Shown one piece after another: positions 1 through 39,108 of a stretch of 39,108 bases of DNA. The stretch covers positions 1 through 39,108 of IMG/VR virus record IMGVR_UViG_3300012208_000008; one strand, written 5' to 3'. The position numbers were made by a program, and so were the translations under genes. The stretch comes from a virus. Within the stretch, counting starts at the first letter, position 1; each line of letters opens with the position of its first letter. Below the pieces are notes generated by a model. It was not told the origin of the DNA, ran no database searches, and saw nothing but the letters and a program-made list of their open reading frames with translations.

Positions 1-120
1 ATCCGTCAATTAAAGGGCGGCATTGCCTATGTTCAGATAGTTGTTCAGGACGGCGAACACCACATTTTCAAGAATGCTGTTTGTTATCTGGATGAATTAC
101 GCCTAATTAAGAGACGCTGA
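1..120 (+). CDS. C-terminal 39 codons of a gene entering from the left edge
   Basis: The frame is open from base 1 to a TGA at 118-120. The visible part is a short basic tail ending in LIKRR, with a strand-rich stretch (AYVQIVVQDGEH). No family is recognised from this fragment. It is in phase with the ERF gene that runs off the right end of the window, so in a circularised genome it would be the C-terminus of that gene. That is inference only. It is followed at 154 by another same-strand gene, consistent with an early operon already in progress at the left edge. Confidence 0.6.
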   Translation: MRQLKGGIAYVQIVVQDGEHHIFKNAVCYLDELRLIKRR

Positions 121-153
121 GCGGGGCAGGGCAGGCGAAAGGTGGTGGGGGCG

Positions 154-531
154 ATGGCTGAACCTAAAGAGCGCGTACTGTGGCATCAATCCGGCGTGAA
201 CAAGCATGGCGAGGCATTCGTTCAACTTCTCATGGACGACGAAGTGATTTGCCAGTTGTCGCCGGAGGAAGCGCGTGACCACGCGAAGAACATCCTCGAA
301 GCGACCGAAGCCAGCGAGCAAGACGCCTTCATGCTGGACTTCATGCAGAAGAAGGTCGGGCTGGACGTTCAGAGAGCCATGCAGGTGATCGTGGACTTCA
401 GGCACTATCGAGAATCACGCGGCAAGAAAGGGCCACCGTCAGACGCGCGGGAGTTTGTCAGGACCGACAAGCATGAGAAGCCGGGGGAGCAAGCAGCAGG
501 CGGGAGCGCCGCCGCGGGGGGTGAGAAATGA
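154..531 (+). CDS. hypothetical early protein, 125 aa
   Basis: Start chosen at the ATG at 154, which has a purine-rich GGTGGTGGGGG stretch just upstream, rather than an in-frame GTG at 142. The N-terminal two thirds look folded and mixed alpha/beta (LSPEEARDHAKNILEATEA, then a helical region). The last 30 residues are low complexity (Gly/Ala/Lys), suggesting a disordered tail. No family recognised. Its stop overlaps the next start by four bases (ATGA), implying translational coupling. It resembles small accessory genes seen near phage recombination and replication functions, but no function can be assigned. Confidence 0.75.
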   Translation: MAEPKERVLWHQSGVNKHGEAFVQLLMDDEVICQLSPEEARDHAKNILEATEASEQDAFMLDFMQKKVGLDVQRAMQVIVDFRHYRESRGKKGPPSDAREFVRTDKHEKPGEQAAGGSAAAGGEK

Positions 532-803
532 GAAAACTGTGCGAGAAGTTCTCTATCGAAGGTGAAGAAATCATCAAGACGGCCAACGGCGAACCTATTC
601 CGCATGATGAGCCAATATTCATTGTGCGAGCGCGCGACCGATTAGCTCAAAAGCTACTCACGGCGTATCGCTTGATGTCACTTGAGGATGGCTGCAATGA
701 GTACCATTTCGCAAAACTCGACGTACAAATCGCGGCCTTTACCAAATTCAGGGAAGAGCATCCTGAACGCATGAAGCAACCAAGTATTACGAGAGGGAAG
801 TGA
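528..803 (+). CDS. hypothetical early protein, 91 aa
   Basis: ATG at 528 overlaps the upstream TGA as ATGA. The protein is charged and mostly helical, with no Cys cluster, signal peptide or membrane segment. Near the middle it has a PIFIVRARDRLA segment followed by a helical YRLMSLEDGCNEYHF region. This resembles small phage proteins of unknown role found beside recombinases, but I cannot name the family. The TGA stop at 801-803 is followed within five bases by the first copy of a recurrent intergenic repeat. Confidence 0.75.
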   Translation: MRKLCEKFSIEGEEIIKTANGEPIPHDEPIFIVRARDRLAQKLLTAYRLMSLEDGCNEYHFAKLDVQIAAFTKFREEHPERMKQPSITRGK

Positions 804-807
804 GCCA

Positions 808-834
808 GCTAGCAGGCAGCAAGAAGGGGAAGGG
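808..834 (+). repeat. intergenic repeat, copy 1 of 3 (GCTAGCAGGCAGCAAGAAGG core)
   Basis: The 22-base string beginning GCTAGCAGGCAGCAAGAAGG recurs at 1116 and 1362. Here it begins four bases after the preceding stop codon and continues into GAAGGG. The purine-rich end resembles a Shine-Dalgarno sequence, but no start codon lies at a normal distance in this copy; two hairpins follow instead. Confidence 0.85.
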
Positions 835-852
835 AAGCGATAAAACTTGAAT

Positions 853-954
853 TTTGTGTGGATAAAGTCGCGTCGAGTGACCTAAGTTGTCGCTCCACAC
901 AAAGATGCTGGAGGTCCCGGTCCAGTTCTCTGCTAGTCCCGTGGCTGGACCGGG
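853..954 (+). other. two adjacent hairpins in a 182-bp intergenic region
   Basis: The first perfect 10-bp inverted repeat is TTTGTGTGGA (853-862) with TCCACACAAA (894-903). The second is CCCGGTCCAG (916-925) with CTGGACCGGG (945-954). Loops are about 31 and 19 bases. Neither is followed by a T-run, so they do not look like simple terminators. The region from 804 to 985 holds no convincing gene, so these structures and repeat copy 1 are its main content. A small RNA, an RNA-processing signal or a translation-control leader for the gene at 986 are all possible. Confidence 0.6.
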
Positions 955-985
955 GTCTCTGGTAAAAGAAATTTTGGAGATACGC

Positions 986-1120
986 ATGAATGAACCACTC
1001 AAGATTCTATTGGGACTATGTATCGCGGTGATGGTTGTCGGGATACTGTGGGGTGCGCTGGCAAATCCCGTCAAAATCTTTCTCAATAGAACACTTTTTC
1101 GTTCAGAAAGGCATCGCTAG
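986..1120 (+). CDS. small single-pass membrane protein, 44 aa
   Basis: Start at ATG 986, with TTGGAGA five bases upstream as a good ribosome binding site. The product has a short N-terminus, one strongly hydrophobic helix at roughly residues 6-27 (ILLGLCIAVMVVGILWGAL) and a basic tail ending RSERHR, so it should insert with the tail in the cytoplasm. No family recognised. Small membrane peptides of this kind in phage early regions may act in host takeover or superinfection exclusion; nothing here decides between those. The TAG stop lies inside repeat copy 2 (within its GCTAGC). Confidence 0.65.
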   Translation: MNEPLKILLGLCIAVMVVGILWGALANPVKIFLNRTLFRSERHR

Positions 1121-1139
1121 CAGGCAGCAAGAAGGGAGA
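1116..1139 (+). repeat. intergenic repeat, copy 2 of 3
   Basis: GCTAGCAGGCAGCAAGAAGG followed by GAGA. Its first six bases contain the stop codon of the upstream gene (TAG at 1118-1120). Its AAGGGAG end sits about eight bases before the GTG start at 1146, so here the repeat supplies the ribosome binding site. Confidence 0.85.
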
Positions 1140-1145
1140 CGCACG

Positions 1146-1361
1146 GTGACGCTAGAAGAGAAGCGCGAAGCATCTCTGGCTGAGCTGCTGGCTTGCATGC
1201 GGCAAATCATCAGCGAAGATACGCGCAACCTGAACAATGCCAAGTGGCTCGCAGCAACGGCACTGGCAACCATGGCGACGATTTCAGAGCAGGGACGGAT
1301 TCCGAGCACCGAAGAAAGCGTTGAATGGGTAAAGCGACAGGGATGGGCATTTCTGAATTAA
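1146..1361 (+). CDS. hypothetical protein, 71 aa, GTG start
   Basis: GTG at 1146 is favoured because AAGGGAG in the preceding repeat is correctly spaced. The upstream extension of the frame overlaps the membrane-protein gene and reads as non-protein-like. The product is predicted all-helical (EEKREASLAELLACMRQIIS, then a hydrophobic ATALATMATI helix). No family known to me. Stop TAA at 1359-1361 abuts repeat copy 3. Confidence 0.65.
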   Translation: MTLEEKREASLAELLACMRQIISEDTRNLNNAKWLAATALATMATISEQGRIPSTEESVEWVKRQGWAFLN

Positions 1362-1389
1362 GCTAGCAGGCAGCAAGAAGGGGAAGGGG
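1362..1389 (+). repeat. intergenic repeat, copy 3 of 3
   Basis: GCTAGCAGGCAGCAAGAAGG followed by GGAAGGGG, starting one base after the upstream TAA. It runs into GCGGAAAGTG, whose GTG (1396) starts the next small gene. The end of this unit (GGGAAGGGGCGGAAAGTG) recurs with one extra G at 1512-1534, before the HNH gene. Confidence 0.85.
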
Positions 1390-1395
1390 CGGAAA

Positions 1396-1569
1396 GTGAG
1401 CAAGACTGAGGTTGTACGTTTTATTGCTAGCCAGCGCTGTTCTGGACCGTGTAGGCAATGTCTCCGTTTCGCGGAACTAGAGTTTAAGCGGTTGGTGAAT
1501 CGTTGCAGGCCAAGAGGGAAGGGGGCGGAAAGTGGCAGTGAAAAGGAAGCGCATAGATCGAAGGTTTAG
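1396..1569 (+). CDS. small Cys-rich protein, 57 aa, GTG start
   Basis: GTG at 1396 is preceded by GGGGCGGAAA as ribosome binding site. The product carries CSGPCRQC plus another Cys, which could form a zinc knuckle, and a very basic C-terminal half. It overlaps the start of the following HNH gene by 38 bases, and its last 20 or so codons may simply be readthrough of that gene's leader. The Cys pattern and the repeat-borne start signal argue that it is real. No family recognised. Confidence 0.45.
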   Translation: MSKTEVVRFIASQRCSGPCRQCLRFAELEFKRLVNRCRPRGKGAESGSEKEAHRSKV

Positions 1570-1840
1570 AGTTAGAACTGAATACCAACGGAATTGGAGA
1601 CACGCAAACAGCGACAAGGCGAATGAGTCCTCGAAGAAATGGCGACGTGAAAATAAAGAGATCCTTAGCATTCAAGCACGTCTGAGGAGAGCGGTTCGCA
1701 ATGGACTCATAAAGAAGTCACCCACTTGCCAAAAGTGCGGTCGTTTGTGCTTGACGCAAGGACATCATCGCGACTACTCAAAGCCATTAGAAGTTATTTG
1801 GCTTTGCGCGTCTTGTCACCGAAAGGAGCACAGGGCATGA
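1532..1840 (+). CDS. HNH endonuclease, 102 aa
   Basis: GTG start preceded by GGGAAGGGGGCGGAAA. The N-terminal half is very basic (RKRIDRRFRV, KKWRRENKE) and probably binds DNA. The C-terminal half is a compact HNH/treble-clef fold: CQKCGRLC (about 68-75), then QGHHRDYSKPLEVIWLC and CHRKEH at the end. This gives two Cys-x2-Cys-type zinc pairs framing the catalytic His-His. It is likely a free-standing homing-type or packaging-associated HNH. It sits in the early region, far from the terminase, so homing is the likelier role. Its end overlaps the next gene by ATGA. Confidence 0.85.
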   Translation: MAVKRKRIDRRFRVRTEYQRNWRHANSDKANESSKKWRRENKEILSIQARLRRAVRNGLIKKSPTCQKCGRLCLTQGHHRDYSKPLEVIWLCASCHRKEHRA

Positions 1841-2439
1841 CCCGCCAACAAGCTGGAGTGAGTGCAGAGCAGGTAAAAGAAGCGTGGGATGCATGGAACT
1901 CACCAGCAAGACCTGTAGGCACGGTCACTCGCTTTCAGTTCATAGCCGACCGCCTGAACGCCCTAGCCACCGCCCCGCCCGAGCAGGCGTCTCAAAAGCA
2001 GCCATGCGAGTGTGAAGTTTTGTGCTCGAAGATCGCAACTCCTCTACCTCCGGGTCGCTTTTGCATGGCCGACGCCGCGCAGGAAAAGATGCGAGCCGAG
2101 CCACCGCAAGCCGGGTGGCAGCCCCACGCCGTAAGTGCTGGGGCGCTGAGTGCGCCTGACGGGTATGCTTTTCGTTATCCCGATGGCATTCGCTTCACGA
2201 CAGGCGAGCCAATCAATGGCAGCAGGCCCTTGGATAGCATCCCGTACTATTTTGAGTCGTCGCTCGCCGCCCACGATCAAAAGGTGCGGGTCGAGGTGAT
2301 CGAGGAAGCGGCGCAAGCCTGTGAGAAAAGAGCTATCGCTTACCAGTCGATATCTGCAACTACGAGCCACGAGTGTGAGCAATGTGCAGCGGCCATCCGG
2401 TCCCTCGCCTCGGGAGCGGAGGAAAAGGAAACGAAATGA
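1837..2439 (+). CDS. hypothetical early protein, 200 aa
   Basis: ATG at 1837 overlaps the HNH stop (ATGA). The N-terminus is a short helical domain (AEQVKEAWDAWNS) followed by a Pro/Ala/Gln-rich linker with CECEVLC. The C-terminal 50 residues resemble a recurring phage tail motif: EAAQACEKRA, then HECEQCAAAIRSLAS, with a Cys-x2-Cys pair. The middle holds an aromatic strand region (YAFRYPDGIRFTTGEPI). The mosaic look suggests a multi-domain accessory protein. Function not assignable. Confidence 0.75.
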   Translation: MTRQQAGVSAEQVKEAWDAWNSPARPVGTVTRFQFIADRLNALATAPPEQASQKQPCECEVLCSKIATPLPPGRFCMADAAQEKMRAEPPQAGWQPHAVSAGALSAPDGYAFRYPDGIRFTTGEPINGSRPLDSIPYYFESSLAAHDQKVRVEVIEEAAQACEKRAIAYQSISATTSHECEQCAAAIRSLASGAEEKETK

Positions 2440-2735
2440 GCAAATCTGCTAATCAAATCATCAGCGAATACATCCGGTTATTGACGACTGGCCACGTGAA
2501 AGGAATTGGCAGAGACTTCACCAAAGAAGAGACAGAACTTTGCGTCTCATTGCTGCAAGCCGTCGCAGCAGATATTGAATTTGCAACGCCACCAGACGAA
2601 AAGACGAAGCTCCTGACCTCCGTCCTCGACATCCTCACCCACGCCACCTGCGAGCGGCCCGAGGGAAAGAGTTGGCTGCTGGGACCGGGAGAGGTCGAGG
2701 CGGCGGTGCTGGCTCTGGGGGAGCAAAAGCCATGA
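2436..2735 (+). CDS. hypothetical protein, 99 aa
   Basis: ATG at 2436 overlaps the previous stop (ATGA), preceded by GGAGGAAAAGGAAACGA, a strong ribosome binding site. The product is helical (NQIISEYIRLL near the start, ETELCVSLLQAVAADIE in the middle) and ends in a Glu/Pro-rich tail. No recognised family. Confidence 0.7.
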   Translation: MSKSANQIISEYIRLLTTGHVKGIGRDFTKEETELCVSLLQAVAADIEFATPPDEKTKLLTSVLDILTHATCERPEGKSWLLGPGEVEAAVLALGEQKP

Positions 2736-3058
2736 ACGACAAGTACAAACTCGAAGGCCACGAAGTTGTGCCTGTGGATGATTTGCTTGAATGGGGTAGT
2801 TGGTTTGAGACCGCAAATCGGCACGTTGGATTAGATATTTTTGGCGACGTGCGAGTGAGCACCGTCTTCCTCGGGTTAGATCATAACTTCGGCAACGGAG
2901 AGCCGCTGTTATTCGAGACGATGGTATTCGGTGGCCCGCTTGACGGCGAGCAGGAACGCTACTGCACTTGGGACGAAGCAGAAGCAGGCCACAAAGTGAT
3001 GGTTGAGAAAGCCCGGCCCTCCCCAGCCGCCAGCAAGCCCGAGGCTGGCCAGCCATGA
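2732..3058 (+). CDS. conserved phage hypothetical protein, 108 aa
   Basis: ATG at 2732 overlaps the previous stop. The central stretch STVFLGLDHNFG followed by PLLFETMVFGG and then YCTWDEAEAGHK is a pattern I recognise from many phage genomes, where it is annotated only as hypothetical. The fold looks like a small beta-rich domain followed by a helix. The last 20 residues are Pro/Ala-rich. No enzymatic motif is visible. Coupled by ATGA to the next gene. Confidence 0.8.
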   Translation: MNDKYKLEGHEVVPVDDLLEWGSWFETANRHVGLDIFGDVRVSTVFLGLDHNFGNGEPLLFETMVFGGPLDGEQERYCTWDEAEAGHKVMVEKARPSPAASKPEAGQP

Positions 3059-3276
3059 ACGAACGCGGAAAAGTTGAGCACGGCTCTGACGTTTGCTTCT
3101 GCGGAGACTATCGCTCGCAGCATGATCGTGCCAATCGCAGCGATTCGGAGCACAGACAGTTATGGTGTTTCTGCGGCTGTACTGGCTTCAAGTTTGGACA
3201 TCGCGCGAATGCCGACGAGCAAGCCCATTGGGAACAGTATCACGGGAAGAAAAGCGGCAAGCGAGCGGAGCAATGA
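3055..3276 (+). CDS. small zinc-finger-like protein, 73 aa
   Basis: ATG at 3055 overlaps the previous stop. The product has CFCG near residues 14-17, CFCGCTGFKFGH in the middle and many His residues. The two Cys pairs plus His suggest one structural zinc site. Such mini-zinc proteins are common in phage early regions and often of unknown role. The C-terminus is basic. It overlaps the methyltransferase start by four bases. Confidence 0.7.
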   Translation: MNERGKVEHGSDVCFCGDYRSQHDRANRSDSEHRQLWCFCGCTGFKFGHRANADEQAHWEQYHGKKSGKRAEQ

Positions 3277-3836
3277 GAGTGCTGGACTTGTGCGCTGGCG
3301 AACTTGGCTGGAGCAAGATATTTGCTGCGCGTGGGCATCAGTGCGTCTGCGTGGACCTGAAGCATCCAAAGATTCTTCCTTCAGGTTGCAGGTTTATCCA
3401 GACTGACATCCTGATGCTCTACGAGGACTATGGAATTGTGATTCCTTGCTCTGGCTCGCAAACGGAGGAACGGTTCATCTTTGATTTTATCGTCGCGTCC
3501 ACTCCTTGCGAAGAGTTCTCGGTTCACGGCATGAAGCACTTCCACCCGAATCCGAAGTATCCCGAAATGGGCATCAAGCTGTTCAATCACACGCGCTCGC
3601 TCTGCGAGGCCAGCGGAGTATCGTATGTCATGGAGAACGTCCGCGCGGCGCAGCAATTCGTCGGGAACGCGGTGCATCACTGTGGGCCGTTTTACCTGTG
3701 GGGCCCAGGCGTCCCGCCATTAACTCAATCAGGGGATCACGAAATCGGTGCATGCTCTGCAAATGGCCGGCGGAAGTCTTTCTGGACCTGCGTTCAACAG
3801 GCTTTCAGCGGAAGAGAAGCGAGCCTACAGAAATAA
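3273..3836 (+). CDS. C5-cytosine DNA methyltransferase-like protein, frame broken before its C-terminus
   Basis: ATG at 3273 (ATGA overlap). Visible methyltransferase motifs: motif I VLDLCAGELGWSKIF at residues 3-17 (SAM binding) followed by VCVDL; motif IV STPCEEFS around residue 82, with the catalytic Cys; and motif VI as MENV near residue 122. It would methylate cytosine in phage DNA, possibly to evade host restriction. The target recognition domain is very short. After about residue 150 the reading frame becomes unconvincing and stops at 3836. The expected C-terminal motif (WTAQVATIPPELANCVAAY) lies in the +1 frame (see next entry). Either a real frameshift or a one-base error is likely. 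Confidence 0.7.
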   Translation: MRVLDLCAGELGWSKIFAARGHQCVCVDLKHPKILPSGCRFIQTDILMLYEDYGIVIPCSGSQTEERFIFDFIVASTPCEEFSVHGMKHFHPNPKYPEMGIKLFNHTRSLCEASGVSYVMENVRAAQQFVGNAVHHCGPFYLWGPGVPPLTQSGDHEIGACSANGRRKSFWTCVQQAFSGREASLQK

Positions 3837-4002
3837 ATCTCTCTGGCAGAATGCGAATTCCAAAAGCCTGGAGCGTCAAAAGTGGACCGCGCAAGTAGCT
3901 ACTATCCCGCCCGAGCTTGCCAACTGTGTCGCCGCCTACGCCGAGCGCTTGCTGGAGCAGCGAGCCGAGCAGCGCCCCCTGCACCGTGAGGCCGCCAAGT
4001 GA
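3748..4002 (+). pseudogene. C-terminal part of the C5-methyltransferase in the +1 frame
   Basis: This frame is open from 3724 (after a TAA at 3721-3723) to the TGA at 4000-4002. It reads LSGPAFNRLSAEEKRAY, then QKWTAQVATIPPELANCV, AYAERLLEQ. The last part matches the C-terminal helix of phage C5-methyltransferases, where an IPPELA motif closes the SAM domain. It has no convincing start signal of its own, the nearest being GTG 3748 or ATG 3763. I read it as the displaced end of the gene at 3273. A programmed +1 frameshift cannot be excluded, but I see no classic slippery site. Confidence 0.6.
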
Positions 4003-4003
4003 A

Positions 4004-4456
4004 ATGCTGACGCTGGTTCCAGTTACGCTTGAAGAGGCCAATGCTTTCGTGGAACGCTGGCACCGTCATCACAAGCCCGTACCAGGAGCGAAGTTTTGCG
4101 TAGGATGTTTCAATGACAAGACTACAGAAATCTGCGGAGTGGCAATCGTTGGCCGACCTCTTGCACGAATGCTTGACGATGGTTGGACACTTGAAGTCAA
4201 CCGGACCTGCACAGATGGTACTCGGAATGCGAACAGTTTCCTTTATGGCGCAGTTAGGCGAGCTGCTTGGGCGCTCGGTTACAAACGACTCGTCACTTAC
4301 ACGCTCGCAGAGGAATGCGGGGCGAGCCTTAGAGGCGCTGGCTTCAAACTTGTGGGTGAAGCTGGCGGAGGCCCATGGAGCAGAGAAAGCAGGCCGCGAA
4401 TCGACACGCACCCGCAGCAAAAGAAACTCAAGTGGGAAGCTGCGGCTGCACCGTGA
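4004..4456 (+). CDS. XF1762-like protein, 150 aa (GNAT-like fold suspected)
   Basis: ATG at 4004, one base after the methyltransferase-tail stop. Characteristic pattern: N-terminal VPVTLEEANAFVERWHRHHKP, then KFCVGC, a central strand GVAIVGRPLARMLDDGWTLE followed by an NRTC segment, an SFLYGAVRRAAWALGY helix, and a C-terminal GGPWSRESRPRIDTHP block. I recognise this as the phage XF1762 family, which looks like an N-acyltransferase-type fold. The biochemical role is unknown. It commonly sits among phage DNA-metabolism genes, as here beside a DNA methyltransferase. Confidence 0.75.
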   Translation: MLTLVPVTLEEANAFVERWHRHHKPVPGAKFCVGCFNDKTTEICGVAIVGRPLARMLDDGWTLEVNRTCTDGTRNANSFLYGAVRRAAWALGYKRLVTYTLAEECGASLRGAGFKLVGEAGGGPWSRESRPRIDTHPQQKKLKWEAAAAP

Positions 4457-4734
4457 GGCGAAACCGTGAGCCGCTGGCCGTGGAACTGAAATTCGAGCTA
4501 ATTCTGGATGAGCCAAAATTCTTCCGTGAAATGAAGATTGGCTGCTGGAGGTTAGTGCATGACTATGAAAGCGGCGAGGGAACCTGGTACTGGGAGGGAG
4601 CCAAGCATGACGAAACCGCAGCCCGACAGCCGCGAGAGATTAGCCGAAGCCCTGCAAGCGGAGAAGCTGCCAAAGAGATGCAATCTCCACCCGCGCGCTT
4701 GCTGGTACGACGGACCCGAGTGCCCCTGTTGTAG
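4453..4734 (+). CDS. hypothetical protein, 93 aa, GTG start
   Basis: GTG at 4453 overlaps the preceding TGA as GTGA. The N-terminal 50 residues look protein-like (ELILDEPKFFREMKIGCWR, YESGEGTWYWEG). The C-terminal 40 are Arg/Pro/Ala-rich and lie over the beginning of the next gene in another frame. The stop may have been lost, giving an elongated tail. No family recognised. Confidence 0.45.
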   Translation: MRRNREPLAVELKFELILDEPKFFREMKIGCWRLVHDYESGEGTWYWEGAKHDETAARQPREISRSPASGEAAKEMQSPPARLLVRRTRVPLL

Positions 4735-4783
4735 CGCAGAGAAAAATTTTCTTGCGCTGACTAAAAACATGGAGGACAATTAG
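4607..4783 (+). CDS. small zinc-binding protein, 58 aa
   Basis: ATG at 4607, within the end of the previous gene (128-base overlap in another frame). The product has a short charged helix (RERLAEALQAEKLP) followed by CNLHPRACWYDGPECPCC. That arrangement of four or five Cys plus His is typical of a small zinc-ribbon. The Cys cluster makes this frame more believable than the overlapping C-terminus of its neighbour. Stop TAG at 4781-4783, one base before the ATG at 4785. Confidence 0.6.
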   Translation: MTKPQPDSRERLAEALQAEKLPKRCNLHPRACWYDGPECPCCSAEKNFLALTKNMEDN

Positions 4784-4786
4784 CAT

Positions 4787-4863
4787 GGAATTCGGACGGC
4801 CCGCTGGTAGATGTTCTGCCAAGGACCGCCAGCACCGTCCGAGTTCCCCGAAAGGTCCTTGGC
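4787..4863 (+). promoter_or_regulatory. interleaved inverted repeats (pseudoknot or switch) before the winged-helix/HNH start
   Basis: Arm A GGAATTCGGACGG (4787-4799) pairs with A' CCGTCCGAGTTCC (4835-4847): 13 bp including one G-T wobble. It is extended inward by GCTGG (4803-4807) with CCAGC (4829-4833). The loop of this hairpin contains arm B GCCAAGGACC (4818-4827), which pairs perfectly over 10 bp with B' GGTCCTTGGC (4854-4863), downstream. The order A-B-A'-B' is a pseudoknot topology. Only six bases separate A' from B', so full A and full B stems probably cannot coexist; mutually exclusive hairpins are likelier. B' ends two bases before the ATG at 4866, so the B/B' stem would hinder initiation there. 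Confidence 0.7.
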
Positions 4864-4865
4864 GC

Positions 4866-5582
4866 ATGAGCTGGCACGCTACTGCTTCTGTAAAACCAAT
4901 CACACATGATGCTTTTGGAAGAAAACTCACCTCAACTGAAAAGTTAGTTCTTCTAATTTTGTCAGATTACTTTGATGATGGGAGTCACTGTGCTTGGCCT
5001 GGAATTTCTCGACTTGCTACTGAAAGCCTTCTCTCTCTTCGTCAAGTGCTGCGGGTATTGAAGTCCTTGGAGGATCGCCAGTTAATCTCAACGGAACGAC
5101 GCCCAAACAAGAGCAATGTGTATCGCTTTAAATTTCTGCCATCTGCTGAACGATGCTGGTATTGCGGAATTGATCTTGACGATATGAACCGCGTCCAAGA
5201 TCACCAAACACCGAAATCAAGAGGCGGAGGCGCAGGAAGAAATTTAGTCCTTGCATGTAAGAGCTGTAACAGCGACAAAGGTGCCAAGACTTTAGAGGAA
5301 TATAGACTTTCCCAGTTCGATGCGAGCCACAAATTCTTTGGTGAGGTAGATGACAATTTGTCACGCGCAGAAAAGGTCAATGTCATACCGGAAGTGACAT
5401 CCACGGCAGAAAACATGCCGCAAATGTCACATGAGCCTTTATCTGAGCCGTTAGGAACCGTCATTCAGCCGCTTACGCGGCCTGTGGTTGATATGGCCAA
5501 CGAAGCAATCAGAGAAAGTCAAAGGACCGGAGAAGACGCGGACGCGATTATGAAGCGTCTACGGTCGGAGGTTGTGCAGTGA
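4866..5582 (+). CDS. winged-helix DNA-binding protein fused to an HNH nuclease domain, 238 aa
   Basis: ATG 4866 gives MSWHATASVK, the kind of N-terminus usual for phage winged-helix replication-type proteins. An in-frame ATG at 4785, with GGAGG nine bases upstream, would add 27 low-complexity residues. Residues about 20-90 form a winged helix (STEKLVLLILSDYFDDG, AWPGISRLATESLLSLRQVL, LEDRQLISTER). Residues about 96-155 form an HNH/treble clef: CWYCG, DHQTPKSRGGG, NLVLACKSCNSDKG. The tail is disordered and acidic, then helical. Inferred role: origin binding or replication initiation, with the HNH domain inserted or recruited. Base composition is more AT-rich than its flanks. Overlaps the next gene by GTGA. 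Confidence 0.75.
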   Translation: MSWHATASVKPITHDAFGRKLTSTEKLVLLILSDYFDDGSHCAWPGISRLATESLLSLRQVLRVLKSLEDRQLISTERRPNKSNVYRFKFLPSAERCWYCGIDLDDMNRVQDHQTPKSRGGGAGRNLVLACKSCNSDKGAKTLEEYRLSQFDASHKFFGEVDDNLSRAEKVNVIPEVTSTAENMPQMSHEPLSEPLGTVIQPLTRPVVDMANEAIRESQRTGEDADAIMKRLRSEVVQ

Positions 5583-5794
5583 GCCTCCAAGGCGAATCCA
5601 CGCTGAACCACGCGGAGAAGATCACCGAATTCCGCAAGCACATCCACAACCTCTCGGACCACTTGGAAGAGATGACGCCGACCGAGCGCGGCTTTGTCGA
5701 GCGGATGACCGAGCAACTGGAAAGCTGGGGCGACAATACCAGCATCTCGAACAAGCAGCTATTCTGGCTGAGGGATTTGAGTTTGAAGTACTGA
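5579..5794 (+). CDS. small helical protein, 71 aa
   Basis: GTG at 5579 overlaps the upstream TGA (GTGA). The sequence is helical and charged (HAEKITEFRKHIHNLSDHLE) and ends SNKQLFWLRDLSLKY. This last motif is shared by small phage proteins found next to replication genes. No catalytic residues are visible. Position directly after the winged-helix protein suggests a replication accessory or loader-type role, which is inference. Confidence 0.7.
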   Translation: MSLQGESTLNHAEKITEFRKHIHNLSDHLEEMTPTERGFVERMTEQLESWGDNTSISNKQLFWLRDLSLKY

Positions 5795-5844
5795 GGGCCC
5801 GGCGGCGGCGCAGCATGGGAGCTAAAGAGGGGGAGGAGCGAAAA

Positions 5845-5973
5845 ATGGGTTATCAGCACAATCTGGCCTTGAAGCATCACTGCCGGTTCGCGTTCGAAAC
5901 CGCGCATCCAAGGTTCCATTTCGTGCGCCGGGGCCTGAGCGTAATCATCTCGGTCAATTCGGGCTATGAATGA
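5845..5973 (+). CDS. small hypothetical protein, 42 aa
   Basis: ATG at 5845 with a strong ribosome binding site (GGGGGAGGAG ending six bases upstream). The product is basic and aromatic (HHCRFAFETAHPRFHF) with a hydrophobic strand LSVIISVNSGYE at the end. It is too short to classify. The excellent initiation signal and intact frame are the reasons to call it. Confidence 0.5.
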   Translation: MGYQHNLALKHHCRFAFETAHPRFHFVRRGLSVIISVNSGYE

Positions 5974-5979
5974 ATCGAG

Positions 5980-6300
5980 ATGGGCTTCGGCGGGCCGGTC
6001 TGGCACTGCTCGGTTTCTAATCCGGTGATTGGATTGAGTGATTCGCGTAGCTGCCGCGAGATGGCTTATGAGATGCTTGCTGGATTCGGCGATGCATCGC
6101 TTGGCGAGTGGACCGAAGACCGGCCAAAGGCGTTCCATTTGCGCAGGCGGCTGAATGCAGCGGAGGAAAAGCGAGTCGGTCCCGCAGTGGATTGCCGCAC
6201 GACCGCAGAAGGCCAGCAGCGGTACGAGGCAATAAAGCCGGTCCTGCCAAGAGAAGCTTTGTACCTTGTGCGGGAAGAAGTGCCGGGGATTGCGATTTGA
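5980..6300 (+). CDS. conserved phage hypothetical protein, 106 aa
   Basis: ATG at 5980, preceded by GAATCGAGA. The N-terminus MGFGGPVWHCSVSNP is a recognisable start of a small protein seen in several phages. The middle is helical (AYEMLAGFGDASLGEW) followed by a Arg-rich LRRRL segment, and the end (REALYLVREEVPGIAI) looks like a strand. No function known. Coupled to the next gene through a TTGA overlap. Confidence 0.7.
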   Translation: MGFGGPVWHCSVSNPVIGLSDSRSCREMAYEMLAGFGDASLGEWTEDRPKAFHLRRRLNAAEEKRVGPAVDCRTTAEGQQRYEAIKPVLPREALYLVREEVPGIAI

Positions 6301-6479
6301 AGCACGAATTAACCATCACCCACGACCTGCAGTTCATTGCACGTCCGTTCTGCATTTCCTGCTCGTGTGGATTCAAAGCATCAGCGGAGACGCATGCCGA
6401 AGCCAAGCGTATCGTGGAGTCACACCAGCGGCTGGAGGAGCAAAAGGAAACCTTGAAGGCTAGGGGGTTTTTGAAGTGA
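6297..6479 (+). CDS. small Cys-rich protein, 60 aa, TTG start
   Basis: The only start consistent with coupling is TTG at 6297, overlapping the previous stop as TTGA. Residues 15-25 read RPFCISCSCGFKA, a C-x2-C-x-C cluster. A long helix follows (AETHAEAKRIVESHQRLEEQ). The layout of a zinc-knuckle-like N-terminus and a helical tail recalls small phage proteins with a C-terminal helix. Ends in GTGA overlap with the next gene. Confidence 0.6.
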   Translation: MKHELTITHDLQFIARPFCISCSCGFKASAETHAEAKRIVESHQRLEEQKETLKARGFLK

Positions 6480-7063
6480 GCGGCGATAAAAAATTGACAA
6501 CCGATGCACTGGAAACACTCGGCACGATCATTGATGAGAAAGCGGGGCGCGATGCCATTCACTTGGCCGTAGAGCCAGCCATTGCCGCACAACTCTTGAA
6601 ACCGGGCACGCACGTGGGTTTCATTGAGGGAGGCGTCGGCGTTTGCGAAGACCCTGTTGGGATTGTTGATCCGTTCTTGAAAGAGCCTGTAACAAAAGGG
6701 CAGCGCTTCTGGCTGGTGGTCTACCCACGCACGATCACTTCACTGCGCCACGTTTGGACGCATCCGGCATTCGGAGAGTTACCCATGTCAGTATCGGAGG
6801 ATAGGAAGAAGCGTTCTGAAGAGTGGCTGAGAAATTATTGCGCAAGTGAGAGCGATGCGCCCGAGTATGAGACTTTGCTTGCCCTTGCTTGCGGCCAACT
6901 GGACGAGGACGGCGGATGGTCGCACCAAGGAGAGTATTTGCTTTGCATGGGCAGCGATGCCCACGGCCAGATTCCTCCCGACCTGTGGGACCATGTGGAA
7001 AATGTCCTGGGCAAAAAGATTCCAAGCGAAAAGCGGGCTACCTACTTTTCATGCAGTTGCTGA
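6476..7063 (+). CDS. conserved phage hypothetical protein, 195 aa
   Basis: GTG at 6476 overlaps the previous TGA. The segment DAIHLAVEPAIAAQLLKPG, the VGIVDPFL motif and GQRFWLVVYPRTITSLRHVW, ending in WTHPAF, form a pattern seen in many phage genomes without a known function. C-terminal 90 residues: helical SEEWLRNYCASE, then HQGEYLLCMGSDAHGQIP and a final DLWDHVENVLGKKI helix. No active-site signature I can name. Last gene before a gap with a terminator-like hairpin and a new promoter. Confidence 0.75.
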   Translation: MSGDKKLTTDALETLGTIIDEKAGRDAIHLAVEPAIAAQLLKPGTHVGFIEGGVGVCEDPVGIVDPFLKEPVTKGQRFWLVVYPRTITSLRHVWTHPAFGELPMSVSEDRKKRSEEWLRNYCASESDAPEYETLLALACGQLDEDGGWSHQGEYLLCMGSDAHGQIPPDLWDHVENVLGKKIPSEKRATYFSCSC

Positions 7064-7070
7064 GTTTTGA

Positions 7071-7114
7071 GGCCCCCGCGACGGAAGGCGGAGGCCCGGT
7101 GTGATTCCCTTTTT
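7071..7114 (+). terminator. weak terminator-like hairpin
   Basis: GGCCCCCGC (7071-7079) pairs with GCGGAGGCC (7088-7096) with one central mismatch and an 8-base loop. A CTTTTT run follows only about 13 bases later, so this is not a textbook intrinsic terminator. Its position, just after the stop at 7063 and before a new promoter at 7147, supports a role at the operon boundary. Confidence 0.35.
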
Positions 7115-7146
7115 CCGCAGTTGCCAGCGAGGATAGCATTTCCCGC

Positions 7147-7175
7147 TTGACAGGCAACCATCTATCCGGTATACC
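7147..7175 (+). promoter_or_regulatory. sigma70-type promoter, likely giving a leaderless mRNA
   Basis: TTGACA (7147-7152), a 17-base spacer and TATACC (7170-7175) form a near-consensus promoter. Transcription should begin six to nine bases after the -10 box, at about 7182-7184, which coincides with the ATG at 7184. The mRNA would therefore have no or almost no 5' leader. Confidence 0.75.
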
Positions 7176-7183
7176 GTGTGCAT

Positions 7184-7633
7184 ATGGGCAAGCAATATCT
7201 TTCCATCCGCATCGAAGAACGGCTGCTGTCGCGGATCGATCAGCTTGCCAAGCGCACGCGGCGCACCAAATCGCAGGTCGGTGAAATGCTGCTGGAGCAA
7301 TCCTTGAAGGAGGACAAAATGGAACCGAATCCCATCTGGCGCCAGGGTGATGTACTTATTCGCAAAATCAACAAGCTGCCTGACGGCAAGCGCAGAAAGC
7401 GCCCCACGGGTCATGCGCTCGAAGGCGAGGCTACGGGGCATGTCCATCGCATCTTAGAGTTGGAGCAGGCCGAAGTGCTGGAGATCGGCGAGGGCTTGTT
7501 TGTTTCGGTTGGCGAGCAGGGCGTCTCGCTGATTCATCCCGAACACCACACCATCGAACTTCCTGCTGGCGATTTCGAAATCACCCGTCAGCGAGAATAT
7601 TTCCCTGACGAAATCAGGAACGTTCAGGACTGA
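7184..7633 (+). CDS. ribbon-helix-helix domain fused to a conserved phage beta-domain, 149 aa
   Basis: ATG 7184 is chosen because it coincides with the predicted transcription start; GTG 7178 would add two residues. Residues 1-40 are a ribbon-helix-helix (MetJ/CopG-type) DNA-binding domain: strand KQYLSIRIE, helices ERLLSRIDQLAKR and KSQVGEMLLEQSLK. From residue about 46 (an internal Met at 7319) comes a domain with QGDVLIRKI, GEATGHVHRI, LIHPEHHTIELP and ITRQREYFPDEI, a pattern common as a stand-alone small phage protein. The fusion suggests a DNA-binding regulator, possibly autoregulating its promoter. Confidence 0.75.
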   Translation: MGKQYLSIRIEERLLSRIDQLAKRTRRTKSQVGEMLLEQSLKEDKMEPNPIWRQGDVLIRKINKLPDGKRRKRPTGHALEGEATGHVHRILELEQAEVLEIGEGLFVSVGEQGVSLIHPEHHTIELPAGDFEITRQREYFPDEIRNVQD

Positions 7634-7635
7634 GC

Positions 7636-8490
7636 ATGAAGCTGCCAGCATCTACGCAGAAGATCATCGCAGAATTGAAAGAAGCGTTTGCTACCTCGCG
7701 CTTCGATGAAGGGTTGGTGCGCGAAGGCTTTGAAGAGCATCTCGAATTGCTGAAGCTGCCCAAGCGAGCGGTAGTGTTCCATCCCAATCCGGTGCGAGCA
7801 ATTCTGAAGATATACGAATTAACCGGGGCCGCTGCCGGGGCCGCTGCCTGGGCCGCTGCCTGGGACGCTGCCTGGGACGCTGCCGGGGCCGCTGCCTGGG
7901 ACGCTGCCGGGGCCGCTGCCTGGGCCGCTGCCGGGGCGAACCCCTGGAGGCCATTCCTCAAGATCGTGAAGGGCGGTTGCTTGTTTTTCTGGATGACACG
8001 CGATGCGGTCCACGTGGCTCAAGCACAGATATTTTCAATGGAGCATCCATCAGGCCAGCGGCGTCTGCATTACGAGATAGGACCGGCCATTGAATACCGC
8101 GACGGCAGCGGATTATGGTTCTGGAAGGGCACGCAAGTCACGGAGCAGACGATTCTGCGTCCCGAAACATTCACGGCGGAAGGAATTCTGGCTGAGCAGA
8201 ACGCCGAAGTGCGGCGCGTTCAGATCGAACGCTTCGGCATGGAGCGGTTCATCCGCGAGGCTAACGCCAAGATTATCCATTCCCATGAGATGGGGCAGCT
8301 CTATTCGCTGGACCTGCCGAATGATCCAGACCGCAAGCTGAAAGCCGTGCTGGTGAAAGACCCTTCTACAAATCGGGAGTATTTTTTGCGCGTACCGCCG
8401 ACCATCGAGCGGGCCGATGATGCATGCGCATGGACGTTTGGCTTTGAAGGGCTGGAAGCAAAGAATTACAGGCCGATAGTGGAAACCTAG
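7636..8490 (+). CDS. DUF6745-like protein with a tandem-repeat linker, 284 aa
   Basis: ATG at 7636, two bases after the previous stop. N-terminal helical region (STQKIIAELKEAFATSRFDEG), then an Ala-rich block of nine four-residue units (GAAA, WAAA, WDAA) at about 64-99. The C-terminal two thirds are FHYEIG/IEYRDGSGLWFWKGTQV-type beta strands and a RFGMERFI helix, which match the DUF6745 protein family as I know it. The family often has a repetitive Trp/Asp/Ala segment. Function unknown. Last plus-strand early gene; convergent with the late operon 46 bases downstream. Confidence 0.7.
   Translation: MKLPASTQKIIAELKEAFATSRFDEGLVREGFEEHLELLKLPKRAVVFHPNPVRAILKIYELTGAAAGAAAWAAAWDAAWDAAGAAAWDAAGAAAWAAAGANPWRPFLKIVKGGCLFFWMTRDAVHVAQAQIFSMEHPSGQRRLHYEIGPAIEYRDGSGLWFWKGTQVTEQTILRPETFTAEGILAEQNAEVRRVQIERFGMERFIREANAKIIHSHEMGQLYSLDLPNDPDRKLKAVLVKDPSTNREYFLRVPPTIERADDACAWTFGFEGLEAKNYRPIVET
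7825..7932 (+). repeat. nine 12-bp in-frame tandem repeats
   Basis: Nine units of KGG GMC GCT GCC encode G/W-A/D-A-A. Each unit varies only at the first base (G or T) and the fifth base (C or A). The array is in phase with the gene and so length-variable without frameshifting. Its GC-rich nature leaves the opposite strand open too, producing spurious Arg/Gln/Pro frames. Confidence 0.9.
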
Positions 8491-8535
8491 CAGAAATCAT
8501 TGCCACTGACGAGGTAAACCGATTTATCGATGATT

Positions 8536-8901
8536 CTAGACGGTAGGCTGGCCAAACATTCCCTTGAGTCGTGAAACGGCGACTTCGATCAGCAAGCGAA
8601 TAAGGCTGTCTTTTACTTCCAGCCCCGCGGCTTTGGCTCCCGCAGCGATCTTGGCGAAGGCCGCGACGTTCTTTTCGGCTCCGCTGGCCATGTTCTCTAC
8701 TTCCTGCACGGCTTCCCAGGCTAGTACTCCCAGCTTGCTCTTGAGCAGGGATTCAGCGCCGATCGCAAACGAATGAGCGCTATCCATTCCAAAAAGCGCC
8801 ACAAAAGCGTCACTTACATAAATTCCAACATGGCGGAAGATGTGCAGAATGGTGGAATACCAATGGTTCGGAGGTGTCACTACTTTTGCGGAGGTGCCCA
8901 T
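8536..8901 (-). CDS. LLH-type holin-like protein, 121 aa
   Basis: Start at 8901 (ATG) with AAAGGAA eight bases upstream. The N-terminal half is amphipathic to hydrophobic (HWYSTILHIFRHVGIYVSDAF, VALFGM). The C-terminal half is a long helix (WEAVQEVENMASGAEKNVAAF, then a GLEVKDSLIRLLIEVAVSRL end). This end-pattern recalls the Holin_LLH family, whose members finish with a conserved IE-AV helix. The location at the distal end of the lysis region supports a lysis role. The membrane segment is not strongly hydrophobic, so this is only a moderate call. A different phage accessory protein is possible. Confidence 0.5.
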   Translation of the reverse strand: MGTSAKVVTPPNHWYSTILHIFRHVGIYVSDAFVALFGMDSAHSFAIGAESLLKSKLGVLAWEAVQEVENMASGAEKNVAAFAKIAAGAKAAGLEVKDSLIRLLIEVAVSRLKGMFGQPTV

Positions 8902-8962
8902 AAGGGGATTCCTTTCTGCTAAAATAAACGGCTGAGAGCAGCAGTCCTTTCGTGGAGGACCA

Positions 8963-9532
8963 ATGCCGAAACGCCGCATGAGACGGCATCCCGTTACTCA
9001 GCCGTCCGACACATCCTACAAGATAATCGCCCTCACCAGACAACAAAATACTTTAGTTGATGCTGACGATTATGAATGGCTCAATCAATGGAATTGGAAT
9101 GCGCACTGGGACTCTCACAGGCGTAGTTTCTACGTCACCCGCACTATCGCCGATTATAGCATTCCCGGTAAACCGCGATGGACATGTATTCGGATGCATC
9201 GCGTAATCCTTAATTGCAGTCCAGGCGAAGACTGCGATCACAAAAATCACGATACTTTAGACAATCGAAAGAAAAATCTTCGCAAGTGCAGTGTTGCGCA
9301 GAATGCGCATAATCGGAAAATTCAAAGTTCTAATACTTCGGGATTCAAAGGTGTGACATGGACTAAAACTACTCGCAGATGGCGAGTAAAAATCACAGTC
9401 AATGGCTGTGAGAAACATTTGGGTTATTTTCATTCTCTTGAGGATGCAGCCCGCTCATATGATGAAGCCGCAAAAGTCTATTATGGCGAATTCGCTGTTC
9501 TCAATTTCCCATCTACTTTGTCTTCGAACTGA
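8963..9532 (+). CDS. HNH homing endonuclease with AP2 DNA-binding domain, 189 aa, antisense to the late operon
   Basis: ATG 8963 with GGAGGACC just upstream. Residues about 20-115: strand-rich N-terminus (YKIIALTRQQNTLVDADDYEWL) followed by the HNH core MHRVILN, GEDCDHKNHDTLDNRKKNLR and CSVAQNAHNRK. Residues about 125-185 are an AP2-type domain (SGFKGVTWTKTTRRWRVKI, HLGYFHSLEDAARSYDEAA). This is the usual architecture of AP2-HNH homing nucleases, which spread by cutting gene-less alleles. It lies on the plus strand inside a minus-strand operon, is more AT-rich than its neighbours, and overlaps the 3' end of the gene at 9513 by 20 bases. Confidence 0.9.
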   Translation: MPKRRMRRHPVTQPSDTSYKIIALTRQQNTLVDADDYEWLNQWNWNAHWDSHRRSFYVTRTIADYSIPGKPRWTCIRMHRVILNCSPGEDCDHKNHDTLDNRKKNLRKCSVAQNAHNRKIQSSNTSGFKGVTWTKTTRRWRVKITVNGCEKHLGYFHSLEDAARSYDEAAKVYYGEFAVLNFPSTLSSN

Positions 9533-9824
9533 CTTGAAATCTTTCGATGTTCGCCTTTTCAAGCATGTCGGCAGGGACAGCCAATGTAAGAAAGTCTTTC
9601 TTTTCGAGCGCCTGCAGGCTCAAAAACATAGCGGTCGCGGCGTCCTGCATAGCGCTACCCTCGCCAGACCAGATAGCCCACCGAGCCCTGCCACTCCGCC
9701 ACAAAAATGAAACCTGTGCAGAGTATAGCATCGAAACGAAAGCGTTGATCTCGTCGCGCTGGAGCCCGGCCTGCTTCATGCCGCTGTACCATGCGATCGG
9801 ATCCGGAAACGCGAGGAGGTTCAC
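9513..9824 (-). CDS. hypothetical protein of the lysis region, 103 aa, GTG start
   Basis: GTG at 9824 overlaps the holin-like gene's stop (GTGA). The product is helical with an aromatic/hydrophobic middle (AFVSMLYSAQVSFLWRSGRARWA, then a GEGSAMQDAATAMFLSLQALE stretch) but no clear transmembrane helix. Its position directly downstream of a two-helix holin-like gene suggests a lysis or host-envelope function, which is inference. The 3' end overlaps the convergent AP2-HNH gene. Confidence 0.65.
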   Translation of the reverse strand: MNLLAFPDPIAWYSGMKQAGLQRDEINAFVSMLYSAQVSFLWRSGRARWAIWSGEGSAMQDAATAMFLSLQALEKKDFLTLAVPADMLEKANIERFQVSSKTK

Positions 9825-10003
9825 GGCGTGGGAGGCACTTTTGCGTCATGGGCGGAAAGCCCGAAGAAAGCGATAGCCGCCGCGATCCCCCACTGCTCCC
9901 AGGTCATGCCGGACTTGTAAGAGTTTGCTATGATCAGCGCGGCCGCGGCTATACCGGCGGTCGAGGTCTTCCAGTGCGCCAAAGCGGCTTTCAGGAAAGT
10001 CAT
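9821..10003 (-). CDS. small holin-like membrane protein, 60 aa
   Basis: ATG at 10003 with GGAGG five bases before it. Two hydrophobic segments: TAGIAAAALIIANSY (about 13-27) and WEQWGIAAAIAFFGLSAHDAK (about 33-50), separated by a short turn. This two-helix layout with a short C-terminus is typical of small class II holins, which permeabilise the inner membrane so that the endolysin can reach the cell wall. It lies downstream of the glucosaminidase, separated from it by a homing endonuclease and a degenerate stretch. Confidence 0.65.
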   Translation of the reverse strand: MTFLKAALAHWKTSTAGIAAAALIIANSYKSGMTWEQWGIAAAIAFFGLSAHDAKVPPTP

Positions 10004-10410
10004 GGGCACCTCCAAAACTAAGGGCGGCACAGCCAGAATTGTGGGGACCCAGTGCTCTGGTTCGGAGGAGGAATCTAGCGCCGCCGCCCCGTAAATAAAG
10101 TCTCGCTTTCGCACTTGCGGGCGTCAACGAGCAATTCCGCCGGCGTTTCCTATCGGTACCATTGCGCCAAACTGCTCTTTGCCGTAGAGTTGCGGCCACA
10201 TCTTCAGCGGGGTTGTCTCTCGGGGTTAAGGGCACCACCCAGGCGGTTCCCTTGCAACGCTGGTACTTACTTCTTCGCGCTCACAACCATATATTCCGCG
10301 ACAGGCGATGGCCGCTGGCGGTGCGCATTGACTCCTGCCGGTTGCTTATCCGAAAAATGATCGAGTTGGGCGAGTTAAAACCCCTCCCGCCAGAGAAATC
10401 GAATGCTGCA
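10004..10410 (-). other. 407-bp stretch without a clear gene; possible gene remnant
   Basis: No intact gene is supported here. On the minus strand, reading in the frame of the holin-like gene, an ATG at 10201 opens 25 codons (MWPQLYGKEQFGAMVP onward) to a TGA at 10124-10126. The frame then stays open to the holin start, reading VRKRDFIYGAAALDSSSEPE and VPTILAVPPLV. This looks like eroded coding sequence. The rest (10202-10410) shows no recognisable structure. The stretch may be what remains of genes disturbed by insertion of the neighbouring GIY-YIG gene. Confidence 0.3.
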
Positions 10411-11034
10411 TCAGGAAAATAAACTATCCGGCGTATCCGGCTTGCGCTTGGCGTAGAAGATTTTCAATGAGGCGCTTATTTTATTTTTGTGCTCTTGCGT
10501 CAGTTTTGTTCCAGCGCGTAATTCACTAAGCCTTTTCCGCTGTGCGGGCGTGTATTCCCTTCTGCGATAATTAGCTGAAATTTTTGCCCGAATTTCTTGG
10601 CTGTGAGTGTATCCGACAGAATTGACTATGCCTGTCATGCCGCGCCTGATTTTTTCTTTATGTTCTTCTGTGAGTCTTTTGCCTTTATGCACGGCGCTCA
10701 ATTTCGCTCTGGTTATTTCGTCAGGGCGAAAGCCGGAACTACCGTCACCGCCATCCGTTGCGTTGTATCCATGAGGCCGCTTGGTTCCGTAAGCGATAAT
10801 TGCCTCTCTCTCGCAACAATTCGCTTCTTCATTCATGCAAATAACTACTGGCTCGATGGTGAATTTGTCCTCGCCGTATTTTTTGATTGCATTGTACAGG
10901 GGAATGTTCGGCGAGTTCAGCCTTCGCATGTCGTATAAATGCCCGCGCCATCGATCAGACAAGCGAGACCTAGTTTTCCCAATGTAGGATTTGCTATTGA
11001 CCAGATTCGTGATCTTGTAGATCGTCGTTGCCAT
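10411..11034 (-). CDS. GIY-YIG homing endonuclease with NUMOD3-type repeats, 207 aa
   Basis: ATG at 11034. Residues 5-20 carry the signature IYKITNLVNSKSYIGKT (GIY as IYK, YIG intact), followed by the catalytic Arg (SDRWRGH) and a Glu in the CCEREAIIAYG helix. The C-terminal half contains repeated basic motifs (KLSAVHKGKRLTEEHKEKI, GTKLTQEHKNKISASLK) typical of NUMOD3 DNA-contact modules. It is a free-standing homing nuclease. It is AT-rich relative to its neighbours and overlaps the 3' end of the endolysin gene by 41 bases, which suggests insertion at the end of that gene. Confidence 0.92.
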   Translation of the reverse strand: MATTIYKITNLVNSKSYIGKTRSRLSDRWRGHLYDMRRLNSPNIPLYNAIKKYGEDKFTIEPVVICMNEEANCCEREAIIAYGTKRPHGYNATDGGDGSSGFRPDEITRAKLSAVHKGKRLTEEHKEKIRRGMTGIVNSVGYTHSQEIRAKISANYRRREYTPAQRKRLSELRAGTKLTQEHKNKISASLKIFYAKRKPDTPDSLFS

Positions 11035-11488
11035 TAGGGGAACTTATATACTCTTCGTATATTTTAACACACTTGTCACCCCTCCGTAAATCCGTACTCC
11101 ACGATTTGCTCACTTCGGTGACGTATGTGACGGGATCGGAGGCCGCAAGCGCAGCGGCATAGTGTGGATAAACCGTGGAAAGCCTTCGCAATGTGTTCAT
11201 GCGGTCGGAAAAGCAAGCTTTGAGATCAGGATAGCGAACAAATCCAGCGCTCACCGTTTGCCATTCACCGCCAAGAAATTCCTTGGTTGGGAGGGAAACA
11301 GTCTGATAGACCTCATGGATGTGTTTTTTCATGCCAAAGCCGTTGAAATCGACACGATATAACAACGAAGTGCCATAGCCGGATTCCAGTGCCATTTCAC
11401 AGGCAGCCATTGGTGGGAAGATATGCCCGCCGTCGAAGGCCGCATCCGCCGTGGCATCAAGCCATTGCTTATTGGATTCGCTCATCAT
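10994..11488 (-). CDS. endolysin, GH73-type N-acetylglucosaminidase, 164 aa
   Basis: ATG at 11488 overlaps the upstream TGA (ATGA); an ATG one codon later is possible. Family signature near residues 20-42: GGHIFPPMAACEMALESGYG followed by TS, with the catalytic Glu expected at E35 in the LESGYGTS motif. Then NGFGMKK, a VSAGFVRYPDLKACFSDRM strand/helix unit and HYAAALAASDPVTYVTEV, a typical glucosaminidase C-terminal helix pair. It would cut the GlcNAc-MurNAc bond of peptidoglycan at lysis. No signal peptide, so it depends on a holin. The last 13 codons overlap the GIY-YIG gene and may not be ancestral. Confidence 0.85.
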   Translation of the reverse strand: MMSESNKQWLDATADAAFDGGHIFPPMAACEMALESGYGTSLLYRVDFNGFGMKKHIHEVYQTVSLPTKEFLGGEWQTVSAGFVRYPDLKACFSDRMNTLRRLSTVYPHYAAALAASDPVTYVTEVSKSWSTDLRRGDKCVKIYEEYISSPNGNDDLQDHESGQ

Positions 11489-11784
11489 AGATGTTCCATC
11501 GCTAATCTCTCGTCGACGCCCGCGTTGCTGATCATAATGTCGTGCGCGATGTCGCGGTCCCGCTTCTGGGTCACTTCGGTGTGGACACGGTGCAGATGGC
11601 CGGCGGCACATGTCGAGGCTTCCTTGTGCACGAATGGCTTGATGAATTTTTGGCAGGCCGGAATATCCGGGAGCGTCCCAGGCCCGTGGGCTTCCATCCA
11701 CAGCCGGTAAAACTTCTGCATCCCAACGGCCACGCGCTCTTCCATCGTTTCCGCAAGTCGGTAGTTGGTCTGGTCCGAGGCCAT
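11485..11784 (-). CDS. hypothetical protein upstream of the endolysin, 99 aa
   Basis: ATG at 11784 with GGGAG eleven bases upstream. The product is mixed and Cys/His-containing (LPDIPACQKFIKPFVHKEAST, CAAGHLHRVHTEVTQKRDRD), with no membrane helix. No family recognised. Coupled to the endolysin by a four-base overlap, so it probably takes part in or is co-expressed for lysis. An enzyme regulator or a second wall-associated protein would fit, without proof. Confidence 0.65.
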   Translation of the reverse strand: MASDQTNYRLAETMEERVAVGMQKFYRLWMEAHGPGTLPDIPACQKFIKPFVHKEASTCAAGHLHRVHTEVTQKRDRDIAHDIMISNAGVDERLAMEHL

Positions 11785-11809
11785 TGGTGGTCGTCTCCCG
11801 AGCTGGGAC

Positions 11810-12028
11810 TCATAGTGCCGCTCTGTTCCTCAACATTTGCAAAATCTCCTGATCGGACACAAGCCTTCGAAACACCTCGATAGATTGTAAGCGGTCCTGC
11901 TCGGAAACATCGGCCCATTTCTTGGCGAAGGGAGTCACGGAAGTTTTTGAGTGATTAGTCATCTCGAATATAAGTTGCGCTTGAATGTCAAAATGGCGCT
12001 TGGCCATCATTTCGGCGAGGTCTTTCAT
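11810..12028 (-). CDS. small helical protein, 72 aa
   Basis: ATG at 12028 (ATGA overlap with the preceding gene). Longer in-frame starts would run deep into that gene and are rejected. The sequence is all helix (MKDLAEMMAKRHFDIQAQLI, then SVTPFAKKWADVSEQDRLQSI and VFRRLVSDQEILQML). No recognised family, no membrane segment. Confidence 0.6.
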   Translation of the reverse strand: MKDLAEMMAKRHFDIQAQLIFEMTNHSKTSVTPFAKKWADVSEQDRLQSIEVFRRLVSDQEILQMLRNRAAL

Positions 12029-12375
12029 TTGGTGGGAAGCCCCAGTTTCAATTGAAGGAAGGGTAGGAAAGTCTCCCAGATGCGCAAGATCGTCCATGCC
12101 GCTCCGCCGCCAATGGCAAGCAGCAGACCCCATCCGACTTTCATGGTCCTGTTCATCGCCTTGATCGAAGTTTTCAGCTCGAGCACCTGAGTCTCGACAA
12201 GTTTCTCCAGCGTCCGTATGTCCTCGCGCTGTTCCATGTAGTGGCGGTCAAGCGTTTCGCACAATTGCGACTGCTTGCCAAGCTCCCCGCGCATCTCGAA
12301 GACAGCTGTAGCTACCAGACCGAAACTGTCAGGCGTCGGGGGCTTGGGCTCAGGCTTGGGCTTGTCGTTGGGCAT
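12025..12375 (-). CDS. coiled-coil membrane protein, XhlA-like, 116 aa
   Basis: ATG at 12375, four bases after the tail-fibre stop; no strong ribosome binding site. Pro/Lys-rich N-terminus (KPKPEPKPPTPDS), then a coiled coil (CETLDRHYMEQREDIRTLEK, VETQVLELKTSIKAM), then one hydrophobic helix (VGWGLLLAIGGGAAWTILRI) close to the C-terminus. This is the layout of XhlA/hemolysin-type lysis accessory proteins and of some spanin-like proteins. It probably belongs to the lysis cassette that begins here. Confidence 0.65.
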   Translation of the reverse strand: MPNDKPKPEPKPPTPDSFGLVATAVFEMRGELGKQSQLCETLDRHYMEQREDIRTLEKLVETQVLELKTSIKAMNRTMKVGWGLLLAIGGGAAWTILRIWETFLPFLQLKLGLPTK

Positions 12376-12379
12376 CAGG

Positions 12380-14794
12380 TCACTGTAGACGAATCCAATT
12401 GCAGCCTGCTGCCGCTGCGCTGACAAGCTGGCTTTCGAGGATCGCAGTAGTGTTCGCGGCTAGCGTTGTTGGCGTTGCCCCTGCTCCTGTGATCGTTTCA
12501 CTTGCGAAAGGCACAAGAGTTACTGCTCCTGCGTTGATGTTTCTACGATAGAGACGCTGCCCGGTGTAACCAACACATGAATCAAGAGTATGATTTCCGG
12601 TGAAGTTCAGCACGGCATATTGGTCAGCATCCTGACTCTGTGGACAAACAAGCGTTCCCTGTACGGTGATTGCGCCCATGCCTGCTGTAGCCGCAAAATA
12701 AGTAATCTGCGTTCCATTACTGGTGCGGATCAGCCAGTTCCCGCTATAACCTGCCGGGGTTGTACCTGCCACTGTGACCATATTCCCCTTGAGGCAGTTC
12801 GCTGGCGTGGCCGCAGAGGTCAATGTGACGGTGTTGGTAGCTTCACTTCCGGCAGTCGTTGCTACGGCTGCTGCAGCAGCAGAGCCGTATACGGTCGCCG
12901 TCGAGAAATCGCGGTTGCCATACAGGCGGTTGATAGCTCTCTGAATCCACGGCGTCTCGTCGTTGATGATGCCAACGTCCGTGACGTGCACATGATCGGT
13001 TGTAAAGTAGGTCGCGCTACCGTTTGCGCCGTCAGCCCCGAGATTCACATCCGCAGCGATGTCGGCGAATCCATCCGCAAACGTTGGCCAAAGCTGCCGT
13101 ATTAAAGCGTTGTTACTGTTTTTGTTGGCGTCCAGTCCCGTTCTCGAAATCATGGACACGACAATGCACTTCCAACCAACGGCGTGCCTGGCCTGGCAGT
13201 AAGATGACAGTTGCGGAATGAAATCCGTGCTGGCGTCGTTTGTTCCGCCCCAAATAACAACAGTATTCGACGGAGCATAGGGCCGGTAGATCGGATCTAT
13301 TGCTTGAGGACCAAATGGATTCAATGTAGTATCGAGTCTGTATCCCGCGCGGCCCATGTTGGTGATGTTCCAAGTGTTTCCGCCCTGAGTGTTCAGCGTT
13401 AGGTAAGCGGAATACGGTGAAGTGATGGCTGGCGTTGTCCCGATGCAACTTCCACAAGAAAGCGAATCGCCATCCACGGCAAGAATTGGATTGGAAGTAA
13501 CTAGCCCGGGTGTCCCTGGAAAAATTGTCGGTGTCACTCCGCGGTTATACATCACCATTTTCAGATAGGCGGAATTCCGTGCAACTTCTGCAGCATTGAG
13601 GGGGCGATTGTAGAACAGCGCGTAATAGATGTTTGCATTCATGTACCCGTTGCTGTTGTAGTTCGGGTTGCTTCCCCCGGCAATTCCTCCCAACTGATAA
13701 TTCCCGGTCGTTTGATGACCCTGTGAGCAGCGCTGCGCGAACCAAGCGTTAGAGGAAGTCTGACCGAAGCCGTTCTGGTCAACTCCATTAATATACATCG
13801 TATCGTTGCTCGCATGCGGCGCGTCGCAAACCATCACCCAGGCTACGTCGATGTTCCCCTCGATCATCGCGCGAGGCTGAAACGTGAGATTGTTGCCGCC
13901 TTCCATCCAGCCCGAGAAAATCCTCGACCCGGAAGTAAATGCTTGGTCGGTTTGACCGCCCTGAGTCAGCGATGGACCGGGAAACACGGTGAGCGAAAGA
14001 ATCAGGCTGCTGGTCGTTGTCCCATTCCCGGCAACGAGGGCGCCGTTGGCATTTCCGACAGGATTGCCGATGAAAAGCTGAATGGTTTGCGCTGAGTTCA
14101 GCGCTGCTGGGAGGCTACAAGCACCAGTGCCAGCGCCAGCTATTCCGCCCGTAACGGCAGTGACAGCAGGCGGCGTCCCAACCGATCCCGTGGCGTTGTT
14201 TCCACTGCCGGAGTAATCGATCAGCGCGCCGCACGTCTCACCTGGTAGGATGCGATACTCGGCCATCAAGCCGGAGGTAACAGGAACGGCTGTGAGTCCT
14301 GGCTGACCGGGGATGGACGAGGTAGTGGAAACGCCGCCGCCTGCGTTGAGTTGCGCAGGTCCGACACTGTTGATGCTCGTAGAAACGTCTTGCGTGGCTC
14401 CCGAAACCGTCACCGCCGCCGAGGTGAAAGTTTGCGCGCCCTTGCCCGCCGGCGGCGGCGTCCCCGCCGTTTGCACCGTGAAGGTGTATTGCGAGCCGCT
14501 GGGGGTGATGGCGGAATTCGGCACCAATGACATGGCGAACCTGCCGCTCGAATCCGTGGTTACCGGTGCGGCACAGTAATTTGTTTGCAGCGAGGAATTC
14601 AGCGGAGCATTGGGCGTCAGGGTAGTCCCGCTTGCGGTTGGCTGGATCGAGCTGCTGGTGGTCAGGCAAGCCTGCACATGCGCGGGATAATAGGGGACCG
14701 AGTTGGGGTCGGTGAGTGTGCCTGTAACCCTGGTCAAGGATTGGCCAAAGGAGCAGGGAGCAAGGAGAAGCAAAAGCAGGCTAAGTTTTTTCAA
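12380..14794 (-). CDS. tail fibre/receptor-binding protein with SGNH esterase domain, 804 aa
   Basis: TTG at 14794 overlaps the previous stop as TTGA. An N-terminal signal-peptide-like segment (KKLSLLLLLLAPCSFGQS, residues 2-19) is followed by a carboxypeptidase-regulatory/Ig-like domain (GTLTDPNSVPYYPAHVQACL). About 170-410 is a LamG/concanavalin-like jelly roll (GLMAEYRILPGETCGALIDY). About 437-626 is an SGNH hydrolase: block I DGDSLS (Ser444), block II GRAG (481-484), block III GGTND (516-520), block V DHVH (Asp600, His603). C-terminal beta domain. Inferred role: deacetylating a host surface polysaccharide during adsorption. A leader peptide is odd for a virion protein. Confidence 0.85.
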   Translation of the reverse strand: MKKLSLLLLLLAPCSFGQSLTRVTGTLTDPNSVPYYPAHVQACLTTSSSIQPTASGTTLTPNAPLNSSLQTNYCAAPVTTDSSGRFAMSLVPNSAITPSGSQYTFTVQTAGTPPPAGKGAQTFTSAAVTVSGATQDVSTSINSVGPAQLNAGGGVSTTSSIPGQPGLTAVPVTSGLMAEYRILPGETCGALIDYSGSGNNATGSVGTPPAVTAVTGGIAGAGTGACSLPAALNSAQTIQLFIGNPVGNANGALVAGNGTTTSSLILSLTVFPGPSLTQGGQTDQAFTSGSRIFSGWMEGGNNLTFQPRAMIEGNIDVAWVMVCDAPHASNDTMYINGVDQNGFGQTSSNAWFAQRCSQGHQTTGNYQLGGIAGGSNPNYNSNGYMNANIYYALFYNRPLNAAEVARNSAYLKMVMYNRGVTPTIFPGTPGLVTSNPILAVDGDSLSCGSCIGTTPAITSPYSAYLTLNTQGGNTWNITNMGRAGYRLDTTLNPFGPQAIDPIYRPYAPSNTVVIWGGTNDASTDFIPQLSSYCQARHAVGWKCIVVSMISRTGLDANKNSNNALIRQLWPTFADGFADIAADVNLGADGANGSATYFTTDHVHVTDVGIINDETPWIQRAINRLYGNRDFSTATVYGSAAAAAVATTAGSEATNTVTLTSAATPANCLKGNMVTVAGTTPAGYSGNWLIRTSNGTQITYFAATAGMGAITVQGTLVCPQSQDADQYAVLNFTGNHTLDSCVGYTGQRLYRRNINAGAVTLVPFASETITGAGATPTTLAANTTAILESQLVSAAAAGCNWIRLQ

Positions 14795-17199
14795 TTTACA
14801 GTCTCCAAAACTAATTGCCGCTGGGTTGCGCTGTTGGTCGCACTGGCGGCACTAAATGCGAACGCGCATTGCAAGAACAATTGCGCCGTTGAATCGATAG
14901 TTCCCACGGTCGCCGTGTTCGGATCGCCAAACACCGTATCGCCAGAAGGTATAGTGGCCGAAAGGTCTATTAAGAATTCTCCGTGTGCCTCATATGCAGA
15001 AGAAGCGCCAGCGGTCTGCGTTGTAAGTTCCGAACGCAAGGAAAAGTTTTCAGCGGCGATTGTTTGCGTGGCGAGCGCAGAAGTCTGAATGCTTATCGGA
15101 GAAATAACCGTACCGCTACCACACCCGGATACCGTGCACAGTTTCACTTTGAGTGTCATCTGTGCCGTAGAAGCGGCAGCGGTCGTATAAATTCCGGCTA
15201 CCTTGACGCGCAGCGTGCGTCCCACGCGATTCAGTGTCCCTGCTGGAATAGTGCAGGCCATCAGGTTCTGGTCGGTAGTGACATTTGCGTTGACCGTTAC
15301 CGGCGTGACGTTTGTGCATTGCCAAGCTCCGGTGGGAGAACTTGTGCCGTTGTTATTATTGTTCCAGCTCGGTGTATGCGTTCCGGAATCTCCGAACAAA
15401 CCATCCCAAGTTGCTCCCGGTGCCGATGGTGGGCTTATCTCTTTCAGTACTATTTCTCCGTTGGTGCCAAGTGAAATTAGAGAGTTGGCATCGGGAGTTG
15501 TAGAACTCGCAGCATTCGCTGGATAGGTTGCCCCGCTAAAAACAGACAACCACGATCCAGTGCCGATTTGATGGACTTCTGTGGCGCTAGCGATTCCTTG
15601 GCAAGTGGTGTTAGAGAATGTGCAAAACTTCCAGCCGACATTGCTAGCCGCCTGCGTTGGCGGTGCCGAGGTAATGGTATCGGAACCTTGCATAAGCCAA
15701 CTACCTGTAGAGTTAAGCGTTGCTTGGTTCACTGCGTTGTAGTCAAACTTCAGTTGTACTTGTGGATTGGTTCCCGCCAGCGGGCTGCTGTAAGAACTCC
15801 ATTTGTGCTCGACTGGCGCCGCGCCGTTCCAGGTGCTGTCATACCAGGAGTGATTCACGCTTCCGTAGTTGTTCCCTGCCGTGGCTACGCTTTTCTCCGA
15901 GAGCCGTACGCCGTCCACCATCGTCAGCGGACATCCGATGCAATTAGGATCGCCGATCTGCACGCCGGAACTTTTCGCGTCCTGAACCCAGTAGCCGATG
16001 TACGGTTTGTTAGCCGCAGCCGTGTAAGTAGATAAGTAATCCACGTGAATGGGAAACAGTCCGTTGTCTGTAGCTGCGAAAGCAGCTTTCAAACGGCTGC
16101 CTAGGGCCGTTCTCGTTCCGAGGCCTCCGGGGGCCGGGTCGGCGCGGTTATTGAAAGTGTTGACTTCGACGCCAAACATCTCGGCGTCGCAACTGTTGCC
16201 CAGCGTGGCGCCGCCGCAAATCGTTAGCGGGTACGCCCCGGATTCCGTCCAGGTGCAAGTGCCATCACCTACTGAAGCTCCTGCTCCCGTTGGGAAACTG
16301 GGTTGCGAACCTGAACTGGTGCAGCCAAAATCCCCGAACGCTCCGCCCGTTTGCCGATAGAAATGTCCGTTTCCAGCCGTGGGAATAACCGGCAACCCGA
16401 ATGCGTAGGAAGTCGTTCCCGCCCAGGTGTAAATCTGGTCCAGGACAAGGACCGGATTGAGCCCCCACGCACCGGAGTGGGAGGACTGTCCCATCAGCGT
16501 CACGGTTTCGAGGCCAGCGACAAGGTTAGAAGTATCCTGGGCTGGATTCGCGGTAGTCGAAGTGGATTTCAGGAAGCTGTAGAAATTGCCAGGCACGCCG
16601 GAGCCTGTGGCTAAAATATCCGAGCGGTAATAGGGAAGAACGTATGGCGAGGCTTGCGCGCGCGTGTCGGAAGAATTTGGAGAACTGTCCACGATCACGC
16701 TGTTGACCATTGCTGGAGCGGCAAATGTCGTGCTGGACTTTGGTCCCGTAAATGCCAGGGCTGGTCCGGTATACGTTTCCGTCCCGCTGTGGGTGCCCGC
16801 CGATGTTGTCGTATAAGGCAGCGTGGAAATGGTGACGCCACCGGAGAAATTAATCGCGCCTTTCGGATTTGACCCGCAAACCGGCTGCGTCTTGGTTGCG
16901 AAGCCCGAGGCCGAAATCTGCTCTTGATAGCATCCCACCGCCGCATAATATTTATAATTTCCGGCAGAGTCGGCGGTGACGATACTTCCAGCAATTGTGA
17001 CCGACAGCGCCGAGTCGCTATAAATCGTCGCCAATGGGGAACAGGGCGTTCCTGTGGCCACATCTGTGCACACGCGGATGGAGGCTCCGGCAATCGTGGC
17101 AGTGGGTCGGATCACTTCCCCGTTGAATCCGGCCCCCTGCGCCCAGGCAGATACACTCGAAACCAGGATGGCCAGAGCCATCCAAACAAACTTCCGCAT
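14791..17199 (-). CDS. large tail fibre/spike-like protein with signal peptide, 802 aa
   Basis: ATG at 17199 chosen because AGGAGA lies about nine bases upstream and the first residues form a leader (RKFVWMALAILVSSVSAWAQ). An upstream extension to 17328 overlaps the previous gene. N-terminal domain (NGEVIRPTATIAGASIRVCT, SDSALSVTIAGSIVTADSAG) resembles a beta-sandwich attachment module that also occurs as a tail-fibre anchor. The middle is Ser/Thr/Gly-rich beta sequence. The last 170 residues (IPAGTLNRVGRTLRVKVAGI, VKLCTVSGCGSG) look like a jelly-roll trimerisation or capping domain. Probably another receptor-binding component; no catalytic motif recognised. Confidence 0.75.
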   Translation of the reverse strand: MRKFVWMALAILVSSVSAWAQGAGFNGEVIRPTATIAGASIRVCTDVATGTPCSPLATIYSDSALSVTIAGSIVTADSAGNYKYYAAVGCYQEQISASGFATKTQPVCGSNPKGAINFSGGVTISTLPYTTTSAGTHSGTETYTGPALAFTGPKSSTTFAAPAMVNSVIVDSSPNSSDTRAQASPYVLPYYRSDILATGSGVPGNFYSFLKSTSTTANPAQDTSNLVAGLETVTLMGQSSHSGAWGLNPVLVLDQIYTWAGTTSYAFGLPVIPTAGNGHFYRQTGGAFGDFGCTSSGSQPSFPTGAGASVGDGTCTWTESGAYPLTICGGATLGNSCDAEMFGVEVNTFNNRADPAPGGLGTRTALGSRLKAAFAATDNGLFPIHVDYLSTYTAAANKPYIGYWVQDAKSSGVQIGDPNCIGCPLTMVDGVRLSEKSVATAGNNYGSVNHSWYDSTWNGAAPVEHKWSSYSSPLAGTNPQVQLKFDYNAVNQATLNSTGSWLMQGSDTITSAPPTQAASNVGWKFCTFSNTTCQGIASATEVHQIGTGSWLSVFSGATYPANAASSTTPDANSLISLGTNGEIVLKEISPPSAPGATWDGLFGDSGTHTPSWNNNNNGTSSPTGAWQCTNVTPVTVNANVTTDQNLMACTIPAGTLNRVGRTLRVKVAGIYTTAAASTAQMTLKVKLCTVSGCGSGTVISPISIQTSALATQTIAAENFSLRSELTTQTAGASSAYEAHGEFLIDLSATIPSGDTVFGDPNTATVGTIDSTAQLFLQCAFAFSAASATNSATQRQLVLETVN

Positions 17200-17212
17200 G
17201 GTGAATTTTCTC

Positions 17213-18160
17213 CTAAGAGGTTGGGCCGGTGAACTGGCGAAAAAATACCGTGACGCGAATCTTTCCGGCTCCTGGCGTGCCGGTGGTCGTGATTCTGAGT
17301 GGTGTCGCGGCGGTTTGCACTGGGCCAAGATTCGCGCTTGCTACCGTGGGATCGGCATGGTTGAGCCCCACTACCGTTGCGCCAAGAACGAGCTGGCCGC
17401 CTGATTGCGCCGCGGTGAAGCGTGCCGCCTGAGTAGCATCGCCAAGTTTCCAGTCGGTGGCCACGCTGATGGTCTGCGTCACGCGCGCCACTACCGCTTC
17501 AATGATTGAGTTGGCCGGCAAGAGATTCGCTACCGAGTTCGTGGTAGTGCCCACGGTCGATAGCGTCACTTCCTCGCTCATGCTTCCACGCTTCCATTGC
17601 GCGCCGGTCGCGGTTTGCTGGATGCCGTCTGCATCTTCGGTCAAGCCCGTAGTCGATTCGAGGGTGGTGAATTTCCCGGTGTTCGGAGTTGTCGAGCCGA
17701 TGGGATCCGGAATCGCCCAGGTTTTGTCTTTCAGCAGGTCGGCGTTGAGATTGGCGACTTTGGTTATCGAGGCCACCACAAAAGGAGCACTGCCCGTGGC
17801 TACCGTCGAGGTAATCTGCCCGTTGGCGCTGAGCGTGGCGAATGCAGCCGCACCGGTAACGCTCAGTGTGGTGAAATAGCCTCCCTCGGAGATGTTCAAC
17901 CCATCCAGCGTCCACACATCGGCATCCGCAACGGTGCGCAGCACCAATTTGTAGGCCACATTGGGAGCCAGCCAAATGGCAATTTCGCCATTCCCATCAG
18001 TCACGGCAGGCTGAGGATGCTGGGCGGATTGGTCCTGCGAGGTATAAAGCGGCGTTGGCGTGACGGTCCCGCTGAGGTAGCTATATAGCTTGTAACCCAC
18101 CGCTGGCGAGCCGTCCGGCAACAGATGCCGGAACTTGGGATAGCCCAGGACTTTTGCCAT
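17213..18160 (-). CDS. tail fibre/head-binding domain protein, 315 aa
   Basis: ATG at 18160 overlaps the previous stop (TGATG). Residues 1-90 form a virion-attachment module: KFRHLLPDGSPAVGYKLYSY, SGTVTPTPLYTSQDQSA, TDGNGEIAIWL and VWTLDGLNIS. This pattern is common at the N-termini of podovirus tail fibres and spikes. The middle has repeat-like FATLSANGQITSTVA sequence. The C-terminal 100 residues (VVARVTQTISVATDWKLGDA, ATPLRITTTGTPGAGKIRVT) form a beta domain found in other phage fibres. Likely connects the two larger fibres that follow to the tail. Confidence 0.75.
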   Translation of the reverse strand: MAKVLGYPKFRHLLPDGSPAVGYKLYSYLSGTVTPTPLYTSQDQSAQHPQPAVTDGNGEIAIWLAPNVAYKLVLRTVADADVWTLDGLNISEGGYFTTLSVTGAAAFATLSANGQITSTVATGSAPFVVASITKVANLNADLLKDKTWAIPDPIGSTTPNTGKFTTLESTTGLTEDADGIQQTATGAQWKRGSMSEEVTLSTVGTTTNSVANLLPANSIIEAVVARVTQTISVATDWKLGDATQAARFTAAQSGGQLVLGATVVGLNHADPTVASANLGPVQTAATPLRITTTGTPGAGKIRVTVFFRQFTGPTS

Positions 18161-18369
18161 CAGGAGCCTTTCGCCATCTTGCCTAGCGCCTCGAACTGGG
18201 GCGAGCGGCGTTTGCGGCGTTTGGCCAGCGCTTTGGCGAACTTGCTGCGCTTCGCTGGCGGAGTCTTAGCCACAAAATCTTGCCCTACCGCCCGGGGAAT
18301 CCCGAGCGTGCTGTTTCCATGCGCCGCGACTTGCATTGTGCCGTACTGCTTTTTACTAACTATTGGCAT
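18160..18369 (-). CDS. small basic virion-region protein, 69 aa
   Basis: ATG at 18369 with GGAGG seven bases upstream. The product begins PIVSKKQYGTMQVAAHGNST and becomes strongly basic (KRSKFAKALAKRRKRRS). Small, Lys/Arg-rich proteins with a QYG/MQ start are frequent among phage virion genes of unknown role. A nucleic-acid-contacting or assembly role is possible. Coupled to the tail-fibre gene. Confidence 0.7.
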   Translation of the reverse strand: MPIVSKKQYGTMQVAAHGNSTLGIPRAVGQDFVAKTPPAKRSKFAKALAKRRKRRSPQFEALGKMAKGS

Positions 18370-18402
18370 TTAGGGCCTCCGAAATTTGATACTATATGTG
18401 AC

Positions 18403-18546
18403 ATGGTTTCAGCTGTCGCAGTGGTGTGCTGTTTGTATCTGCTCATTCGTTGGGTTGCTCATTTTCTGGACGAACGGGACCGGCGGTACTGGAAGAACTT
18501 GCGAGAGCAGCGGCGTATCGCGCGATACGGACCTGAGCCCGATTGA
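18403..18546 (+). CDS. possible antisense membrane microprotein, 47 aa
   Basis: ATG at 18403 opens a frame with a hydrophobic helix (VSAVAVVCCLYLLIRWVAHF) and a very basic tail (RRYWKNLREQRRIARYG) that obeys the positive-inside rule. It lies in the spacer between two minus-strand genes and overlaps the 3' end of the 480-residue ejection protein in antisense by 104 bases. No obvious ribosome binding site. It could be an accident of composition; the charge pattern is the only reason to list it. Confidence 0.2.
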   Translation: MVSAVAVVCCLYLLIRWVAHFLDERDRRYWKNLREQRRIARYGPEPD

Positions 18547-19885
18547 GCGGTATCCCTGCCCCTTTGCTCAAGCTGATAGCTAGCCTTGACTTGATAAGCG
18601 GATCGTCAATCACAGCTTTAAGAATACCAACTACTGCCGCTGCCCCGGTGCTGCCTGTTGCCGCTTTTACGCCAGCTGCCGCCAGCGGCGTCCCAATTCC
18701 CATCATTTGATGATTGCTGATGCGGTTGACAGCGCGTTCCAATTGTTTATCGAGTCCGATAAGGTTCGAATCACGCACATTCAAGTCGGCAATCTCGGGG
18801 AACTGTGCGGCAATTTCTTCTTTGAGCCCACGGGCAAGTGCCTTCTGAGATTCGACAGCTGCAGTACTTAACTGGCCGTAGGATTTTTTGATTTGCTGAT
18901 AGGTGCCCTGCTTGACGGCTTGCGCCCGCTCCAGCGAAATTTCGTTTGGCTGGCTCGCTAGGAACTCGTTCCCTGTTTTGCCTACGGCAATCTGGCCCTT
19001 TACGGGATTGACTTGCCGCGAAACGTCAGCATAGGTATCCGCTAGACGCGAGGCCACGGAAAACTTGTTTACTGTCGCTCCCGCAGCGTTTCCAGCCTTG
19101 ATTTTGTCGCTGATGGCCTGATTCACCTCATCCATGAGGTTCCCGAGCTTTTCTTGACCACCTTTGCTGACCGGAATGCCTTCACGTAGTCCGGTGTCGA
19201 GCACGCGGTTCCGTTGAGTCTCCGTAAGTGTCGTGGAAGGTTTCAAGGCACTTTGATAGAGTTCACGCCCCGTCGCCTGCGAGCGAATTGTTCTTGCTCC
19301 CGCCGCTGTTGAAGCCGCTCCGCCGGCCATTTCCGAGGCTGATAAAAGCGTATTTTGCAATCCTTCCGGGGTTCCTGCTTTCCCGATATTCTTGGCGACT
19401 CCATAACCGCCATGAGCAACGAGAGCGGGCCCGGCGATTTCTGGGGCGAGCGCCGCTCCGGCGGCAATGGCGAGATTCTTCGGATCCAGGGCCCCTGCTC
19501 CCAATTTTGCCGCATCGCTTGCGGCATTGAGATAAAAAGCGGATTCCGCTGATTTTCCTGAACCATCGCCTTTTAGTTGTGCACTCTCAAGTTCAGCGGC
19601 CTTCGATTTCGCCCAATCGGAAACGCTTTCAAGTCCTTTTTTGACCCAATGCTCCGGTGTGTAAGGGCCAACGGCTTTGAGTGTCGCTTCCCGTGCTTTT
19701 GCCAGTCCTTCTATACCGCTGTAGCGATAAACGGTATCCCAGAAATCAGGTTCCTTCTGTGTTTCTATAGCACTTTTTGGCGCTGGTGGCTTGACACCCA
19801 TCACCTTGGCGATCATTTCAGGCGTGGAGCCATCGGGAAAAACATGAGTCGTTCCCTGCTCGTCTAAAACACGGATATCAGGCAT
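18443..19885 (-). CDS. probable internal virion/DNA ejection protein, 480 aa
   Basis: ATG at 19885 overlaps the preceding stop (TAATG). N-terminal module (IRVLDEQGTTHVFPDGSTPE, MIAKVMGVK) is typical of phage internal virion proteins, where a short beta-hairpin plus helix precedes long helical domains. Ala/Gly-rich hydrophobic helices follow (LAIAAGAALAPEIAGPALVA; GTPLAAAGVKAATGSTGAAA) that could insert into membranes. Long helices with Gln/Lys/Glu between. Occupies the position of P22 gp16/gp20-type ejection proteins; sequence identity to P22 is not visible. Role inferred: forms the DNA-translocation channel at infection. Confidence 0.65.
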   Translation of the reverse strand: MPDIRVLDEQGTTHVFPDGSTPEMIAKVMGVKPPAPKSAIETQKEPDFWDTVYRYSGIEGLAKAREATLKAVGPYTPEHWVKKGLESVSDWAKSKAAELESAQLKGDGSGKSAESAFYLNAASDAAKLGAGALDPKNLAIAAGAALAPEIAGPALVAHGGYGVAKNIGKAGTPEGLQNTLLSASEMAGGAASTAAGARTIRSQATGRELYQSALKPSTTLTETQRNRVLDTGLREGIPVSKGGQEKLGNLMDEVNQAISDKIKAGNAAGATVNKFSVASRLADTYADVSRQVNPVKGQIAVGKTGNEFLASQPNEISLERAQAVKQGTYQQIKKSYGQLSTAAVESQKALARGLKEEIAAQFPEIADLNVRDSNLIGLDKQLERAVNRISNHQMMGIGTPLAAAGVKAATGSTGAAAVVGILKAVIDDPLIKSRLAISLSKGAGIPLNRAQVRIARYAAALASSSSTAGPVRPENEQPNE

Positions 19886-21447
19886 TATTGCGGTACGAGT
19901 TGACCGTTTACGATCTTATAGTGAATTTCTTTTCCGCCAGCGGCGCCGCTTTCGACTGACGGCGCTTTCCCGCCCATGCGCGCTTTTATGATCCCGATTT
20001 GTTCATCATACGATTGGTGCCGGTTGGCCATGTCTTGCGTCAATACCTGAGCGACCCGGTAGGCCTGCTTCAGCGTGGCCTTTTCGGGAATGAAGGCTTC
20101 CACTTCCTTCCGCGCGGAATCGCTCAGCACACCTGTCAGGCCGGGACTGCTCGTAACTTTGGCGATTTCATTGATGGCCACTTGCCGCGCCGCGTCGTAG
20201 GCGGGCATGTCTGCGTTTCCAACTATGTTCTTGTCGATTTGGCGCAGCGGCGTGTTGATGAACGGGCTTCCGCTGTCCACGACTTTTCCGGCCTGTTGCA
20301 AAAACAGGTCGAGATTCTTCTTGGCGGTCTTCTCGAAAGCGCTCACGGAATCGAGGTTCCCCTGCAACTTCTTGAGCGAATCCTTGTTCGCGGCATATTC
20401 TGCCGAGCCTTCCGCCAGGCTCTGCCCCGCGTGCAAGTCTGCCGTGCGGTTCTGAATGGCCTTGTTCATTGCCAGGGCCGCGCCGCCGCGCCCACTCGGC
20501 GGAAGCTGGCCGGTTTGCCAGTACCTTTCCGCCGCCTGATCGAAGGCTTCGGGGGTCATGCCGAAGCGCTTGGCCACTTCCGCCGCTGGCCCGGTAGTTC
20601 CCACATTCTGCAAATTAAACGTTGCCGTTGGCGCCCTTGCCGCAATGGCCTCGCGCGCTTTCGTGCGATTCGCCGGCGTGTCAGGCAAACTCTTGCCAGC
20701 CAGCCAATCGGAAATATCTTTGTCCTTCTCGTTGTCTTTCCCCTCCATCGCTTTGTTGTGCCGCTTGGTTTCTTCCTCGGTGACAACATCTTTCACGTCG
20801 CGTGCCTGATTCGCCCAGGCCTGCAGTTGCGGCAAAAGTTGCGGCGTGAATTGCGGCGGAAGCTGGCCGGGCTTCACCATCCCCGATTGTTCAGCCATCG
20901 CTTTGGCGCTCGGGTAACTGGCGGGATTCATGATCACGCTTTGCGCCAGCGAACCCATCATGTCGGTGCGCGTTTTCAGGTTCTTGAGCGTCTTTTCATC
21001 GAGGCTTGCAGCTTTATCCTTCAGTTGCAGTAATGCTTCTTGGTGCGCCGCGTCTGCTTTGTCTTGTGTGTCAAATTGGCTTTGCACCTGCGGCACAAGA
21101 TGCGGAGCGCTGCCAGCCAGCGAAGAGAGCATGGCCTGGCGGTCGAAGCTGGTTGTATCGCTTGGCGGTCCAATTACTGGGCTCTGCGCCGCGCCTCCGG
21201 CCAGCGGCAACCCCGCCACACTCATATGGCTCACTCCCGCAGCCGAGGCCGTCCGCATGGCTTGCTCATCGGCCTGCTGCTGCTGCAGCGATTTGAGTCT
21301 TAGGAGCGCTTCGCTGGTCTGTATGTCGCGCGTGCGCCGCGAATCCTGAAGGGATTTTATTTGCATCAACCGGCTGTAGGTATCTAGCAGGTCGGGTTGC
21401 TGCAATCCGCGGCCAGTAATGGATGGGTCTGTATAAAACGTCGCCAT
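19885..21447 (-). CDS. probable internal virion/DNA ejection protein, 520 aa
   Basis: ATG at 21447; AGGAAAT upstream. N-terminus resembles podovirus ejection proteins (PSITGRGLQQPDLLDTYSRL). Very high helical and Gln/Ala/Lys content, coiled-coil segments (RLKSLQQQQADEQAMRTASA, KSLQDSRRTRD) and few Cys. The opposite strand is open for long stretches, but only because of composition. Third-last of the P22-like ejection-protein block; it likely corresponds functionally to gp20 or gp16, which are ejected into the periplasm with the genome. Family assignment is by position and composition, not by recognised motif. Confidence 0.65.
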   Translation of the reverse strand: MATFYTDPSITGRGLQQPDLLDTYSRLMQIKSLQDSRRTRDIQTSEALLRLKSLQQQQADEQAMRTASAAGVSHMSVAGLPLAGGAAQSPVIGPPSDTTSFDRQAMLSSLAGSAPHLVPQVQSQFDTQDKADAAHQEALLQLKDKAASLDEKTLKNLKTRTDMMGSLAQSVIMNPASYPSAKAMAEQSGMVKPGQLPPQFTPQLLPQLQAWANQARDVKDVVTEEETKRHNKAMEGKDNEKDKDISDWLAGKSLPDTPANRTKAREAIAARAPTATFNLQNVGTTGPAAEVAKRFGMTPEAFDQAAERYWQTGQLPPSGRGGAALAMNKAIQNRTADLHAGQSLAEGSAEYAANKDSLKKLQGNLDSVSAFEKTAKKNLDLFLQQAGKVVDSGSPFINTPLRQIDKNIVGNADMPAYDAARQVAINEIAKVTSSPGLTGVLSDSARKEVEAFIPEKATLKQAYRVAQVLTQDMANRHQSYDEQIGIIKARMGGKAPSVESGAAGGKEIHYKIVNGQLVPQ

Positions 21448-21459
21448 TTCAGGATTTCC

Positions 21460-22389
21460 TCATAGGCCGATGCCTGACCAGCTGTTGGGAGGTTGGGATT
21501 GCTTATTCATTTGGCTCAACAGATACCAGTTCGAGAGATTGTTCCCAATGCCGCTGAAAGCGTTCCCCCAGGCGTTGTACCCAGAAGCCCGTGCCGCCGC
21601 CGCCGCCGTCTGACCGCCAATAGTAAGATTCCCGATAGTGGCGGCGTTTTGCGAGCCGATGTTCCCCAACTGCGTTGCCGTGGTCTGCCCTAACCCGGCA
21701 ATGGATGCCAACTGGTTAAACCGCGTGGATCGGTTTGTCTGGAAGCGGTTGTAGGCGTTCGAGTATTCGTTCGAGGCAAAATCCTGATTGTAGCGCGTGA
21801 GCGCCTTTAGCGTTCCCCCGGCAAGCACGCTGCCCTTCGAGGCTGCGGAACGTTCAAGAGCCTTCGCGCCTTCCGATAGCCTGAAGTCGTATCCAGGGTC
21901 AGTGGTGAAGTCGGAAGACGAGAAGTCGCGGTTCAGGGAGCCAAAATCGCTTGGATTCATCCCGCTGGGCGGCCCCGAAGCGGTGGTAGCGCCTGGCGTG
22001 GGCACAGTGGTCATCCCCATGTCGGTACGGTAGGGATTGCCAGACCCGTCATCGTACCTTTGCGGGCCGTGGATCATCCGGGTGAGTTCATCCGGTGGAA
22101 TTCCTGTGGATTGCGCGGTATGCGTGATGGCCTGGTCGGGAGGCACGCCAATGCCCAGCAGGTATTGCAAGTTCTGGATGGCTCCCGAGCCCGCCGTGAG
22201 CCAGGGCTGCAAATTCTTCTGCGTGATGTCGAACTGGCGCTGCTGTTCGGCAATGGCGGTCTGCGAAGACTGCTCTGCAGCCTTGGCTTGTGCACTTGCG
22301 CCCTTGCCGGCAATCGCCGCTGCGCCAATCCCTCCCGCAGCCGCCGCCACCCCGCCAATGACAATCGCCGTGCTGGTCGCTATGCTCAT
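21460..22389 (-). CDS. probable DNA transfer protein, P22 gp7-like, 309 aa
   Basis: ATG at 22389 overlaps the previous stop. An N-terminal hydrophobic Ala/Gly helix (IVIGGVAAAAGGIGAAAIAG) is followed by QSSQTAIAEQQRQFDITQKN and LQPWLTAGSGAIQNLQYLLG, a common core of phage internal virion or DNA-transfer proteins. After that come a Gly/Pro/Ser-rich linker and the motif DFTTDPGYDFRLSEGAKALE, with SAASKGSVLAGGTLKALTRY. This core is recognisable in gp7-like proteins of many podoviruses. It is the first of three ejection-type genes. Confidence 0.75.
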   Translation of the reverse strand: MSIATSTAIVIGGVAAAAGGIGAAAIAGKGASAQAKAAEQSSQTAIAEQQRQFDITQKNLQPWLTAGSGAIQNLQYLLGIGVPPDQAITHTAQSTGIPPDELTRMIHGPQRYDDGSGNPYRTDMGMTTVPTPGATTASGPPSGMNPSDFGSLNRDFSSSDFTTDPGYDFRLSEGAKALERSAASKGSVLAGGTLKALTRYNQDFASNEYSNAYNRFQTNRSTRFNQLASIAGLGQTTATQLGNIGSQNAATIGNLTIGGQTAAAAARASGYNAWGNAFSGIGNNLSNWYLLSQMNKQSQPPNSWSGIGL

Positions 22390-23000
22390 TAGTTCACCGC
22401 GCTGCTTTTCCCCGCCAGATCATAGAAACAAATCCAGATCAGTCTTCCATCGCTCGGCGATTTCCCGAAAGCCTCGAAAGGGTAGCGGCTGTGGAAGAGA
22501 TTTGTGGGATAAGTGATAAAGCGGTTCCACTTCATCTCCACGAACCAGATTTGCTCCCACCAATCGAGCACTTTCCATTCGCGGCTCATCATGGAATAGA
22601 ACCACTCGGCATTTGCGCCGCGGCCTGTCAGTTCTTCCTTGCTGGGCAGCCGATCGAGGCCAAGTGCCGTATGCCGCCAGAAGGCTGTGCCGCCCTTGGC
22701 TTGCTCCGCCGGATTGAGATACAGAACGCTCGCAAACTCGGCGCAAATATCGTCGGAATGCACCCAGCTGTGTGGCAGTTCGCCCGCCAGATTCAAGCGA
22801 AAACAAGACAATCGCGGGATGATGGGATGTCCGATGGCTGAGGCAATTCTCTCGTACCAATGAGGCACAGGATATTTAGAAATGCCGGTGTAGGCGGCGC
22901 CGTCTGGCCCGGTTTCCGTCGAGAATTCTCCCGCAATCACCGCTTCACGGACTTCCCGCGCGTCGGGCGCGAAATCATCGAACTGGCGCAATGGAATCAT
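22389..23000 (-). CDS. 2-oxoglutarate/Fe(II) dioxygenase-like (DUF6445-like) protein, 203 aa
   Basis: ATG at 23000 (ATGA overlap). Motifs: VHSDD with His81 and Asp83 as the HxD iron pair, FASVLYLNP and GGTAFWRH (core strands), distal His170 in NLFHSRYPFEAFG, and Arg186 in DGRLIWICFYD for 2-oxoglutarate. The layout matches the double-stranded beta-helix DUF6445 proteins, whose substrates are mostly unknown. Coupled with a GNAT gene upstream and placed between tail-accessory and ejection genes, it may modify a virion protein or surface sugar. Confidence 0.7.
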   Translation of the reverse strand: MIPLRQFDDFAPDAREVREAVIAGEFSTETGPDGAAYTGISKYPVPHWYERIASAIGHPIIPRLSCFRLNLAGELPHSWVHSDDICAEFASVLYLNPAEQAKGGTAFWRHTALGLDRLPSKEELTGRGANAEWFYSMMSREWKVLDWWEQIWFVEMKWNRFITYPTNLFHSRYPFEAFGKSPSDGRLIWICFYDLAGKSSAVN

Positions 23001-23422
23001 AGTGTGCGCTGATAAGAACTTTCGACGTAGGAATATCCAAGTCTCTTATAGAGCCCTGCCACGCGCTCGTTCGGGGCAATCATCTGCACGTGGGAAGCGC
23101 CAGCCAGCCGCGCGCGGTTTTCCGTTTCTCGCAAAAGTTTCAACCCAGCTCCCCGGTGCTGCGGCTCTACCCACCAAAAAACTTCTCCAACGGTAAGATC
23201 CCCGGAAAGGAAGTGCGGGTAGATCAGAAATCCCAGCATCCCGATGATCTGCCCGTCTTCCTCGGCTACCAGAACGGAATTCCTGTCCGTGAGTTCCCTG
23301 GCCAGTTTGCGCATTTGCTCGGGGTTGTCGCTCAAGTGCGCTTTGTAGGAGCTTTCCCGGAGGAATCGCTGGCCCATTTCGACCAGTCTACTGAGGTCGG
23401 CTTCCCTGGCTTCGCGTATCAT
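22997..23422 (-). CDS. GNAT-family N-acetyltransferase, 141 aa
   Basis: ATG at 23422 overlaps the previous stop. Clear GNAT core: IREAREADLSRLVEMGQRFL start, NSVLVAEEDGQIIGMLGFLI strand, VGEVFWWVEPQHRGAGLKLL with the acetyl-CoA-binding Q-x-x-G-x-G (QHRGAG, residues 88-93), then MIAPNERVAGLYKRLGYSYV, the usual C-terminal GNAT motif. Acetyl-CoA-dependent acetylation of an amine is expected; the substrate is unknown. GNATs in phage tail regions occur and may modify virion components. Confidence 0.85.
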   Translation of the reverse strand: MIREAREADLSRLVEMGQRFLRESSYKAHLSDNPEQMRKLARELTDRNSVLVAEEDGQIIGMLGFLIYPHFLSGDLTVGEVFWWVEPQHRGAGLKLLRETENRARLAGASHVQMIAPNERVAGLYKRLGYSYVESSYQRTL

Positions 23423-23670
23423 CCGTGCTCTTTCTGCTTCCCAATTTCAGAAAGCAATGCCACTGCCGCCTTTTCGGCGTTCTCATGCTGTGTGGCGCAG
23501 AAATCGCGTGCCGCGGAAAGGCTTGCGGCCAGCTTTTGCAAGTCTCCGGCTACTTCGGCGGCCACGGTATGTGCATGGTCGCTGGCGGGATTCGCGCAGC
23601 AGCGGATGGTGACGGCGAACTGCCCGTTAGAGAGCTTTTCGTACTTCACGATTTCAGTGATGTGGGCCAT
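23419..23670 (-). CDS. small hypothetical protein, 83 aa
   Basis: ATG at 23670 overlaps the stop of the Hint-domain gene (TGATG). The product starts with a strand pair (ITEIVKYEKLSNGQFAVTIR) with two adjacent Cys and continues as a helix (TVAAEVAGDLQKLAASLSAA). No family recognised. Overlaps the GNAT gene by four bases. A role with the preceding Hint protein is possible because the two are translationally coupled. Confidence 0.65.
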   Translation of the reverse strand: MAHITEIVKYEKLSNGQFAVTIRCCANPASDHAHTVAAEVAGDLQKLAASLSAARDFCATQHENAEKAAVALLSEIGKQKEHG

Positions 23671-24593
23671 CAGTTTTTGAATACGTTATGAGCAATCTGC
23701 CCGTTGGCCAGCGCGAAGCAGTGCATTTCATCGCTCATTCCCGCTTCCAGCTGCAAATTGTAGATGGTGCCCCAGTAAGGCATCGGCTGCCCTGGGAAAA
23801 TCGTGTCCGCGGCTACCCACTCCCCGTCCTTGTACAGCCGATGGCCGGGAGTAACGTGCTGGCCGTCCTCCATGCGGCAGAGCGGGCCGTCGTAATCGTG
23901 CTCCAAGAGCTTCATCACGCGCCGCCAGCCGGCGAGACTCAGCACTTGATCTCCTTCGCGGATTTCCGAAATCGGCACGCACCCGCGGCGGGTTAGCACC
24001 AAGGTTCCCGCAGAAAAGCATGCTCCCCCGCCTCCGCCTCCGCCCACGCCTCCTCCACCTCCCGTAGTGGTGATTTTCCCAAGATAAAGCCTGCCATCAT
24101 TCGCCGTCACATTGGGATTAGATGTACTGGCCTGGTAGGCAACGGCCCCGCCAAGAAAAGTTGGATCATCCGCAGTGACAAAATAAGTGCCATAAGCCCC
24201 CGGATCTACGCTGCCGGAATTGTAGGCCACATCGCCATCGGGAAACCGTTGGGTGGATGCCGCGACATTGATGGTTGTTGTGGTTCCGCTTTGCGTGAGC
24301 GGTTGCGTCGTTGGCGTGTAAGAAGCCAGCGCCGCCGTCGCTCGTTTGGTTCCCGCTAAACGGCTATTGGCATCCAGAGCGATGAAGCCGCGCTTGCCTC
24401 CGGCCAAGGGAGACCCAGCGCCATCGGCGGCTATCTGGTCTGTGCTGACCAGTTTACCGAGCTGCGTGAGTGCCGGATCGGTCTTCGACACCAAATCACG
24501 GATCAATCGCAGCATCTCGGGAGTGGGCTTGCCGTCGCTATCGACAATCGGCCCGCGAGACCAGGAAATCGGACGGGGCTTTGAAACAGCCAT
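23670..24593 (-). CDS. virion-region protein with polyglycine linker and C-terminal Hint domain, 307 aa
   Basis: ATG at 24593. Residues 1-175 resemble a tail-fibre-like beta protein (GPIVDSDGKPTPEMLRLI, DDPTFLGGAVAYQASTSNPN). Residues 178-190 are almost pure Gly. At 192 the Hint domain starts: block A CFSAGTLVLTRRGCVPISEI with Cys192, block B HVTPGHR (246-252), and block G AHN (301-303), just four residues from the end. The domain could perform an N-S acyl shift at Cys192 and cleave or activate the polyglycine end. There is no C-extein, so splicing is unlikely. Position after gp10-like suggests a tail component. Confidence 0.8.
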   Translation of the reverse strand: MAVSKPRPISWSRGPIVDSDGKPTPEMLRLIRDLVSKTDPALTQLGKLVSTDQIAADGAGSPLAGGKRGFIALDANSRLAGTKRATAALASYTPTTQPLTQSGTTTTINVAASTQRFPDGDVAYNSGSVDPGAYGTYFVTADDPTFLGGAVAYQASTSNPNVTANDGRLYLGKITTTGGGGGVGGGGGGGACFSAGTLVLTRRGCVPISEIREGDQVLSLAGWRRVMKLLEHDYDGPLCRMEDGQHVTPGHRLYKDGEWVAADTIFPGQPMPYWGTIYNLQLEAGMSDEMHCFALANGQIAHNVFKN

Positions 24594-24603
24594 TGGTCAA
24601 CCC

Positions 24604-24921
24604 TTACTGACTGGGCGTGTTTGCGACAATCGCAGCAGCAAGCGCGTTGGCCGAATCCGACATGGACTTCACGGTATCTTGCAGCGCCGCGCGGTCGGCA
24701 GCCGAAATAGGCCCGCTCCCCGCCAAGGCTACCGTGAGTTTAGTGAACAACGCAATCAGGGCCGCGTTGGCTGCCGCTTCAGCGTCGGTATTGGCCTTAG
24801 CCTGCGTGATGATGGCCTGTAGGTCTGCATCCATTTGATTCTCCTTTGCGAGTAGTAATCTAACCGCTGACAGAATCTCGTCCAACCGGGTGTCGTGATG
24901 GAGGTGGACGTGGAGATTCAT
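24604..24921 (-). CDS. small helical virion-region protein, 105 aa
   Basis: ATG at 24921 overlaps the gp10-like stop (TAATG); a 14-codon upstream extension is rejected. His-rich start (NLHVHLHHDTRLDEI), then helices (AIITQAKANTDAEAAANAAL, SDSANALAAAIVANT). The helix-rich, Ala/Asp/Gln sequence resembles small phage tail or head accessory proteins annotated as hypothetical. It sits where P22 carries its tail-needle gene, but I see no coiled-coil needle or knob pattern. Confidence 0.65.
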   Translation of the reverse strand: MNLHVHLHHDTRLDEILSAVRLLLAKENQMDADLQAIITQAKANTDAEAAANAALIALFTKLTVALAGSGPISAADRAALQDTVKSMSDSANALAAAIVANTPSQ

Positions 24922-26309
24922 TAGTATCCGCCCGCCATCGCCTCCAAAAAGGCGCTGATCCATACCTGCTTTACAGGTTCCGTGCTCTTTACCTCATACA
25001 CGCGGTCCCGCGCTTCGCCTAGACGCCTCCAAATCGCCATCCGCCGGTATTCGCCTTGCTTCCCCATGCTGGCTAAGCGTTCATTCGACCAGGTATGCCC
25101 GCCATCGTTCGACCAGCGCAGGGTAAGTTGCGGATCGCTCCCCTGACCGGCCGGCAACCCTACTCCCGATTCCAGATCCAACTGGAAGGCGCCGTGGAAG
25201 ATGCGCTTCCCGGTGCTTGACAGGTGCGGGGCGCGGCGCAGCCACATGATGGGTTGGCCATCGTCGGTAAACACCGCATCGCTCATTTCGTACAGGTTGC
25301 CATTCTCGAAATCGCCCACCAGGTGCCGCGTGCCGTCGAAAATATGCTGCTCGGCGCGATGCCTGGTAATCGTGCCATCCGCTTTCAGGCTTTGCCGCTC
25401 ATGCCACAGGCTGGTAGCGGCATCGAAGATCCAAGTCGTCGCCGCTGCCGGAAAATTCAGCGCATAGAACGAATGGCCGTCCAAGATGTAGGTGTAAGAA
25501 GTGGCGCCCGAGAGGTTCCCGTAGGTCGAAAGCGCATATTCTATGGCATGCGTGGAGATGCGCCGCGGGCTATAGCTCTCGGCCCGCTTGACGATTGCCT
25601 GCCCTTTGTCGTTCACCATCACGTACAAAAGGGTGTTGTCGATCTTCTGCACCGTGCCGGCAATGGCCCCTTCCTCAATGAAGCCCCCTGGAACGCGCTG
25701 GAATGGGTTGTCGGCGTCGCCGCTGTCGTAGAACACTTCTATGCTTCTGTCCCCAAAAAGCCACAGTTCGCGGTGATCGACCAGCAAGGTCAGCAAGTTG
25801 TCTGGTTCGCCCTCGGCGCTGCCAAAATCCAGGCCATCCCAGTTGGTTGCGTCCGAAATAGCTGAAAACCAGAATTTTCCCGTTCCTGGCTGGTTGACGA
25901 TGATGTATTGGTCAAGGAATTGCGCGACATTCGCCCCGGGCGGGAAGTCCGGGTCGCCAATCTGGTTGAACGCATTCGTCGCAAAACGGAAGGTATAGCC
26001 TTTAGCCCCATCGGCTAGCACTAAGTCTGTGCCGTTATCGGTCATCAGGATGGAACCCAGGCCAGTCGTCAGCGTTCCCATCGGGATGGGTACATTGGGC
26101 GTTGTGACTTCATAAAGCGTTATCCCGCTGACCATGAAACTGCGACCTACGGATGAGTAATACAGCCCCCGGCATGGTCCCAAGCCCGCCGTTGACAGCT
26201 TTTTGAGGCCTGGAGAGCCTACCAGGGCCGCAATTTCGTGTTCTTTCCCGGTACCCAGCTCGTCCAGTTCAGGGTACAGATTGACGCAGCGCTGCGCGTC
26301 CACGTTCAC
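24921..26309 (-). CDS. P22 gp10-like packaged DNA stabilisation/tail hub protein, 462+ aa
   Basis: The only standard start is GTG at 26309. Typical gp10-like N-terminal pattern: DAQRCVNLYPELDELGTGKE, VGSPGLKKL. Later: GLGSILMTDNGTDLVLADG, QFLDQYIIVNQPGTGKFWFS and FGDRSIEVFYDSGDADNPFQ, a beta-propeller-like repeat seen in the family. gp10 closes the portal channel and carries the tail needle. The in-frame sequence before the GTG (KFPGFIGPSYTARS) looks like genuine N-terminus. An ACG at 26357 overlapping the gp4-like stop may be the real start, or an altered ATG. Confidence 0.8.
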   Translation of the reverse strand: MNVDAQRCVNLYPELDELGTGKEHEIAALVGSPGLKKLSTAGLGPCRGLYYSSVGRSFMVSGITLYEVTTPNVPIPMGTLTTGLGSILMTDNGTDLVLADGAKGYTFRFATNAFNQIGDPDFPPGANVAQFLDQYIIVNQPGTGKFWFSAISDATNWDGLDFGSAEGEPDNLLTLLVDHRELWLFGDRSIEVFYDSGDADNPFQRVPGGFIEEGAIAGTVQKIDNTLLYVMVNDKGQAIVKRAESYSPRRISTHAIEYALSTYGNLSGATSYTYILDGHSFYALNFPAAATTWIFDAATSLWHERQSLKADGTITRHRAEQHIFDGTRHLVGDFENGNLYEMSDAVFTDDGQPIMWLRRAPHLSSTGKRIFHGAFQLDLESGVGLPAGQGSDPQLTLRWSNDGGHTWSNERLASMGKQGEYRRMAIWRRLGEARDRVYEVKSTEPVKQVWISAFLEAMAGGY

Positions 26310-26349
26310 GCTGCGGGCGGTATAGCTTGGCCCAATGAACCCTGGGAAC

Positions 26350-27117
26350 TTATCCGTACGGCCCCCGCAGGATGTCCCATCCGCCCTGATGGGTAAGTTC
26401 TGGATCGCCGTTAAGCGTTAAAGGCTGCTGATTCAAGCGTTTCATCCATGCCTTGCTCTCGATGGCCTGGTTGATGACTTCGGCTGGAGCGCTTCTCCCG
26501 TATTCCGGGGCGAGTTCGATCGCTAGATTGGTCGTCAGGGCTTCTTTATAGCCGGGCCGCAACGCCAATTCTGTCGTAATTCCATCCAGTGAAACGATTT
26601 GCAGCAACTGCTCCAGAAAAAGAATCAGGCTGTAGGCCGCGTCTGGTTGCAATTCGAACCAGATCCTGCCATTCGGGAAGTTGGGCTCGTAATACAGCCC
26701 GCGCGGCATGCCCACCTGCGACGGGAGGTAGACTGCCGTCCATTCCTCTTTGGTATAGCTATCTAGGGCTCTTTCACTCTCTCCCAGGCCTCCCCCTGTC
26801 AGCCAGGCCTGGCCCTTTTCGATGCGGTTGGGGCGCGGTGTGTCGAAGCCTGGGGCAACCACACCCGGCCCGATGTCGTAGGGGTTGGTTCCCACCGTTA
26901 GCGTGAAGGTGTTTCGCGCCAGCACCGGGACCGCTAGCTTTTCCGTGTTCCAGGAATCCACCATGTCGTTGAACGATTCGAGGCCATCAGTCAACTGGTC
27001 CGCTGGCAGGGGATTGCCGCTCGCCAGCACTCCCAGCAGGCGCAAAGCGCGCTTGATGATGTCCTGAGTGCTCGCATGGACGCGGTAAACGTCATTGACG
27101 CTGACAAGAGCTGGCAT
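26350..27117 (-). CDS. P22 gp4-like tail accessory factor, 255 aa
   Basis: ATG at 27117 immediately follows the stop of the small gene upstream. N-terminal helical pattern characteristic of gp4 proteins: TQDIIKRALRLLGVLASGNP, LTDGLESFNDMVDSWNTEKL, followed by the beta part FTLTVGTNPYDIGPGV and RPNRIEKGQAW. C-terminal helices (KEALTTNLAIELAPEYGRSA). In P22, gp4 binds the portal and begins tail assembly, stabilising packaged DNA. At 255 residues it is longer than P22 gp4 (about 166), as is common in other podoviruses. Confidence 0.8.
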   Translation of the reverse strand: MPALVSVNDVYRVHASTQDIIKRALRLLGVLASGNPLPADQLTDGLESFNDMVDSWNTEKLAVPVLARNTFTLTVGTNPYDIGPGVVAPGFDTPRPNRIEKGQAWLTGGGLGESERALDSYTKEEWTAVYLPSQVGMPRGLYYEPNFPNGRIWFELQPDAAYSLILFLEQLLQIVSLDGITTELALRPGYKEALTTNLAIELAPEYGRSAPAEVINQAIESKAWMKRLNQQPLTLNGDPELTHQGGWDILRGPYG

Positions 27118-27276
27118 CTAGTCCTTGGCCGGTTTGAATCCTGCCTCGCGCAGCGCCGCCGCATCCTCCGCATTCTTCGGGAAGCCTTCAGATCCTGAAG
27201 GATGCACGAACCGCTGCGGGTAAGAGCCGGTATCCTGCTCTTTTTCCTTCTCTTGCTGCTTTTTGGCCTCTGGCAT
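27118..27276 (-). CDS. small charged virion-region protein, 52 aa
   Basis: ATG at 27276 with AGGAG seven bases upstream. Lys/Glu/Gln-rich start (EAKKQQEKEKEQDTGSY), followed by PQRFVHPSGSEGFPKNAED and a final LREAGFKP. The FPKN-EDA-AL-AGF ending is reminiscent of small proteins between phage coat and tail-accessory genes. Disordered N-terminus. No assigned function. Confidence 0.65.
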   Translation of the reverse strand: MPEAKKQQEKEKEQDTGSYPQRFVHPSGSEGFPKNAEDAAALREAGFKPAKD

Positions 27277-27338
27277 GAATGGCTCCTTTGAAATAAAGAG
27301 GGCGGATTTCCGCTCCGCCCCCAAAGCGGCTGAAAGGT

Positions 27339-28538
27339 TTAACCGTCAGCGTGCAAGCGTACCGCCCACTCGCCCCGCACGGTCTTGAATCCGTACAGGA
27401 TATCAAGCCGCGCGATGTTGCGATGCTTCAGAATGTCGTAATCGACCACAAACGACAGGCTGATGCCGTCCAGTACTTTGCGGCTGGCCAGTTCCGCGCT
27501 CATCGGCTGCATCAGGTCGGCAGTGGCGAAGACGAACGCTTCGGGATGGAACAGCAGCGACGTATTGATGAGTTCGCTGGCTCCCGCCGCCACTTTCGTG
27601 ATGGCGGAGTTGTCGGCGATGGATTGGGAGACGTTCTGAGTTGCTCCAGCGGCGACCACGGATGGTGAAATGGCCAGGTTGCCCGCGCCTCCGGCATAGT
27701 CCGCGGTTATCACGAACATCTTGAGATAACCGTAACTGGCTTTGGTCTCGGGATGCACCGCGTTGGTCCCGGCAAAAGTGATTACATCGCCTTTTTTGAA
27801 GGTGGTTACGCCGGTATCCACGGCAATGGATGCGCCCGTCTGTGTGGCGCCGTTTGACAAATAGGCGGTGACTTTTGCCGCTGTGCCCGTTTGATGGTCC
27901 GTGAGCAGGGTATTCTCGTAGAAATCGAACCCGCTCTGATGCGCGATTTGCCCTTTCTTGAACTGCTTGGCGATGGCTTCCTGCGCATTGAACAGGCCCT
28001 TCTCCGCGTCCAGCGCCTTCACGGTGTGGAACGGCGAAAGAATCGCGCAGCGGTTGTCATCGTCGGGAGCCAGGTTCTCATTCAGGAAGCGCCTAGCCTT
28101 GGCGATGTCCAGGTAAGACAGTGCCACGGTGTCATCGTCTTGGATGGTGAATACGTCCTTGTACATGCTGATGGCGTCGGATTCAACGTCAGCCACCAAG
28201 CGCGCCACGGCAGGCTTAAGGATCCGGTCGCTGTAGTCGTCCAGCTTCATCGTGAGTTCTTGCATGGTGAAGTCCCAGGCGACGTTCTTTACTGTCTGCA
28301 CCGCCAGGGTGGTGGATGCTTCGGTGATGTCCTGGATGTTTGCGGTGATGTCCAAACCGCTGCTCACCGTGAACTGGTTGGGCAGCCGGATGCGCAGCGT
28401 ATCGCCGATTTTCGCGCCGGTTTTGGCGAAAGAACCGTCATAGCTGCGGGTAATGTTTCTGATGAAGTTGCCGCTCTGATGCGCGATGCGCAAAGCCTCT
28501 CGCGTGATCATGTCGGCGGTAAGAAGTGTGTCGGCCAT
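27339..28538 (-). CDS. P22-family major coat protein, 399 aa
   Basis: ATG at 28538; a weak ribosome binding site. N-terminus ADTLLTADMITREALRIAHQ, then NITRSYDGSFAKTGAKIGDT and LRIRLPNQFTVSSG, are typical of P22-type coat proteins. Also LAVQTVKNVAWDFTMQELTM and SDRILKPAVARLVADVESDA. Length is close to P22 gp5 (430). HK97-like fold with an inserted domain in the middle (VDTGVTTFKKGDVITFAG). Forms the capsid shell with the scaffold-like protein encoded just upstream. Confidence 0.9.
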   Translation of the reverse strand: MADTLLTADMITREALRIAHQSGNFIRNITRSYDGSFAKTGAKIGDTLRIRLPNQFTVSSGLDITANIQDITEASTTLAVQTVKNVAWDFTMQELTMKLDDYSDRILKPAVARLVADVESDAISMYKDVFTIQDDDTVALSYLDIAKARRFLNENLAPDDDNRCAILSPFHTVKALDAEKGLFNAQEAIAKQFKKGQIAHQSGFDFYENTLLTDHQTGTAAKVTAYLSNGATQTGASIAVDTGVTTFKKGDVITFAGTNAVHPETKASYGYLKMFVITADYAGGAGNLAISPSVVAAGATQNVSQSIADNSAITKVAAGASELINTSLLFHPEAFVFATADLMQPMSAELASRKVLDGISLSFVVDYDILKHRNIARLDILYGFKTVRGEWAVRLHADG

Positions 28539-28560
28539 TTAGTTTTTTTGGGGCGTCCTT

Positions 28561-29430
28561 CTAGCGCCCGGAGCGTTTACGCACTTGGGCCTCGCGCCGC
28601 TTAATCCATTCCTCATCAGTCAGCGTCTTGTCGCTGGCCGGATCGTCGGGGTCGGCTTCTACGCCTCCCGAAGTCTTGCGAATGGGTGTGGGCGGTTTGG
28701 GGGCCTTGGTGGTCGGCGGAGTTGTTTCCTCGCCCGGTTTTTGTGTTGCGAAACGTGTTTCGAGCTTCCCTAGCGCTAGCACTGCCTGGGTCGGATGCAT
28801 GGCCGCGAGACGGCTAACTTCCTCGGGGTTTTGCCCCAGGAAATAAAGCAGTTCCGGCCCTTTCTCGCTGTATTGCACCGCGTGGGCAATGGCCGTTTGC
28901 GCCGGTCCTTTGGCCGTCCGAAGCGTTTCGATGGCCGCAGCGGTCACATCGCCGTAGTCGGTATGCTCGGCAGTGATGGCGGTTTCTCTTTCGTGCCATT
29001 CCTCGGCGAGCACTCCCTCTTCGGTGCGCTGTTCCCGCTGGGTCTCGTTTTCCTGGAGTTTCTTGTCAAACTCCGCGCGCGCCGCTCGGAGCGTTTCCTC
29101 GCGGACCCACTCATCGCGTGCGTCTAAATAGGCTTCGGTGGTCTGAAAATCGGCCGCATTCGGCTTGGCTTTCGGCTTTTCGGGAACTGCCTCGGCAGGC
29201 TTCTCGCCCAGCGCCTTCTGCCGCCAAAATTCGGCTTCGGCGTTGGCCAGGTGGGCCTTCTTGGTCAGTTCATCGATGCGCCGCTGAACCCCGCCCTCCT
29301 TCTTGGGCGGCTGCGCGGGCTGCTCTTCTTTCGTTTCGCTTGGTTCCGCAGCTGCCGGGGCTGCGGGCGTTTCCGTCTCGGTTGGAGACTCGGCTGGCGT
29401 TTCCAGAATTTCCGGTTCTTCGATATTCAT
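28561..29430 (-). CDS. probable scaffolding protein, 289 aa
   Basis: ATG at 29430 with GGAGGACGCG directly upstream. Acidic Pro/Glu/Thr-rich N-terminus (PEILETPAESPTETETPAAP), then helical blocks (VQRRIDELTKKAHLANAEAE, FWRQKALGEKP), RAEFDKKLQENETQREQRTE, and a basic tail (EEWIKRREAQVRKRSGR) like the coat-binding helix of scaffolds. The location between portal and coat is where P22 gp8 lies. Function is assigned from position and composition; identity to gp8 is not visible. Confidence 0.75.
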   Translation of the reverse strand: MNIEEPEILETPAESPTETETPAAPAAAEPSETKEEQPAQPPKKEGGVQRRIDELTKKAHLANAEAEFWRQKALGEKPAEAVPEKPKAKPNAADFQTTEAYLDARDEWVREETLRAARAEFDKKLQENETQREQRTEEGVLAEEWHERETAITAEHTDYGDVTAAAIETLRTAKGPAQTAIAHAVQYSEKGPELLYFLGQNPEEVSRLAAMHPTQAVLALGKLETRFATQKPGEETTPPTTKAPKPPTPIRKTSGGVEADPDDPASDKTLTDEEWIKRREAQVRKRSGR

Positions 29431-29504
29431 CGCGTCCTCCGATGGATTGCTTCCCGGTGCTTGACCCCTCCCGGTAGGGTTTTACTGCGAACTCTTTGCC
29501 AGCT

Positions 29505-31553
29505 TTAAGCTGAAACTTGTTCGGCGGCCGGTTCTGCCGGCTGCTGCGCCAGCGCTGCGGCATGGTCCGCTGCGCCCATTGCGGCTTCGTGATTCTGCTG
29601 GTGCAACTGGTTCCACATGTCCTGCTCCAGCTGCAGCCGGAGCTTCGATTCCTGCGCCTTGGTGTTGATTTCCGCGATGGTGATTTGCGTCTCGGCGTGC
29701 AGATGCTCGATGTCCAGCTTGTTTTGCGCTTCCACTTGCTTCATTTCGATCAGCTGGTTCTTGGCGTTCAGTTCCTTGGTTAGCACATCCAGCATTTGGC
29801 CCATCTGCTGCAGCTTCTGCTGTATCTGCGGAGGAACTTCGGGCTGGTCGGGATTGTCCTGCAAATTCGCCGGCAAAGTCTTCTTCAGGCGGTCGGAAAT
29901 CTCCTGGGCGTAGGGAACATCCAGCGTCTTCATGATCAGGTCCGGCGCGGCCTGCATCAAAATGGGCGCTGCGGAGGCCAGTTGCGTAAGCAGTTGCGCT
30001 CCTTCCTGGCGCTTGGTCTGGAAGGCCGGCCCGGCGGTGCATATCACGTCATATTCGCCCACCGTGAAATCGTACTTTTTGGTTTGCCCTTTTTCGGTGA
30101 AGAGCTGGTTGATGCGCACCACTTTCTGGCTGTCGTCTTCGCCGATAGTGCGCACCATGCGCGGCGTGTCGTAAACCACTCCAATCAAGTCCACGAGCAT
30201 CTTGGTGCTGTGCGAAACGGACAGCGTGAGATTGTCCTGGAAGTGGAAATTGGCGGTTTCCGTTTGCGATTGCCGCGCCAGAATTCCCCGCCCGCTGGTT
30301 TCGTTTGACCGTGCGCCCAGCGCCGCGTCATAAACTCCCGTCAGCGCCTTCAAATCGTCGGCGGCCAGCATGCGCGCTTCGGTCATCGCCGCCACGCTCA
30401 TGTTGGGAGCGAGGCGCTGCGGGCCGGGTAAGGGCTGGCCCTTCAGGTCGGTAGGCTTGACCTTCAGCACTTGCTGACGGTTGAGGTTCTTCCACTCCTG
30501 CTCATGGCCCTCTTCCTGGCCCTCGAACATCACCACCTGGCCCTTGCTCGAATCCACCGCCTCGGTCTGCGCGGAAAGCATGAAGTTGTACTGCCGTTGC
30601 GCGTCCTTCAGGTTCCGCACGATGCCCTTGAGGATCAGCTTGCCGTTCACCGTCAATTCGTGGCCAATCACTTTGACAATGGGTATGCGGTCGATGGGCC
30701 ATTCAGTTTCATCCAGGATTTCAGCGGCGTTGAGCTTGTACCACTTCACCGTTGGGATGCGCGTGTCGCGCTCACGGGGTTTGCCGTCCTCGTCTATTGC
30801 AATCAGTTTCTCTTCGCCGGGCTTCAGTTCGCTGCGCAGCTTTTCCTGGCCATCTGTCAGTTGAACCAGCTTTGCGGGCTCATATTCTTTCGTGTAATAT
30901 TCCGCCACGCGCACGGACTCCTCATCCAGCCAGCCTTCCATGTCGCCGGTCGCGCGCATGTCGTCGAGCCCCTTGGTGTCGGCATCGAGATATTCAGACT
31001 CGAACTCGTCGCGCGGCATATCAACAAACACGAAGCCGAATTCCGCATCTGACCCGTCCGGCAATGTATGCGGCCCGAGATAGACCTGGAAAGGATTGGG
31101 CAAGCGTTCGAGCAAGACTTCCTGCTTGAAGGTTTTGGGATTCTCGTACTTGGTGATTTGCCGCCAGTAGCCGAAGCCCATTGCCACGGCATAGAATTCC
31201 GCAGTGTCGTAGGCCAGCGTGCCTTTCGAGCGGTACTCGATGTGCCGCACCATGCCCTGCATGACTTCGGCAGTCTCGATGTCGCCCTGGTCGTCCACCG
31301 GAAAGACTTTGGCGCTGATGCGGTTCTGCCGCTGCGCGTTGGCGATGTGCTGGACGAACTGATCAAGCCGATTCACTACCAGCGCGGGCCGCTGGTCCCT
31401 GGCGCGCTCTTTCAGCGATTGATCGCTCCACTGCTCGCCGGAAAGGAATATCAGGTCATCGAGGCATTTGGCGCGGATCGTGGCTTCGGCATCCACACAT
31501 TGCTTGAAGCGCTTTTTGGCTTCGGCAATGATGTCTTTCGCTTTGCGTGGCAC
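29505..31553 (-). CDS. P22-like portal protein, 682 aa
   Basis: GTG at 31553 shares its first base with the last base of the terminase TAG. N-terminal core pattern of the family: KRFKQCVDAEATIRAKCLDD, GEQWSDQSLKERARDQRPAL, VVNRLDQFVQHIANAQRQNR and FGYWRQITKYENP. Then LERLPNPFQVYLGPHT, a wing domain, and a long C-terminal helical barrel (QKLQQMGQMLDVLTKELNAK, HLHAETQITIAEINTKAQES). Length is close to P22 gp1 (725). It forms the dodecameric portal through which DNA is packaged and ejected. Confidence 0.9.
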   Translation of the reverse strand: MPRKAKDIIAEAKKRFKQCVDAEATIRAKCLDDLIFLSGEQWSDQSLKERARDQRPALVVNRLDQFVQHIANAQRQNRISAKVFPVDDQGDIETAEVMQGMVRHIEYRSKGTLAYDTAEFYAVAMGFGYWRQITKYENPKTFKQEVLLERLPNPFQVYLGPHTLPDGSDAEFGFVFVDMPRDEFESEYLDADTKGLDDMRATGDMEGWLDEESVRVAEYYTKEYEPAKLVQLTDGQEKLRSELKPGEEKLIAIDEDGKPRERDTRIPTVKWYKLNAAEILDETEWPIDRIPIVKVIGHELTVNGKLILKGIVRNLKDAQRQYNFMLSAQTEAVDSSKGQVVMFEGQEEGHEQEWKNLNRQQVLKVKPTDLKGQPLPGPQRLAPNMSVAAMTEARMLAADDLKALTGVYDAALGARSNETSGRGILARQSQTETANFHFQDNLTLSVSHSTKMLVDLIGVVYDTPRMVRTIGEDDSQKVVRINQLFTEKGQTKKYDFTVGEYDVICTAGPAFQTKRQEGAQLLTQLASAAPILMQAAPDLIMKTLDVPYAQEISDRLKKTLPANLQDNPDQPEVPPQIQQKLQQMGQMLDVLTKELNAKNQLIEMKQVEAQNKLDIEHLHAETQITIAEINTKAQESKLRLQLEQDMWNQLHQQNHEAAMGAADHAAALAQQPAEPAAEQVSA

Positions 31554-33019
31554 TAGCGCATCCAGCCGAGGGTGGCTTCTCCTGAGCGGTAGTCGAGCGG
31601 CTCATCTGCAACTTTCTTTGGAGCAGCAACTTTGACCGAAAAACTCATTGCCAGCATGTCTCCGCAATCTGGCGAGCTGAGTCCGCGTTTCTTCATGTCT
31701 TCTTTCTTCTCCAGCTGGATTTGCTGCTTGGCGCTGAAACCGTATTCCGGCCCGGTCAAATCAGCTTCTAACTCAGGATCATCTGGAATTTCGGCCCCAG
31801 CAGAAAGCCAATCACGCATTCGCCCCCAACACTCAGCGCGAAGATTAAAATATGCATTGGGGTCGCTGGCTGCTGTCCCGCCATGAAACCCAAAAACCCT
31901 GCGCCCAAAACCGCAAAACTTAATATGATCCACCACCCCAGCCCCGATACCATCCTCGTCAATAACAATTGCATCGGGTTTCTCCTCTTCCATGAACTTG
32001 ATGATCCGCTCGGCTACTTGCACGGTGTCTAGCCCTCGATATTTAGCGAGGATCTTGGCTTTCCGGCCTTGGCGCATTCCGACCACCGTTTGATCGTCCC
32101 CGAACCTGGCAACATCGACGGAGAGCACCTTGGGCAATGACTCATGGCCCTGGGATTTATAACTCCGCGCCGCAGCAACAACATCGCCAGGGATAAACTG
32201 AGTGCTGCCAGCCCTCGGAAATTCGCCCCGCACACGCACGCGAACGAAGTCGCTATCCTCGCCATAATCCGTTATCCATTTCTCGATTTGCTCTTTATTG
32301 GTGCCTTCGACGGTCCGGCTGTCAATCTGAAACGTCTTCCAGCGATGCTTGAATCGGCCAAAACACTCCCTGAAGCTTCCAGTATTTCGCGTCGGATTGC
32401 CAAAGGCCAGCCAGATGATTTCGGTCTCTTCATCGGTCATGGCTCCTTCGGCCACTTCCCAAATGCGGTCCGCAATAGCCGAGGCTTCATCAAAAACCAA
32501 AACAATGCGTTTGCCCTTGTTGTGCAACCCTTGGAAAGCATCTACGTTATGCTCACTCCAGGTGACAAAATCAACCCTCCAGGAAAGTTCATGTTTGGGG
32601 TCGTTGCTGCGGATACTCGTCGCGCGCACATCGAACCAATCCGCCGTATAGCTCAGCCGGAACCACTTACTTACCTCCGGAACGGTCTTGGTGCTGAGCT
32701 GCGTGCCTGTGCCGGCGGTAGCAAGTATCTTGCAATCCGGGCAGGTGTCCATCGCCCACTTCATGATCATGCCCATGAAGGCCGACTTGCCGATGCCGTG
32801 CCCGCTGGCTACCGCTATCTTGCAGGGAACGTGCCGAGTAGCTGGATTCGAGAAACAATCCCTCAGATAGCCCAGCAGCTCGCTTTGCCATTTCCTCGGC
32901 CCCAGCGAGTCGTCAAGCGCTGGTTTCCCCCAAGGGTAGAAGCGCTCCGTGTAAGCGAGCGGATCGTCAATCGTCTCCGCCACTTCGGCTAAAAGTTCTT
33001 CTTGCAGTTCAACCGGCAT
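31553..33019 (-). CDS. terminase large subunit, 488 aa
   Basis: ATG at 33019, overlapping the small-subunit gene by 11 bases. ATPase: Walker A ASGHGIGKS (71-79), Walker B RIVLVFDEAS with Asp177-Glu178, coupling motif LAFGNPT (204-210). Nuclease: VLSVDVARFGDD with Asp302, and IVIDEDGIGAG around Asp354, with acidic residues near the C-terminus (SPDCGDMLAMS). It powers and cuts DNA during packaging. The C-terminus GWMR abuts the portal start. Confidence 0.92.
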   Translation of the reverse strand: MPVELQEELLAEVAETIDDPLAYTERFYPWGKPALDDSLGPRKWQSELLGYLRDCFSNPATRHVPCKIAVASGHGIGKSAFMGMIMKWAMDTCPDCKILATAGTGTQLSTKTVPEVSKWFRLSYTADWFDVRATSIRSNDPKHELSWRVDFVTWSEHNVDAFQGLHNKGKRIVLVFDEASAIADRIWEVAEGAMTDEETEIIWLAFGNPTRNTGSFRECFGRFKHRWKTFQIDSRTVEGTNKEQIEKWITDYGEDSDFVRVRVRGEFPRAGSTQFIPGDVVAAARSYKSQGHESLPKVLSVDVARFGDDQTVVGMRQGRKAKILAKYRGLDTVQVAERIIKFMEEEKPDAIVIDEDGIGAGVVDHIKFCGFGRRVFGFHGGTAASDPNAYFNLRAECWGRMRDWLSAGAEIPDDPELEADLTGPEYGFSAKQQIQLEKKEDMKKRGLSSPDCGDMLAMSFSVKVAAPKKVADEPLDYRSGEATLGWMR

Positions 33020-33551
33020 GCTTGTTCTTGCGTATCTCGCTCAACCGCTCTGCTAAACCTTCGAGCCCTGTCACTTTTACGTTGTCCTGGAACATCCCAA
33101 GATGCCGCCCAAGAAGTTCGAGACTTTTGCCCTTATCCGCCAGCTTGAATTTCGTTCGCAAAATGAGACGCCGCTCGCCGTCGCCCGTGCCCCCGGTAGT
33201 GTCCTCGGTAATCTCTTGAATCGCTGCTGCCTGATCGCGCGTGATGTTCGCCAAATTGAGTCCCACTGGCCGGCCTTGCTCATCTATCTCCATGAAATCA
33301 AGCATGTTGGAGAACGCCATGCGCTGGAGTTCTTCTGCTACTTTCTCGGCTTTCAGGTCGAGTTTGCTGGCGCGTTTGGAGATAAGTTGCTGGACTATTC
33401 GCTGAATCTTAGGTTTGGTTAGGAGTTGACTGGCTGTGACACCAGCGGTGTGTTCGCTGTAACCTGCTGCGATTGCCGCGCGGGTGCCGTTAAGATCGAT
33501 CACATACTCCCTGGCGAACAATTCATAGCGTTTCTTTACCTTTTCGAGCAT
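33009..33551 (-). CDS. terminase small subunit, 180 aa
   Basis: ATG at 33551. Terminase_2/XtmA-type pattern: N-terminal helix-turn-helix with YELFAREYVIDLNGTRAAIA, AGYSEHTAGVTASQLLTKPK and VQQLISKRASK, then RMAFSNMLDFM and a central beta/oligomerisation region, ending in ELLGRHLGMFQDNVKVTG. It recognises the packaging start on the genome. Directly upstream lies a 10-bp stem-bounded non-coding element (33594-33667), which might be part of the packaging signal. Confidence 0.9.
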   Translation of the reverse strand: MLEKVKKRYELFAREYVIDLNGTRAAIAAGYSEHTAGVTASQLLTKPKIQRIVQQLISKRASKLDLKAEKVAEELQRMAFSNMLDFMEIDEQGRPVGLNLANITRDQAAAIQEITEDTTGGTGDGERRLILRTKFKLADKGKSLELLGRHLGMFQDNVKVTGLEGLAERLSEIRKNKHAG

Positions 33552-33593
33552 TTCTGGCCCATTTGCGCTCGATAATACCCATTTTCTGGTGCC

Positions 33594-33667
33594 GGCGGAG
33601 AAGACGCGCTTGCCAGATGCAGGGGTAGTCGGCCCTTGCTGCCTTCCCTTAGCACACCTTCTCCGCC
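33594..33667 (-). other. stem-bounded 74-nt non-coding element upstream of the terminase genes
   Basis: Read on the minus strand, GGCGGAGAAG (33667-33658) pairs perfectly with CTTCTCCGCC (33603-33594). CCGG flanks on both sides extend the stem with a one-base bulge. The 54-base interior includes AAGGGAAGGCAGCAAGGG, sharing AGGCAGCAAG with the left-end intergenic repeats. The stem begins four bases after the stop of the gene at 33672. The length is tRNA-like but there is no T-arm or anticodon arm. Candidates: a structured leader of the packaging operon, a processing site or a packaging signal. Confidence 0.4.
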
Positions 33668-33671
33668 CGGC

Positions 33672-33992
33672 TCAGGTGACAACCTGTAAAACCAATGGGC
33701 CATATTCGCCGCTCTGCTTCGGCTCCCAGGTCACTTTCAGATTGCGGTCAGGGCCGAGAATCAATCTTTTGCTGCTGACCCATTTGTGGGGATTGTCTCT
33801 TGCGAGGGCTATGGCTTGGGCGGGTGGGACGTAGAAACTGGAATCACTGACAGGATTGTAGATTTCGATTTTTGGCGTAATTGGCCTGATCGAAAAAATC
33901 GTCGCCGCTAACAGACACGCACCGGCGCGGTGGAAAAAGGCGATGCGGGCCCGCTCCGTTGACCATGTGGGCCAGCGATGCGGACCGCGCAC
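33672..33992 (-). CDS. small protein with a hydrophobic N-terminal segment, about 106 aa
   Basis: The frame has no ATG. GTG at 33992 and TTG at 34031 are the candidate starts; neither has a good ribosome binding site, so the start is uncertain. The N-terminal part includes a hydrophobic segment (RAGACLLAATIFSIRP). The remainder looks like a folded beta domain (KIEIYNPVSDSSFYVPPAQA, SSKRLILGPDRNLKVTWEPK). This could be an exported or membrane-anchored protein. No family recognised. Confidence 0.5.
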   Translation of the reverse strand: MRGPHRWPTWSTERARIAFFHRAGACLLAATIFSIRPITPKIEIYNPVSDSSFYVPPAQAIALARDNPHKWVSSKRLILGPDRNLKVTWEPKQSGEYGPLVLQVVT

Positions 33993-34049
33993 GCCCGCAC
34001 CATAGTACTTTCGGGCTAGAAGGAATTGCAACCGCTAGTTTCGCAAAAG

Positions 34050-34196
34050 TTACGGGACGTGTTTGCTTTTTACATGCCGCTGGATGGACCGCAAACTGTT
34101 ACGCGCTTTGGCGCAGCACCGGCACCGCCAGAAACCATTGCACTTCACGAATGGCTTTGAGTTGGGAACAAAAGTGAGATATTTGATTTCTCTCAT
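34050..34196 (-). CDS. C2H2 zinc-finger-like microprotein, 48 aa
   Basis: ATG at 34196, three bases after the preceding stop. The sequence has CNGFWRCRCCAKARNSLRSI followed by QRHVKSKH. That gives a C-x2-C, about 12 residues, then H-x4-H, a near-classical C2H2 zinc finger, with a basic surface suited to DNA. It falls in what would otherwise be a 170-base gap between two genes of the same strand. Role unknown; a small DNA-binding regulator of the late operon would fit its position. Confidence 0.6.
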   Translation of the reverse strand: MREIKYLTFVPNSKPFVKCNGFWRCRCCAKARNSLRSIQRHVKSKHVP

Positions 34197-34199
34197 GGC

Positions 34200-34448
34200 T
34201 CAGATTTCAAACACATGGCCTCGGATGTGCCCCCGAAATAATATGCAGGTCCGCTTGAGCCCTTGCCGGTGGCCGCATTTAGGCCATAAGCCACGCTCTT
34301 GCAACACGTTAGCGAGATTTTGTGCTCTGTCCCAGGGGAGTGAGAAATGCACCTGAATGTCGACTGCCGAAGGATGCTCGTGATTCGACACGTATGCGGC
34401 CGCTTCTTCTAGCTTGGCGTCGTTGCCGGGCAGCAGGAGAGTAGTCAT
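34200..34448 (-). CDS. small helical protein, possible winged-helix, 82 aa
   Basis: ATG at 34448 (ATGA overlap). The upstream part of the open frame is rejected because it lies over the neighbouring gene. Residues 10-50 (KLEEAAAYVSNHEHPSAVDI, QVHFSLPWDRAQNLANVLQE) read like a winged-helix unit such as in FtsK-gamma or MarR-like domains. A basic, His-rich end follows (RGHIRGHVFEI). Probably DNA-binding, which is inference. Confidence 0.6.
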   Translation of the reverse strand: MTTLLLPGNDAKLEEAAAYVSNHEHPSAVDIQVHFSLPWDRAQNLANVLQERGLWPKCGHRQGLKRTCILFRGHIRGHVFEI

Positions 34449-34837
34449 CGCTTGCGCTCCACCGCTCGCTTGACGATACGCTTGGGACGCGCCACTTGCC
34501 GGCGAGGCAGTTCCGTTCCGATCTGATGCAACATTGAACCGTTGACCACGCAAATATCCTTCAGCTCGTCCAGTCGACGGCTGAGCATCGTATTCTGATT
34601 AGCAATGAATTGCAGGTCAAAGTTGTCTAGCTTGTCCCTGATCCGGTGCAGCGTCTCGTTCAAGCCTAGAATCTCTTTGGCTTGCCCTTCCAGCCGGTCG
34701 TTTGTCTCATTTTGCGCTGCGAGCAACCGGGCTTGGGCGTCTGCTACGCTTTTGAGCAGCTGGGCGTGCACACGCTGCCAGCCCTCGTATTCGCTGTTTA
34801 CGGCCGCTTGGCCGACCTGACCCGCACCTTGGATCAT
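34445..34837 (-). CDS. coiled-coil protein, 130 aa
   Basis: ATG at 34837 overlaps the HTH gene stop (ATGA). Nearly the whole protein is one long amphipathic helix (HAQLLKSVADAQARLLAAQN, NETLHRIRDKLDNFDLQFIA, RRLDELKDICVV) ending in a basic tail (PRRQVARPKRIVKRAVERKR). A tail that basic could contact DNA or RNA. No family recognised. Coexpressed with the repressor-like gene. Confidence 0.65.
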   Translation of the reverse strand: MIQGAGQVGQAAVNSEYEGWQRVHAQLLKSVADAQARLLAAQNETNDRLEGQAKEILGLNETLHRIRDKLDNFDLQFIANQNTMLSRRLDELKDICVVNGSMLHQIGTELPRRQVARPKRIVKRAVERKR

Positions 34838-35025
34838 TGCCGCACATACTCCACACGCTTCTTTAACCCTAATGCCTTCAATAGCTTGTCGCCAGGTCCG
34901 CGCCGCCCCTTGAGAACGTCAGTGAGAAATTGCTCGCTGATTCCCAAGGCCTCGGCCGTACGCTTTTGATTGCCGTACCGCTCTACTTCGCGCTGCAGCC
35001 GCGCTAGAAATCCATCCTCATTCAT
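34834..35025 (-). CDS. Cro-like HTH regulator, 63 aa
   Basis: ATG at 35025. A single helix-turn-helix of the XRE/Cro type: RYGNQKRTAEALGISEQFLT with the recognition helix around EQFLTDVLKGRR and a following DKLLKALGLKKR helix. There is no C-terminal dimerisation/autocleavage domain, so this is a Cro-like rather than CI-like regulator. It is transcribed divergently from the early operon, across a region with repeated CCAGNACG half-sites to which it may bind. Confidence 0.8.
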   Translation of the reverse strand: MNEDGFLARLQREVERYGNQKRTAEALGISEQFLTDVLKGRRGPGDKLLKALGLKKRVEYVRQ

Positions 35026-35029
35026 ACCG

Positions 35030-35121
35030 CCAGTATCCTATGCCAGAACGCTGATTGCAATAGAAAAAAAGTACCAGTACGTTGATTATCCTTGACATGA
35101 ATCCGCACATGAGCGTACTAT
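35030..35121. promoter_or_regulatory. divergent control region with operator-like half-sites
   Basis: Between the HTH start (35025) and the first rightward gene (35145) lie CCAGTATC (35030), CCAGAACG (35043) and CCAGTACG (35074) in the same orientation. A CGTACT (35114-35119) forms an inverted pair with the AGTACG at 35076-35081 and overlaps the -10 box of the rightward promoter. These are plausible binding sites for the divergent HTH protein. No clear leftward promoter could be fixed. Confidence 0.5.
35092..35121 (+). promoter_or_regulatory. sigma70-type promoter for the rightward early operon
   Basis: TTGACA (35092-35097), an 18-base spacer and TACTAT (35116-35121). Transcription would begin at about 35128, and the TGAGGAA ribosome binding site and ATG at 35145 follow within 20 bases. 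The -10 overlaps a CGTACT operator-like half-site, consistent with repression by the divergent HTH protein. Confidence 0.75.
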
Positions 35122-35123
35122 TG

Positions 35124-35147
35124 GTGTCAGTGAGGAACACCGACATG
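35124..35147 (+). repeat. 24-nt translation-initiation leader, copy 1
   Basis: GTGTCAGTGAGGAACACCGA then CATG. It contains the TGAGG ribosome binding site and the start codon of the gene at 35145. A copy with 20 of 24 matches lies exactly 700 bases downstream at 35824. Confidence 0.75.
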
Positions 35148-35417
35148 AACGCCGAAACCTACATTAAGAGAATCCGAAACGCCGACAAGAAATCCTATGC
35201 TGCCGCTTTCTGGGCATGGATTCAAAATGCCGAGAACGGACAAGAGCCTGTCAGGCCATTCGGATTGAGTTACATGGCCGCTCAAGCCGTCCGCACCAAT
35301 CTCTACTGTTTCAAGAAGTACGGAACGCAGCACGGCTCCATCTGGGCTGAGACGATCTGCCTCTGCGGCGCACCAGCGCAGAACGGGGTTTGCTCTGTTG
35401 AAGGTTGCGTATGCTGA
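35145..35417 (+). CDS. first gene of the rightward operon, 90 aa, Cys-rich end
   Basis: ATG at 35145 with TGAGGAA upstream. Helical N-terminus (NAETYIKRIRNADKKSYAAA, FWAWIQNAENG) and a C-terminal CLCGAPAQNGVCSVEGCVC tail with five Cys, suggesting metal binding. As the first gene after the early promoter it may be an immediate-early regulator, which is inference. The middle has FGLSYMAAQAVRTNLY, again helical. No family recognised. Confidence 0.75.
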   Translation: MNAETYIKRIRNADKKSYAAAFWAWIQNAENGQEPVRPFGLSYMAAQAVRTNLYCFKKYGTQHGSIWAETICLCGAPAQNGVCSVEGCVC

Positions 35418-35824
35418 CTCTGCGAGACAAGTCTTACGTTGTGACTCTCACTGTGTACAGTTCATGCGTGATATTTGGCATGGTCTGCGGAGCCAAGTTG
35501 ATTCCAGTTTGGTTCGCTGGCCTGTTCGGAATCGCTTTGATATTCGCAGTGTTGTCCTTAGTTCGCTGGAGCCAGCCAGCGCTTGAAGAACTACAGGCTA
35601 AATATGACAGCCTGAAATTTCAGTGGGACAGCTTACAGGATCACGAACATGCGCGATTCGTTGCTGAGACCGAGCAGACTCTCGCAGATGAGAGGACTTG
35701 CGGGCCTAGCCAGCCTGAAACAGAGGGAGAACCTGGATGGCAACCAGTTACCTTTAGCTCTCCCTCTGCGCAAGCCACCTCCAGTTATGGAATCGGCAGC
35801 AAAAGGAACTTGAAGCGTAAATAG
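35411..35824 (+). CDS. two-helix membrane protein with charged cytoplasmic tail, 137 aa
   Basis: ATG at 35411, overlapping the previous stop by seven bases. Two hydrophobic helices: about 10-30 (VVTLTVYSSCVIFGMVCGAK) and 33-53 (IPVWFAGLFGIALIFAVLSL). A long charged coiled-coil-like tail follows (ALEELQAKYDSLKFQWDSLQ) and the end is a Ser/Gln-rich, probably disordered region. A membrane-anchored early protein, possibly for exclusion or host membrane takeover; no family known. Confidence 0.7.
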   Translation: MLTLRDKSYVVTLTVYSSCVIFGMVCGAKLIPVWFAGLFGIALIFAVLSLVRWSQPALEELQAKYDSLKFQWDSLQDHEHARFVAETEQTLADERTCGPSQPETEGEPGWQPVTFSSPSAQATSSYGIGSKRNLKRK

Positions 35825-35847
35825 TGTCAGTGAGGGATGCCAACATG
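35824..35847 (+). repeat. 24-nt translation-initiation leader, copy 2
   Basis: GTGTCAGTGAGGGATGCCAA then CATG; 20 of 24 bases match copy 1 at 35124. All four differences are transitions. It carries the ribosome binding site (GTGAGGGA) and start of the gene at 35845. Confidence 0.75.
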
Positions 35848-36048
35848 GCTACGGGACAGTACGAAAGCAGACCTCCAAAACAAACGCTCTTGAATGCCGT
35901 GTTTTGCGCCTGCGATCTGCGCTACGGCTTGACCTATCAATCCTGCCGATTCTGCAAAGCAAGCTATCCGAATGTCGAAGGACTGTGGAAATACGCAGTG
36001 CGGCATTACATCTGCAGCGCATGCCGAAATAAGGTGATACGTCCATGA
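35845..36048 (+). CDS. zinc-finger-like protein, 67 aa
   Basis: ATG at 35845 rather than GTG 35824, because GTGAGGGA lies correctly before it. Four Cys in two pairs (FCACDLRYG; CRFCKASYP; ICSACRNKV) plus a His, suggesting a zinc ribbon or treble clef. Small enough to be an early transcription or host-takeover factor. Its leader duplicates that of the first early gene. Confidence 0.65.
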   Translation: MATGQYESRPPKQTLLNAVFCACDLRYGLTYQSCRFCKASYPNVEGLWKYAVRHYICSACRNKVIRP

Positions 36049-36308
36049 GCGAGAAAGTAGCCTTCAAAGTCGAGCACAAAGGCTACATGGCTGAGGGATT
36101 CTGGGGAGATGGTCCCGATGGTCGTGTAGTCGTGACGCGCGACGGAGAATTCCTCAAAGAGTTCACTTACCCGGCATACAAAATATTCAATATCGCCGCT
36201 CACTGGCAGGACATTATTGAAGGCGAGTTGCAAGGCAGCGACATAGGTTATCGCATCGCAGGGTCGGACGGCCTGGGCGGCGTAGTCATGCCAAAGGAAA
36301 AGCTATGA
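36045..36308 (+). CDS. small beta-rich protein, 87 aa
   Basis: ATG at 36045 overlaps the previous stop. Strand-rich sequence (KVAFKVEHKGYMAEGFWGDG, RVVVTRDGEFLKEFTYPAYK), then DIIEGELQGSDIGYRIAGSD. Possibly a small beta barrel. No family recognised. Ends with ATGA overlap. Confidence 0.65.
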   Translation: MSEKVAFKVEHKGYMAEGFWGDGPDGRVVVTRDGEFLKEFTYPAYKIFNIAAHWQDIIEGELQGSDIGYRIAGSDGLGGVVMPKEKL

Positions 36309-36511
36309 CCAGCCAGCTAGAACAGGATTTCGACAAGCTGTCAGCTTCGGTGACTACCGCTTGCGAGCTGATCGACAAACTGCGCGCTCAGCGAAAAGAC
36401 CTGTTGACTATCATTCAATTGCTGGTCCCTTCCGTGAAGCATAACCACGTTGACGATTGCGCGTTCTGCAAAGCCCAGCAAATTCTCGAACAGATCGGAA
36501 ACCAGCCATGA
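36305..36511 (+). CDS. small helical protein, 68 aa
   Basis: ATG at 36305 (ATGA overlap). One long helix (DKLSASVTTACELIDKLRAQ, LLTIIQLLVP) followed by a VKHNHVDDCAFCKAQQILEQ end, in which His, Cys-x2-Cys and His could bind a metal. No family recognised. Confidence 0.6.
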   Translation: MTSQLEQDFDKLSASVTTACELIDKLRAQRKDLLTIIQLLVPSVKHNHVDDCAFCKAQQILEQIGNQP

Positions 36512-36753
36512 ACCGACAGCTATCCATTCTCGCCACACGCCAAGTCATCGACCTGCATACCAGCTGTGATTGTCCCCCAATCCCCATTCGCTCGCTGGAC
36601 TGGAGCGCGATTGACGACAACACCTATGACGCCAGCTACGAAGGCGAAGACGAAAGCGGAAGCATCTGGCGCTGCAGCCCGTCCGGGCACGGAGCTACGG
36701 AAGCCGAAGCTATTGCCGATCTGCTGGACCAACTCGCAGAAAGCCAACCATGA
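36508..36753 (+). CDS. small acidic protein, 81 aa
   Basis: ATG at 36508 (ATGA overlap). Middle is Asp/Glu-rich (SAIDDNTYDASYEGEDESGS) and the end SPSGHGATEAEAIADLLDQL is a common phage motif that closes small single-domain proteins of unknown function, reading like an HicB-type half-domain. DNA mimicry is conceivable because of the acidity but not supported further. Confidence 0.6.
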   Translation: MNRQLSILATRQVIDLHTSCDCPPIPIRSLDWSAIDDNTYDASYEGEDESGSIWRCSPSGHGATEAEAIADLLDQLAESQP

Positions 36754-36995
36754 ATGCCCTCGCCCTGCACGAGCTAGCCGATATCATGGAAGGAGCCTGG
36801 AACGGCAGCCACCGGATGCAAAGCAGAAAGCCCGTGCTATTCAAAAAGCGTGGCTGGAAAGTGCGCATGGGACCAGCCAAGGAGCCCACTATGCTCTTTG
36901 ATCGAAGGCGGCGGATCACGCTGCTGTTTGAGTTGTTCTTGATTGCTCTGTTTGCCCTTCTTCTCTATGTGCTGGTAACTGGTTCTCTCAAATGA
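36750..36995 (+). CDS. small membrane protein, 81 aa
   Basis: ATG at 36750 (ATGA overlap). A basic N-terminal half (LFKKRGWKVRMGP; RRRR) precedes one hydrophobic helix at the C-terminus (ITLLFELFLIALFALLLYVL). This is a C-tail-anchored arrangement. No family known. The stop overlaps the HNH gene start. Confidence 0.6.
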   Translation: MNALALHELADIMEGAWNGSHRMQSRKPVLFKKRGWKVRMGPAKEPTMLFDRRRRITLLFELFLIALFALLLYVLVTGSLK

Positions 36996-37597
36996 TGAAG
37001 AAATTATGCGAGTGCGGTTGTGGAAAGGAAACCGGGGTATATACACATACTCACGCCAAGTTCGGAATTAAAAAGGGAGCACCTACTCGTTTCTTAAGGA
37101 ATCACAGAGCAAAAATTGGCAGGCCAGTTGCGGAAAAGTTTTTTGAGAAAGTTGATAAGAATGGTCCGATTCCAGCGTACCGGCCCGATTTGGGTCAGTG
37201 TTGGATTTGGATTGCTGCACTGGATACCGATGGCTACGGAATGATGATGATCAAAGAAGGCATGGAGTGGCGCACACATGGAGCGCATGTGATTTCTTGG
37301 ATGGTAGCGGGCTATAAAACGCAGTCAGGCAAAGAATTGGACCATCTTTGCAGAAATATAAAATGTGTTAATCCTGCTCACCTGGAACTCGTGACGCACA
37401 AGGAGAATATGATGCGGGGGGAAAAAGCAACTAAAACCCACTGCAAACGCGGCCATCCATTCAATCAGGAAAATACCAGGATTATCCCCACGGGAGGCAG
37501 GCAATGCAAAAGTTGCAGAGAATCGTATATGAAAAAGTGGCTGCTGGAACATCCTGACTATTCTCGGTGCCGTCGGAAAAAGGCGGGTGTGCGGTGA
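36992..37597 (+). CDS. HNH homing endonuclease (HNH_3 type), 201 aa
   Basis: ATG at 36992 (or 36995). N-terminal CECGCGKE zinc knuckle (residues 6-13). Core: GKELDHLCRNIKCVNPAHLE, with THKENMMRG, giving the catalytic His of LDHLCRN and the second His. A C-terminal THCKRGHPF then CKSCRESYM (zinc pair) is typical of free-standing phage HNH_3 endonucleases. More AT-rich than neighbours, but fully integrated by overlaps on both sides. Confidence 0.9.
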   Translation: MMKKLCECGCGKETGVYTHTHAKFGIKKGAPTRFLRNHRAKIGRPVAEKFFEKVDKNGPIPAYRPDLGQCWIWIAALDTDGYGMMMIKEGMEWRTHGAHVISWMVAGYKTQSGKELDHLCRNIKCVNPAHLELVTHKENMMRGEKATKTHCKRGHPFNQENTRIIPTGGRQCKSCRESYMKKWLLEHPDYSRCRRKKAGVR

Positions 37598-37782
37598 GCA
37601 AAAGCGAACGAGCCATGCTTAACGTTTCATTTTTTGGCGTGATATTCCTGATGGTGATGGGTCAGCCCATGAATTTCTCGCACCTTGCTTGGTTCGATGA
37701 AGCATTGGCACTTGCTGCCGGGACTCTGGTCATTGGCCACGGGATTTATTACCTTTGCATGATTTGGAAGGAGAAATGGTGA
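37594..37782 (+). CDS. two-helix small membrane protein, 62 aa, GTG start
   Basis: GTG at 37594 overlaps the HNH stop (GTGA). Hydrophobic helix at about 8-25 (MLNVSFFGVIFLMVMGQP) and another at about 36-56 (EALALAAGTLVIGHGIYYLC), ending WKEKW. Holin-like in size, but it is in the early operon, so exclusion or membrane takeover is likelier. Confidence 0.55.
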   Translation: MSKSERAMLNVSFFGVIFLMVMGQPMNFSHLAWFDEALALAAGTLVIGHGIYYLCMIWKEKW

Positions 37783-37970
37783 TCGCCTGCAACGCTCCAT
37801 GCCCCGGCACCGAAGCCTGCTGCCAGCGAGAACAAGGCCATGCTGGCGAATGCTTCTCGAAGTACAAGGCCATCTATGCCGGCGGAGTCACGAGCTTTGG
37901 AACGATGTGGTGGGTGGGGCCGAATAACTTGCCCAAACAGAAAGAAGAAAATGGAAGCGCTGACCAGTAA
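37776..37970 (+). CDS. small Cys-rich protein, 64 aa
   Basis: ATG at 37776 (or GTG 37779, which overlaps the previous stop as GTGA), with GGAAGGAGA upstream. N-terminus CNAPCPGTEACCQREQGHAG then EC: five Cys in a small domain, possibly one zinc site. C-terminus SFGTMWWVGP, aromatic. Small Cys-rich proteins of this type recur in the early region. Confidence 0.55.
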   Translation: MVIACNAPCPGTEACCQREQGHAGECFSKYKAIYAGGVTSFGTMWWVGPNNLPKQKEENGSADQ

Positions 37971-38142
37971 AGAGCAAGAACTGGAATATTGCTTGCGCGA
38001 GCTTTGGAAAATGATTGAGGGCCGCGAATTGGTGCGCAACACTGTGGCAGATGGAGCCGTCGATTGGTACGCACGGATGCTGAGAATGGTTTCCGTTCTG
38101 AAAAGGACGCAAGAAGTTTTAGGGTTAGGAGAAAAGCGATGA
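37951..38142 (+). CDS. small helical protein, 63 aa
   Basis: ATG at 37951, overlapping the preceding gene by 20 bases; AAAGAAGAAA precedes it. All helix (TSKEQELEYCLRELWKMIEG, DWYARMLRMVSVLKRTQEVL). No family recognised. Coupled to the next gene by ATGA. Confidence 0.55.
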   Translation: MEALTSKEQELEYCLRELWKMIEGRELVRNTVADGAVDWYARMLRMVSVLKRTQEVLGLGEKR

Positions 38143-38357
38143 CGATGGAATTTCACGAAATCAATGACCCTGCTGGAAGGCCCCACGAAGAGATCGGGGC
38201 CGAGCAAAAAGAACTTGAGCCCATCGCCTGCGAGCACCTGAACCGCCGCATCAACCTGAGCACAGCAATGGTAGCTTGCCTTGACTGCGGTGAAGATTTG
38301 ATGGATTTGAATCCACTCTTGTCGGACAGCTTGCGGGTAGCGAGGAACCTGCCATGA
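38139..38357 (+). CDS. small protein with one Cys/His site, 72 aa
   Basis: ATG at 38139 (ATGA overlap). It has IACEHLNRRINLSTAMVACL followed by DCGE, a C-x-H and C-x2-C arrangement compatible with a zinc-binding site. The rest is charged. No family recognised. Confidence 0.55.
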   Translation: MTMEFHEINDPAGRPHEEIGAEQKELEPIACEHLNRRINLSTAMVACLDCGEDLMDLNPLLSDSLRVARNLP

Positions 38358-38584
38358 CCTGCCAGTACTGCGGCGCCCCGTCAGGCGAGAGCCACACGTG
38401 CAAGACTTGCCGGGATGGCTGGCCTACCCAAGACTGCCGCTGCGAAAATAACGGCGATTATTGCTTGGCTTGCGAAGCGTGGATCGAAACGAGACGAAGG
38501 AGAATCACATGGCAAACACTGAGCCAAAAACCAATGGAGCGCCAAGCCAACAAGAGTCTGTACTTGCGCCGCTCCCGAAATTGA
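38354..38584 (+). CDS. zinc-ribbon-like protein, 76 aa
   Basis: ATG at 38354 (ATGA overlap). Cys pairs CQYCGAP, TCKTCRDG, CRCENN and CLACEAW give about eight Cys in 40 residues, enough for two zinc sites. The last 25 codons overlap the beginning of the ERF gene in another frame and probably are not important. Possibly a partner of the recombination protein. Confidence 0.6.
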   Translation: MTCQYCGAPSGESHTCKTCRDGWPTQDCRCENNGDYCLACEAWIETRRRRITWQTLSQKPMERQANKSLYLRRSRN

Positions 38585-39108
38585 ATCTGCTGCAAAAGCT
38601 AGCATCCGTAGTCGCGGAAATCGACAACGTGGACAAACGCGGTCGGAACGAATTCCAAAAGTATGCCTACGTCAAAGCCGCGGACGTGGCCTGGCTTGTC
38701 AGGAAAGCCCTGTCCAGCCGCAATGTCTTCATGGTTGCCGATGTCGTGGAAATCAGAAACTACGAGATTCCAGCCAAGGAAGGCCATTTCCAAGCCGTCG
38801 ACCTGCGCATGGAGTTCAGCTTCTTCGATGGCGACGAGCCTACCGCCGCACCAGTGGTCTTGCATAGCTGGGGTACTGGAACCGATAAGGGAGACAAAGC
38901 CGTCTACAAGGCCATGACCGGAGCGCTGAAGTACGGGCTGCGCCATGCCTTCCTGATTCCCGACGAATCTGACCCCGAGGGCGATAGCTCGGTTGATAAA
39001 GCCACGCAAAAAGCGGTCATCGAAGAAGTCGACAAGCAGAACAAAGAGCACGCAGAGAAAATGGCAGCCATCGAGGCCAAGAACAGGCAGAAAGACGCCC
39101 AGGGAGCC
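38509..39108 (+). CDS. erf: ERF-family single-strand annealing protein, 3' end beyond the window
   Basis: ATG at 38509 with GACGAAGGAGAATC upstream; 200 codons are visible and the frame is still open at 39108. ERF signature: LQKLASVVAEIDNVDKRGRN, FQKYAYVKAADVAWLVRKAL, and GTGTDKGDKAVYKAMTGALK followed by YGLRHAFLIP. It anneals complementary single strands for homologous recombination and genome circularisation or repair, as P22 Erf does. The C-terminal 35 visible residues are charged and helical. In a circular genome it would continue in phase at base 1, for a total of about 239 residues. Confidence 0.9.
   Translation, partial: MANTEPKTNGAPSQQESVLAPLPKLNLLQKLASVVAEIDNVDKRGRNEFQKYAYVKAADVAWLVRKALSSRNVFMVADVVEIRNYEIPAKEGHFQAVDLRMEFSFFDGDEPTAAPVVLHSWGTGTDKGDKAVYKAMTGALKYGLRHAFLIPDESDPEGDSSVDKATQKAVIEEVDKQNKEHAEKMAAIEAKNRQKDAQGA

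Follow-up and report, generated by a model that had tools for sequence, protein, structure and literature searches.

The window, i.e., the whole stretch of DNA that was analyzed (39,108 nt), belongs to a phage with a P22-like coat protein. It carries a gene for a protein that combines a winged helix (HTH) with an HNH domain, and interleaved inverted repeats are located at the beginning of this gene. The upstream gene ends with a stop codon at 4781-4783, directly followed by an ATG at 4785, and a second ATG in the same frame is found 27 codons (81 nt) further on at 4866, preceded only by the weak motif AAGG (4852-4855). Just upstream, a Mom-like DNA modification gene is encoded (4004-4456; phrog_1384, 6.5e-38), relatives of which, up to 76% identical, are present in other viral contigs without the HTH-HNH gene. 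The features of the locus are the following:

4771-4775, plus strand: Shine-Dalgarno sequence GGAGG, 9 nt before ATG 4785, predicted to be mostly paired, with arm B'
4783-4787, plus strand: left copy of the direct repeat GCATG that flanks the 81-nt segment
4785-4787, plus strand: first in-frame ATG; no other start has a good Shine-Dalgarno sequence
4785-4865, plus strand: 27 in-frame codons of non-coding appearance by codon score, absent from the relatives of the protein
4787-4799, plus strand: arm A, GGAATTCGGACGG, 5' strand of the main hairpin
4803-4808, plus strand: 5' strand of the inner stem, GCTGGT
4818-4827, plus strand: arm B, GCCAAGGACC, within the loop of hairpin A
4828-4833, plus strand: 3' strand of the inner stem, GCCAGC
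4835-4847, plus strand: arm A', CCGTCCGAGTTCC, 3' strand of the main hairpin
4854-4863, plus strand: arm B', GGTCCTTGGC, predicted to have the Shine-Dalgarno region as its partner
4864-4868, plus strand: right copy of the direct repeat GCATG that flanks the 81-nt segment
4866-4868, plus strand: second in-frame ATG, matching the start of the relatives (MS..W) and position 1 of phrog_1032
4866-5582, plus strand: gene of the winged-helix and HNH protein (HTH_36, 1.4e-9; HNH_5, 8.7e-9)

A sequence-only reading of this DNA had described two strong inverted repeats in the order A-B-A'-B' that abut a gene start. The positions of all four arms and of ATG 4866 were borne out exactly by a check of the sequence, as was an inner GCTGG/CCAGC pairing, which was found to comprise six pairs (4803-4808 with 4828-4833). 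A and A' form 12 Watson-Crick pairs and one G-U pair (T-G in the DNA), and B and B' constitute a perfect 10-bp inverted repeat, the last base of which lies two bases 5' of ATG 4866. The order of the arms holds, with one addition: as the strong Shine-Dalgarno sequence serves the in-frame ATG 4785, the arms directly follow this initiation site and are not simply positioned upstream of ATG 4866.

Profile matches to HNH_5 and additionally to HNH (2.9e-6) indicate that the gene product carries an HNH endonuclease domain. The N-terminal domain matches profiles of phage replication initiators (phrog_1032, 2.2e-11; phrog_270, 3.7e-10), by which the winged helix appears to be related to replication initiator proteins, and position 1 of the phrog_1032 profile falls on residue 28, i.e., on ATG 4866. 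Four relatives from viral contigs, all distant (22-35% identity) and aligned over the winged helix, start with MS at the residue of ATG 4866. In each of these four an in-frame stop codon is present 15-66 nt upstream of the start, so that the 27-residue extension is impossible in all of them. From these alignments ATG 4866 is likely to be the ancestral start codon. Searches for the HTH-HNH gene at DNA and protein level in phages, plasmids, IMG/VR and GTDB contigs returned HTH-only or HNH-only relatives and nothing else, and the same was the case in 82 related viral records and 399 genomes of one bacterial phylum. IMG/VR, GTDB contigs, GenBank phages and PLSDB plasmids yielded no homologue bearing the segment, at either the DNA or the protein level.

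The 81 nt between the two start codons do not resemble the coding sequence of this phage. In the open frame a codon score of -0.26 bits per codon was obtained, a value as low as which was reached by none of 298 windows of 27 codons from confident phage genes, and the GC content of the segment peaks at the second codon position (0.70), unlike in nearly all genes of the phage. In an AlphaFold2 model residues 1-37 have a pLDDT near 40 and are followed by a more confident winged helix, which is weak evidence as the alignment had six rows. The alternative that the segment is simply conserved as protein from the 4785 start finds no support in view of the non-coding score and the absence of the segment from the relatives. 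Joining the flanks without the segment yields GGAGGACAATTAGCATGAGCTGG, a normal start as in the relatives, and this restored start together with the GCATG flanks fits an origin of the segment by insertion. Three of the five GCATG bases are the start codons themselves, and the repeat extends only two bases beyond the ATGs. The segment might be a small palindromic element that entered the gene in frame at its start codon, duplicated 5 bp of the target and is carried as a passive passenger. A precedent for insertions of this kind is given by the Rickettsia palindromic elements (PMC10969869), with which the segment shares that it is palindromic and keeps the frame of a protein gene open. The 27 stop-free codons, the non-coding character of the segment, the GCATG flanks and the restored start of the relatives speak for this passenger reading, whereas the shortness of the flank repeat, part of which the two ATGs impose in any case, speaks against it. 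Rickettsia palindromic elements measure about 150 bp and are multicopy, in contrast to 81 nt and a single copy as far as searched here: pattern scans for B..B' and A..A' in IMG/VR and GTDB contigs returned nothing resembling the element beyond the seed, and no further copy was found in these scans or in the window, so the multicopy occurrence that marks an RPE/MITE-like element was not observed. The homologue searches also returned no close relative with an empty site. Taken together, we consider a purely passive passenger unlikely.

By length alone the repeats are unremarkable, as both repeat counts are near shuffle levels: the window contains seven perfect 10-bp inverted repeats, compared to 4.0 in dinucleotide shuffles of the whole window, and 28 stems of at least 12 pairs with G-U allowed, compared to 24.6. 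The strict interlocked order A-B-A'-B' occurs once in the window and was found twice in 60 shuffled windows. The description of two strong repeats applies to A/A', which together with the inner pairs has a folding energy of -36.6 kcal/mol, but not to B/B', which is weaker (-17.8 kcal/mol) and, considered alone, occurs at about chance level. All statements on folding are predictions from a single sequence. The region 4770-4890 folds with -51.8 kcal/mol (z -3.55), and none of 200 shuffles was as stable. Among the 43-44 gene starts of the window this start ranks first for the intervals -60 to +60, -40 to +85 and -70 to +85 (z -3.74, -5.35 and -5.70), and it ranks 21 of 44, i.e., it is not unusual, for the interval -40 to +40, because this interval cuts the hairpin. 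Equally strong folds are present at several other places in the 39,108 nt.

The element could be a chance palindrome or act at the DNA level, e.g., as replication origin or protein-binding site, with no role in expression. Stems of such length are common in the shuffles, and palindromic DNA can serve as a protein site. Against this reading, the largest energy excess among the gene starts is found exactly here, and on the mRNA strand every imperfect pair of A, of the inner stem and of the apical stem is G-U, with the opposite strand folding more weakly (-29.0 vs. -36.6 kcal/mol). In the predicted folds this placement of the G-U pairs speaks slightly for an element of RNA rather than of DNA. A replication origin, as had been proposed, finds no supporting sign, as iteron-like direct repeats nearby and a local AT-rich stretch at the element are both absent. 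We regard a palindrome without a role in expression as rather improbable. Further candidates were rejected: an intrinsic terminator, as no T run follows the hairpin; translational bypassing of the T4 gene 60 type, as the reading frame stays open through the segment and leaves nothing to be skipped; and the ribozyme and riboswitch classes of Rfam, raised by the HDV-like order A-B-A'-B', for which no match was obtained. Rfam covariance models gave no gathering-level match in the window; for the region the sole match was to an miRNA, at a chance-level E of 2.5.

The interleaved order formally describes a pseudoknot. The sequence-only reading had judged the six-base connector after A' too short for this, and rightly so, as a linker of 6 nt cannot span 19 bp. 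A full H-type pseudoknot with both helices formed at once is disfavoured sterically and energetically. The partial pseudoknot that had been offered instead is unlikely as well: versions with at least seven A pairs opened come to about -33 kcal/mol or weaker compared to -38.6 kcal/mol for the plain hairpin, a rough estimate with an assumed penalty of 9.6 kcal/mol. As to the alternative hairpins also suggested, the A/A' and B/B' helices largely exclude each other, and A exceeds B in stability by about 19 kcal/mol. A two-state RNA switch between them would decide whether 4785 or 4866 serves as the start, and a ligand or protein might take part. The overlap of B' with the weak AAGG before ATG 4866 and the rarity of the strict interlocking in shuffles are in line with it. 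However, A/A' is completed before B/B' during transcription and should therefore form first, the B arms alone do not exceed chance, and Rfam returned no riboswitch or ribozyme. The switch is thus a doubtful explanation with a low probability. In a combined version, a small palindromic insertion that preserved the frame exactly at the start codon would have turned into an RNA switch, in which B' either closes the Shine-Dalgarno sequence or pairs with B and thereby selects between two in-frame nuclease starts; this version is less probable still and is considered very unlikely.

A and A' are paired without exception in the predicted ensemble, where the partner of B' is the Shine-Dalgarno sequence and not B. 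The Shine-Dalgarno sequence is predicted to be 78-93% paired (unpaired probability 0.07-0.22), mainly by GGAGGAC with GTCCTT of B', which would place it inside a paired region as in systems that sequester the ribosome site. As the final base of ATG 4785 is already part of the main hairpin, this hairpin falls inside the ribosome footprint (4766-4800). To open the footprint, the model requires about 20 kcal/mol (from -52.1 to -32.4 kcal/mol). With the segment deleted, the Shine-Dalgarno sequence is still predicted to be partly paired (unpaired 0.31). Given this cost of opening and the predicted pairing, repression of initiation in cis is the most likely effect. The following mechanism is conceivable: the 81-nt structured segment would part the Shine-Dalgarno sequence from the likely ancestral start of the HTH-HNH gene; the mRNA would form the stable hairpin of A/A' and the inner stem from the third base of ATG 4785 on, blocking the first codons; and B' would fold back onto the Shine-Dalgarno sequence. 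Hairpin and B'/Shine-Dalgarno pairing would reduce loading of the 30S subunit, so that translation would be low unless the fold is opened. Relief might be provided by a ribosome that finishes the upstream gene at the stop codon 4781-4783 and opens the fold, or by a transcript starting inside the leader; a scan of 3800-6200, the leader included, that covers promoters of the sigma-70-like type detected no site. Ribosomes that are loaded would begin at ATG 4785 and read on in frame, resulting in an additional, disordered tail of 27 residues. That a structured segment between the Shine-Dalgarno sequence and the ancestral start represses initiation of the HTH-HNH gene in cis is, with all its parts, a model to which we assign about an even chance. 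The suggestion that the element controls initiation of the winged-helix/HNH gene is in this form the best-supported reading, with the exceptional structure of the start, the HTH_36 and HNH domains and the documented hairpins of phage endonuclease genes pointing in its direction.

RNA hairpins that sequester ribosome sites were described for the phage homing endonucleases I-TevI, I-TevII, I-TevIII, SegB and MobE (PMC2988022; PMC3014915). By analogy, the ribosome-site hairpins of these genes (I-TevI/II/III, T4 segB and Aeh1 mobE) represent the closest known case: a phage endonuclease gene begins with a very stable RNA structure, and a consensus Shine-Dalgarno sequence near the AUG is predicted to be paired. 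In contrast to these hairpins, the main hairpin is located here downstream of the first AUG and inside the open frame, a second, weaker helix closes the Shine-Dalgarno sequence, the sigma-70-like scan found no promoter inside the leader, such as a late one that would give a shorter transcript free of the structure, and the protein is an HTH-HNH protein with at most putative homing. Split sites, in which structure improves initiation, were reported for T4 genes 25 and 38, and a pseudoknot for gene 32 (PMC3014915). A split ribosome-binding site would mean here that the fold brings the Shine-Dalgarno sequence near to ATG 4866 and aids initiation there. As in genes 25 and 38, structured RNA lies between the Shine-Dalgarno sequence (4771-4775) and a start codon, here the likely ancestral one, and the non-coding appearance of the segment would agree with it. 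However, the spacing is 22-27 nt in the T4 genes compared to about 90 nt from the Shine-Dalgarno sequence to ATG 4866, and an extra, well-spaced in-frame AUG precedes the structure here, so that good spacing already exists at ATG 4785. Hairpin A alone leaves a spacer of 29 nt, about 13 nt would require the disfavoured pseudoknot of A and B, and the Shine-Dalgarno sequence is predicted to be paired. A split site is accordingly judged improbable. The leader of gene 32 in T4/T2 resembles the present one in its interleaved pairing and in preceding a phage gene of DNA metabolism, but it folds into a genuine, compact pseudoknot to which the gene product binds, whereas a pseudoknot is disfavoured here. 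If repression in cis were confirmed, the control of phage endonuclease genes by hairpins, so far a feature of T4-like phages, would extend to an unrelated environmental phage, and the locus would give an example of a control element that arises by placing a palindromic segment between Shine-Dalgarno sequence and start codon.

Other HNH genes of the window were compared with respect to their starts. The AP2-HNH gene (ATG 8963) ranks 3-4 of 43-44 starts in all four intervals, and its Shine-Dalgarno sequence lies within a small hairpin, GTCCTTTCGTGGAGGAC (8940-8966), just 5' of the ATG. The starts of the HNH gene at 36992 and of the HNH-like gene at 1532 are not consistently structured. The notion that all HNH genes of this phage have structured starts was dropped, as it looked good with one choice of interval and applied to only two of the four genes with the others.

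Further structures were observed elsewhere. A hairpin of 22 pairs (906-964) precedes ATG 986, with a second hairpin at 853-903. The region 900-970 folds with -34.6 kcal/mol compared to -23.4 kcal/mol on the other strand, and its imperfect pairs are G-U on the plus strand, a pattern that suggests an RNA structure maintained in that leader, as far as folding predictions go. As a candidate RNA element, this hairpin may surpass the one at 4787-4863. Three near-identical copies of AGCTAGCAGGCAGCAAGAAGGGGAAGGG (807-834, 1115-1142 and 1361-1388), of which 0 are expected by chance, are located at gene boundaries adjoining ribosome-binding regions and are possibly recombination or expression seams. On the minus strand, 12380-17328 is occupied by two very long genes, with products of 804 and 845 aa, and a PHROG search gave no match for the 804-aa gene. 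The strongest local fold of the window (7811-7948) is due to tandem repeats, as a 12-bp repeat of the CCGGGGCCGCTG type is located there inside a DUF6745 gene.

Follow-up and report, generated by a model that had tools for sequence, protein, structure and literature searches.

What does a Hint domain do at the very end of a phage virion protein? The question is raised by a 39,108-base virus contig (the window, meaning the whole stretch of DNA analyzed), where positions 23670-24593 on the minus strand encode a 307-residue protein. Inspection of its translation reveals GGGGGVGGGGGGG at residues 178-190, followed by Ala191 and Cys192, an HVTPGH motif at residues 246-251 and, near the end, His302-Asn303, after which Val304-Phe305-Lys306-Asn307 (VFKN) lead directly to the stop. 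A sequence-only reading of the window had pointed to the near-pure glycine stretch and to a Hint domain with Cys192, HVTPGH and a terminal His-Asn; translation, the Pfam Vint family and a structure model of residues 178-307 bear out each of these, and the four residues that it counted to the C-terminus are correct. From N- to C-terminus the protein comprises a P-I-V-D..G.P segment, a poorly characterized middle, a beta-rich region at 105-176, the glycine linker, Ala191, the Hint domain from Cys192 to Asn303 and VFKN. We propose a needle- or tail-position virion protein in which a type-A bacterial intein-like (BIL) domain lies between a Gly-rich linker and a four-residue tail and may remove itself and pass the Gly-rich end on to the lysine of that tail, a reading to which we give an even chance. 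The features on which it draws are as follows.

23670..24593, minus strand: whole gene, 307-residue tail/needle-position protein with a C-terminal Hint domain (open reading frame and Pfam)
24474..24593, minus strand: residues 1-40, N-terminal segment resembling a virion anchor, P-I-V-D..G.P...L..L (profile match to Needle protein 9vyg_S)
24066..24281, minus strand: residues 105-176, small beta-rich region common to the J-like protein of MT835519 (BLASTP, 42% over 76 residues, E 2e-13)
24024..24062, minus strand: residues 178-190, polyglycine linker, 12 of 13 positions Gly (translation)
24018..24023, minus strand: Ala191-Cys192, predicted thioester junction (translation and Hint alignments)
23685..24020, minus strand: residues 192-303, Hint (BIL-like) domain (Pfam, structure model, structure comparison)
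23841..23852, minus strand: Thr248-Pro-Gly-His251, block B TxxH (present in every row of the 38- and 37-row Hint alignments, TxxH being no selection criterion for either)
23685..23690, minus strand: His302-Asn303, block G (translation and Hint alignment)
23673..23684, minus strand: Val304-Phe305-Lys306-Asn307, short C-extein, with Lys306 as candidate acyl acceptor (translation and tail survey)

Fold and class of the Hint domain

A structure prediction and a search of Hint families, two of the checks that the sequence-only reading had suggested, agree on the domain. Pfam Vint (PF14623) matches the window protein at E 8.4e-10, its 39.1 bits exceeding the cut-off of 27, and Hint_2 (PF13403) matches at E 1.2e-5, below its own. 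An HMM of 37 Hint domains scores the window domain at E 1.4e-16, where the window domain is itself one of the 37. The AlphaFold model of residues 178-307, generated with a 37-sequence alignment, has a mean pLDDT of 88.4 and a pTM of 0.81. Comparison of this model with solved structures by VIA-align gave Z scores of 14.6 for the NpuDnaE intein, 14.1 for the BIL 2lwy, 13.8 for the Vint structure 8r2c, 13.6 for Tetrahymena BIL2 (6y75) and 12.1 for hedgehog (1at0), where rows no more than 1 Z apart count as tied. The best solved-structure match for a profile of 38 Hints is again 2lwy (E 2e-29). Cys1, TxxH and His-Asn are present in all 38 of these aligned Hints, Cys and His-Asn having been selection conditions for nearly all rows and TxxH not.

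The window Hint carries the marks of a type-A BIL, namely the Hint fold with block A Cys1, block B Thr248/His251, C-terminal His302-Asn303 and Val304 at +1. Available portions of PMC4031507 and PMC7765530 define this class by a retained C-terminal His-Asn and a +1 residue that is not a nucleophile, and by these marks of sequence and fold the window Hint is a type-A BIL, with self-processing activity predicted. Three other classes were ruled out: type-B BIL because the intein C-terminal motif His302-Asn303 is present, class 1 intein because Val304 stands at +1 in place of a Cys, Ser or Thr nucleophile, and hedgehog Hog because the chain stops four residues past Asn303, with no space for the sterol-recognition region that a Hog domain carries behind its Hint (PMC7765530, available portion). 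In block F, assigned by analogy with the description in the available part of PMC4031507, Asn279 occupies the place where Asp is usual and His291 is intact. The hedgehog-type autoprocessing anticipated by the sequence-only reading holds in part: the N-terminal catalytic residues are intact and an activated Gly-rich end would be the expected intermediate, but the closest kind is a type-A BIL and not Hog.

Comparison with known systems sharpens this placement. The type-A BIL of Clostridium thermocellum (2lwy) shares with the window Hint its fold, Cys1, TxxH, C-terminal His-Asn, a non-nucleophilic +1 and the lack of an endonuclease, whereas the window Hint belongs to a phage virion protein, follows polyglycine and precedes a four-residue C-extein with a lysine. 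The BIL fold is likewise common to BIL2 of Tetrahymena BUBL1 (6y75, 6tmm), whose published isopeptide ligation to lysine fits the lysine rule described below for phages. In contrast to BUBL1, the window Hint lies behind the Gly-rich linker of a tail protein, and no ubiquitin-like domain was found in front of it, where the N-terminal part matches no ubiquitin-like family and its structure model (pLDDT 39.6) is too poor to be used for structure search. Vint is the best Pfam family for the window, yet the match spans only profile positions 1-105 of 166, and 8r2c is a Tetrahymena protein. Hedgehog Hog has in common the Hint fold and the N-terminal thioester chemistry, the latter predicted for the window, whose chain ends too soon after His-Asn for sterol recognition.

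Genomic position and the N-terminus

The upstream neighbor (24921-26309) is a P22-like head closure protein Hc3 (phrog_578, E 1e-111), which places the gene in the virion operon and agrees with the tail location given by the sequence-only reading. Downstream lie a GNAT acetyltransferase and a DNA-ejection protein (Pfam, PHROGs). In relatives found through Hc3, the gene at the same position, within the first one or two behind Hc3, varies; annotations that name its product give needle, tail fibre, tail spike or tail collar protein, and often the product is hypothetical. A profile built from 10 N-termini at this position, with the Pan3 needle left out, matches the solved Needle protein 9vyg_S at E 9.4e-5, but the window N-terminus as a single sequence matches the Pan3 needle only weakly (E 0.030), such that a needle-like virion anchor at the N-terminus of the window protein is likely rather than proven.

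The nearest complete phage loci by Hc3 (71% and 68%; L005 and L006) carry at the equivalent position a gene whose product is Gly-rich at its end and has no Hint. These proteins were rejected as sequence orthologues of the window protein (BLASTP E 16, hhalign probability 0.4%) and are positional counterparts only; given this lack of alignment, VFKN bears only a weak resemblance to the ends GIFR and GLLL. The GNAT gene (22997-23422, minus strand) lies near the tail gene, as it does in Pam1 and PBR31 by annotation and in L005, L006 and L008 by inspection of sequence.

Glycine-flanked Hints and their short tails

Direct homologue searches with the window protein confirmed none of 14 pattern stretches in viral_contigs and none of 207 stretches in genome_contigs; 2 of 50,697 phage records matched. 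NCBIfam gave no match, and PHROGs gave only two, both weak and of unknown function. The layout of polyglycine followed by Hint recurs in independent phages, and for this reason is not a product of chance. A DNA pattern for GGGGxCFxx[GDE]T found at least 120 stretches in viral contigs, and an HMM recognized a Hint at 70 of the first 80 loci. After repeats and double regex matches were dropped, the 120 loci included 25 Hints with His-Asn and a tail of at most 20 residues, 38 with His-Asn and a longer continuation, 18 C-terminal Hints without His-Asn and 8 cut by a contig end. With the same pattern in bacterial genomes, TxxH or His-Asn accompanied 21 of 80 loci. PHROGs searches of four host proteins assigned three to tail functions (phrog_2048, tail protein; phrog_32, tail assembly protein; phrog_5616/phrog_31, tail fibre J), with no match for the fourth (L085 type). 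In phage tail proteins such junctions of polyglycine with a Hint are widespread, occurring in J, in tail assembly protein I and in phrog_2048, so that the word uncommon, which the sequence-only reading had used of its idea on podovirus tails, overstates the case as far as the sequence feature goes.

Among the pattern loci listed, His-Asn is retained in all 38 Hints with more than 20 residues downstream versus 25 of 43 C-terminal Hints. The other 18 of the 43, about half of which form one lineage, indicate that C-terminal chemistry is not needed in all C-terminal polyGly Hints. This polyGly-CFxxGT lineage without His-Asn (L028, L050, L073, L075, L093, L101, L111, L113, L119) also lacks the usual TxxH where checked, and is possibly a decayed or different domain.

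The association with glycine was assessed in a sample anchored on the C-terminal block HTYxA[ND]x[hydrophobic]xVHN, which leaves the N-terminal flank and the +1 residue free of selection. Domain starts were set by HMM, and 87 of 119 loci were usable once 19 duplicates and 13 loci without a start domain were dropped. At least three Gly within 10 residues on either side were present in 39 of 50 Hints whose +1 is not Cys, Ser or Thr, versus 1 of 37 with such a residue (Fisher 1.5e-13, a value made optimistic by the relatedness of the loci). This comparison supersedes an earlier one with regex-set starts (60 of 80 loci kept; at least three Gly in the 8 residues before Cys), which gave 1/28 versus 18/32.

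Several arrangements recur among these proteins. In proteins resembling tail assembly protein I (L018, L029, L042, L083, L134, L151, L203; phrog_32 for L018), a BIL-like Hint sits inside a Gly-rich linker behind a ubiquitin-like part. Their junction reads ..PVLEGAGGGGG, Hint, His-Asn, GGGGKGGGG, a phage look-alike of the ciliate fusions of ubiquitin-like domains with BILs; the ubiquitin-like nature of protein I is described in the available portion of PMC1779556. J-like tail tip proteins (L012, L049, L055, L087 and others) have their Hint almost at the N-terminus, and the short piece before it (..IIGAGGGGG) resembles a duplicate of the start after it (AGLGSKIIGAGGGGGG). Head-to-tail arrays occur within single proteins, with four Hints in L344 and L135, three each in L353, L259 and L079 and two in L207 and L217, separated by up to about ten residues, for example KGG or KGGGGG, or by none.

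What follows His-Asn bears on whether the domain has anything to splice. The sequence-only reading had held the C-extein to be absent; a four-residue one, VFKN, exists, and in related families Hint-less members have a C-terminal tail of their own at that place. A J-like protein of the MT835519 phage and contig L382 shares the beta-rich region of the window protein and continues as GGGGATPPGGGY, Hint, His-Asn and the short Lys-bearing tail IKQQEQLQ, although here the Hint is fused to central tail fibre J (phrog_31, phrog_5616), where the window protein has a probable needle-type N-terminus. Two Hint-less J relatives end in TPPGGWGGGGYGGGGPGQQQQQ (L389) and TPPPGYGGGGYTPNVVLQ (L390), and the other ten fetched end otherwise or are cut. 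The likeness of these two to MT835519 comprises the J part and a TPPGG...GGGY linker; the region before their Gly linker did not align with a profile of the window and MT835519.

Two larger families place the Hint between a Gly-rich linker and a short C-terminal tail. Among the best 80 of 365 relatives of L038 (family f38), 10 complete proteins have the Hint and 66 complete proteins do not, one reading ...NTGGGGGGG, Hint, His-Asn, KKDEGIGNKNEQQK and another, Hint-less, ...GGGGGGVRDDGKNVVVQEER. Tails in this set span 12-14 residues with the Hint and have a median of 14 past the last GGG without it. The best 80 of 229 in family f85 divide into 16 with and 62 without. In these same sets, the exteins of a Hint-plus protein are up to 95% (f38) and 83% (f85) identical to those of a Hint-less member, and parsimony needs 4 and 8 state changes, respectively, versus shuffled means of 6.8 and 10.9, which indicates that the Hint was gained or lost repeatedly while the exteins stayed alike. 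The claim of no C-extein is wrong in kind, since the Hint precedes a short tail in two families with many Hint-less members, and the C-extein is a very short one. That the tail past His-Asn represents the native C-terminus is supported for f38 by position, length and charge, and the case appears weaker for f85, where (best 80 of 229) tails with the Hint are Lys-rich, unlike those without, and for the window. As a rule for every family it fails in Erwinia/Dickeya jumbo phages, where the Hint-less homologue of Dickeya JA29 stops at the Hint start, with no matching tail. The protein concerned (gp111 of Erwinia phage pEa_SNUABM_32, L395:1517-2956, with about 50 related records) is a collagen-repeat virion protein with a C-terminal Hint, no polyglycine, Thr at +1 and a Lys-bearing tail, and offers a model in an isolated phage.

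Inspection of the short tails reveals a single shared residue type. The tails were taken from closed reading frames, in all samples and the window, in which 1-20 residues follow the His-Asn of the final Hint; 53 of them are distinct, and among the matches listed every one of the 53 contains Lys. The expectation of 14.8 was taken from C-termini of equal length in 1,711 frames of at least 250 residues, stop to stop, in the same loci, a background that is partly non-coding. Lys is likewise present in 23/23 tails of at most six residues (4.1 expected) and in 32/32 whose first residue is not Lys (7.8 expected). The Hints of these tails fall into 24 clusters at 40% identity, all tails of each holding Lys (5.4 expected; log10 P -16.6), and into only 3 clusters at 30%. 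Arg occurs in 17 tails (25.3 expected), Glu in 23 (17.3) and Gly in 28 (25.8); because Arg is not enriched, charge alone is a poor reason for the lysine and an amine a good one. Under a stricter control, 20 of 39 tails of Hint-less f38 and f85 relatives contain Lys, and within f85 the contrast is 10/10 tails with the Hint versus 4/15 without. The anchored sample agrees, with Lys at +1 to +6 in 35/41 Hints lacking Cys, Ser or Thr at +1 versus 5/43 having one (p 5e-12). The first Lys lies anywhere from +1 to +9, a spread that fits a flexible acceptor. VFKN follows the rule through Lys306, and the positional counterparts GIFR and GLLL have no Lys. A lysine in every short tail suggests that the Gly-rich end may be joined to it.

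Predicted chemistry and alternatives

The intact catalytic residues allow a sequence of steps to be proposed. Cys192, aided by Thr248/His251, would attack the Ala191 carbonyl and place the Gly-rich end in a thioester. Asn303, aided by His302, would then cyclize and cut the Hint from VFKN. Given the lysine rule, a tail amine, for which the epsilon-amine of Lys306 is the likeliest candidate, could take up the thioester and leave the Gly-rich end isopeptide-bonded to VFKN, in competition with hydrolysis to a plain Gly-rich end. In either outcome the Hint would leave, and the mature protein would look like the one that related phages encode at this position, which lacks a Hint and has a Gly-rich end. 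We judge self-removal of the Hint to be highly probable, and regard transfer to the tail lysine, which draws on the association with lysine, as about evenly balanced. For type-A BILs, the available portion of PMC4031507 describes thioester formation, Asn cleavage and a joining step in which a free amine of the downstream fragment reacts, cleavage being the main outcome. Tetrahymena BIL2 forms an isopeptide bond to lysine and attaches a ubiquitin-like domain to other proteins at their lysines (PMC8616854, available portion), and the lysine rule points to this second kind of acceptor in phage elements.

Cleavage alone is the simplest alternative outcome. Here the thioester would be hydrolyzed and Asn303 would cyclize, yielding a 191-residue protein that ends in polyGly-Ala and a free Hint, and the tail lysine would have no ligation role. 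Val at +1 and the mostly cleaving behavior of type-A BILs (PMC4031507, as above) speak against ligation, position-equivalent Hint-less proteins do have Gly-rich ends, and the loss of His-Asn in 18 of the 43 C-terminal polyGly Hints suggests that N-side release is sufficient there. Cleavage alone nevertheless leaves unexplained both the lysine in 53 of 53 tails and the retention of His-Asn in 38 of 38 Hints with longer continuations, and we consider it rather unlikely. An inactive, decayed mini-intein kept as a structural C-terminal domain would agree with the single copy of the window gene in the data searched and with Asn279 in block F (position by analogy with the available text of PMC4031507); Cys1, TxxH, His291 and His-Asn are nonetheless all intact, the model is confident and the window tail holds Lys like the 52 others, which makes decay very improbable.

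The sequence-only reading had imagined covalent attachment of the polyglycine end to a partner or surface molecule, and the general idea gains indirect support from the universal tail lysine and from isopeptide ligation by Tetrahymena BIL2 (PMC8616854, in the portion available). The tail lysine of the same protein is the most probable acceptor. Were the end instead passed to a lysine on a different virion subunit, or to a host-surface amine, the result would be a covalent link between molecules, as BIL2 makes with lysines of other proteins, and this route draws on the same universal residue; needle chains are multimeric (three each in 9vyg and 9vzi), which would bring a neighbor's tail within reach. 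The same-chain lysine is nearer, however, and the partner only hypothetical, so that we hold this outcome to be quite improbable. Beyond the window, and returning to transfer onto the tail lysine, the polyGly-flanked BILs of phage tail proteins might form a Hint class that uses, in place of a +1 Cys, Ser or Thr, a lysine in a short tail of otherwise variable sequence and makes isopeptide bonds within or between chains, stapling tail tips or needles during assembly without ATP or a separate enzyme, a generalization that we offer tentatively and regard as doubtful.

BIL domains were already on record two decades ago and are not known to have a settled role. That every short tail past His-Asn holds a lysine is a simple rule that was not expected, and from it a specific acyl acceptor can be predicted. 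No title or abstract opening among the mainly non-subscription papers searched dealt with polyGly-flanked BILs in phage tails or with a lysine rule for BIL tails. If the proposed transfer is true, a self-removing domain would make the isopeptide bonds by which phages join tail protein ends, and phage BILs would offer a compact means of ligation at lysine. Even with cleavage only, the survey places BIL-like elements preferentially in Gly-rich linkers of phage tail proteins. Separately, an ordinary-looking intein with Ser at +1 lies in the large terminase of Rhodobacteraceae phage LS06-2018-MD07 (L003:3900-5948, plus strand), a gene annotated as terminase only.
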